IMG/VR virus record: IMGVR_UViG_3300043413_000048
Coordinates: 1 to 33,962 of that record
From: a virus
DNA: 33,962 nt
Reading direction: 5' to 3' (one strand)
The position numbers and the translations under genes are program-made. Positions 1 through 33,962 of this stretch are shown here, piece by piece. The notes under the pieces are model-generated. The model made no database searches. It was given only the letters and a program-made list of their open reading frames with translations, and had not been told where the DNA came from. Position 1 is the stretch's first letter, and every line of letters starts with the position of its first letter.

Positions 1-2156
1 AGCTTTGCCTGATCAGCGATCAGTTGCGGGAGCTTCTCGGTGTCCGCTTCAGCCATGCCAAGCTGTTTGGTCGAGACGTTGCCGAAGATCGTGTCCAGAA
101 ACGTTGGTCCCTTTTCAACCGTGGCCAGTCGTGCGTCGATGCTGGCCTTTTCTGCGATGGCTCGTTGCAACGCGCTTTCTTGTTCTTTTTTGCGCGCGTC
201 CTGTGCAGCTGCGTCAGCAGCAGCCACCCCAGTTGGCTTGACTTCTTTCATCGCGCGATTGGCAGCTGTGATGGCGTCGAATGCCGCAAGGTCCTTCTCG
301 ACGGATTCGGTTTTGCCCTTGTCCATTTCGTTCATCACGGTATCGATCGCAAGCATACCGACCGACGCGATCGTGATGGCAGACGCCACGATGGACAGCG
401 CGCCAAGCCCCTTCATTGCGCCGCCAGAGCCAGCAGCACCCTCGATGAGCTTAGACACCGCAGAGCCAACGGCTGACCCAATGGCAGCCTTTCCGATGCT
501 TGCCACAATGGCCGCTGCGATGGCTGTTCCTGGGTTCTCGGCTGCAAACGAAACCATTTTGGCAAAAGCTTCAGCTGCATTGACCACGTACGGCGCAAGC
601 TTTTGCAGTTGGGGCAGCACTCGTTCTGCGATCTGTCCACCGATCTCTGAAAGCTTGTTGTTGAAAAGCTGAACTTTCGCTGCCGACGTGTTCATCGAGC
701 GATCGAAGCTTTCCTTTTCTTCTGTCTCGCCGATGGCTTTGCCGAATGAATCAAACAACGCGTCAATGGCCGCCTTGCCTGCTTTGTCAGCTTCGGTCTT
801 GCTTTTTTGCGCCGCGATCGCTTTTTGATATTCCTTTTGGTACGCCTGGAACGCTGGGTCCGCAGCTTGTGCGCCCTTTACGTTGGCAAACATTTTCTTG
901 AATTCGAGGGGGGCCTTTTCACCACCGCGCTCGACGGCCGCCGCGCTCGATTCTTTCAAGATGTCGCGCACGGACCGGAAACCGCCGCCTTTGCCCAAGA
1001 TGTTTACGCCGTGAGCCTCGAACTCTTTGGCTCTTGCTGGGGTCTTCAGCGTATTGGCAAAACCCGCCACCGACGTCGCTGCTTCGGCCGCACTTGCCGC
1101 GCCGCCTCGTGCAATGGACAACTGAGCCAAGGCGCCCATGTCCCCAAGGTTTTGCGCTGCATCGCCACCGAACGCTTGCGACGCGGCAGCAAGACGACCA
1201 CCGTACTTGGCCAAGTCTTTGAGCTCGGCTGCACCCACCTTGCCTTGGCCGGCCATGAGTCGCAGGACGTTGACCAACGCCATGCCTTTGTCAGCAGCGG
1301 TCTCGAAATCCTTCCCAGGACCAACATCACCGAGCGCTTTGGAAGCTTCGCCTGCTGCGCCGATCATGTCTTCAAGAGACGTGCCGGTGGCTCGAGCGAG
1401 CTTCGATAGCCCTGGGAGCGCTGCTCGACCAGTCGCGAGGTCTCCAGTCTTTCCGACGAACGATTGAAGGCCTTCCAGCACTCGAGCCGGATCGAACGCA
1501 GCTTCGCGCCCAACGTCTCGAGCTACCGCAACGAGTTCACGAGGATCAATTCGTTTGCCCTTGTCTCGCTGCTCATCATACGCTGCGGCGGAAAGTTCAC
1601 CAGCTCGAGTTTCAAGCTCGACCGCTTGCCCAATGTAGCTCCCAAGGTCTGATTGAACGCCAGCGCCTCTAGCAATCCCGCCGGCCACACCAACCGCGCC
1701 GCGACCAATTTTACCGAGCGTTTCGACAGAGCCACTTGCGACGCCACGGATCTTGCCGACGTTTTCGCGTTGCTCTTGTGCTTTGGATCGTTTCCATTCG
1801 CGAATAACGTTGGCGCCGCGCTGAAACTCGGCACGTTCGCGTTCTTTGGATGAGCGGCGTTGCTCGGCTTCAACTTGTCGTTGCGCCCGCATCTGCTCGG
1901 CAATGATCCGCGCTTGCTTGCGTCGTTCGATGCCTACGACTTGGTTTGCCGTTCGTTCAGCGTCCTGGACGATGCTTCGATACGGCCCCTTGGCGGCTTT
2001 GCCAGCGCCCTTGCCACTGACGGCTGACCACAGCCGATCCATTTCGTCCTCGACCTGTCGACGTGCGTCTTTCGCAGCGTCAACGATGGGACGGAAAGCT
2101 TTGCCGATGTCTCGATCGACGGAAGCCCCGACACGGATGCGGATTGCGTCAGCCAT
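1..2156 (-). CDS. Tail tape measure protein (partial, C-terminus beyond left edge)
   Basis: This is the long helical protein that fills the tail tube and sets its length. About 718 codons are visible from the ATG at 2156, and the frame stays open to the window edge. Residues ~25-130 are rich in Arg, Gln and Glu and look like coiled coil. Around residues 250-270 is an Ala/Thr/Gly-rich segment (LARATGTSLEDMIG) of the kind common in tape measures. Two hydrophobic Ala/Gly/Ile stretches lie near residues 538-572 and 578-604. It follows sheath, tube and two assembly-type genes in transcription order, the place of Mu gp42. No clear Shine-Dalgarno is seen. The start lies only 22 bases from a divergent plus-strand gene, so its mRNA must cross that island in antisense. 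Confidence 0.9.
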   Translation of the reverse strand, partial: MADAIRIRVGASVDRDIGKAFRPIVDAAKDARRQVEDEMDRLWSAVSGKGAGKAAKGPYRSIVQDAERTANQVVGIERRKQARIIAEQMRAQRQVEAEQRRSSKERERAEFQRGANVIREWKRSKAQEQRENVGKIRGVASGSVETLGKIGRGAVGVAGGIARGAGVQSDLGSYIGQAVELETRAGELSAAAYDEQRDKGKRIDPRELVAVARDVGREAAFDPARVLEGLQSFVGKTGDLATGRAALPGLSKLARATGTSLEDMIGAAGEASKALGDVGPGKDFETAADKGMALVNVLRLMAGQGKVGAAELKDLAKYGGRLAAASQAFGGDAAQNLGDMGALAQLSIARGGAASAAEAATSVAGFANTLKTPARAKEFEAHGVNILGKGGGFRSVRDILKESSAAAVERGGEKAPLEFKKMFANVKGAQAADPAFQAYQKEYQKAIAAQKSKTEADKAGKAAIDALFDSFGKAIGETEEKESFDRSMNTSAAKVQLFNNKLSEIGGQIAERVLPQLQKLAPYVVNAAEAFAKMVSFAAENPGTAIAAAIVASIGKAAIGSAVGSAVSKLIEGAAGSGGAMKGLGALSIVASAITIASVGMLAIDTVMNEMDKGKTESVEKDLAAFDAITAANRAMKEVKPTGVAAADAAAQDARKKEQESALQRAIAEKASIDARLATVEKGPTFLDTIFGNVSTKQLGMAEADTEKLPQLIADQAK

Positions 2157-2178
2157 TAGGAATGATTACGTGGTGGAT

Positions 2179-2706
2179 ATGGGCAAAGAACAATTGGAAC
2201 ACGACGAACGATCATACGTAGAGGGCCGAGCCATGGCACTGCGCGAAGTCATGAGGCATTGCGCGCGTGAATTGGGCATTTGGCATTCAGAAGACCCGCT
2301 TATCTCGCTGGCGCATGTCCAGGATGAGCTTGCCAGAGTACGTACGCAGATCCGCGAATTGGCGGAAGATGTTGGCTGCGAATGGGACGAGAGCTTGGAC
2401 TTGGCTGATTTCGTTGAAAAACGCCTGGCGCGGGTGATTGCGCAAAAGCAGGAGGAGCGAGAACAGATGAGCTTCACGCGGGTACACAACGCAGAAACAA
2501 CGATTGGCGATGAGAAGTACGCGCTGGTGGTTTATGCCGACCAAAGCGCGGTGTTTGCTATTGTCGCCGCGGGATCTTTGCAAAGCGAACGTTCACTTGG
2601 TCCTGACGAGGACGGATCGGATGTTGCGATCAGTGGCGAAGCGCGGGCTTGGTTCGATAAAGAATTGGCTGCCGGGCGGTCAAAGGCAAAGGATGGTGAA
2701 TCTTGA
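2179..2706 (+). CDS. Hypothetical protein, first gene of a three-gene plus-strand island
   Basis: A 175-residue protein of unknown function. Residues ~1-105 are strongly charged and helical, with Glu/Arg-rich heptad-like stretches (for example DELARVRTQIRELAEDVG). Residues ~105-145 look like a small beta-containing domain (EKYALVVYADQSAVFAIV). The frame is open further upstream, but that part lies antisense to the tape measure gene; the ATG at 2179 sits just after a GGTGG and is the most likely start, with an in-frame GTG at 2173 as alternative. The last four bases overlap the next gene. The island lies between the tape measure and tail assembly genes, opposite to the late operon, so the product is probably accessory. 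Confidence 0.65.
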   Translation: MGKEQLEHDERSYVEGRAMALREVMRHCARELGIWHSEDPLISLAHVQDELARVRTQIRELAEDVGCEWDESLDLADFVEKRLARVIAQKQEEREQMSFTRVHNAETTIGDEKYALVVYADQSAVFAIVAAGSLQSERSLGPDEDGSDVAISGEARAWFDKELAAGRSKAKDGES

Positions 2707-2969
2707 CAGATGAGGCTCTTTTGAAGTGTGCATTCGCCGCATTCGATATTGTTGCGCCAGATTATGAACCCACAATGGGCAAGCCGACACCGAAAGAACG
2801 CGATAAGATTTGTCGGGCACTCGCCCGTGATATGCGCAAAGGAGTGGCGATTGTGCCAGAAGTCAGCGCGGCACCACAAGAGCAACAGTTGCGGGTAGCT
2901 GTTCATGCAGGGACTAAACTGATTCGCAAATTGATCGATGATACGCTCGCAAAGGACGGTGAATCGTGA
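2703..2969 (+). CDS. Hypothetical small helical protein (TTG start)
   Basis: An 88-residue protein of unknown function. Its TTG start overlaps the stop of the previous gene in the four bases TTGA, and an AAAGGATGG ribosome binding site lies just upstream, so translational coupling is likely. The protein is mostly alpha-helical, has two conserved-looking basic patches (PTPKERDKICRALARDMRK and HAGTKLIRKLIDD) and ends in KDGES. The preceding gene ends in the same five residues, and the DNA around both stop/start junctions is nearly identical. It is the middle gene of the plus-strand island between tape measure and tail assembly genes. Confidence 0.65.
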   Translation: MTDEALLKCAFAAFDIVAPDYEPTMGKPTPKERDKICRALARDMRKGVAIVPEVSAAPQEQQLRVAVHAGTKLIRKLIDDTLAKDGES

Positions 2970-3631
2970 GCAAGACCAAGGGCGAGTTGTTTCTGGACGC
3001 GGCCATCGAAGCTGATCTGGAGCTTTACATTTTGGGAGATTGGGAAGACCCGCGCCTACTGCAAAGCGCTGCGGCTGCTGCTGAAAAATACGAGAGCATG
3101 CGCGCACAGCTTCCCGCCGACGTCGAGAAGTTCGTCATCATCCGCAAGCAAGGCGCGGAGAATGCCAAACAGCGCGAACGCCAGCGCAAATACGAGGCAG
3201 GTCATCCTCACTGGCAATGCCAAAACAAAACGTGCGCCGTGCTGAATCGTTGCCACGTTGACAAATGCACAGCATGCGGAACGGAAGCCCCAGAATTGGC
3301 ATTGCTGCGCCAACGTGCAGCTAAAGTTGAAGGACTCGAATCATCGCTTCGTCGCATGCAGGAAGAGCGTGACGAGGCGCGAAGAGCCGTCGCTTTCCTG
3401 CAAAAGGTGTCAGCCGACAAAGATGTGAGGATCGAGTCACTGGAGCTTTCGTTTGCAAGCAACTCTAGCTCCAAACCATTGGTTGTCGACGCGACAAACA
3501 AATGTCTGGAGTGTGATGGTAAAGGAGAATACGAAACAGATGTTTGCAAGAATTGTGAATCGCCATTGTTCACATTTTGCGATGCGTGCGCTGGCTCTGG
3601 TGTCCGATTGAATATATTGAACGACGAGTAA
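2966..3631 (+). CDS. Zinc-finger protein with RanBP2-type and DnaJ-type cysteine motifs (GTG start)
   Basis: A 221-residue protein with two separate zinc-binding regions. Residues 83-104 match the RanBP2/NZF zinc finger pattern W-x-C-x4-C-x3-N-x6-C-x2-C (W83, C85, C90, N94, C101, C104). A charged coiled-coil segment follows at ~110-160. Residues 180-212 hold CxxCxGxG (C180, C183), CxxC (C194, C197) and CxxCxGxG (C205, C208), as in the cysteine-rich domain of DnaJ. The GTG start overlaps the previous stop in GTGA after AAAGGACGG, so the gene is coupled to its neighbour. Its TAA stop is two bases from the TAG stop of the convergent tail assembly gene. The function is unknown; such fingers usually bind protein, RNA or ubiquitin-like partners. 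Confidence 0.75.
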   Translation: MSKTKGELFLDAAIEADLELYILGDWEDPRLLQSAAAAAEKYESMRAQLPADVEKFVIIRKQGAENAKQRERQRKYEAGHPHWQCQNKTCAVLNRCHVDKCTACGTEAPELALLRQRAAKVEGLESSLRRMQEERDEARRAVAFLQKVSADKDVRIESLELSFASNSSSKPLVVDATNKCLECDGKGEYETDVCKNCESPLFTFCDACAGSGVRLNILNDE

Positions 3632-3633
3632 CC

Positions 3634-4191
3634 CTACGCCACTTCCATCATCGCAGCTTTGAGTAGGCGCCGCATCCGTCGAGCCCGCTCCAGCTCCATC
3701 CCGTCAAACAAATCCCCCGCCAATAGCGCCTCAGCCATTACCATCAGTTGTTCGTCCGTTGCCTCTGGTGCAATCGTGGATGTCCTGATCTGGTAAATTT
3801 CGTAATGGTCCCAAAGCAGCTGAAGCCCAGACGTCGTGAGGTCTTGTGCGACTTGGCTGTCGCGCTGAAACCAGCGTCGCTCGATGTTGTCCGGGTACAC
3901 CACCGCGTCAAACAGGATGGTGGCAATAAGATGCGAATTGAACGCTTCAAGCCACACTTCTTCCGACGCCAAGTCACGGTGGTTTTTATTAGCGAACGAC
4001 TCCGCCGCCGATCGTGCCCGAGCCACTTCCGACTCGGACACGATTTTGAGCCCCAGCTTGACCGCAGTTGTTGGCACGTTGGGGCGCCCTGCGACCCAGA
4101 TGGTTGGGGGCACCTCGACGACGTAGCCAGACTTCTTTGAAGCCGCCGCCTTCATTGCGGTGAATGGGCTTTTGTTTACGGTGGCGTTCAT
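3634..4191 (-). CDS. Putative tail assembly protein, upstream of tape measure
   Basis: A 185-residue protein with no motif I recognise by sequence. The N-terminal half holds a short beta-like segment (GYVVEVPPTIWVAGRPNVP) and an Ala/Arg/Glu-rich helical part; the C-terminal half is acidic and helical, ending in a basic helix. In contractile phages the slot between tail tube and tape measure is usually filled by one or two tail assembly chaperones (Mu gp41 region), and the ATG here overlaps the stop of the preceding gene by ATGA as chaperone pairs often do. Length fits that role. No slippery sequence was confirmed, and the two genes are encoded in an ordinary ATGA overlap instead of a frameshift. 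Confidence 0.6.
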   Translation of the reverse strand: MNATVNKSPFTAMKAAASKKSGYVVEVPPTIWVAGRPNVPTTAVKLGLKIVSESEVARARSAAESFANKNHRDLASEEVWLEAFNSHLIATILFDAVVYPDNIERRWFQRDSQVAQDLTTSGLQLLWDHYEIYQIRTSTIAPEATDEQLMVMAEALLAGDLFDGMELERARRMRRLLKAAMMEVA

Positions 4192-4820
4192 TCAGCCTTT
4201 GTGCTTTTTGAGTCGCTCGGCTCGGGCACAGCGGAGATGCCACCAGAAAGCGATTTGTTGGGTTGTGAGTAATACAGCATGGATGCCATAAAACGCATAA
4301 AGCTCACGCGCAAACTCGGACCCCAACTCCAGAAAGGGAGGTTGGCATCGCCCACCTCCGACGTCGCCATGATTGCGATGTTTTTGAGCATCTCTTCATG
4401 TGACATTCGCTCTTTACGCATCCCGTGATCCTCTTGGATGCGTTGCTGCATTTCGTAGAGGTACGAGATGCGGTCCCGATCGAGCCCTTGCAAAATCTCG
4501 TCGACGTTGGCGAAGATCAGCTCGCCCTTTTTGAAGATAACCTTGGTCCCATCACCAGCATCGATTTCGAGATCTGCGTGAGCTTGGCACGCGACCAGCA
4601 GCGTATTGACCCAGCAGCCAAGCACGAACTGGTAATCGCGCTCGTCTGGCTTCTCTACGCCCTTGGACTTGGCAAAAGCCGTTGCCTTGGCGGTTACTTC
4701 AGACTCTTCCCATGCTGTCAATGGGCGAAGTCCAACGGTGATGGGAGCGTCGGCGCCCGGCAAAGTTACCTCTACCGGGCGGACGTCTTGGATTCCCTTG
4801 ATGACCTTGGCGAACTTCAT
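4188..4820 (-). CDS. Putative tail assembly chaperone
   Basis: A 210-residue protein directly after the tail tube gene. The N-terminal ~60 residues (PVEVTLPGADAPITVGLRPL, then a Trp/Glu-rich helix) resemble the opening beta-hairpin seen in tail assembly chaperones of tube-based tails; the middle is an acidic helical domain with Cys and Trp residues, and the last ~25 residues are a polar Ser/Lys tail. It overlaps the following gene by four bases (ATGA). The assignment rests mainly on position: sheath, tube, this gene, a second assembly gene, then tape measure. Confidence 0.6.
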   Translation of the reverse strand: MKFAKVIKGIQDVRPVEVTLPGADAPITVGLRPLTAWEESEVTAKATAFAKSKGVEKPDERDYQFVLGCWVNTLLVACQAHADLEIDAGDGTKVIFKKGELIFANVDEILQGLDRDRISYLYEMQQRIQEDHGMRKERMSHEEMLKNIAIMATSEVGDANLPFWSWGPSLRVSFMRFMASMLYYSQPNKSLSGGISAVPEPSDSKSTKAE

Positions 4821-4829
4821 GAAGAATGG

Positions 4830-5207
4830 TCAGACCTTGGAAATGTTGCCCGAGTTCTCGAACTTGTACGAGCCCTCGAACTTGCCGTTTTGCGCTTCGG
4901 AGTTGCCCGAGAACGAAATACATCGGCACGTGCTGATGATCGATTGGCTTCCGAGCGTGCCTTCGATCTCGCAATACTCTTTGTTCAAAAGAATATCGGT
5001 GATCAAAGCGTCATCGCTGCCGGTCAAGGCGACAATCGTCTTGATTTCGTAATCAAGCGTGGCCACGCCGTCCGAGTGCCCGATCACGCCTTCCAAGGCG
5101 ATTTGTCGCTCGTCGTTTGCGGCAAGATCGATGCTCGACCCTGTGACGAATGCGATTCGCTTGCCGTTCAGCGAAAGGTATTGCGGCTGAATAATTGTGT
5201 TTGCCAT
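4830..5207 (-). CDS. Tail tube protein
   Basis: A 125-residue beta-rich protein, the usual size for the inner tube subunit of a contractile tail (Mu gpM-like position). The tube sits inside the sheath and carries DNA to the cell. The sequence alternates short strands typical of the tube fold (YLSLNGKRIAFVTGSSIDL, EGVIGHSDGVATLDYEIKTIV) and ends in a Gly/Asn-rich segment. GAGG with AAAGGG directly upstream of the ATG gives a strong ribosome binding site, as expected for a highly made structural protein. It follows the sheath gene by 11 bases and precedes the assembly genes by nine. Confidence 0.8.
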   Translation of the reverse strand: MANTIIQPQYLSLNGKRIAFVTGSSIDLAANDERQIALEGVIGHSDGVATLDYEIKTIVALTGSDDALITDILLNKEYCEIEGTLGSQSIISTCRCISFSGNSEAQNGKFEGSYKFENSGNISKV

Positions 5208-5218
5208 GGCCCTTTACC

Positions 5219-6757
5219 TCACCCGCTATTCGTGACGCGGACAAGGCCGCCAAGTTGATGGTTGCCGTTTGCCACCTCGAACGGGAACACGAACATGATT
5301 CGCCCCGCGTTCGGATCGTATTGAGCAATCGGCTGGTTTTCTTCAATGTTCGTGATCACGGGCAGACCCGATGACACGACGTTCGCGTTGCCGAACGACA
5401 AGTCGATGGCGTACTTTTTGAGCACGCGCTCGAACGAGGCAGGCGTTGCAATTCCAGGATTTGGCGGACGTTGCCCTTGCGCTGGATTGTCCTGGACACG
5501 CGGATTCTGAATCATGTAGTCCGCGCCGATCAGGTCAATACCATGACGGATGAAGTCCGCAGCGCTGGGGCGTTCTGTGCCGAGCGTACGAAAATCGGAG
5601 ACGCTGTTGGTCAAGCACTTCGTCGTGATGGATCGAATGATCACCACGTCGCCGTTGTCGTTCGTCGTGACAGGCGTGACGCCGTTGTTCAAAAGCGTGT
5701 TTTGCTCGCTCTTGGTCCAGCGATCCGCGTCGGCCACTTGCGGCGCGATGCCAGTCAGCACGTAGCCGTTGTATTGGCTCGACGCTGCCGGATCGATCTG
5801 CTCGTAAACCGAGCGATACGCCATCCATCGAGCCGCAATTTCGGATGGGTGAGACTCCCCGTATTGCATGGCCAAAAGCTGAATGCGCTCGGCATTCAAC
5901 GTGCTGGTTGCAAGCGTGGTTGCCGCCGAAAGCGAGCCGTTTACCGCGCAGCACGAGTTCTGCAAGATATCGACATCGAACGCGCTCTGGTTATTGAGCC
6001 AAGTTTCAATCAATGGCAGATTCGTCGTGTCGTTTTGCGCGTGAGCAATTCGAGCATATTCGACGGCGGAGATTGCCGAAAGCAGAGTTGAAACGCTTTC
6101 CGTGCCAGCGCCGCCGCTGAAGAAAACGCCGTCACCAGTAACGGCCGACCCGCCAGCCAGAGCGCTTGCTACCGTGCTTGGCAGCTGCGTCGTATCCTGC
6201 ATGAGGATCAGCTGGTTGTTCCGAATGCCTGCACACTTGGCCATCAAGGTGACCACGTTGCTTGCCACCGTCGCTGTAACGGGCAACGTCGTGACAGCAT
6301 TGATTGCGTCTCGAATAGCCGTGGCAATCGTGTTTTGCGCGTCGGTCGTGCCAATGGCCCCAGATATCGGAACGCCAGCGATACGGTAACGCCATTCGCC
6401 CGTGCTTGCATGCGGCGCCGTTGCCGTGATTGTAATGGTTGCCGTGCCAGCAGTCGGGCTGGACGCAGGAGCTGGACAAGCAATGTACAGCGTCACGCCC
6501 GGAACGCGCAAAGCTTGGTACGCCATGCGAGCAGCTTCGCCACCTGGTTGGACCAAAGCATTGACGTCATCTTCGGAAAGCGCCAATTGCGGTGTCCCAT
6601 CGTTCGTGATGGTGCCACTTGAGCCTTTCAGTCCAATGACCAGCATTTTCAGCGTGGCGCTAGCATTGCTGATTCGCCCCGCGCCAAACTGCGTTTCTTG
6701 AAAAACGCCTGGTACTTTGTACGAAGGCGTCAAACCTGTAACGATAATCGAGGTCAT
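5219..6757 (-). CDS. Contractile tail sheath protein (Mu gpL-like)
   Basis: A 512-residue tail sheath protein, the contractile outer cylinder of the tail. The N-terminus carries the familiar sheath opening (TGLTPSYKVPGVFQET, then a small beta domain). Residues ~90-220 form the Thr/Ala-rich variable domain with repeated TITITATA-like strands. The C-terminal half has the conserved sheath core (ARWMAYRSVYEQIDPAAS, a VVIIRSIT segment, then the final domain with FVFPFEVANGNHQLGG). GAGG lies five bases upstream of the ATG. Position before the tube and length both match Mu gpL. This is the clearest evidence that the phage has a contractile (myovirus) tail. Confidence 0.92.
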   Translation of the reverse strand: MTSIIVTGLTPSYKVPGVFQETQFGAGRISNASATLKMLVIGLKGSSGTITNDGTPQLALSEDDVNALVQPGGEAARMAYQALRVPGVTLYIACPAPASSPTAGTATITITATAPHASTGEWRYRIAGVPISGAIGTTDAQNTIATAIRDAINAVTTLPVTATVASNVVTLMAKCAGIRNNQLILMQDTTQLPSTVASALAGGSAVTGDGVFFSGGAGTESVSTLLSAISAVEYARIAHAQNDTTNLPLIETWLNNQSAFDVDILQNSCCAVNGSLSAATTLATSTLNAERIQLLAMQYGESHPSEIAARWMAYRSVYEQIDPAASSQYNGYVLTGIAPQVADADRWTKSEQNTLLNNGVTPVTTNDNGDVVIIRSITTKCLTNSVSDFRTLGTERPSAADFIRHGIDLIGADYMIQNPRVQDNPAQGQRPPNPGIATPASFERVLKKYAIDLSFGNANVVSSGLPVITNIEENQPIAQYDPNAGRIMFVFPFEVANGNHQLGGLVRVTNSG

Positions 6758-6772
6758 CTTTTCCTCATGCCC

Positions 6773-7246
6773 TCACTTTGGCGCCGGTTGAGGCGCGGGT
6801 TTTTCCGACGTGGCCCATTCCGGCATTTTGCCGAATTGAAGCTCGAACTCTTTGGCTGCCGCCTTGCGCGCCGATTCAATGGCTTCTTTGGGCTCGATGA
6901 ACGGTAGCCCGCATGCATCAGCCGTTGCCTTGTCGGCTGGAATCAAGCTCCCAGCTCGAATGCCCCGCCGGTAGTAGCTGCCCACTTCACCATCCGCTGG
7001 TACGCCAACGGGATTCAACTCGATCGTGAATGCAGCTTTCGAGCGGTCGAGCTGTGCGACTTCGCGGCGAATACCGCTCTTGCCCTTCACGTTGACAAAC
7101 TTTGCTTCTTTCGAAACGACCAGCTTTTTGGTCGCGCCGACGAATTGGCCAGGCGAGTGCTTTGCGTGGCAGGGAAACACCGAAATGGGCGTCCCTTCCG
7201 CGTCAAGCAATTGGAACGGGTTGGGAATGACTTGAAACATCTTCAT
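6773..7246 (-). CDS. Hypothetical tail-region protein at the Mu gp38 (DUF2635) position
   Basis: A 157-residue protein between the tail terminator position and the sheath gene, where Mu-like phages carry the short DUF2635 protein gp38. The first ~45 residues (NPFQLLDAEGTPISVFP, then a hydrophilic stretch and a short strand) read loosely like the DUF2635 pattern of a small beta domain with a hydrophobic end, but the protein is longer, with a basic middle and a Lys/Ala/Glu-rich helical and proline-rich tail (PAPQPAPK). No clear Shine-Dalgarno was seen. The family is not certain; position is the main clue. Confidence 0.5.
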   Translation of the reverse strand: MKMFQVIPNPFQLLDAEGTPISVFPCHAKHSPGQFVGATKKLVVSKEAKFVNVKGKSGIRREVAQLDRSKAAFTIELNPVGVPADGEVGSYYRRGIRAGSLIPADKATADACGLPFIEPKEAIESARKAAAKEFELQFGKMPEWATSEKPAPQPAPK

Positions 7247-7265
7247 GTGTGGTTATGGTCTCCGG

Positions 7266-7475
7266 ATGAACATGGCTGCGTCTCAACACAAGCCGACGAG
7301 GGACGAGATTGGTGCGCTGTCAGTTGCTATTCGCGCCGCGGTCGAATGCGCTATTACGTGGGGCTGGAATGAAACTCAATTCACCCGTCTCGCAAGGTAT
7401 TGGTTTGCCAAACATTCACGAACCGATTACGTGGATCACGTGACGGGCGAAGTCGACGATCTTGCCGACTCCTAA
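7266..7475 (+). CDS. Hypothetical small protein, single-gene plus-strand island
   Basis: A 69-residue protein of unknown function, starting at ATG 7266 (another ATG follows two codons later, and the frame also opens at 7245). The middle is an amphipathic helix with Trp residues (AITWGWNETQFTRLARYWF), followed by an acidic end. It runs against the late operon. Its TAA stop (7473-7475) shares bases with the TAG stop of the convergent gene in the four bases CTAA, inside a short inverted repeat CCGACT-CCTA-AGTCGG at 7465-7480. The exact fit between two late genes supports it being real, but no family is recognised. Confidence 0.5.
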   Translation: MNMAASQHKPTRDEIGALSVAIRAAVECAITWGWNETQFTRLARYWFAKHSRTDYVDHVTGEVDDLADS

Positions 7476-8560
7476 GTCGGAATCTGCATCTGTTGCACAA
7501 ACCCCGCCCCATTCGCGCTAACCGTCCCCGACAATCCATTCAACGTTGACGCGTCTCGCACCCAAGGTTCGTACGTTTCGAGCGGGCATTCCACCGCATC
7601 ATACGATCGTTGAACCGTCACACCGTTCGCGCCTTGAATTGGAATCGTGATTGGCTTCGCCGTCCAATTGCCAGCGCGCTTTATCCCACATGGAGCAAAG
7701 TTCAGGACCATTGAACCACGGCCCTGGTATGCGCTCAGGCCAAACTCGATCGTCCCGGTAACATCTGCTTGTGCGTCGACGTCAATTTGCGTCACCTGCA
7801 AAAACGAATACGTCGTGGAAAGCGTCGCCGGGAATGTGGCTGTCGAAATGGTGATGGTGTCCGTAAAGTCGACACCAAGCACGTTTTTCCCGGTCACTGT
7901 CACAACGGAGCCGTCGACAAATGCTGCCGAGTCGCCATCGATCGTGATCGTTGCTTTACGAGGCTGCACAAACGCGCTGTCGCCCACTGCGCCATCGAGA
8001 GCGGCGCCAGAATAGCTTTGCGCCGTCGTGGATGATGCCAAAATCAGTTTTACCGCGTTCGGGTCGGCTACAAGGCTTGCCGCTGTCGGGTCCGTGTCGT
8101 TGGGGTGGACATATACGGGGTCGCGATCGCTTTCAATAGCTGCGTCGATAAGCTTCGTGATCGCGTTGACGTATGGGACACGGATGCGCTCTGCTGGTTG
8201 TGTACCCGTTGGGAAGATCCAAAGCAGCGTTATCGTATCCATTGACACGCGCCAGTCTGTTGCTTCCCATGAGTTTGCCGCGCCTGAAGCTCGGTACACG
8301 TACAGCGCTGGGAGGTATTTCTCGTTGAATGGCGCAATCGTCTCGTCGGTGGGCTGATGCGTGAACGTTGTCTTCACGGGTGGCACCTGCCCGGCATCGT
8401 TCGAGCGAGGGAACGCTTTGGCCCAAGCCGCTTCGCCATAGGCGTTGATATACGCCTTCAGGTACGCCGCCCACACGTCGAGCGCGGGATCCCCAGTTGC
8501 CTCGGTCGACGGGTCCGTGGGAGCCGTAACCGGAATTGTGATTGCGCCGTAGGTGGTCAA
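7472..8560 (-). CDS. Putative tail terminator/neck protein with an inserted Ig-like domain (TTG start)
   Basis: A 362-residue protein in the tail terminator slot (Mu gp37-like position), between the HK97 gp10-like gene and the gp38-like gene. The first ~165 residues and the last ~75 residues look like the terminator part (for example AERIRVPYVNAITKLIDAAIESD). Between them, roughly residues 170-290, is a beta-rich insertion that aligns with the small virion protein encoded at 15761-16414: both have SYSG/TYSG-AL-G, a PR-TIT/PRNITV strand, a TVTG/TITG strand, TDTITIS/TETITVS and a late Gly-rich strand. The start is TTG at 8558-8560. The stop shares CTAA with the plus-strand island gene. Terminator function is inferred from position. 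Confidence 0.6.
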   Translation of the reverse strand: MTTYGAITIPVTAPTDPSTEATGDPALDVWAAYLKAYINAYGEAAWAKAFPRSNDAGQVPPVKTTFTHQPTDETIAPFNEKYLPALYVYRASGAANSWEATDWRVSMDTITLLWIFPTGTQPAERIRVPYVNAITKLIDAAIESDRDPVYVHPNDTDPTAASLVADPNAVKLILASSTTAQSYSGAALDGAVGDSAFVQPRKATITIDGDSAAFVDGSVVTVTGKNVLGVDFTDTITISTATFPATLSTTYSFLQVTQIDVDAQADVTGTIEFGLSAYQGRGSMVLNFAPCGIKRAGNWTAKPITIPIQGANGVTVQRSYDAVECPLETYEPWVRDASTLNGLSGTVSANGAGFVQQMQIPT

Positions 8561-8576
8561 TGGTTACTCAACAAGA

Positions 8577-8852
8577 ATGGTTACAACAGTCGTCAAAAAA
8601 GATGCAAAAGCCGAACAGATTCAAGAGCTGACACAATGTAGACAACTTGCTGAACATAGCCGTCAAGAGGCTTTGAGACTTTCAGCCGAACAGCGCCGTT
8701 CTGCTGAAGAACTTCTGCTATCAGCCAAGCTCAATGAGAAACGCGCGCTTTCGTATCACGAGTCGGCGCTGAAGTTTGATCAACGTATTGCTGAACTTCT
8801 TGCCAATCCATACCAAGACGAACAAACTGTCAGTGTTTCGAGTTTGCCCTAA
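8577..8852 (+). CDS. Small coiled-coil protein, single-gene plus-strand island
   Basis: A 91-residue protein. Almost the whole sequence from residue ~8 to ~75 is a charged Glu/Lys/Arg/Gln-rich helix (QLAEHSRQEALRLSAEQRRS and following) likely to form a coiled coil, with a short polar C-terminus. ATG 8577 is 16 bases from the divergent TTG start of the minus-strand gene on its left; the frame also has a GTG at 8553. No strong ribosome binding site is seen. The TAA stop (8850-8852) shares bases with the TAG stop of the HK97 gp10-like gene in CTAA. Function unknown. Confidence 0.5.
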   Translation: MVTTVVKKDAKAEQIQELTQCRQLAEHSRQEALRLSAEQRRSAEELLLSAKLNEKRALSYHESALKFDQRIAELLANPYQDEQTVSVSSLP

Positions 8853-9316
8853 CCCCACATCGCCGCAGCCCGCGCCATAACGGCTTCCATCTCGGCTCGT
8901 AGCACCCGCTCCGCCTTCAAGTACATCTTCCCCGCAAACCCGTCGCCCTTCGTTCCTGGGTGCCATACCCGGCGAGCGAAGACAATCGACCCGTCGCGTG
9001 CCTCGAATCGAAGAAAACGCGCCCTGACCGGCAAAATCTCGTGAGGCTTGGTCCCCGCGTCAAGATACCGATGGTAGTGCAACGGCGCGACCATATCCAC
9101 ATGCGTCGTCCCAAATGCACGCGTCCCCATTTTGGTCGTAATGGTTCGTCGCGCGTCGCCGGTGCGGTCTGTCCACGTCGCAGAGCGCTTCGCTTCTTGC
9201 ACGCCAGCTTTGGCCGCAGCGATCACGGCATTCGTCGCACCATCGTTGATGACGCGGACCGTGGATTGCCACTTCCGCTCGATCTCTGAGATTCCTTCGA
9301 TGGTGACGTGAAGCAT
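8849..9316 (-). CDS. HK97 gp10-like head-tail connector/neck protein
   Basis: A 155-residue protein of the HK97 gp10-like family, which joins head and tail in many tailed phages. Signs are the early helical segment, the YHRYLDAGTKPHEI turn, the basic beta core (FLRFEARDGSIVFARRVWHPGTKG) and the final long helix with Ala, Arg and Glu. The HPGTKG motif near the end of the core is typical. An alternative TTG start at 9322 would overlap the DUF1320 stop in TTGA. It lies next to the Mu gp36-like gene and ends in a TAG stop abutting a plus-strand island. Confidence 0.75.
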   Translation of the reverse strand: MLHVTIEGISEIERKWQSTVRVINDGATNAVIAAAKAGVQEAKRSATWTDRTGDARRTITTKMGTRAFGTTHVDMVAPLHYHRYLDAGTKPHEILPVRARFLRFEARDGSIVFARRVWHPGTKGDGFAGKMYLKAERVLRAEMEAVMARAAAMWG

Positions 9317-9318
9317 GT

Positions 9319-9771
9319 TCAAAAATCGCTTGGGTAATTGCCGACCAGAATCGGACCGACTGGGGCTACCACGCCGCCAAGATTCTTAGGCGGACTTGCC
9401 ACGGACACATCTGGCAACCGCTGTTTTGCCGCCTGAATGCGCATCATCATCGCATGCGCCTCTTGATACTGCGACACCTTGCCCACTTCGCCATACGTCC
9501 GCACGTATTCAGGTCGACGCATAAACGAAAGCGCCACAGCAAAAAGTAGTGCAGCGTGGCGAATGAGCCGGTCTGTTGGCGGGTCGAGAGGGTACGTGTA
9601 GAATCCCAACAAGTAGGAGTCCACAAGCCCCTCTGCCCTGTCGATAATGTCGTTCACCGCAGACGTGTTGACCGTTGACGTCGTAGGATCGTCGCAGAAC
9701 AATTCTTCGTAAGTGGTTTGCGACAGCGCCGTTTCGAGAGCGCCCGCGTCAATGTATGTGCCCACGGGCAT
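9319..9771 (-). CDS. DUF1320 family protein (Mu gp36-like)
   Basis: A 150-residue protein of the DUF1320 type, known from Mu-like phages as gp36 and thought to act at the head-tail connection. It opens with a Y-I-D-x-G-A-L-E-T-A-L segment, then a short disordered part, an acidic helix ending in AEGLVDSYLLGFYTYPLDPP (the family hallmark of a helix followed by Y-x-x-P-L), and a helix running from LIRHAALLFAVALSF. The C-terminal third is Pro/Val/Gly-rich. It stands directly downstream of the major capsid protein gene, as in Mu. AGGGA directly precedes the ATG. Confidence 0.8.
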   Translation of the reverse strand: MPVGTYIDAGALETALSQTTYEELFCDDPTTSTVNTSAVNDIIDRAEGLVDSYLLGFYTYPLDPPTDRLIRHAALLFAVALSFMRRPEYVRTYGEVGKVSQYQEAHAMMMRIQAAKQRLPDVSVASPPKNLGGVVAPVGPILVGNYPSDF

Positions 9772-9813
9772 TCCCTCGAATTGACGTTACTTCAATAGAG
9801 ACTCACCTCCCAA

Positions 9814-10923
9814 TCAGGGAGGCGTCTGCCAGGCACCGACGATCAAGCCAGCAACCTTCGTGTCGATGACTTGTTCCGCGTCCTGGTGGAACACGATGAC
9901 CTTGCGGCCGCCTTGTGCGCCACGGCCAACGTCGTAGAACGATCGCACGCCCCAGCCATTCGCGAAGGTCAGCTCTTGAAGCGCCTTGGAAAGCTGGTTG
10001 TTCAGTCCGCTTTGCAGGCCACCCGAGAAGCGGAACGTGCACGCCGACACCGGCAAGCCAACCGCAGGGAGCTGCTTCGGATGATGCAAGAGCACAACGT
10101 CGTTGCCCCAGATAAAGTCGCGCGTTCCCGTCGTGCGATTCTTGTATTTTTGCGAGCCGACAATGATCGGCGGGAGCGAAAGGATCGCGGACAGGTCGGC
10201 CGCTTGGGGGACACTCGGCTTCGGCTTGCCCATGTCCTTGAACGCCCAGTATTTCTGGACCGCCGGGTTTTGCACGAACGCGTTGTAGGTGCGTTGAGAC
10301 ATGAAGATCCCCGTAATGGGCATCAGCGATTCGTCCATGAGCTGGAGCAAGTTGCCGACAGGATCGCTGTTCGCGCCGCCATTCCAACGGGTTGCAGCCG
10401 CCAACGTGATCTTGTTCGCCGAAGCATAATTCGAGGCCGTTTGCAGCGCCGTCGCAACGCGAAGTTCGCGCTGAATGAGCAGCTTCGTCATCGGCAATTG
10501 CAAGTAACGCGTCGCAAGGATCAATGCCGCGTCGCTGTTTCCCTCGACCTCGGTCGGGAGAAACGTTGCCATTGCACGAGGTACTGTAACGAATTGGCTC
10601 TTGCTTTGCCGCGGCGAAATCTCGGGCACCGCCGCGCCGGGAGCTACCACCGTCTGGTCGGGCACTTCGTAGAGATCGTCAACGTCGTGCTCGTAGTAGT
10701 AATCGCTCGCCTTTTCGACCAAGACCGGAGGCATTGCTTTGTCAGCAATGAGCATCGTCTGATCGATTGCATAACCCGTCGCGAATGCTGCGAGAGGCGT
10801 GTCGTAGTGGACGTCGCCTTGGCTCAAATCGAGCGCTACCAATTGACCGTTGGGGTCCGTCATCATGAATTGACCCGACTGCGGATCATATTTCACGTCG
10901 GACACGAATTGCTGTTCAGACAT
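9814..10923 (-). CDS. Major capsid protein
   Basis: A 369-residue protein matching the size and layout of Mu-related (gpT/E-like) major head proteins that form the icosahedral shell. Features include an acidic N-terminal arm with YDTPLAAFATGYAI, the VTVPRAMATFLPTEVEG segment, a long spine-like helix (LILATRYLQLPMTKLLIQRE), the SDPVGNLLQLMDESLMPITGIFMS helix-strand and the WGNDVVLLHHPKQ segment. A fairly hydrophobic C-terminus follows. It is transcribed after the scaffold/protease and decoration genes. No covalent cross-link or cleavage site can be read from the sequence. Confidence 0.9.
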   Translation of the reverse strand: MSEQQFVSDVKYDPQSGQFMMTDPNGQLVALDLSQGDVHYDTPLAAFATGYAIDQTMLIADKAMPPVLVEKASDYYYEHDVDDLYEVPDQTVVAPGAAVPEISPRQSKSQFVTVPRAMATFLPTEVEGNSDAALILATRYLQLPMTKLLIQRELRVATALQTASNYASANKITLAAATRWNGGANSDPVGNLLQLMDESLMPITGIFMSQRTYNAFVQNPAVQKYWAFKDMGKPKPSVPQAADLSAILSLPPIIVGSQKYKNRTTGTRDFIWGNDVVLLHHPKQLPAVGLPVSACTFRFSGGLQSGLNNQLSKALQELTFANGWGVRSFYDVGRGAQGGRKVIVFHQDAEQVIDTKVAGLIVGAWQTPP

Positions 10924-10974
10924 CGTGTGAATCTTTCTGCGGCAAACGCCGCTAATTGCTTGTTGCCGCCAGAA

Positions 10975-11424
10975 TCAGGCGTTGCGCGCCTTGTCAATGA
11001 GGATTTGGACCATCTCGCCATCCGCAGCGGTGGTCAGAGCTTGGCCAATTTGTTGCACGCCAGCGCCAGCGACCTTCGCGTAGCCAAGTTTGCCGCTCGT
11101 GTCGGACGCCTGGACGTAGTTGCCCGCCGTGATCGCCCCGTCTGCGGGTACCGAAATCACGCCCTCGACTGCAACACGACCCACCTTGGGGTTTGCCGTG
11201 GACGAAGAACGGGCGTAGAGGATTTCGGTCGTAACGCCAAAGGTGCCAGCAACGCCGCCGGAAGCCGTGGGAAGCACAACGCCGCGAGGCAAGCTGGTCG
11301 TCATGAGGTTGGTGGTGTCGAGCAAAACGATCCGGTTTGCCGGAATGTCCGCGCTCGTGCTGTAGTTTGCCGCGGTCTCGTCGAGCAGATGGGTCCGCGT
11401 GGTCTGCATAGTGGTGGAAGACAT
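10975..11424 (-). CDS. Capsid decoration/cement protein (DUF2190-like)
   Basis: A 149-residue Gly/Ala/Thr-rich beta protein of the DUF2190/decoration type, which binds the outside of the capsid and stabilises it. Signs are the compact beta segments with small residues (PRGVVLPTASGGVAGTFGVT), the AVEGVISVPADGAITAGNYV hairpin and the GAGVQQIGQALTTAADGE hairpin near the end, which is the usual C-terminus of this family. CGGAGAA precedes the ATG. It sits between the scaffold end of the head polyprotein-like gene and the major capsid protein. Confidence 0.75.
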   Translation of the reverse strand: MSSTTMQTTRTHLLDETAANYSTSADIPANRIVLLDTTNLMTTSLPRGVVLPTASGGVAGTFGVTTEILYARSSSTANPKVGRVAVEGVISVPADGAITAGNYVQASDTSGKLGYAKVAGAGVQQIGQALTTAADGEMVQILIDKARNA

Positions 11425-11513
11425 GATTCTCCGTTTACGCGGGACTGACCGCGCATGCGTTTTGGTTTGGTTGTGATCTTGGAATTACGTAATGGTTCGC
11501 CGTCGAATAACGG

Positions 11514-12128
11514 TCAGGTCACGACGGGCGGGGGAGCGCTCAACTCGTGGCGCGCTTCAATGATGGCGTTCTCGCGCGGCATGCCCTTGCGCACTTTTTC
11601 TTCGGTCAACGTTGCAAGTTTCGATGCCACCTCGCCGCGTTGCGCTGCCGTAGCCGACGCTGAACTCATGCCGCCACCTGCCCACGCACTTCGCGGCGTA
11701 AACATTCCCGGAGGCGCTGCAATCGCTTGCGGTGCTGCATCGCCGCCTGGTTGACGATTCGAGAGCGTGCGTTGCAAGTGTCGCTCGTTCGGCGCCACTT
11801 CCGGGTAAAGCGTGTTGAACGTCGGGCGATCGTGCCGATACGTGAGCAACATCGACTTTTTGTGTGCATCGGTGAGCTTGTGCGTGTCCTTGTACGTCGC
11901 AAAAGCTTTCTCGATTGCAGCAACTTCGTCCGCCTCAGCCCGCTTTGCTTCGTTGTCGCGCAGTTGCTTGACCTCCGTTTCGAGCGCTGCAACGCGAGAG
12001 GTCTTGTCTGCGAGCTGGAGCTCGAGACCAGCGACTTTGGTCTCGGACGCTTGCTTGTCAGCCAAAAGCGTGGCGAGTTTGTTTTCAGCATCGCGCAGTT
12101 TGATGGCGACTTCTTGTTGTTCCGACAT
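11514..12128 (-). CDS. Possible nested scaffold protein from an internal start
   Basis: In Mu, the scaffold is made from an internal in-frame start within the protease gene. Here Met763 of the head fusion (ATG at 12128) begins MSEQQEVAIKLRDAEN, immediately before the coiled-coil scaffold region, giving a 204-residue product. A GGGA lies about nine bases upstream, and a second in-frame ATG at 12143 is too close to GGGAG to be the better start. The product would be charged, helical and end in Pro/Ala-rich sequence, matching a scaffold. Whether both forms are made cannot be seen from DNA alone. Confidence 0.45.
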   Translation of the reverse strand: MSEQQEVAIKLRDAENKLATLLADKQASETKVAGLELQLADKTSRVAALETEVKQLRDNEAKRAEADEVAAIEKAFATYKDTHKLTDAHKKSMLLTYRHDRPTFNTLYPEVAPNERHLQRTLSNRQPGGDAAPQAIAAPPGMFTPRSAWAGGGMSSASATAAQRGEVASKLATLTEEKVRKGMPRENAIIEARHELSAPPPVVT

Positions 12129-14414
12129 ATTCGTGTTTCCCATCTCCCGCGATGATGGCGGGCCTTCTCCATGCATTTCGTCTTCGTGGATGCCGATCGC
12201 ATCGGCGATCATTGCTTCCACAGCGTCCAACAATTCGGGCACCGTAATGCCCAAGTTCATTTGCATCGTGTCGCGCACACCGCGCAGCATCGTGCCAAGG
12301 TCTACCCCTGCATGAACCGCGGTCATCAGATCGCCTTCTGGGTCGCTGTCGCGATACTCGTCGATCAATTCACGCAGTTCGCAAATCCGATCAAGCACTG
12401 CTCGAGCAGTTGCGATCGAACCTTCGCCAAAAAGGCACGCCCGCAATTTGGGCAATACCTCATTCATGTTGTAGGCGTAGTCGCCCATTTGTTTTGCCTT
12501 GTCGCCCGTGGTTGTTGTGGGACGGTCCGATGCGGCGACAGGCAACATCCCGTCCAAAAAGGGATTGTTCGTCAATGCCCCGCTGGTCATTCGTGCCCCA
12601 ATCGGTTGGCTGGTGACACGGTCCTTGGCGCCGAAACGAATGGCAGGGCTAAAGAATTTGTATTTGCCTTGCTTGATGTAGCTCCGCGCGGGCTCGAGCC
12701 ATTCGACAAGCCCCCAAAGACCGGCTGCTCCACGATCGTCGAGGTCGATGATCCACCCTTGCGCGGGAGCGCCATCAGTTGGGATCGCGCCCTCCGTTGG
12801 GTGCTGTTCTGATGCATGCTCAAAGTCGATCGGGATGCGCTGGTTCTGCGTCGCTCGAAAGTTGCGGACAATTTCCGCATTGACTTGGCGCGTGATTTCA
12901 AACGGTCCCGATTGATGGCCGCGAAAAGCCCCAAGCTTGTTGAGCTGAATCCACACCAGCTTTTGCGGCTCGAATGGACCAGCGTCGTCGAGCAGAGCTT
13001 TCGTGTCGAGTTCTACCGCGCTGCATTGCACGGGCCGATCTGACATGTGGTAAACGTGAATCGACGTCAGCTTACCATTGGTGCGATAACGCAAACCGCG
13101 GAATCCTTTGGCGACTGGCTTGCCCTCGTGCTTGATTCCAAAACGTTTATACGCCTTCAGGATATTCTTGTGCGCTTTGGCGTATTGCTCCGGGGAAAGT
13201 CGCCCCTTGTTTTGTTCGAGGCGCGCCATTGCATTGCGGGCGTGTGCTGCGTCGTGAATCGGGTATTGCCTTGTTTCTGGCAACGCGAACGATTCGTCTG
13301 GCAACGCTTTGCGTCCCTTGGTCGTGATTGGCTTCAATTGTCGTACCTTTACCGGACCATCGGCATGCACGTCGGCTTGCCCGTTGTCGGCTTTTTTTGT
13401 CGAGTCTTTCATGTTCTTTGCTTTCTCGTCAGCGCTATTCAATTGCGCGACGACTTTGCGCGCCCATGCATATCCAGGGTCGCCGCCCCAGAGCGCCCAC
13501 GCAATTCGTCCATTTGACGGGAATCCATCCTCGCCCGGACTGAATCCAGCGCCCTTTTTGTCGACTTGGTGCCGGTCAAAGAATGCCTTCATACGACGAA
13601 CTGTCGAGGGAGAAAGCCGTGCCGCGTTGGCAAGGTCCCGAGCCCGAGCTACGCCTACAGCGGTGCCACCTCGACCATGCTCGCGCCGCCATTCGAGTCC
13701 GCGCTTTGCTTCTTCTTGTGCCCCTTTTGGCGGTACAAAGTCGATGTGCGAATACTTCTCAGGGCCGTCTGCCATTGTAACAATGTCGCTCATATTCGCC
13801 TTGTATTCGCCCATTGGAGCGGAACCGCCCCAGCCTTTATCAGCTGGCCAATCTGGCGGAGCCTTAGAAATGCCGATTTGCTTGGCTTCTGATACGGACA
13901 GCCCACGCAACATCGAACGGCATCGGTGGTGCCTCATTGGCGCATTGGTCGCAAACCATAGATGACCAGCGGGAAGCACGACTGGATGCGTCAGGAAATA
14001 CCCGCACGTTGCACTCGTAACCTCGTCGTTGACGACATCCAGCGTCCAATATGGGTATGCTGTCCGCTGCTTGTTGAGCCGTGCGACAACCGCTTGATTT
14101 GTAGCTTGCTGGACGTTGTTGACGAAGATCGTTTTAAGCTGTGGGGAATCAATGCCCCATTGCGCGCCAAGCTTGTGTCCAGCTTCTTTGACGAATTCGC
14201 GGTAAGGAACACCGTCAGCCTTTGCTTTGGCAAGCGCGTCGCGCATGTTTCGGATCGCATCACGAGAAACTTCGTTGGTCACCGTGATCGCCCGTTTTTT
14301 GGTTTCTGCGTCGAGCTTTGCAAAGTCCGCGGGAAGCAGGGGCGACTTGGCTCGAAGGATGTGAGCTGCTTCGACGTCGCCCTTCAGTTCGATGCTTGCG
14401 TGCTCGTTTTGCAT
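11514..14414 (-). CDS. MuF head protein fused to DUF domain, Mu gpI-like protease and scaffold
   Basis: A 966-residue multidomain head protein. Residues 1-175: MuF/SPP1 gp7-like minor head domain with Cys137 and the end motif HHRCRSML. Residues ~222-330: a domain with GRIAWALWGGDPGYAWA, common in phage head proteins. Residues ~385-430: a helical segment resembling DUF6582 (AHARNAMARL...AYKRFGIKHEG). Residues ~485-625: Mu-like prohead protease I, with LVWIQLNKLGAF, IPIDFEHAS (His533), GAPAQGWI, VEWLEPARSYI, KFFSPAI (Ser589) and GALTNNPFLDG. Residues 765-835: coiled coil, then a flexible Pro/Ala tail, as in scaffolds. ATG 14414 was chosen because the 26 upstream codons overlap the divergent island gene. 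Protease cleavage between domains is likely but inferred. Confidence 0.88.
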   Translation of the reverse strand: MQNEHASIELKGDVEAAHILRAKSPLLPADFAKLDAETKKRAITVTNEVSRDAIRNMRDALAKAKADGVPYREFVKEAGHKLGAQWGIDSPQLKTIFVNNVQQATNQAVVARLNKQRTAYPYWTLDVVNDEVTSATCGYFLTHPVVLPAGHLWFATNAPMRHHRCRSMLRGLSVSEAKQIGISKAPPDWPADKGWGGSAPMGEYKANMSDIVTMADGPEKYSHIDFVPPKGAQEEAKRGLEWRREHGRGGTAVGVARARDLANAARLSPSTVRRMKAFFDRHQVDKKGAGFSPGEDGFPSNGRIAWALWGGDPGYAWARKVVAQLNSADEKAKNMKDSTKKADNGQADVHADGPVKVRQLKPITTKGRKALPDESFALPETRQYPIHDAAHARNAMARLEQNKGRLSPEQYAKAHKNILKAYKRFGIKHEGKPVAKGFRGLRYRTNGKLTSIHVYHMSDRPVQCSAVELDTKALLDDAGPFEPQKLVWIQLNKLGAFRGHQSGPFEITRQVNAEIVRNFRATQNQRIPIDFEHASEQHPTEGAIPTDGAPAQGWIIDLDDRGAAGLWGLVEWLEPARSYIKQGKYKFFSPAIRFGAKDRVTSQPIGARMTSGALTNNPFLDGMLPVAASDRPTTTTGDKAKQMGDYAYNMNEVLPKLRACLFGEGSIATARAVLDRICELRELIDEYRDSDPEGDLMTAVHAGVDLGTMLRGVRDTMQMNLGITVPELLDAVEAMIADAIGIHEDEMHGEGPPSSREMGNTNMSEQQEVAIKLRDAENKLATLLADKQASETKVAGLELQLADKTSRVAALETEVKQLRDNEAKRAEADEVAAIEKAFATYKDTHKLTDAHKKSMLLTYRHDRPTFNTLYPEVAPNERHLQRTLSNRQPGGDAAPQAIAAPPGMFTPRSAWAGGGMSSASATAAQRGEVASKLATLTEEKVRKGMPRENAIIEARHELSAPPPVVT

Positions 14415-14451
14415 GGTTACGGTCTTGTCTCTACCTGCACGGGAGACATCG

Positions 14452-14979
14452 ATGAAACTACGACCTGAACAACAGAAGCTTTGGCGACGCATTTATTTGA
14501 ACGCGTTCGAGGGTGGCGCAACCACCGCGGAGTCTGCCGAAATGGCGGATACCGCCGTGAAGCAGTGGGAAGAGCGCGGCGCGTTCGATTCGCCCGAGCT
14601 GTTCGGAAATGCCGAACAGCTGAAAACATCCAAGCCGATTACTTCGTGGGATCGCTTTTCCAAAAACGTCAGCATCATGCTGAACAACGATCGACCTGTC
14701 GACGACATCAAAACCTTGTTCAACGAATACCCGGACGAACTAGATTTTCTTCAGGCGTTGGTTCCATTTGCGGAACCGAAGATCTACGTATTTCGGGGCG
14801 ATCCACGTGAAGCGCTACAGCGGCTATGTAACAATTCACTCCATGACGACATCGGCGTGTCGGTACGGCTCGGCAAGCAAGAATTTGGACTTTTCGCCTT
14901 AACGGAGCAAGGCGCCAAGCTTTTGGCAGACGTCCATCGTGATCTGGTCATTCCAGAGCTTCGTTGGCTGAAGTCGTAG
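14452..14979 (+). CDS. Hypothetical protein, single-gene plus-strand island
   Basis: A 175-residue protein of unknown function starting at ATG 14452, six bases after a good GGGAG ribosome binding site. The first ~60 residues are helical (PEQQKLWRRIYLNAFEGG, then Ala/Glu-rich), the middle has an acidic helix (DDIKTLFNEYPDELDFLQAL), and the C-terminal ~60 residues mix short strands and helices (IYVFRGDPREALQRLCNN, EFGLFALTEQGAKLLADV). It lies divergent from the MuF-protease gene (37 bases between starts) and converges with the small gene at 14982. No family was recognised. Confidence 0.65.
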   Translation: MKLRPEQQKLWRRIYLNAFEGGATTAESAEMADTAVKQWEERGAFDSPELFGNAEQLKTSKPITSWDRFSKNVSIMLNNDRPVDDIKTLFNEYPDELDFLQALVPFAEPKIYVFRGDPREALQRLCNNSLHDDIGVSVRLGKQEFGLFALTEQGAKLLADVHRDLVIPELRWLKS

Positions 14980-14981
14980 AG

Positions 14982-15212
14982 CTACACCCCGCCCACGCTC
15001 GTCCCGTTCATCATCGCCCTAACAAGTACGCCTTCCAATCCATCCGCCCGAGCTTTGCCTTCTAGGCGCCTCAATTTCGCGTCGGCCGCATCGTACCCGT
15101 CCGAAGACTCGATGATCTCACGAACGTCTCGTAAAAGCGGAGCTAGCGCCTTTGCCGCTGGCGCCAGCGAGTCGTCGACTATCTGGTCGACTTGCTTGAC
15201 GATGTTGTTCAT
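14982..15212 (-). CDS. Small protein resembling the C-terminal helical part of DUF935 portals
   Basis: A 76-residue helical protein. The run from AKALAPLLRDVREIIESS through LRRLEGKARADGLEGVLVRAMMNG is close in character to the C-terminal helices of Mu gp29-type (DUF935) portal proteins, which usually end with L-A-P-x-L-x-x-I, a Ser-containing turn and a final L-x-R-A-hydrophobic-G segment. The portal encoded at 16401-18074 lacks this and ends in an acidic tail instead, so this gene may be a detached portal domain. It overlaps the Dps-like gene by ATGA, and its TAG stop is two bases from the plus-strand island stop. The match is from memory. Confidence 0.45.
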   Translation of the reverse strand: MNNIVKQVDQIVDDSLAPAAKALAPLLRDVREIIESSDGYDAADAKLRRLEGKARADGLEGVLVRAMMNGTSVGGV

Positions 15213-15685
15213 CCCACATGCGCCAGAATCTTCCAGCCAAGCTTTGAGATCGCCATGCTGGTATCAAGAAGCTTCTGCTGCGCATCATCGTCGCCAAGCG
15301 CAAGCAGCTCCGCCTTGGGTTCATTCACGATGTCGAGGACCTGCGTCAGCCGAGAACCCACCGCGGGGATGAGGTCCCGTCCTTGCGTCACCGTCGATGG
15401 CATCCCAGTGATCGCCGAAAGCTTTGCCACATCCAAGTGATCGCCTTCGACTGCAAGTCCAAGCATTGCAATATGCTCGGCAATGACATCCGCATGATCC
15501 GACGCCGCGGTGTATAGCTCGCCGAAAAGCTTGTGCAGTGGCACAAATGCCACACCGCGCACGTTCCAATGCGCCTTGCGCGCAATTCCAGCAAGCGACA
15601 ACAACGCAATCACGACAGGCTGAAGCAACGCCGCGACACGTACGCGTTTTTCTTCAGGCATCGACGACGGAGTGGGAAACGACAT
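15209..15685 (-). CDS. Dps-family ferritin-like protein
   Basis: A 158-residue protein of the Dps (DNA-binding protein from starved cells) family, which normally forms 12-mers that bind and oxidise iron and protect DNA. ATG 15685 follows GGGTG. The motif HWNVRGVAFVPLH gives His39 and His51 at the exact 12-residue spacing of the Dps ferroxidase site; DHADVIAEHIAMLG gives Asp66 and Glu70, the matching acidic ligands. The position of the family's other conserved Asp (four residues after the second His) is Gly55, with Glu56 next to it. The C-terminus ends with the usual amphipathic helix (ISKLGWKILAHVG). It is coupled to the next gene by ATGA and lies inside the head operon. Loss of ferroxidase activity is possible. 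Confidence 0.85.
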   Translation of the reverse strand: MSFPTPSSMPEEKRVRVAALLQPVVIALLSLAGIARKAHWNVRGVAFVPLHKLFGELYTAASDHADVIAEHIAMLGLAVEGDHLDVAKLSAITGMPSTVTQGRDLIPAVGSRLTQVLDIVNEPKAELLALGDDDAQQKLLDTSMAISKLGWKILAHVG

Positions 15686-15760
15686 TTTGCACCCAATTGG
15701 CAATAGGACAGCAAGGAGGCTGAAACAACAATGCTCCAGCCTCACGAGCAAAACTCAATA

Positions 15761-16414
15761 TCAGGCGTCGACCATGTACACGACAGCGTAATCGTTCGTG
15801 CCGTTCGGCGCCGTGTTGGGCGAGTAGCTCCCGTAAGGGCCACTCGTCGCCGGCAAAACGAATGTACCGTTGGTCACGACGCTGCCGTTGAAAACTTCTT
15901 TGACCACGCCGCCGTTCGAGGCGCCACCAACGTCTCGCAATTTCGAGTCGAGTCCAAGCACGTTGCCGATTCCGAAAGCGAGCGTCGCGTCCGTTCCATC
16001 CGCTGCCGTAAGCGTGATAGATGTGACCGAAGCGAACGCTTTGACGCCAGCGGCCGTCGCTGCCGTTTGCGAGACCGTGATCGTCTCCGTTTGCGTGCTG
16101 CCGTCCGCAGCCGTGCCGGTGATCGTCGCCGACGCTGGAGCATCCGCCGGCGTGCTGCCCGCAGTGGTCACCGTGATATTTCGAGGCGGCGAGATCGCTG
16201 AAGCTCCAATGGAACCGTTCAGCGCCGAACCTGAATACGTCGTGGCTGATGCCACCGTAGCGATCGCCGTCTTGATAGCGTTCGTCGATGCGGCGGCCGG
16301 ATTCGTAAACGTCTGGTGACGCAAAGGTACTTGCTGCGAAGCCCAGACGCACAGGCTTGGCACGGAATTGCCCTGCGTTTGGTTGTTGAAGACAAAGTTT
16401 TCAGGCGCGTTCAT
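15761..16414 (-). CDS. Ig-like/beta-rich virion protein after the portal gene
   Basis: A 217-residue protein, small residues Ala, Thr, Ser and Gly predominating. ATG 16414 lies 14 bases inside the portal gene end, and the long upstream extension in this frame is antisense-free but Arg/Lys-rich and overlaps the portal in another frame, so it was rejected. The middle (residues ~55-155) is an Ig-like set of strands: TYSGSALNG, PPRNITVTTAG, ASATITGTAADG, TETITVS and a late LAFGIGN strand. The same pattern is found inserted in the tail terminator-like protein at 7472-8560. The C-terminal ~60 residues are Gly/Asn/Tyr-rich. It may be a decoration or fibre-like head protein. Confidence 0.65.
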   Translation of the reverse strand: MNAPENFVFNNQTQGNSVPSLCVWASQQVPLRHQTFTNPAAASTNAIKTAIATVASATTYSGSALNGSIGASAISPPRNITVTTAGSTPADAPASATITGTAADGSTQTETITVSQTAATAAGVKAFASVTSITLTAADGTDATLAFGIGNVLGLDSKLRDVGGASNGGVVKEVFNGSVVTNGTFVLPATSGPYGSYSPNTAPNGTNDYAVVYMVDA

Positions 16415-18074
16415 CCGTTTCGTCCTTTTCTTCTTCTGAATCGTCGTTTTCGCCCGCGCCGATTTGCGTCGAGCGGTCTTCTTCCGCTTCCGTGGATTCT
16501 GCCACAGCTGGCGGCACGTTTTGCTTTTGCGTTGGCATGACTTCCAAAGCTTTGGCCTGGAACAGAATGCGTGCATCTGGATCGTTTTTATCCGCCAACA
16601 GATGCGCCATGCCCACCGCTGCGACAGCCTTGTCCGCGTCAAGCGGGGCACCAATGCCGACCAACGTCTGGATGCGCTCCAGCATGGCATCCGGACCAGG
16701 CTCGTCCTCGATTTGAAGGACAATCGTTGGGCACAACCGCTCGAGTGATGGGTAGTTTAGCCTCGTAATCGGAAGCGCAACGTCGCGCGTCCATGTTCCG
16801 CTGAGACCAACCGCATCATAAAACGTTACCTTGTCCGAGCCTTTTACCAGGACCTCGAGCGCGCTGCGAGACCCATTGCGTTGCAATCCCTGGAGCGCAC
16901 TGGTCGTCTTGATGGCTCGAGCGATCTGATCGTCGCACCATTCGACAAACGCCTTTGGGTCGCTTGTGGAGTTGCCGCCCTTTTGCGCCGCGGGGCCAAA
17001 AAGCTCAAGTTCGATGGAATCTGGAATCGCTGCGCCTGGAGCCCCGCCGTAACCCATGGATTGGACCACCTGTTGAGCAAGAGCGATATCCTCTGGCGTC
17101 GCGTCTCTTGGTTTGCCGTCGCTTTGCTTTGTGTTGTACGTGGCTACCGTCCCCGGCTTGGCGTACTTTTCGATGAATTGGATAAAATTGCGCGCCCCCA
17201 TGAGCTTTGCCGCAATCCACCAGGCGAGAATGAACCCGAGCCCGTCCTCGGTAGGGTATCCACTCAGAACTTCTGAAGTGTGGATCAGGAACTTGTTGGG
17301 GAAATCATTGGCGTTGAAGCCAAACATCCCCTGCGTCAGGTATTGCTTCCATTCTGGTCCCGTTGGCGCGACGAGCCCCTGATCCCAGATATGGGGATCC
17401 CAGTTGTATTGGTCTGGGTAGCTGATTCGCCGCGGGTGAATGAAGTGCAGTTTCGTGAGTCGCCATTCTTGATGCGTGCGCGCCCACAGCAACTCGTTGG
17501 CGGATACGCCGTAATAGATGCTCCAAAGCTGTTGGGCAAGTGTCTGCGCTTTGCGAGGTAGGTGGTCGATCTGGTGTTGGATATGAGCTGCAATTTGATT
17601 GGCCAAAATGCGCTCATCTTCCGACATTGAGATGGGAGCAGAGGAAAGCCCTGCTTGCTCTCGAATAATGCGCACACGTTCGCGCTCTGCTGTTCCAAGC
17701 TCATCCGCTGGAAATTCTTTTGCCGCGCTGATGACGTTGATCTTGCCGCCAGCAGACGCAAGGATGCGCGACGTCAGGTTGCCATATGCACTTGGGTCAC
17801 GACGCACCAGCTCACGAAGCAGGTCCATCCATTGGAGCCGATAGCCAATCTGCGCTTGGCGCTGGCATGCCGCGATGTATTGAAACGAAACGTTGGACCC
17901 AATGATGATCGGATATCGATCAACGTTTGGCCAAGGAGCCATCATCGATGGATCGTAATGCGGGGCTGGTGATCGCTCTCCGGGCTGGATGACTCGCATC
18001 AGCGTCGAGCCCGCGTCGCGTGCAGCGCCTACAATTCGCTCGCCCGTTGCTTGAAGTCTGTCGATGAGATTCAT
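16401..18074 (-). CDS. Portal protein (DUF935, Mu gp29-like)
   Basis: A 557-residue portal protein of the DUF935 family, the dodecameric ring through which DNA enters and leaves the head. Signs are the MDLLRELVRRDPSAYGNL segment, the helix-rich IQHQIDHLPRKAQTLAQQL region, the conserved KLHFIHPRRISYP segment and the FLIHTSEVLSGYP turn, the helix ending in GARNFIQFIEKYAKPG, and a late GSRSALEVLVKGSDK segment. After residue ~510 it becomes an acidic low-complexity tail (EEEKDETDE) instead of the usual C-terminal helical domain. Start and the preceding terminase stop are directly adjacent (TAA then ATG). Confidence 0.92.
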   Translation of the reverse strand: MNLIDRLQATGERIVGAARDAGSTLMRVIQPGERSPAPHYDPSMMAPWPNVDRYPIIIGSNVSFQYIAACQRQAQIGYRLQWMDLLRELVRRDPSAYGNLTSRILASAGGKINVISAAKEFPADELGTAERERVRIIREQAGLSSAPISMSEDERILANQIAAHIQHQIDHLPRKAQTLAQQLWSIYYGVSANELLWARTHQEWRLTKLHFIHPRRISYPDQYNWDPHIWDQGLVAPTGPEWKQYLTQGMFGFNANDFPNKFLIHTSEVLSGYPTEDGLGFILAWWIAAKLMGARNFIQFIEKYAKPGTVATYNTKQSDGKPRDATPEDIALAQQVVQSMGYGGAPGAAIPDSIELELFGPAAQKGGNSTSDPKAFVEWCDDQIARAIKTTSALQGLQRNGSRSALEVLVKGSDKVTFYDAVGLSGTWTRDVALPITRLNYPSLERLCPTIVLQIEDEPGPDAMLERIQTLVGIGAPLDADKAVAAVGMAHLLADKNDPDARILFQAKALEVMPTQKQNVPPAVAESTEAEEDRSTQIGAGENDDSEEEKDETDERA

Positions 18075-19592
18075 TTAGATTCCAAGCGTCTGAGATTCGA
18101 GATTAGGCATTGGCATGGGTGGTGGCGCCTTCACTGGCGCGTGCATCGTGCGTTGTGCGTAGTTCCAGGCAAGAGAACCTGCGTCCACGTCGTCGTCAAT
18201 CGCATCATTTACGCCCGTAAAGTCAATATGCGTTCGCACGACCGGCCCCACCCATGAGGCTGTAATTGGCACACGGACTCGTCCCGCATTCCATGCAGCC
18301 GCGTAGGGCTGTGCTCGAGTAAACTTGTCGCCTTGCGGGTATTCCTCGACAATGCGAAGCGACGCATTCACATCACGAAGAACCTGTGGAACGGCTTTCC
18401 CGATGCCAGACGACTCAACCACAAGTGGAGCCCCACCATATCTCTTCTGAAGCGCTTCTAGTCTCCGGCAGACTTCGGGGATTGTTTCCTGCATTCGTTC
18501 AGCGTCAATGATGTCCGCCGTCATCAAGTCGCCATAGCCACGAACAGCAAAAACCAACGCGACTGAAAAGTTGGCCGACGTCTTTGCGGTGCCTGCTACG
18601 TCCACGCCGATAATGATGCGAGCCCCATTGATTACTGGATTGCCTGAATATGTAGCAGGGTCGCCGAACACTCGAGCGCCTCTTGGTCTAGGGTGGCCTT
18701 GGAAAAGGCTTGCCCAATCATATTCGCCAACAAGCGCACGTCGTCGTTCGAGCTTTTTTAACGGCCATTGTTCTGGCCACAATGCAAGTCCTGTCGTTTC
18801 GTCGATCGCTTGAAGATTGATATGGCGCCAATTCTCGCCCTCTGCTCCGCCTGTTGAATCCCAAAGTTCTTTTTGCTTCAAACATCGACCGATCAAGTCG
18901 TCTTCGTGCCATCGTGTATGACATACGATAACCGAGCCATCCGGCTCCAAGCGAGTCAACGCTGTAGACGTGAACCAGTCCCAATTTCTATTTCGGATGA
19001 GCGCGCTTTCCGCTTCCTGACGATTTTTTGTTGGATCATCGATGATCAGGACCCGCATGCCTTGACCAGTCAATGGGCCGCCCATACCAGTCGCACGCAT
19101 CCCACCGCCAAAAGTGGTCAGCCACTCTTGCAGCGAATCAGCATCACGTCGCTGCGGCACTCCAGCTGCCCGAGCGTAGTCTCGAGCGCTACGGCTCTTT
19201 GAATTGGCCAGGTTCGACTGATAGGTGACGTATCCGATGATCGTTCGAGGATCGTCGCAAAGCATCCACGCGATGCCGTGGAGAAGTGTCTCGGTCTTTG
19301 CGTGTCGGGGCGGAACGGAGAGAAGGATTCTCAGCGGTTCACGGTGAGCCCGTTCCAAAGCATGCGCGAGTTCGGCAAGATGCGTCGGCTTACTGAACTT
19401 TGGGGAGACTCGTGGAATGAAGTCCAAGAGTGGCTCTGGCGCTTTGTTTTTGAGATCTTCCTTCGACGCCTCGACAACTTCAACCTGTGGCGCCTTTGGT
19501 CTTGCCGCCTCTAGTGCATGAATCGCGTTCGCGAGGTCCAAGGAGGCTTGCTCCGCCGAATCGATTCGACGACGAGCTACAGAGCCACGCAT
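18075..19592 (-). CDS. terL: Terminase large subunit
   Basis: A 505-residue packaging motor with ATPase and nuclease domains. Walker A lies at residues ~93-101 (VPPRHAKTE), Walker B at 181-187 (VLIIDDP) and the terminase coupling segment at 224-232 (CHTRWHEDD). The nuclease domain has Asp331 in GVDVAGT, Glu393 in VESSG and an acidic cluster at 466-470 (DDDVD), the three acidic positions expected of an RNase H-like nuclease. It packages DNA through the portal encoded immediately downstream. The start overlaps the small gene 19577-19819 by 16 bases. No typical small-terminase subunit was recognised nearby. Confidence 0.95.
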   Translation of the reverse strand: MRGSVARRRIDSAEQASLDLANAIHALEAARPKAPQVEVVEASKEDLKNKAPEPLLDFIPRVSPKFSKPTHLAELAHALERAHREPLRILLSVPPRHAKTETLLHGIAWMLCDDPRTIIGYVTYQSNLANSKSRSARDYARAAGVPQRRDADSLQEWLTTFGGGMRATGMGGPLTGQGMRVLIIDDPTKNRQEAESALIRNRNWDWFTSTALTRLEPDGSVIVCHTRWHEDDLIGRCLKQKELWDSTGGAEGENWRHINLQAIDETTGLALWPEQWPLKKLERRRALVGEYDWASLFQGHPRPRGARVFGDPATYSGNPVINGARIIIGVDVAGTAKTSANFSVALVFAVRGYGDLMTADIIDAERMQETIPEVCRRLEALQKRYGGAPLVVESSGIGKAVPQVLRDVNASLRIVEEYPQGDKFTRAQPYAAAWNAGRVRVPITASWVGPVVRTHIDFTGVNDAIDDDVDAGSLAWNYAQRTMHAPVKAPPPMPMPNLESQTLGI

Positions 19593-19819
19593 GCCGACGC
19601 TGATGCCATGCGGACGGGAACGTCCACGCGCAAACCATCGAATTCGCCACGCGCAAAGGTCCAGCCAATCGCAAGCAGGTTGCTTGCTGTGGGCGGCAAT
19701 TCGAGCGCGTCGAGCAAGTTATGGCTCTCCTGATGCACGATTACATGGCGCGCCTCTTCAATTTGAAGTTTGGAAAATTCGAGCACGTGGCCCCGGTGAC
19801 GATGGCGCTCCAGGACCAC
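19577..19819 (-). CDS. Hypothetical small protein before the terminase gene (GTG start)
   Basis: An 80-residue protein with no recognised family. GTG 19819 follows an AGGG ribosome binding site by six bases. The sequence holds a His/Arg-rich start (HRHRGHVLEF), an acidic helix with LLDALELPPTASNLLAIGW and a beta-like end; codon use looks coding. It overlaps the terminase start by 16 bases. It has the position where a terminase small subunit would be expected, but it is short and shows no helix-turn-helix, so that role is not supported. Confidence 0.5.
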   Translation of the reverse strand: MVLERHRHRGHVLEFSKLQIEEARHVIVHQESHNLLDALELPPTASNLLAIGWTFARGEFDGLRVDVPVRMASASACVAL

Positions 19820-19963
19820 CGCGGTCCCTCATGCGCACGTCGTCGAGTATGAGAAAACTCTACTGATTTTTGACCGTGTAGCCAGTGGGCTATGGTGGCG
19901 GGATCAAGAAATGTTTTGGCTGGAATCGCGGGCTATTTGTGCGCTGTCGCGGGATTGGGTGGC
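19820..19963 (-). other. Intergenic region before the virion genes
   Basis: This 144-base gap between the SLOG gene and the first terminase-region gene is the widest protein-free gap in the left 24 kb apart from small junctions, so it is the natural place for a late promoter. In minus orientation it holds a GTCAAA and a CATACT hexamer 17 bases apart, a poor match to a sigma-70 promoter, and a small TAGCC-AGTG-GGCTA hairpin (19879-19892). A 25-codon frame (19890-19967) overlaps the SLOG stop by ATGA, but nothing else supports it. Confidence 0.3.
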
Positions 19964-20536
19964 TCATGTTTTGAATTTTGTCGCCTCTTCCCACGCTTCT
20001 CGGTGGTCTGGACGTTGCAGATTGAAGATCGGAATCTTTCGGTCGTAGGCGATGCGAAGTGCCTGGCCAGTGCCTCCCGTGCGCGCCGTCGTAATGCCGG
20101 TCGAGCCGTCAGGCGTCCAGCAAATGACCATCGAGCATGGCGACATGCAATCAGCGCCAAGAATCTGGTGCACGTTGCGAGCATGGAGTTTTTGTTGCCC
20201 GCGCGTCATCGCGTGCCATTGAGGATGAAACTTCGACGCGATCTCCATGGCGCGCATGCTTGGCTTGTCCAACGTACGTGGTCGGTTGGTGAAACTTCCC
20301 CATGGGAGATATATTTCTGGACGCGTTGCGTTTGCCTCAAACGTCTCGTCTGCACCAGGGGCGCCACCGGAGCGAAGCGTCCATTCCCATGTGTCGAGTG
20401 TTGTTGCTTTTCGTGCCATCAAATCAAGCACGTCTTGCGGGGTGGTCCGCGAGCCAATGCCAGCGTAGACCGCCTGGATTTGATGGCAGTCGGCAGATGT
20501 GAGTAGATCGTTGATTTGTTGGGCGATATTTGTCAT
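19964..20536 (-). CDS. SLOG-fold nucleotide-binding protein
   Basis: A 190-residue protein of the SLOG/DprA-LOG-like Rossmann superfamily. The opening strand and glycine loop are VYAGIGSRTTPQDVL (residues ~23-37), and the second glycine motif is RSGGAPGAD (~55-63) followed by an acidic helix and EIYLPWG (~74-80). These are the two phosphate-binding loops of the fold. SLOG proteins bind nucleotides or nucleotide-derived signals; the phage subfamily has no agreed role. The start lies inside the previous gene's stop by ATGA. In host Thoeris systems the ThsA SLOG domain binds cyclic ADP-ribose-type signals, so a free SLOG could act as a sponge, but this is an inference. Confidence 0.8.
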   Translation of the reverse strand: MTNIAQQINDLLTSADCHQIQAVYAGIGSRTTPQDVLDLMARKATTLDTWEWTLRSGGAPGADETFEANATRPEIYLPWGSFTNRPRTLDKPSMRAMEIASKFHPQWHAMTRGQQKLHARNVHQILGADCMSPCSMVICWTPDGSTGITTARTGGTGQALRIAYDRKIPIFNLQRPDHREAWEEATKFKT

Positions 20537-20853
20537 GGAACTACCTCTGCGTGAGTGAACGTCAGTTCAATGTGCGATGGGATCGTTGATTCCAGGCCCA
20601 GAAACAACTCTTCAAGGCACGCTCCGCCAAGATGCTCTTTGGCCACGGTAAGTGGCTGGATGTCGCCCCTGCAAAGTTTTTCTCCCAGCTCGATGATCTC
20701 AGCGCGGGTCCCTTCGACGCGGAACGTGCACCGAGACAAGACGAGAGCCTTGAACTTGACCGCTCCAAATTCGATTTTGGCGATTTCTGCGCCTGTCTCA
20801 CGGGATGACCCGACGAACAAGCAGCCGTCTGATGACTTGCGTTGGTTGCTCAT
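20533..20853 (-). CDS. Hypothetical protein
   Basis: A 106-residue protein of unknown function. It opens with a polar segment (SNQRKSSDGCLFVG) and then alternates short strands (IEFGAVKFKALVLSRCTFRV) and charged helices, compact enough for a small alpha/beta domain. ATG 20853 was chosen; an in-frame GTG at 20865 is the alternative and would overlap the previous stop. A GGTG lies about eight bases before the ATG. The stop overlaps the SLOG gene start in ATGA, so the two are probably made together. Confidence 0.6.
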   Translation of the reverse strand: MSNQRKSSDGCLFVGSSRETGAEIAKIEFGAVKFKALVLSRCTFRVEGTRAEIIELGEKLCRGDIQPLTVAKEHLGGACLEELFLGLESTIPSHIELTFTHAEVVP

Positions 20854-20858
20854 TACAT

Positions 20859-21272
20859 TCACCACTTCCCATAGTTTCTAGCCCAATCTTGTATACTTCC
20901 TGCGAAGATATCTTGATTGGCCCAATCGATTGGATTGACGGGTTTTGCTGGTTCCTTTGGCTTTGATAAAATCGCCTTGGCTTCCTGCTCGACCGTTTTA
21001 CGATCTTTGTCGATGTTCGCCTGTGCTTCGTCCAGCGCGATCAGCTTGGCCAGGACAAGACGCAACTGTTCAGCGTGAGCCTTGTGCTTTTCCGCATCTT
21101 TTTTCGCGGCGTCCCGCTCCGCTTCCAGCGCGCAAAGTCGCGGGTCTTCAGCAATAGAGACTTTCAACGCGCCGTGTTTTGCAGCAATGCGAAGCGATGC
21201 TAGCGTTTCCAGATCCGGCGTGCGCTCGTCCATGCCTTTACGAATCAGATCGTCCAGCGTCTTTTCGTTCAT
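20859..21272 (-). CDS. Hypothetical coiled-coil protein
   Basis: A 137-residue protein. Residues ~45-110 are a long charged helix (ALEAERDAAKKDAEKHKAHA, then another ~40 residues) likely to form a coiled coil. The last ~25 residues are aromatic and polar (NPIDWANQDIFAGSIQDWA), a possible binding end. ATG overlaps the stop of the gene to its right by ATGA. No family recognised. Confidence 0.65.
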   Translation of the reverse strand: MNEKTLDDLIRKGMDERTPDLETLASLRIAAKHGALKVSIAEDPRLCALEAERDAAKKDAEKHKAHAEQLRLVLAKLIALDEAQANIDKDRKTVEQEAKAILSKPKEPAKPVNPIDWANQDIFAGSIQDWARNYGKW

Positions 21273-21559
21273 GACCGTTTACCAGCGCTTTCTTTTGCAA
21301 GCTTCGCGTCGAGCTGTCTATGGTGCTCTTCTCGCTCCATTCGAGCCGCGCCCATTGCGTAGCGCTCTCGTTTCTTCAAATCTTGCAACGCTGCGTCGCG
21401 CTCGATGCAATGAACATCGTCTGGCGCTTTGGCGTCAAGGACTGCACAGGTGTAGCGCGCCTTCAGCGCTTTCCTGTATGCCACTACGGCAGCTTCGATC
21501 ATGTCCGCCGAATACTTTTCCCCACCAACAAGCTGATATGTCGACTTCGCGTTGTTCAT
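21269..21559 (-). CDS. Hypothetical small charged protein
   Basis: A 96-residue helical protein, rich in Lys, Arg, Glu and Ala, with one short strand-like start (STYQLVGGEKYSADM) and a Cys-containing middle (CAVLDAKAPDDVHCIERD). The frame is open for 59 more codons upstream but that part lies antisense-like over the next small gene and is unlikely. ATG 21559 is two bases after the stop of the neighbouring gene. No family recognised. Confidence 0.55.
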   Translation of the reverse strand: MNNAKSTYQLVGGEKYSADMIEAAVVAYRKALKARYTCAVLDAKAPDDVHCIERDAALQDLKKRERYAMGAARMEREEHHRQLDAKLAKESAGKRS

Positions 21560-21561
21560 AA

Positions 21562-21774
21562 TCAACGCCTTGGTTTCGTTGGTGACGTCGGCGCGGTGAG
21601 CATTTCGTGCCCGATGGCTGCCAGCCCAAACAGCATTGCAAGCTTCGGCGACATTGTGCGAGGCGTGGGCGGCTTTGGCTGCTCTTCCGATTCGACGTAA
21701 TCGGGATGTCCGGGACCAACCGGCTTGCCGTACCATTCGCCGAGCCGTTGGCGTTCTCGTTTTGCCTCACCCAT
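21562..21774 (-). CDS. Hypothetical small protein beginning MGEAKRE
   Basis: A 70-residue protein with a basic N-terminus (GEAKRERQRLGEWYGKPVGP), a proline-rich middle and a hydrophobic segment (SPKLAMLFGLAAIGHEML). Phage proteins starting MGEAKR are common, but their role is not known to me. Its ATG shares a base with the stop of the gene to its right (TAATG). Confidence 0.55.
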   Translation of the reverse strand: MGEAKRERQRLGEWYGKPVGPGHPDYVESEEQPKPPTPRTMSPKLAMLFGLAAIGHEMLTAPTSPTKPRR

Positions 21775-22193
21775 TATCCCACCTCTTTCGTTCGCAGACG
21801 ATCAATCCAAAAGAGCAAGTTTTTCTCGGCTTGCGCCATTTCCGCAGACGTGCATGAGTCTTCTGGCGGGGGGCCAAGCAGGTCGTAAATGTTGCGTCCA
21901 TACGAAATGACCGCAAGATGGAAAAACCATTCACAAACAAATGTGTGGATGTCGTTCTTGTGGTCAATGTTGTTGGCGTCGCAATACGCGACCCTTTCTC
22001 GCCATGCTTCGGTGCACGCGTTTAGCTCGGCCCACGCCTGGCAAACAGGCCAAAAACGATCCGCGGCAAAGTCGAGCGCCTCTGGCAACGCGTTTTGCAG
22101 CTCTTTCAGCTGTTCTTCACAGATTGAGCCATCCCGCCACGCTTTGGCCAAGTTGCGAAGTCTGCTTAATTCGATATGTTTGTCCTCACCCAT
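21774..22193 (-). CDS. Hypothetical acidic helical protein
   Basis: A 139-residue protein, mostly helical, with several Trp and Cys residues (for example AADRFWPVCQAWAELNACTEAW and a final helix ending in LLFWIDRLRTKEVG). ATG 22193 is preceded by GGGTGA five bases away; an in-frame GTG at 22202 is the alternative. It overlaps the stop of the gene to its right by eight bases. No family recognised. Confidence 0.6.
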   Translation of the reverse strand: MGEDKHIELSRLRNLAKAWRDGSICEEQLKELQNALPEALDFAADRFWPVCQAWAELNACTEAWRERVAYCDANNIDHKNDIHTFVCEWFFHLAVISYGRNIYDLLGPPPEDSCTSAEMAQAEKNLLFWIDRLRTKEVG

Positions 22194-22641
22194 TGGAATC
22201 ACCCGCCCATTCTTGCGCTCTGTGGGCTTCCTCGGCCTGGATCACGTCGGCGCATTCGCGTGGCGTGAGGTTGTCGAAATGCGTGGCGTTCATAATATGC
22301 CATACCACGGTACACGCGCGCGGAAATTGTGGTCGGACTCGTCTTGGGACAACCACCACCGACTCATCACTTTCGGCCCAAATCCCACGCCTCCGCAGCT
22401 CCTTTGCTACCAATCGCGCCAGTTCGGCCACGTCGGCGGGGCGTGGCTTGGTGTGGTGGGCTTGCCACGCATCAAGCTCCATCATCCATTTGATTCCTGC
22501 GCACCCACCGTCTGCAAATAGCGCCTCTGCGTGCCCACAAGACCAACGGAGACCCGTGACAACATACGGTCCACCTGCCGGCGCAATGTCGGATCCCGCA
22601 AACATCCACGTTTGGCCAACGGCCGGAAACGGCTTATCCAT
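22186..22641 (-). CDS. Hypothetical protein with Trp-rich start
   Basis: A 151-residue protein. The first ~60 residues look like a small beta domain (VGQTWMFAGSDIAPAGGPYV, then RWSCGHAEALFADGG), followed by two helical segments. ATG 22641 was chosen because upstream codons overlap the neighbouring gene in another frame. The stop overlaps the next gene by eight bases; the protein ends in SNG, as does its right-hand neighbour. Confidence 0.6.
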   Translation of the reverse strand: MDKPFPAVGQTWMFAGSDIAPAGGPYVVTGLRWSCGHAEALFADGGCAGIKWMMELDAWQAHHTKPRPADVAELARLVAKELRRRGIWAESDESVVVVPRRVRPQFPRACTVVWHIMNATHFDNLTPRECADVIQAEEAHRAQEWAGDSNG

Positions 22642-23245
22642 TGCTTTCACATCGTCGGTTCTTGGATTCCGCCTTGTATTTCTTGACCAAGGCCTTGAGC
22701 ATCGCCCAGGAATGAGTCGCCCCGCCGGTGTGGTCATCGGTCCACCACTCCCGCGCAATTCGTTCAGCAACACGATCGGGGATTGTCGTTTCCTTTGCAT
22801 CGCTACCATTTGACGGCCGATGCCATGCTGTCACCGTGCGAAAAGTGGGCTCCACGAAACTGAGCGTATCGCCTGGCTCTAGATCCTGGACATCGCCTTC
22901 CATGCGTGCCCCAATTCGATGAGCAATTACGTGTGCCGCCCCGCATAGCCTAGCGAACCCATCAAACCCGCAGTGCAGGGCATTACTCTCATCATCCAGA
23001 GTAATGTGTATGATAGCTCGAATAGGGCGTGTCGCTTGATCAGGAACGAAATGGTTTGCACCACTCGAAGCCCACTCAATACGGGTGATCAAGTACGACG
23101 CTGTCGCATCTGGCGACGTGGACGGCGTGTTTGTCAAGTCGTTCCGCGTCAACCTGATCCATTGGCCAACGGACGGCATTCCGTCCAGTTCGGTGTCGCA
23201 GAACGTCGCATACTTGTTTTGTTGAAGTACAAATTCTACCTTCAC
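22634..23245 (-). CDS. Hypothetical protein (GTG start)
   Basis: A 203-residue protein of unknown function. The N-terminal ~110 residues look like a beta-rich domain (VEFVLQQNKYATF, SYLITRIEWASSG, RAIIHITLDDES), with three later Cys/His-containing stretches. The C-terminal ~45 residues are a charged helix (AERIAREWWTDDHTGG onward). The GTG start overlaps the previous stop in GTGA, and the stop overlaps the next gene by eight bases (AATGGATAA). No family recognised. Confidence 0.6.
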   Translation of the reverse strand: MKVEFVLQQNKYATFCDTELDGMPSVGQWIRLTRNDLTNTPSTSPDATASYLITRIEWASSGANHFVPDQATRPIRAIIHITLDDESNALHCGFDGFARLCGAAHVIAHRIGARMEGDVQDLEPGDTLSFVEPTFRTVTAWHRPSNGSDAKETTIPDRVAERIAREWWTDDHTGGATHSWAMLKALVKKYKAESKNRRCESNG

Positions 23246-23727
23246 GTTTCACCTCGTAAAACCTTCTCGACTGCTTCTTTTGCGCCGTCGGGGAGTTGGA
23301 GCAAGGCGTAGAGGATGGCGCGGGCTTGGGGCATGGTGAGCATTCGCGGATCCCAATATAAATACACGAATCGAATCTCAATACGTGCTTCTGTCCGCCT
23401 GATCCATTGGCAACCTTTTGGTGCTCCTGGCGTTAGATTTTGCGTACTCTCTTCCAGCGGAACACAGCGTGTCTTCACGCCATGCTCACGAAACAACTCT
23501 GCCAAGATCTCGGCGAGTTTGGCGGGGTCGTGAAGGTCTGATACGCGTGCAGAGTCGGGGCAGTTGTCGCGGGTTGCTCCAGGGCGTGACAATGTCTCCA
23601 GCGCAATTGCAAGCCATGGTCTAGTGGGTTCTTCAATCAATCGGGCGAGCGTCAGGACAAGCGAATGTCGATCATGTTCGCAAATTGTCGTCATACCCGC
23701 AAACATAACCACGATTCTACGCGTCAC
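23242..23727 (-). CDS. Hypothetical protein (GTG start uncertain)
   Basis: A 161-residue protein from the GTG at 23727; an in-frame ATG at 23694 (MTTICEHDRHSLVL) would give 150 residues, and no strong ribosome binding site separates them. The middle holds acidic helices (LAEILAELFREHGVKT) and a strand (ARIEIRFVYLYWDPR); the end is a helix with a Glu/Lys pattern (DGAKEAVEKVLRG). No family recognised. It couples to the next gene by GTGA. Confidence 0.6.
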   Translation of the reverse strand: MTRRIVVMFAGMTTICEHDRHSLVLTLARLIEEPTRPWLAIALETLSRPGATRDNCPDSARVSDLHDPAKLAEILAELFREHGVKTRCVPLEESTQNLTPGAPKGCQWIRRTEARIEIRFVYLYWDPRMLTMPQARAILYALLQLPDGAKEAVEKVLRGET

Positions 23728-23739
23728 AAGCTGGAATCG

Positions 23740-23973
23740 TCAGCTGTCGACAATCACAGCGCCGTGCAGATCGACCGCTCGTTCGTCAACGTCAGCGTCA
23801 GCTCGACGCACATACGCACGAGCACAGCCTGGGGACATTTCCACGCAGCACAATAGCGGCTTGCCTTTGGTCGCACGTCGAATCTCACGTTCGAGCATCT
23901 GTCGATCCATGCAGCCGTGGACGTGGATATTCTCGTGAACTTTGCCCGACGCTTCTCGCAGGGTGACGTTCAT
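23740..23973 (-). CDS. Hypothetical small His/Cys-containing protein
   Basis: A 77-residue protein between the Nudix gene and an unknown gene. It contains ENIHVHGCMDRQML and PLLCCVEMSPGCARAYV, so several His and Cys residues lie close together; a metal site is possible but no standard spacing is present. The C-terminus is strand-like (AVDLHGAVIVD). ATG 23973 lies 18 bases after the Nudix stop. No family recognised. Confidence 0.5.
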   Translation of the reverse strand: MNVTLREASGKVHENIHVHGCMDRQMLEREIRRATKGKPLLCCVEMSPGCARAYVRRADADVDERAVDLHGAVIVDS

Positions 23974-23991
23974 TGTTTTTGCGTCCCACCG

Positions 23992-24600
23992 TCATCGAAT
24001 CAGGTCCAGCAACTTGCCCCGGTTGGCGTGGTCTGCGGGCGTCAGCATGAGCGTTTCGAGCTCGTTCGCCGTGACCCAATCGAATCCAGCAACAGCTTCG
24101 GCGTTGGCGGAGTAGGGGCCGATGATCGCTGATGATGGGATAAAGCGACACATAACTCGCATTGGTTGCCCGGTGCGAGAAGAAGTGAACTCGTGCGTGT
24201 AGACCGGATCCATATGTGGCCACAAGTCTCCACCAAAAAGACCGTAATTGGCGCGTGCGCCATGTTCTTCGGCCAACTCGCGAAAAAGAGCAGACCATAA
24301 GCCCTCGTTCGGACCCGCTTTCCCGCCCGGCGTGCACCAATGCCATGGATAAGAGGTTTTTCCCGATCGTCGCTGGACGAACAGCCTTTTGGCGTCCGTG
24401 TCCACGATGGCCGCTGTCACGACGATGATCGGGTCAATGTTGTTGGGTCCTGAGAGTTCGATGGTGGTTGGAAAGTCCATTGCAAGAATCTGCTCACGAT
24501 TCTCGACCGCGCAACGCAAAACGCCCCGGATTTCTCCAGGGCGTGTGAACACTTCATCTTTTGAAAAACGATAGCGGGCTTTCACCGCTGTCCCCGACAC
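23992..24600 (-). CDS. Nudix hydrolase (GTG start)
   Basis: A 202-residue Nudix-fold enzyme; the family hydrolyses nucleoside diphosphates linked to another group (such as ADP-ribose or NAD derivatives). The Nudix box is complete at residues 93-115: Gly93, Glu99, Arg107, Glu108, Glu111, Glu112 and Gly114 in G-x5-E-x7-R-E-x2-E-E-x-G, using the start at GTG 24600. The region before it (IIVVTAAIVDTDAKRLFVQ) is the usual beta-strand pair. A perfect AAAGGAGG ribosome binding site lies eight bases before this GTG. An overlapping ATG at 24602 opens a six-codon frame. The substrate cannot be told from sequence. Confidence 0.85.
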   Translation of the reverse strand: MSGTAVKARYRFSKDEVFTRPGEIRGVLRCAVENREQILAMDFPTTIELSGPNNIDPIIVVTAAIVDTDAKRLFVQRRSGKTSYPWHWCTPGGKAGPNEGLWSALFRELAEEHGARANYGLFGGDLWPHMDPVYTHEFTSSRTGQPMRVMCRFIPSSAIIGPYSANAEAVAGFDWVTANELETLMLTPADHANRGKLLDLIR

Positions 24601-24602
24601 AT
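24582..24602 (-). promoter_or_regulatory. Overlapping hexapeptide frame at the Nudix start
   Basis: An ATG at 24602, six bases after AAAGGAGG, opens a frame encoding only MCRGQR before TGA at 24582-24584. It overlaps the Nudix GTG start at 24600 by one frame, and its stop overlaps a later in-frame GTG of the Nudix gene in GTGA. It may tune Nudix translation or simply reflect a chance ATG. Confidence 0.3.
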
Positions 24603-24622
24603 GGCCAACCTCCTTTCTTTAG

Positions 24623-24749
24623 GGGAACGGGCAGGACTCGAACCTGCGCGCAACGGCTGCCCCGCATTACCTTCGGGCGCCTCATTAAGACTGTCGCCGT
24701 GGTTGTCGCTTGCGCTCCCACGGCCGCTCTGCCACTGAGCTACCGTCCC
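24623..24749 (-). tRNA. tRNA-like structure with expanded anticodon/variable region
   Basis: The ends fold as a canonical tRNA: acceptor GGGACGG with CCGTTCC (seven pairs, one G-U), TA at positions 8-9, D stem GCTC/GAGC with loop AGTGGCA, and T arm GCAGG-TTCGAGT-CCTGC. The T loop carries the standard TTCGA. Between D arm and T arm there are 78 bases instead of about 22-23, so no normal anticodon loop is visible. Part of the extra is a strong GCCGTGG/CCACGGC hairpin with a 15-base loop containing a GCAA turn. The 3' end has no encoded CCA. This could be a decayed tRNA, an interrupted tRNA or a tRNA-like leader of the Nudix mRNA, whose Shine-Dalgarno starts seven bases after it. Confidence 0.5.
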
Positions 24750-24787
24750 CACACGCCAACACCGCATTCCAGTGAGCGTTGGTTCGT

Positions 24788-24811
24788 CACTCGGTAACCA
24801 TTACCGAAGTG
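24788..24811 (-). other. RNA hairpin just after tRNA-like 2
   Basis: In minus orientation CACT-CGGTAA pairs with TTACCG-AGTG (ten pairs, one bulged T, three-base loop TGG). It begins at the encoded CCA of the tRNA-like structure to its right. No T-run follows, so it is more likely a processing element than an intrinsic terminator. Confidence 0.5.
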
Positions 24812-24907
24812 GCGAAACGATGGGGATCGAACCCGTGCGCCCGTCATTCTACGTGGAGTCGTGTTGGCTGTCAGGGCCACCGTTTCACCACGCTGCGCGG
24901 TCGTTTC
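24810..24907 (-). tRNA. Degenerate or type II tRNA-like structure
   Basis: In minus orientation the sequence has a perfect seven-pair acceptor GAAACGA/TCGTTTC, discriminator G and encoded CCA, and a T-loop-like GGGTTCGATCCC. The total of 98 bases would suit a tRNA with a long variable arm. The D arm is poor (ACCG/CGGT with a long loop) and the best anticodon arm, GGC-CCTGACA-GCC, has only three clean pairs and C at position 33; read this way the anticodon would be UGA, or GAC if shifted by one. It may be a damaged gene. A tRNA covariance search would decide. Confidence 0.4.
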
Positions 24908-24913
24908 CATGAC

Positions 24914-24940
24914 TCGGGCAACATCACCACTGTTGCCCGA
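24914..24940 (-). other. Strong RNA hairpin upstream of the tRNA-like pair
   Basis: A ten-base-pair perfect stem (TCGGGCAACA with TGTTGCCCGA) closes a seven-base loop GTGGTGA. It lies between the stop of the gene at 24945 and tRNA-like 2. No T-run follows in minus orientation, so a Rho-independent terminator is not supported; processing or RNA stability are possible roles. Confidence 0.6.
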
Positions 24941-24944
24941 ACCG

Positions 24945-25220
24945 TCAAGTCTTCCCCGGTTCCACGTCCCACAAAAGGGCAGAGCAAAATTCAAAGACTC
25001 GGCAAGCTACTCCTGATCTGACACGTTTTGCGAAGCCGCTGCATTCGATGGCGTTGCTGGCTTGTCGTGTTGCACTACCGTTGATCACGAGCGCACGGGT
25101 ATCCAAAATGATCGGGAGCGCCACGCCTTGGAAGTGGAGCGTCAACACCGACTCTGCCAGCGCAAGAAGTTCCAACGCTTCTGCTGTCGGAATTAGCGCC
25201 AATCCACGGTGGTTGGTCAT
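24945..25220 (-). CDS. Hypothetical protein
   Basis: A 91-residue protein of unknown function. ATG 25220 lies about seven bases after GGGGGAAG, a good ribosome binding site, and only two bases after the stop of the gene to its right. The N-terminal half is hydrophobic and leucine-rich (EALELLALAESVLTLHFQGV then ALPIILDTRALVING), which could be a helical hairpin; the second half is polar with two Cys. It precedes the structured RNA stretch. Confidence 0.55.
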   Translation of the reverse strand: MTNHRGLALIPTAEALELLALAESVLTLHFQGVALPIILDTRALVINGSATRQASNAIECSGFAKRVRSGVACRVFEFCSALLWDVEPGKT

Positions 25221-25222
25221 GT

Positions 25223-26140
25223 TCACTTCCCCCGCCGATATGATTGCCACTGGTAGCGGTTCGTTGTTGGCTCAGGCGTGTACGTTGGCTGGATTGGCAT
25301 AGCCAACATTTCTGCCAGCTGCTTTTCTTCCAGCGTTTTGGACCAAAGAACGACCCATTGACCTTGTGTCCGCGCAATGAGTCCACGGTCTCTCATTTCC
25401 GCAGCGAACGCACAAGCATCATCTGGCGTTCCGCCAGCTTCAGCCACATTGATCACTGTCGTCTTATCCGATGCGTTGATGGCTTTGACGAGATGATCAA
25501 GATCAGCACTGGCCGACTCGATCTGTTTCAGTAGCTCATGAATCGCTGGTGGGTTTGGTTCTGACTCTTGAATTGCGTCCGGTACTTTGGGCTTGTTTAC
25601 CCATTGCGCATATTTTGGACTTGCCAGTTTATAGGCTTCCCACTCGCGCCAAACCATACGCATACAGGCGAGCCAGCGACGTGTATGACGTCCACGTTCT
25701 TTGTATGATCTCAGGCCTCTTTCTTTCTCATCCCAGCATTTCCACACGTGTTGGCTGATGATGGACCCACACTTCAGCGACCAGCCCACAAGAACACATC
25801 CGCGCCCATGTTGTTGCGGATCGGTACATCCATAGCATTCTGGAACGAACAATATCGACAACGGCACTACGCCGCCAAATGGCACGATGTGAGTTAATTT
25901 GTAAGGGACGTACAGAGGTAAGTGATACCACCCATTGATCCAGTCGTGCCATGCAATGAATAACGTGAAGTAGACGCGCTCAAGGGCGTAACATTGGTTG
26001 CACTGGCCAAGCCGATTGTCGTTCCATCGAAAGCAGTCGCGGCACCATCGCTGATCGTGGATATCGCCTTTTGCAGGAAACAGCGGTCGCTCATTCAATT
26101 CGCTATTAGCCAGTGCCCATTCGTTCGCCCTATCGCTCAT
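25223..26140 (-). CDS. Hypothetical protein with zinc-ribbon motif and aromatic hydrophobic segment
   Basis: A 305-residue protein. Residues 33-50 form CxxC-x10-CxxC (Cys33, 36, 47, 50), a likely zinc ribbon. Residues ~55-100 are very hydrophobic and aromatic (VYFTLFIAWHDWINGWYHLP, then VPFGGVVPLSILFVP), possibly membrane-associated; three more Cys follow. A charged region with KERGLRSYKERGRHTRRW comes next, then a long polar helix and a small C-terminal alpha/beta domain (INVAEAGGTPDDACAFA, LIARTQGQWVVLWSK). ATG 26140 overlaps the neighbour by 11 bases. No family recognised. Confidence 0.6.
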   Translation of the reverse strand: MSDRANEWALANSELNERPLFPAKGDIHDQRWCRDCFRWNDNRLGQCNQCYALERVYFTLFIAWHDWINGWYHLPLYVPYKLTHIVPFGGVVPLSILFVPECYGCTDPQQHGRGCVLVGWSLKCGSIISQHVWKCWDEKERGLRSYKERGRHTRRWLACMRMVWREWEAYKLASPKYAQWVNKPKVPDAIQESEPNPPAIHELLKQIESASADLDHLVKAINASDKTTVINVAEAGGTPDDACAFAAEMRDRGLIARTQGQWVVLWSKTLEEKQLAEMLAMPIQPTYTPEPTTNRYQWQSYRRGK

Positions 26141-26480
26141 GGTCTATCGACTCCAGAATCGCGGCAAATACAAAACCATACCAAATGGCATTATAGCGTG
26201 CGTGTCTTCTGTGATAAGGATTATACTCGCGCCACCATGGTTTGAGATCATTCCGCACAAGGCTGCTAATCTGGTCACGTGCGCGTTTGGCAAGCCGTTC
26301 GCATCGTTCTTTGTCTTTCTGCACAAGTGCCTCAAATGCAACTTCGCCCCATTCAATCCACATAAAGGCGGCGTCTTTATATAGACCTTCATCGCCTGCA
26401 GCATGGACCTGCCGAACTATTGCCCCATAAAACCCAAGCATCCACCCGAAAGCTTCGTCGTACGATAAAAACGGTTTCAC
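26130..26480 (-). CDS. Hypothetical protein (GTG start)
   Basis: A 116-residue helical, aromatic-rich protein (FLSYDEAFGWMLGFYGAIV and KDAAFMWIEWGEVAFEAL). GTG 26480 overlaps the stop of the small upstream gene in GTGA, and GAGGTGGGAG precedes it; the further-upstream open codons are antisense or belong to the small gene in another frame. The C-terminus ends with a Tyr/Arg-rich segment (YNPYHRRHARYNAIWYGF). No family recognised. Confidence 0.6.
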   Translation of the reverse strand: MKPFLSYDEAFGWMLGFYGAIVRQVHAAGDEGLYKDAAFMWIEWGEVAFEALVQKDKERCERLAKRARDQISSLVRNDLKPWWREYNPYHRRHARYNAIWYGFVFAAILESIDHER

Positions 26481-26614
26481 TTCTCCCACCTCACAACATC
26501 GTCTTGGTCTGTTTCGCTGCCATGACGAAGCGCCTTGTGTTCGCCCCGGTGTCCTCGCGCCCGCATGCATCGGTAGCCTTCTGGACCATCGACTGCGCAC
26601 GCGTAACACGGCAT
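26477..26614 (-). CDS. Very small Cys/His protein with GHxGxH motif
   Basis: A 45-residue protein. It starts MPCYACAVDGPEGYRCMRAR, giving CxxC and a later Cys, followed by GHRGEH (the GHxGxH pattern of many tiny phage proteins) and an acidic end with a Trp. Cys3, Cys6, Cys16 and the His residues could hold one metal ion. AAGG lies close before ATG 26614. The stop overlaps the next gene by GTGA. Function unknown. Confidence 0.55.
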   Translation of the reverse strand: MPCYACAVDGPEGYRCMRARGHRGEHKALRHGSETDQDDVVRWEK

Positions 26615-26631
26615 CCTTGGACTTCGGGTGG

Positions 26632-26647
26632 TGTCCTAATTAGGACA
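26632..26647. promoter_or_regulatory. Perfect 16-base palindrome, operator-like
   Basis: TGTCCTAATTAGGACA is a perfect palindrome between the Tad2-like gene and the 45-residue gene. Its half TTAGGACA is repeated twice more, in direct orientation as TTAGGACACT, before the Tad2-like gene. The simplest reading is a binding site for a dimeric regulator. Confidence 0.55.
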
Positions 26648-26662
26648 GTCGAAGGTGCCATC

Positions 26663-26929
26663 TCAATTGGCAGACACCTCTTGCCAGTCCTCTGAGAGGA
26701 TGTCTGCCTGCGAAGCGAGCCATCCAGGCTGGTGCTTTCCTTGTGCGGTGAACATCACGATTACGGGCTCATACTTGCATTCTTGGCCCTTAAACGTACC
26801 GCTTGGTGCCACCCAATGCAAGCTGTCTTCAAAATAAATATGCATCCCTTTGCCGTTCCAGCCCATGCGCTGGACGCGCTTGCCAGCCTTGATTCGCTTG
26901 ATCGCTTCGCCGAAATCGAACGTTGCCAT
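26663..26929 (-). CDS. DUF2829/Tad2-like protein, candidate anti-Thoeris factor
   Basis: An 88-residue protein of the DUF2829 family, renamed for its member Tad2, an anti-defence protein reported to sequester the cyclic ADP-ribose-type signal of host Thoeris systems. The family pattern is clear: FGEAIKRIKAGKRVQRMGWNG (residues 6-26, the F-x-E-A-[IL]-x-x-[IL]-x-x-G-K-x-V-x-R-x-G-W-N-G core), KGMHIYFED, and WLASQADILSEDW (70-82) at the C-terminus. It is the usual family length. AGGAGA seven bases before ATG 26929 gives a strong start, and operator-like repeats lie upstream. Some DUF2829 members serve other roles, so the anti-defence function is likely, not proven. Confidence 0.85.
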   Translation of the reverse strand: MATFDFGEAIKRIKAGKRVQRMGWNGKGMHIYFEDSLHWVAPSGTFKGQECKYEPVIVMFTAQGKHQPGWLASQADILSEDWQEVSAN

Positions 26930-26960
26930 GGTCGTATCTCCTGTCTACTCAGTTGCCTAT

Positions 26961-26990
26961 TTAGGACACTTTCGCTCAAGTTAGGACACT
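26961..26990 (-). promoter_or_regulatory. Tandem operator boxes in the Tad2-like gene promoter region
   Basis: Two exact copies of TTAGGACACT lie at 26961-26970 and 26981-26990, 20 bases apart (about two helical turns), upstream of the Tad2-like gene on the minus strand. Read in minus orientation each is AGTGTCCTAA, and the proximal one runs into TAAATA, which may be a -10 element; no good -35 matches, which would fit a regulated or phage-specific promoter. Eight bases of the motif recur in the palindrome downstream of the gene. Confidence 0.5.
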
Positions 26991-27211
26991 ACCGGACTTC
27001 GTGGGTCGCATGGCGTGTCAGCGCGTGGGGTTGTTGCGATCTTGGTCATCAGGCGCAACATGCGCACGAGGTGCCGCTGCGCAAGGGGTGAATGTCTTTC
27101 CCTTGGCATCGCCCACGCTCTATGCTACGACGCTTCCCACGTACAAAAAACTTTGGGGCGACAGGTTTGCGAGACCTTCGCCCCAGGGGAACTGCTTCCG
27201 ACAAAGCAGCT
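26991..27211. other. Divergent region between left operon and replication-like gene
   Basis: No convincing gene is seen here. It separates the leftward operon (starting at 26929) from the rightward gene at 27212. For the rightward gene the best candidate promoter is TTGGCA at 27103-27108 with TACGAC 17 bases later, a weak match. It also holds the terminator-like hairpin described separately. Confidence 0.4.
27145..27185 (-). terminator. Intrinsic terminator on the minus strand
   Basis: In minus orientation TGGGGCGA pairs with TCGCCCCA, and the inner AGGT pairs with ACCT across one bulge, closing a seven-base loop; AAG and then six Ts follow. This is a good Rho-independent terminator for leftward transcripts, here placed so as to stop read-through from the right-hand minus-strand genes before the Tad2-led operon. 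Confidence 0.7.
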
Positions 27212-29566
27212 ATGAGACCGAAACTTGACCCCACAGCGCAAAGAGCGCAACCGAAAAAAAGCAGCCGCGAAAAGTTTCTTCGCGCGCACGCGAAATCGCT
27301 AGCGTTTCCAGGGGTCCGTGAGTTCGAGTCGCTCGTTCAATACCTGTACGACCCACAGCGAGGGCTCTCGACGCGTCGCCCACGAGATGCCACTTGGTCT
27401 TTCAACGCGCGCCGGTGCGTCCATGCCGTCGTCCTAAAGCCGCATCTTGAGCTCAAAGAAAGCGTTGCTGCCACGTGGGGACCTCGTGCAAACATCCGAG
27501 TCATCGACGCCGACGCACATGGCCTTGACTCCCCGATGCACGCGTTGCCGACGCTCTGGCTGGCTATCCAAGCGCTCCACCTTGGTCGTGGTCGCGCACT
27601 TCCAGACTTTCGTGGCGAGCTGCCAACGACCCTTCCCAACGGCCTTCCCGTCGTTCTCGATGGCGTGATCGTTTCGACCCCCCGCGGCTTGCACTACATC
27701 GAACGACTCGCACCTGACCCACGAGAGAACACTCCCATCGACGACAAGGCTCGTGTAAACGCCTGCCTCGACCGTTACGGAGTCAGCCGCCATGACGGGT
27801 CGCTCGACGTCTTGCCGGGCACCAACGGTCAATCCCGTCTCCCCTTGGGCCATGGCTGCGAGTTCGTCTGGCCAGCCCTTGGCACGATCGACGCCTTGGA
27901 TGGCGTGGCCGTTCTCGCCGGACTTGTCCCTGTCCCACGCGACTTTGACGACGTGCCGTTCGTCACCCCGTCGCAACGCGAAACCAACGCCTTGGAAGAG
28001 TTTCTCGACTGCACCACCGTCGACCAGGATGACGTTCAGCTCTGCGAGTACGACCCCGACGAGCCAACCTCGCCAGCTCCCAAGACTCGAGTTCAGAACA
28101 GAAAGCAGTCCCACAACAAGCGTGGGGACACGATATACAAAGGGGGAACCTTTCCTAAGAACACACACCAGCCCTCATCGTTCGTCCAAGCCATGCAACG
28201 AGTGCTTGAAGCAGGAGCCTCGAAGGGTCGCCGCAACCGTGAGGTCTGGGACCTGTGCATCTTGCTACGCTTGACGTGGGGTTGGTCGCGCGAGGAGGTT
28301 TCATCACGACTCGCCGCATGGGTCGATGACGCTCCGCACTCGTCGGCAGACCTCTCCCGCCTGGATGTACCCAAGCGCAAAGCGACCCAGCGCCACATAG
28401 AGCGGCTTTTGAACAAGATTGATGCTGGACTCGTGTCGGGCCGGTTCTATCTGCGCAAGGGTGCTTCTCGACGTCGGCAAGGGGATCCACTTTTGTTGTG
28501 CGCTGAAACGGATGTTGAGCGGGCGGAGCTGGCAGTGATTGGTCGACGGGAACTCGAGCGGCCAGACGGATCGTCGATGCTTGAAGGCTTGCCTCGGTGG
28601 ATGCAGGAGACGCTGCCCGTTCTGGCTGGAGCTGTGGCTCGTTGGTCGGCAGCTGGTCGGATCGTGCTTCCCGGAAGGACGCTTCAAGCTTACGCGCGGA
28701 CCAAGCGATCTCGCCAGTGTCCGTTCACCGGAACGATGAAAGCGGCGTACGTGATTTTGCTGGAGGCGCTACAGCGGTTTGGTTTGCTTGGCGGGTTGCT
28801 TGTGAGCTCAAGTCGAGGCGAACGGAAGGCCGCGCTTTACGAGAGCAACGTGGGTGATGGAACGTCGAGGAAGACGGCGGTCGTGGTTGCCTCGTGGCCA
28901 AGGCATCGGAACGTCAAGCGGAAGGATGCACCTTGGAAGCGTGAGCCGTTTAGGTTGGTTGCCAGGCCGATAGCTTGTCCAGCGCCGAATGAGGCACGAA
29001 CTGCAACGTCTCGGCGTGTTGTTCGGCAACGTGTTTTGGAATCGCCTTCACCCGACCCCGGCTCTTTTGCTCTTCAGCGTCAGCATCTTCGCGTGACGCG
29101 AGCTTTGCCTCATGCAAGTTCGTCGTGTATCCATCCGGCACTGGCTGCAACCACACAAGATGCTTGTGCATGGTCGATTGTAGAAGGTCCAAAAGGTAGA
29201 AGCATTGGTCCAACTTCGGCGCTGGGGTGGCGAGTTTTGCGGCAAGAATGTCATGCAATTGCTGCGCGCCGTTTCGGTCAAGACAACGAACCAAACCCCA
29301 GTGGCCTTGATCCATCGACAGTTCGACAAACGTTGAATCAGACGTCACCGACAGGGGTGGGCGAACAGTCATCAGCGCACCAGTCGTGTCCAAAATGTCG
29401 TATGCAGATGACGGCGCTGGCGTCGTGCTTGCGACCGCCGTGTAAGCTGGTTTCTTTCGTCGCCATTCGCGAACCACGAATCCAGGATTGGCGGTTGAAC
29501 TCGGTAAAAATACGGTGGCCGTCAGCTTCCACCCGTCGCCCTCTGGCGAAACTGGATCAGGGATGA
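27212..29566 (+). CDS. Putative archaeo-eukaryotic primase-like replication protein
   Basis: A 784-residue protein read rightward, alone among minus-strand genes. Residues 96-104 (RVIDADAHG) fit the D-x-D motif I of the AEP primase/polymerase superfamily; residues 154-161 (VSTPRGLHY) fit the S/T-x-H motif II, and 198-213 (LDVLPGTNGQSRLPLG) resemble the following motif region of TOTE/plasmid-type primases. A basic helical region follows at ~330-420. Codon use shifts from C-ending in the first ~400 codons to G/T-ending later. From residue ~580 the frame lies antisense to a convincing minus-strand gene, so the last ~205 residues may be non-native read-through. ATG 27212 was chosen over 27092 since the terminator hairpin lies between them. 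Confidence 0.5.
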   Translation: MRPKLDPTAQRAQPKKSSREKFLRAHAKSLAFPGVREFESLVQYLYDPQRGLSTRRPRDATWSFNARRCVHAVVLKPHLELKESVAATWGPRANIRVIDADAHGLDSPMHALPTLWLAIQALHLGRGRALPDFRGELPTTLPNGLPVVLDGVIVSTPRGLHYIERLAPDPRENTPIDDKARVNACLDRYGVSRHDGSLDVLPGTNGQSRLPLGHGCEFVWPALGTIDALDGVAVLAGLVPVPRDFDDVPFVTPSQRETNALEEFLDCTTVDQDDVQLCEYDPDEPTSPAPKTRVQNRKQSHNKRGDTIYKGGTFPKNTHQPSSFVQAMQRVLEAGASKGRRNREVWDLCILLRLTWGWSREEVSSRLAAWVDDAPHSSADLSRLDVPKRKATQRHIERLLNKIDAGLVSGRFYLRKGASRRRQGDPLLLCAETDVERAELAVIGRRELERPDGSSMLEGLPRWMQETLPVLAGAVARWSAAGRIVLPGRTLQAYARTKRSRQCPFTGTMKAAYVILLEALQRFGLLGGLLVSSSRGERKAALYESNVGDGTSRKTAVVVASWPRHRNVKRKDAPWKREPFRLVARPIACPAPNEARTATSRRVVRQRVLESPSPDPGSFALQRQHLRVTRALPHASSSCIHPALAATTQDACAWSIVEGPKGRSIGPTSALGWRVLRQECHAIAARRFGQDNEPNPSGLDPSTVRQTLNQTSPTGVGEQSSAHQSCPKCRMQMTALASCLRPPCKLVSFVAIREPRIQDWRLNSVKIRWPSASTRRPLAKLDQG

Positions 29567-29672
29567 TCAGAAGCTCTTCGACCGCTGATGTGGCGTATTG
29601 GGTATAGGTTTCTTTAGGACGTTGCGGACGAACGCTGACGCGGCCGATAATGGTTTTGTATTCGTAGTCCAT
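28950..29672 (-). CDS. Hypothetical protein overlapping the primase-like gene antisense
   Basis: A 240-residue protein of unknown function with an acceptable amino-acid balance and ATG 29672. It opens with a basic segment (YEYKTIIGRVSVRPQRPKE), then a beta-rich domain (EGDGWKLTATVFLPSSTANP, FVVREWRRKKPAYTAV), a polar middle, and a helical segment with DRNGAQQLHDILAAKLATP and LDQCFYLLDLLQST. Its 3' end lies opposite the last 617 bases of the plus-strand gene. I judge this one the more likely real protein in the shared stretch. The start is preceded by a GGCCAATTTGGCC palindrome. Confidence 0.6.
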   Translation of the reverse strand: MDYEYKTIIGRVSVRPQRPKETYTQYATSAVEELLIIPDPVSPEGDGWKLTATVFLPSSTANPGFVVREWRRKKPAYTAVASTTPAPSSAYDILDTTGALMTVRPPLSVTSDSTFVELSMDQGHWGLVRCLDRNGAQQLHDILAAKLATPAPKLDQCFYLLDLLQSTMHKHLVWLQPVPDGYTTNLHEAKLASREDADAEEQKSRGRVKAIPKHVAEQHAETLQFVPHSALDKLSAWQPT

Positions 29673-29702
29673 GCGGCCAATTTGGCCACGACGGCGGCAA
29701 CG

Positions 29703-29864
29703 TCAACCATATCGCCTTGGGATTTTGATCATAAGCGATAGGTTATCGAAGGCTCGACGCAGCTGTTCATGGGCAATGCCGTTCGGATGCGATTCGCGCA
29801 AGGCTTGCCTGATATCCATATCGGCAAACATCGCCTCAATGGCCTTTTCCATATCGCAACTCAT
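29703..29864 (-). CDS. Small acidic helical protein
   Basis: A 53-residue protein. ATG 29864 overlaps the stop of the transglycosylase gene by ATGA, which strongly supports it as a coupled gene. It begins MSCDMEKAIEAMFADMDIRQ (acidic, Met-rich helix) and continues with two short helices ending in IKIPRRYG. No transmembrane segment, so it is not an obvious holin. Function unknown. Confidence 0.55.
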   Translation of the reverse strand: MSCDMEKAIEAMFADMDIRQALRESHPNGIAHEQLRRAFDNLSLMIKIPRRYG

Positions 29865-30610
29865 GGGATCGCCTCGACCCACATGGAGCCCTTGGCCGGC
29901 ACGAAGCGCAAGCCATTATCTCGCACCATTGCCTCGAAAGCCTCGATATGCTCGGTGCCCGCCTTGGTCTTCTTTGGTTTTCCGCTGGCGTAGCTGTGGA
30001 ACATGCTGGCGACGCTGGCTGGACGAGTTGACGCGCGTTGGACCCACGGCGCCCGCATAAGGGCATGGAGCGCAAGCTTGGCCGCCAAAGCGTTGCTTTT
30101 GCAAACTGCCTCGCGAGAGTAGCGTCGATGCCTTGGCGGCTTCGTCGCGGTCATCTCGAACAGATCTTCGCGTGAGTTCGCTTGGAGCTGGAAGAGGCTG
30201 ATTGCGAGCCCTTCGGTGATCTTTGAGTGACGTGTGGGCAAGTCGCCCGTGATCCGGCAATCCTCGACCTTGGCGCGGAAACCTGATTCGTGTCGTGCAA
30301 TCTCGATGAGGGCGAGCGTGGTGGCCTCTTGCGCAGCTGGACCAGCAAAAGGAATCCGGTCTTGGGCAGCATGTTCCTCGACGGCGGCAGCGATCTCTCG
30401 CGCGACACGACAGACCCGTCGCTCAACGGCGTGACTGGCAGAGGAAGGAACCAGACAATACGCGAGCACTGCGTCGTCGGCCGTGGTCGGTGTCATTGGG
30501 ATGGCCGGAGCGTCGGGCTTTGGACCGGGGAAGTGCTTGCTTTGGATTGCAGCTGGCCAGAGGGAGAGCAGCGCGGCCAGCGCGAACTTGAAGAGTGCAG
30601 GGTTTGCCAT
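29861..30610 (-). CDS. Secreted lytic transglycosylase/lysozyme-like protein
   Basis: A 249-residue protein that probably cleaves peptidoglycan. ATG 30610 begins a clear signal segment: MANPALFKFALAALLSLWPA, then AIQS before KHFPG, a plausible Sec cleavage site. The catalytic domain (~75-210) has the lysozyme-like opening with a single Glu in IARHESGF (Glu108) and then the GLAISLFQLQ segment, matching the E...GL-x-Q pattern of SLT-type enzymes. Two Cys (118, 170) could form a disulfide. It follows the 931-residue coiled-coil gene by 53 bases. It may act as endolysin or as a virion-associated enzyme; no holin is recognised. Confidence 0.7.
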   Translation of the reverse strand: MANPALFKFALAALLSLWPAAIQSKHFPGPKPDAPAIPMTPTTADDAVLAYCLVPSSASHAVERRVCRVAREIAAAVEEHAAQDRIPFAGPAAQEATTLALIEIARHESGFRAKVEDCRITGDLPTRHSKITEGLAISLFQLQANSREDLFEMTATKPPRHRRYSREAVCKSNALAAKLALHALMRAPWVQRASTRPASVASMFHSYASGKPKKTKAGTEHIEAFEAMVRDNGLRFVPAKGSMWVEAIP

Positions 30611-30663
30611 GGCGACGGTTTGCTCACGATGCTGCAATCCGTCAAGGCGCAAACGACGGGCGG

Positions 30664-33459
30664 CTACGTGTTCACGCTAAGTTTCGCGAGTTCGGTGTCA
30701 ATAGCTAGCGCAACACGAGCCGTTTCTACCGTCGTAGAATACAACTTATTGCCCACGATTGGCATCGCCTCACGCACCCTTTCCAGCGCCTCCCGGACCA
30801 TTTCCTTCGGCGCCTTCCCGTTGCGCATTTTCGCAATCGTTTCGTCGATTTTTGCTCGGAAGTACCCGCTCGGGTCATCTTCGAGCGTCAACGAATCGCG
30901 CAGCTCGTGAAGTCCAGCGGCGTTGCCAAATGCGCGAAGGACGAAGCGGGCGCCCGCTTCGTGTAATTCTTTATTGAATACGTCGCGGGATGCCCAGTCA
31001 GCACGCGCTTCCTCATCGGAATGAGGGTCCCTACACAGCTCATCATCCATTCGTAGATTAAACGCAGCAACGAATGTTTCTCCAGGCGTTTTGCCGTCGA
31101 CGGCAACCGGCGGAACCATAAACGCGTTTACCGCACTTGTGCAAGCTGCTTGTTCTCGTGCGTCGAGCTTCTCATATTCCTTGGCGAACACATGCGGGCC
31201 GTATTTGCGGTAAATTGTCGCGGCAAACTCATGAAACGATCGCCCGTCGCCAATAGCGGCGACGAGCGGTTCCTTCGTGAGAATCGCTTTCCAGTCGTTC
31301 AGCGTTGACAACTGCCGTTGAAGCTCGGCGCATCGCGCTTCCAGCTTGTGGTATTCCAGCACCACCCGCGTCGTTTCAGCATGATCGGTGCCAATGAGTT
31401 TTGCCTGTTGGTCCAATGATTGGTTCAGGTGGGTGATTTTGGCCCGAAGGTCGGCGACGAGTTCGTTATGTTCAGTTTGGCACTTGATAAAAAACGCGTC
31501 CTTCTGGTCGATTGCGTTTTGAAGCTCTTGGATCCGATCTGTGGCGTCTGTATTGGACGCAGCAGGCGATTCCTTCAGTCGCTCTTGCAGCCATCCCATC
31601 GACGCACGCACTGACTCACGGACCGATTTGTCATTGCCAAACCAGCCGTAAACCTTGTGGTGTATTGGCCCCCCGGCCCGCTGGATCATGTGGCATACGC
31701 CATCGCCGAACTCTTCAAACGTCTTGAACATCTCTTGCGCCTTGCGTTCCGCTCCCTTGAGGCGCCAACGTTCCACATAGTCTTTGCCAACAGTGGCGAC
31801 TTTCGTTTCAAGCTCCGCGATCCGTGTATCCTTCGCTTCAAGGGCGGCAATTTGTTGTTTGATCGTTCGATCATATTGCTCGCGCTCGCTGTTCTGGACT
31901 TCGTTTGCGGGGATCTTTGCCTCGACTGCCAACCGTTCGTTGACCTGGTATTCATGAAGCTTTTGAATCCAGTCGCGCAAAGACTGGTTGTCCTCAATCG
32001 GCTCCGATGTTGGCCAGAGCTTTCCAAGCAAATCCACCGCGTCAAACCATTCTTGGACTTTCGGCGCCTGCGTTGTGAGCTGATGTTCCGCTGCGGTCAG
32101 TTTGGCCGTCAACGCAGCCACCTGGCCTTGAAGCTCGTTGAGGCGTTGGTCCGTTACCTTGATCGTTTCGACCAACATCGGCGAATCTCCCACAGCCATC
32201 TGAATGTTCTTGCTGTCAAAAATAGCCCGACATATTTCGGCGATCGTTCGAGCACCATCGTTTCGCTCGTTGTCGTATTGCGTGAGCAGAACGTTTTTTG
32301 CTGCAATGGCCGCACCCACACTCTCAGCGACTAGGTCCCGCGCCAAGGTCGCTCGTTCTACGACGGTCAGGCTTTGCTTGCCTTCCCAACATGCAACGAA
32401 ATCGTCTGCTGAGGGCAAACCGTCCGAATAGCCAAGCATCGACAAGACCAGATCCGCCAGATTCGCTGGTGACGCTTCGTCAGGCGTTCTCAATTGGTCT
32501 GCCAAGGCCGCCACAATCAGCTGGTACGTTGGTGCAGGGATCCGTGGAGTGATTGCCGAAGCGGTAGCTGATTCGCATTTCTTCAGCAGCGCAGCCACGT
32601 CTTCGGCCAACGTCCCAACATGCTCAGCTTGGCCAAGCGCGTACCGGATGTCGCGAAGTTCTTCCCTGCGTGCACGAAGTAGCGTTTCGGCGGTGGCCTT
32701 TTCTCTTTGGAGGCGCTCGATCGCTGCAAGCACACCCTCGTGCGGAAGAGCGCCAAGAATATCCCGCAGATGTTCGACGAACGGCTTACCATTCATTCTG
32801 GGCTCACGAGATTCCGCGGCTTCGGCGCGCTTGATCGCCTCGTCGCGCTCGTAACAGGCAGATTCCGCAGCCCGAGTCATCCGCTCAAGTTCTGCGTCCT
32901 TTGCGAGAATGGCCTTGCGTACCGTTTCATGGTGCCCGTTCGGAATGTTCAGCGACGACAATACGTCGCGCAAATCGTCAAAATGCTTCGCTGTCCCGCG
33001 CAGATACTCGATGGTCGTGTCTTTAGCGGCGAGTATGGGAGTCATCATACGTTTCAGATAATCGCGCAATTTGATGCTTGCTGAAACGGCGTGCAGTTCG
33101 TCACCTCGTTGAATGCACACGAATGCGAGGATCTCTTTCTCCGTTGGCAACTCGACCGGCATCTTGGCCAATTCAGCGAGGGCTGCGTGGGCAATGTCCC
33201 GCGGACTGCTACCAACTGGAAGCCTGGCGATCGCGTTTTCCACCTTGGCCAAAGCTGAATCGTCGTCGACAGGCTCTGCCCAAGCGTCAACCATCTCCGC
33301 AACGGCCGAACCGTCTATCTTGGCTTGCAACGCTGTGGGCCGCCGAAGCTCATCGATCGCGCTTGCCAATGTAAGCAAGGCGTTGATGGTTTTGGTCTCG
33401 AACGGTGGGCCAAAGTTCGCAGCGCTAAAAGTGTCTAGGATTTGTTGTTTGTAGGTCAT
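30664..33459 (-). CDS. Large coiled-coil protein of unknown function
   Basis: A 931-residue protein. ATG 33459 is preceded by CAGGGAG; the upstream open frame runs through the HAD remnant and the dipeptide-repeat DNA as an Arg/Leu low-complexity artefact and was rejected. The protein is mostly Glu/Lys/Arg/Ala helices, with coiled-coil stretches near residues 175-215, 260-300, 460-490, 540-600 and 650-720 (for example ELQGQVAALTAKLTAAEHQ). Short non-helical domains separate them (for example VCHMIQRAGGPIHHKVYGWF and FHEFAATIYRKYGPHVFAKE). It shows no signal peptide or enzyme motif. Tape-measure-like length aside, its place next to a lysis gene and far from the tail cluster argues against that role. 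Confidence 0.7.
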   Translation of the reverse strand: MTYKQQILDTFSAANFGPPFETKTINALLTLASAIDELRRPTALQAKIDGSAVAEMVDAWAEPVDDDSALAKVENAIARLPVGSSPRDIAHAALAELAKMPVELPTEKEILAFVCIQRGDELHAVSASIKLRDYLKRMMTPILAAKDTTIEYLRGTAKHFDDLRDVLSSLNIPNGHHETVRKAILAKDAELERMTRAAESACYERDEAIKRAEAAESREPRMNGKPFVEHLRDILGALPHEGVLAAIERLQREKATAETLLRARREELRDIRYALGQAEHVGTLAEDVAALLKKCESATASAITPRIPAPTYQLIVAALADQLRTPDEASPANLADLVLSMLGYSDGLPSADDFVACWEGKQSLTVVERATLARDLVAESVGAAIAAKNVLLTQYDNERNDGARTIAEICRAIFDSKNIQMAVGDSPMLVETIKVTDQRLNELQGQVAALTAKLTAAEHQLTTQAPKVQEWFDAVDLLGKLWPTSEPIEDNQSLRDWIQKLHEYQVNERLAVEAKIPANEVQNSEREQYDRTIKQQIAALEAKDTRIAELETKVATVGKDYVERWRLKGAERKAQEMFKTFEEFGDGVCHMIQRAGGPIHHKVYGWFGNDKSVRESVRASMGWLQERLKESPAASNTDATDRIQELQNAIDQKDAFFIKCQTEHNELVADLRAKITHLNQSLDQQAKLIGTDHAETTRVVLEYHKLEARCAELQRQLSTLNDWKAILTKEPLVAAIGDGRSFHEFAATIYRKYGPHVFAKEYEKLDAREQAACTSAVNAFMVPPVAVDGKTPGETFVAAFNLRMDDELCRDPHSDEEARADWASRDVFNKELHEAGARFVLRAFGNAAGLHELRDSLTLEDDPSGYFRAKIDETIAKMRNGKAPKEMVREALERVREAMPIVGNKLYSTTVETARVALAIDTELAKLSVNT

Positions 33460-33500
33460 GGGTCTCCCTGCAAAGGGATGTAACCATGATCGACACGGAA

Positions 33501-33620
33501 TCAACGATAGTGGAAAGGATTGGGCAAGCGCACGGGCGAACGTGCTTGATAATGCTGGACCGAATTCAGCACACCGTCGAAGTCGAGAAAGATTACTTTG
33601 ATTGATTTCCCAAGACTCAT
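33501..33620 (-). pseudogene. Truncated HAD-family phosphatase remnant
   Basis: A 39-codon frame from ATG 33620 reads MSLGKSIKVIFLDFDGVLNS and then only 19 more residues before TGA at 33501. IFLDFDGVLNS is the nearly perfect motif I of HAD phosphatases (nucleophile Asp followed by D-G-V-L). Motifs II-IV are missing because the next gene begins 42 bases later, so this is most likely the start of a HAD gene cut off by a deletion. It could still be made as a small peptide, but it could not be an enzyme. Confidence 0.65.
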
Positions 33621-33695
33621 AGCCCCGCAGAGGTAAGTTTTGGACGCCGCAAGTCAACGTGGGGGCGTGGATTAGGCGGGAATGTGGGGCGTGTT

Positions 33696-33962
33696 TCAGC
33701 CGTAGCCGTCGCCGTCGCCGTAGCCGTAGCCGTAGCCGTCGCCGTCGCCGTAGCCGTAGCCGTAGCCGTAGCCGCAGCCGTAGCCGTAGCCGTCGCCGTA
33801 GCCGCAGCCGTAGCCGTCGCCGTAGCCGTAGCCGTCGCCGTAGCCGGTCGCCTTCAATGCCCAATCGAGAAATGGCTTCACAAGCGGGCTTGTAGTGGCC
33901 TCCGTTAATGCTTGCTCAAACGGGAGCGTTCTCCCATTGAGCCATTTGCAGGCTGCCTCTAT
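33696..33962 (-). CDS. C-terminus of a protein with a Gly-Tyr/Asp dipeptide-repeat tail (partial)
   Basis: The last 88 residues of a protein that begins beyond the right edge. The first 39 visible residues are ordinary (CKWLNGRTLPFEQALTEA, then LVKPFLDWALKAT). They are followed by 24 Gly-X dipeptides, X being Tyr (15 times), Asp (7) or Cys (2), and a final Gly before the TGA. I recall database proteins with similar GYGDGYG tails after a W/A/L-rich domain in several environmental bacteria and phages, but the family name is not certain. The tail is encoded by a hexanucleotide repeat. Confidence 0.65.
   Translation of the reverse strand: MEAACKWLNGRTLPFEQALTEATTSPLVKPFLDWALKATGYGDGYGYGDGYGCGYGDGYGYGCGYGYGYGYGDGDGYGYGYGDGDGYG
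33699..33846 (-). repeat. Hexanucleotide tandem repeat coding a GY/GD tail
   Basis: About 24 units of GCCGTA or GCCGTC (plus two GCCGCA) on the plus strand, in frame with the minus-strand protein. Two other frames are also open through it and give Arg/Leu and Ala/Val runs that are artefacts. Such a repeat can change unit number by slippage without breaking frame. Confidence 0.85.

Follow-up and report, generated by a model that had tools for sequence, protein, structure and literature searches.

A Dps-family gene within an apparently split portal gene of a Mu-type phage, and Dps genes beside head genes in other phages

The head cluster and the split portal gene

The window analyzed here, the whole stretch of DNA under study, is a complete IMG/VR record of 33,962 bases with 56% G+C. 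It holds a Mu-type head and tail cluster on the minus strand, comprising terminase, portal, 217-aa, Dps, 76-aa, and MuF-protease genes, together with genes for cement or scaffold, the major head protein, the neck, and the tail sheath. The features around the Dps gene are as follows.

18075..19592, minus strand: terminase large subunit, upstream of the portal gene (phrog_38, 3.7e-78)
16401..18074, minus strand: portal body, 557 aa, with an acidic tail at its end (PF06074, 1e-39; phrog_113; alignment with seven portals)
15761..16414, minus strand: decoration-like protein, 217 aa, overlapping the end of the portal gene by 14 nt (putative role)
15716..15743, minus strand: 12-bp hairpin without a U-tract, separating the decoration-like and Dps genes (fold z-score)
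15209..15685, minus strand: Dps-family protein, 158 aa (PF00210; phrog_3636; phmmer against the PDB; AlphaFold2; fold match to 3ge4)
14982..15212, minus strand: 76-aa detached C-terminal domain of the Mu-type portal (phrog_10231; phrog_113; HMM of portal C-termini)
11514..14492, minus strand: MuF minor head protein fused to a Mu-I-type capsid protease, 992 aa (PF10123, 5.9e-26; phrog_220; phrog_328)

An earlier sequence-only reading had placed the Dps gene between portal-associated and head-morphogenesis genes and had proposed its translational coupling to a neighbor. Both proposals hold, since the gene is flanked by the portal (16401-18074) and the MuF/Mu-I protease (11514-14492), and its TGA (15209-15211) overlaps the ATG (15210-15212) of the 76-aa gene as ATGA. 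The 217-aa protein (15761-16414) had no match in PHROG or Pfam and shares a domain of about 130 aa with another protein of the window (7472-8560, minus strand; 36% identity over 134 aa, E value of 2e-14); calling it decoration-like is a guess from its composition and place. The region holding the hairpin (15680-15775) had a fold z-score of -3.4, and the hairpin could be an attenuator or a processing site. Searches for RNA families and tRNAs in the window found none. Other minus-strand genes include a Tad2-like protein (26663-26929; PF11195, 7e-24), of a Thoeris anti-defense family, and a NUDIX hydrolase (23992-24600; PF00293, 4e-12), and a DUF6582 stretch lies between the MuF and Mu-I protease parts of the 992-aa protein.

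Aligned with seven portals, the portal body of the window lacks the usual C-terminal domain, and when it was aligned with these intact proteins together with the 76-aa protein, the latter filled the missing C terminus. The 76-aa protein matched positions 190 to 247 of phrog_10231 (1.3e-4) as well as positions 450 to 507 of the phrog_113 portal; the earlier part of phrog_10231 matched the window's own portal, and a myxobacterial portal (L306) matched phrog_10231 along a single chain. A profile HMM of the C-terminal 95 residues from seven Mu-type portals gave 15.1 bits for the 76-aa protein (9.3 bits for the best of about 2,000 shuffles) and -0.4 bits for the window portal itself. A tblastn search of the 76-aa gene against GenBank phages gave no match, so its identity as a portal domain rests on profiles, by which it is the C-terminal domain of the window's own portal. 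A single portal gene with MuF directly behind it is the arrangement of five annotated Mu-like phages and of L306. Given this arrangement and the detached C terminus, the 217-aa and Dps genes stand inside what was ancestrally one portal gene, and we infer that this cassette was inserted, rather than that the portal domain moved.

Relatives of the large terminase subunit (TerL) with 39 to 46% identity were found in genomes of Myxococcota, the only bacterial group searched in this way, and those in IMG/VR were only 23 to 28% identical; a myxobacterial (soil) host is likely from these similarities. Of the related TerL loci in Myxococcota, 16 were examined and none had a Dps gene, which is thus dispensable in the wider family. 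No near relatives came up when the Dps, portal, and major head protein of the window were each scanned against IMG/VR, and megablast of the window against GenBank phages gave no match.

The Dps protein and its ferroxidase site

The Dps open reading frame starts with ATG. Its product matched the Pfam ferritin family PF00210 with an E value of 8e-9 (36 bits against a curated cut-off of 24.5), phrog_3636 with 2.5e-13, and Dps chains in the PDB with values down to 5.6e-15 (phmmer). The AlphaFold2 model (pLDDT of 97.4) has helices at residues 11 to 41, 47 to 74, 83 to 89, 102 to 121, and 133 to 154, that is, a four-helix bundle with a short BC helix. The nearest solved chain was Brucella Dps 3ge4 (Z of 24.4, rmsd of 1.3, 158 residues), followed by Agrobacterium tumefaciens Dps. 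The Dps-family assignment of the sequence-only reading is therefore confirmed by Pfam, PHROG, and PDB matches and by the predicted structure; structure prediction, which had been named beforehand as a possible refutation, gave a ferritin-like fold. The score against the NCBIfam equivalog of E. coli-type Dps (NF006975) was 77.4 bits, below its cut-off of 114, so that the protein belongs to the Dps family without being an E. coli Dps orthologue. With the bacterial proteins (Brucella 3ge4, A. tumefaciens 1o9r, and E. coli 1dps) it shares the whole-length fold (Z of 23 to 24, rmsd of 1.2 to 1.3, 24 to 27% identity) and four of the five ferroxidase ligands; unlike them, it has Gly at site B, no basic tail, and a gene located inside a phage portal gene.

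The alignment confirmed the ligands named from the sequence, with His39, His51, Asp66, and Glu70 corresponding to E. coli His51, His63, Asp78, and Glu82 (an offset of 12), and Gly55 in place of Asp67, the fifth ligand, at site B. Since the canonical ferroxidase center at the dimer interface has five ligands, of which the window protein keeps four, Gly55 bars the label "canonical ferroxidase center." It does not bar membership in the Dps family, because known Dps proteins vary there too. Although Nostoc Dps4 has a noncoordinating Asn at position 67, both of its sites bind iron, with an additional His, and this position serves metal site B only, holding iron via a water molecule (PMC6675082); an altered site thus need not be an inactive one. 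Judged from its residues, metal site A (His39, Asp66, and Glu70) appears intact and site B impaired by the missing carboxylate, and iron oxidation would be expected to be slower, not absent, with partial activity.

The alteration announced by the sequence-only reading is thus real, and what did not stand is its being a peculiarity of this gene, as it is a trait of the clade and common in phage Dps. Gly occupies this position in all five members of a sub-clade (the window, L167, L015, L016, and L018), each of which retains the other four ligands, Asp66 and Glu70 included. Cyanophage Dps also have Gly there (LFGEQY) and keep the remaining site, and Gly was the commonest residue at the position among 81 aligned phage Dps, most of them from cyanophages, by which we rejected a uniqueness of Gly55 to the window. 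Compensation by the neighboring Glu56 was rejected as well, the next residue in the sub-clade being E, G, E, D, or K. In a genome scan, 69 of 70 cellular relatives with the same motif had Asp (near-identical loci make the 70 approximate), after exclusion of a cyanophage contig in a MAG (L252), a prophage copy (L204), and the degenerate second frame of L232. This last locus (2630-3756), from a Bradyrhizobiaceae MAG, is the exception to Asp, and carries tandem Dps genes beside metal-efflux-like genes; one of the two shares the Gly at this ferroxidase position, and the site of the other is degenerate.

The suggestion that the protein might bind the phage DNA fared worse. It has no Lys/Arg-rich terminal tail (N terminus MSFPTPSSMPEEKRVRVAAL, C terminus AISKLGWKILAHVG). 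Its net charge is -3, and the rest of the phage-only clade described below, which holds its nearest relatives among phages, is more acidic (-6 to -13). Binding in the usual Dps way is not supported, and canonical DNA binding is unlikely on the basis of these sequences.

Dps genes beside head genes in other phages

A profile scan of IMG/VR gave 506 Dps loci. Among the best 80 of these, which were retained, many small phages had Dps at the portal. The portals were SPP1-like (phrog_104/64/145, PF05133) in L015/L016, L026, and L033/L034, and also in L167, which was added by a portal-family scan; Mu-type (PF06074) in L032; also PF06074 in L029/L039/L262; and phrog_533 in a prophage of Microbacterium ginsengisoli (L030, the same as L204), where terminase, portal, and MuF are followed by Dps. 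In L015, L016, L026, L033, and L167, the start of Dps either overlaps the end of the portal gene or lies directly against it, an arrangement from which the window differs. L018 is cut off upstream and has MuF after Dps. In L029, L039, L259, and L262, Dps lies between portal and protease on the strand opposite the head genes, which argues against simple coexpression with them there. The gene after Dps in three of these (L029, L259, and L262) encodes a small protein whose cysteine motif suggests a SWIM zinc finger.

A last scan, in which loci were chosen by sequence motif and not by location, gave 35 loci. Counted by eye, about 12 lineages had Dps at portal, protease, or terminase genes (the L015/L018 type, L032, L027, L030, L029, L259, L262, L270, L273, L038, L283, and L287) and seven had it elsewhere, L285 being cut off. 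In L270 a lambda-type portal (PF05136, 1e-88) is followed by Dps and then by a DNA methyltransferase, and in L273 Dps follows the capsid protease. L283 encodes, behind a phrog_776 portal, a 405-aa protein that joins a capsid-protease-like N-terminal part to a Dps domain (residues 260 to 399; PF00210, 2e-14), and contig L282 carries an identical copy. A fold search of BFVD also placed three "Prohead protease" proteins with a Dps fold, A0A6J7XDU5, A0A6J7WPK9, and A0A6J7WIS1, among the closest viral folds. A binomial test of the head linkage was set aside, as lineage counts and background rates had been picked by eye post hoc.

A common portal family behind the linkage was not supported, as profiles A2 and A7 (three sequences each) do not match. 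By the gene orders recovered, a Dps gene next to portal, protease, or terminase genes occurs in phages whose portals belong to several unrelated families. Elsewhere in the SPP1-like portal family, a P-loop kinase or Zn-ribbon gene takes the place of Dps. In many phages, among them Streptomyces phages, Grimontviridae, a cyanophage, and SU10, the Dps gene is surrounded by genes of metabolism. Phage Dps as such is already known; in the open-license literature searched, we found no paper on its linkage to head genes, on portals split in this way, or on fusions of Dps to a protease, and these three features are apparently new.

In the phylogenetic trees the window Dps fell in a phage-only clade with L167, L015, L016, L018, L026, and L033 (support 99/98, and 97/97 in a second tree), although bootstraps had not settled and the window branch is long, so that its fine placement is unsure. 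The same portal-linked clade was recovered in the widest set (87/99), with two long-branch rows joining it, and the Gly sub-clade within it had 89/78, short of firm support. The other head-linked Dps fell outside this clade, that of L030 being nested in actinobacterial Dps (100/99). A single origin of the head-linked Dps, with eleven rows held together, was rejected (p-AU of 2.4e-4). By these trees, several independent events placed Dps in the portal-protease-terminase region.

Possible roles of Dps at the head

Phage Dps is usually read as a metabolic helper, and its placement here raises the question of whether a mini-ferritin can be part of a phage head. We tentatively favor, with slightly less than even confidence, the view that the window Dps is a late-made, probably weakened ferroxidase that acts at the head and is possibly associated with the virion. 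In a Mu-type phage with a contractile tail, Dps and the decoration-like gene would have entered the portal gene and cut off its C-terminal domain, which is now a small gene of its own, translationally coupled to Dps. The protein would then be synthesized late, together with the head proteins, and form the usual dodecameric cage, which may act at or in the forming head, taking up ferrous iron and consuming peroxide near the packaged DNA; some copies would perhaps be carried in or on the virion. Three observations make a link to the head or virion more plausible: the recurrence of Dps at portal and protease genes in unrelated phages, the capsid protease-Dps fusion (L282/L283), and the Dps of Proteus phage Privateer, which was detected by LC-MS/MS in CsCl-purified virions (PMC7881722). 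In SU10, a relative of Privateer, Dps (CDS67) is a middle gene and was found in a PEG preparation without CsCl purification (PMC4281155), and such proteomic detection of phage Dps could be copurification. Two other apparent reports of virion Dps, Lacusarx and AH14, were false leads, the "DPS" being a method or "Ps." strings.

A serious contender, which we also consider quite possible though short of probable, is that the portal/MuF junction is a tolerant slot for accessory genes and that Dps works in the cytoplasm as an antioxidant and iron scavenger during infection, its place reflecting harmless insertion and read-through from the late promoter. The kinase and Zn-ribbon genes found in the same slot, the methyltransferase behind Dps in L270, the Dps-free myxobacterial TerL loci, and the phage Dps among metabolism genes all fit this explanation, and the opposite-strand Dps of four head clusters fits it better than it does action at the head. 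It accounts less well for the repeated arrival of the same gene family from separate sources, for the fusion to a capsid protease, and for Dps start codons that overlap the end of the portal gene in several lineages.

That the cage is instead ferroxidase-dead, a structural or assembly part of the portal or head in which Gly55 marks lost iron chemistry, seems improbable to us. The uniform Gly of the five sub-clade members against the near-uniform Asp of cellular relatives and the long branch of the window Dps would agree with such a loss, but every member retains the other four ligands, both sites of Nostoc Dps4 bind iron in spite of its Asn here, and Gly-bearing cyanophage Dps keep the rest of the site. 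A nucleoid-like role inside the head, with phage DNA bound and compacted as by E. coli Dps, is very hard to credit, as it has in its favor the family name and the position at the head, and against it the lack of a basic tail at either end, the negative charge throughout the clade, and A. tumefaciens Dps, the second-best solved match, which according to its entry title protects DNA without binding it.

Beyond the window, a more speculative and, in our judgment, rather unlikely generalization is that recruitment of a ferritin-family cage as head-associated cargo has occurred repeatedly among phages. The cage would be loaded through its linkage to portal or protease and carried in the virion, where it would protect the packaged DNA against iron and peroxide, or from which it would be delivered to the next host. 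Phages would then have a counterpart of the encapsulins that hold ferritin-like cargo. EncA/EncB/EncC of Myxococcus xanthus combine a ferritin-family protein with an HK97-fold shell (PMC9321382), and the likeness is an analogy only: unlike the encapsulin, the present case involves a full, DNA-packaging phage head and shows no targeting peptide in Dps. If true, the generalization would bear on virion survival under oxidative damage, on phages as carriers of iron, and on how phage capsids and ferritin-loaded encapsulins are related.

Previously described phage Dps resemble that of the window to different degrees. Those of Privateer and the kuravirus SU10 are likewise phage encoded, the former in purified virions, and the SU10 gene differs in lying outside the head operon. 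For Dps of Lactobacillus and gut "Gratiaviridae" phages, relief of oxidative stress has been proposed (PMC6669764, PMC8008677), and the available parts of these papers describe them as metabolic genes and report no head linkage. Cyanophage Dps of the S-SRM01 type share the Gly of the window protein, form a separate branch, and lie away from the head genes in the records in which a T4-type protease was found. The contig L252, binned as Microbacteriaceae, appears to be a cyanophage too; it opens with a photosystem-like gene and carries a Dps of the phage type.
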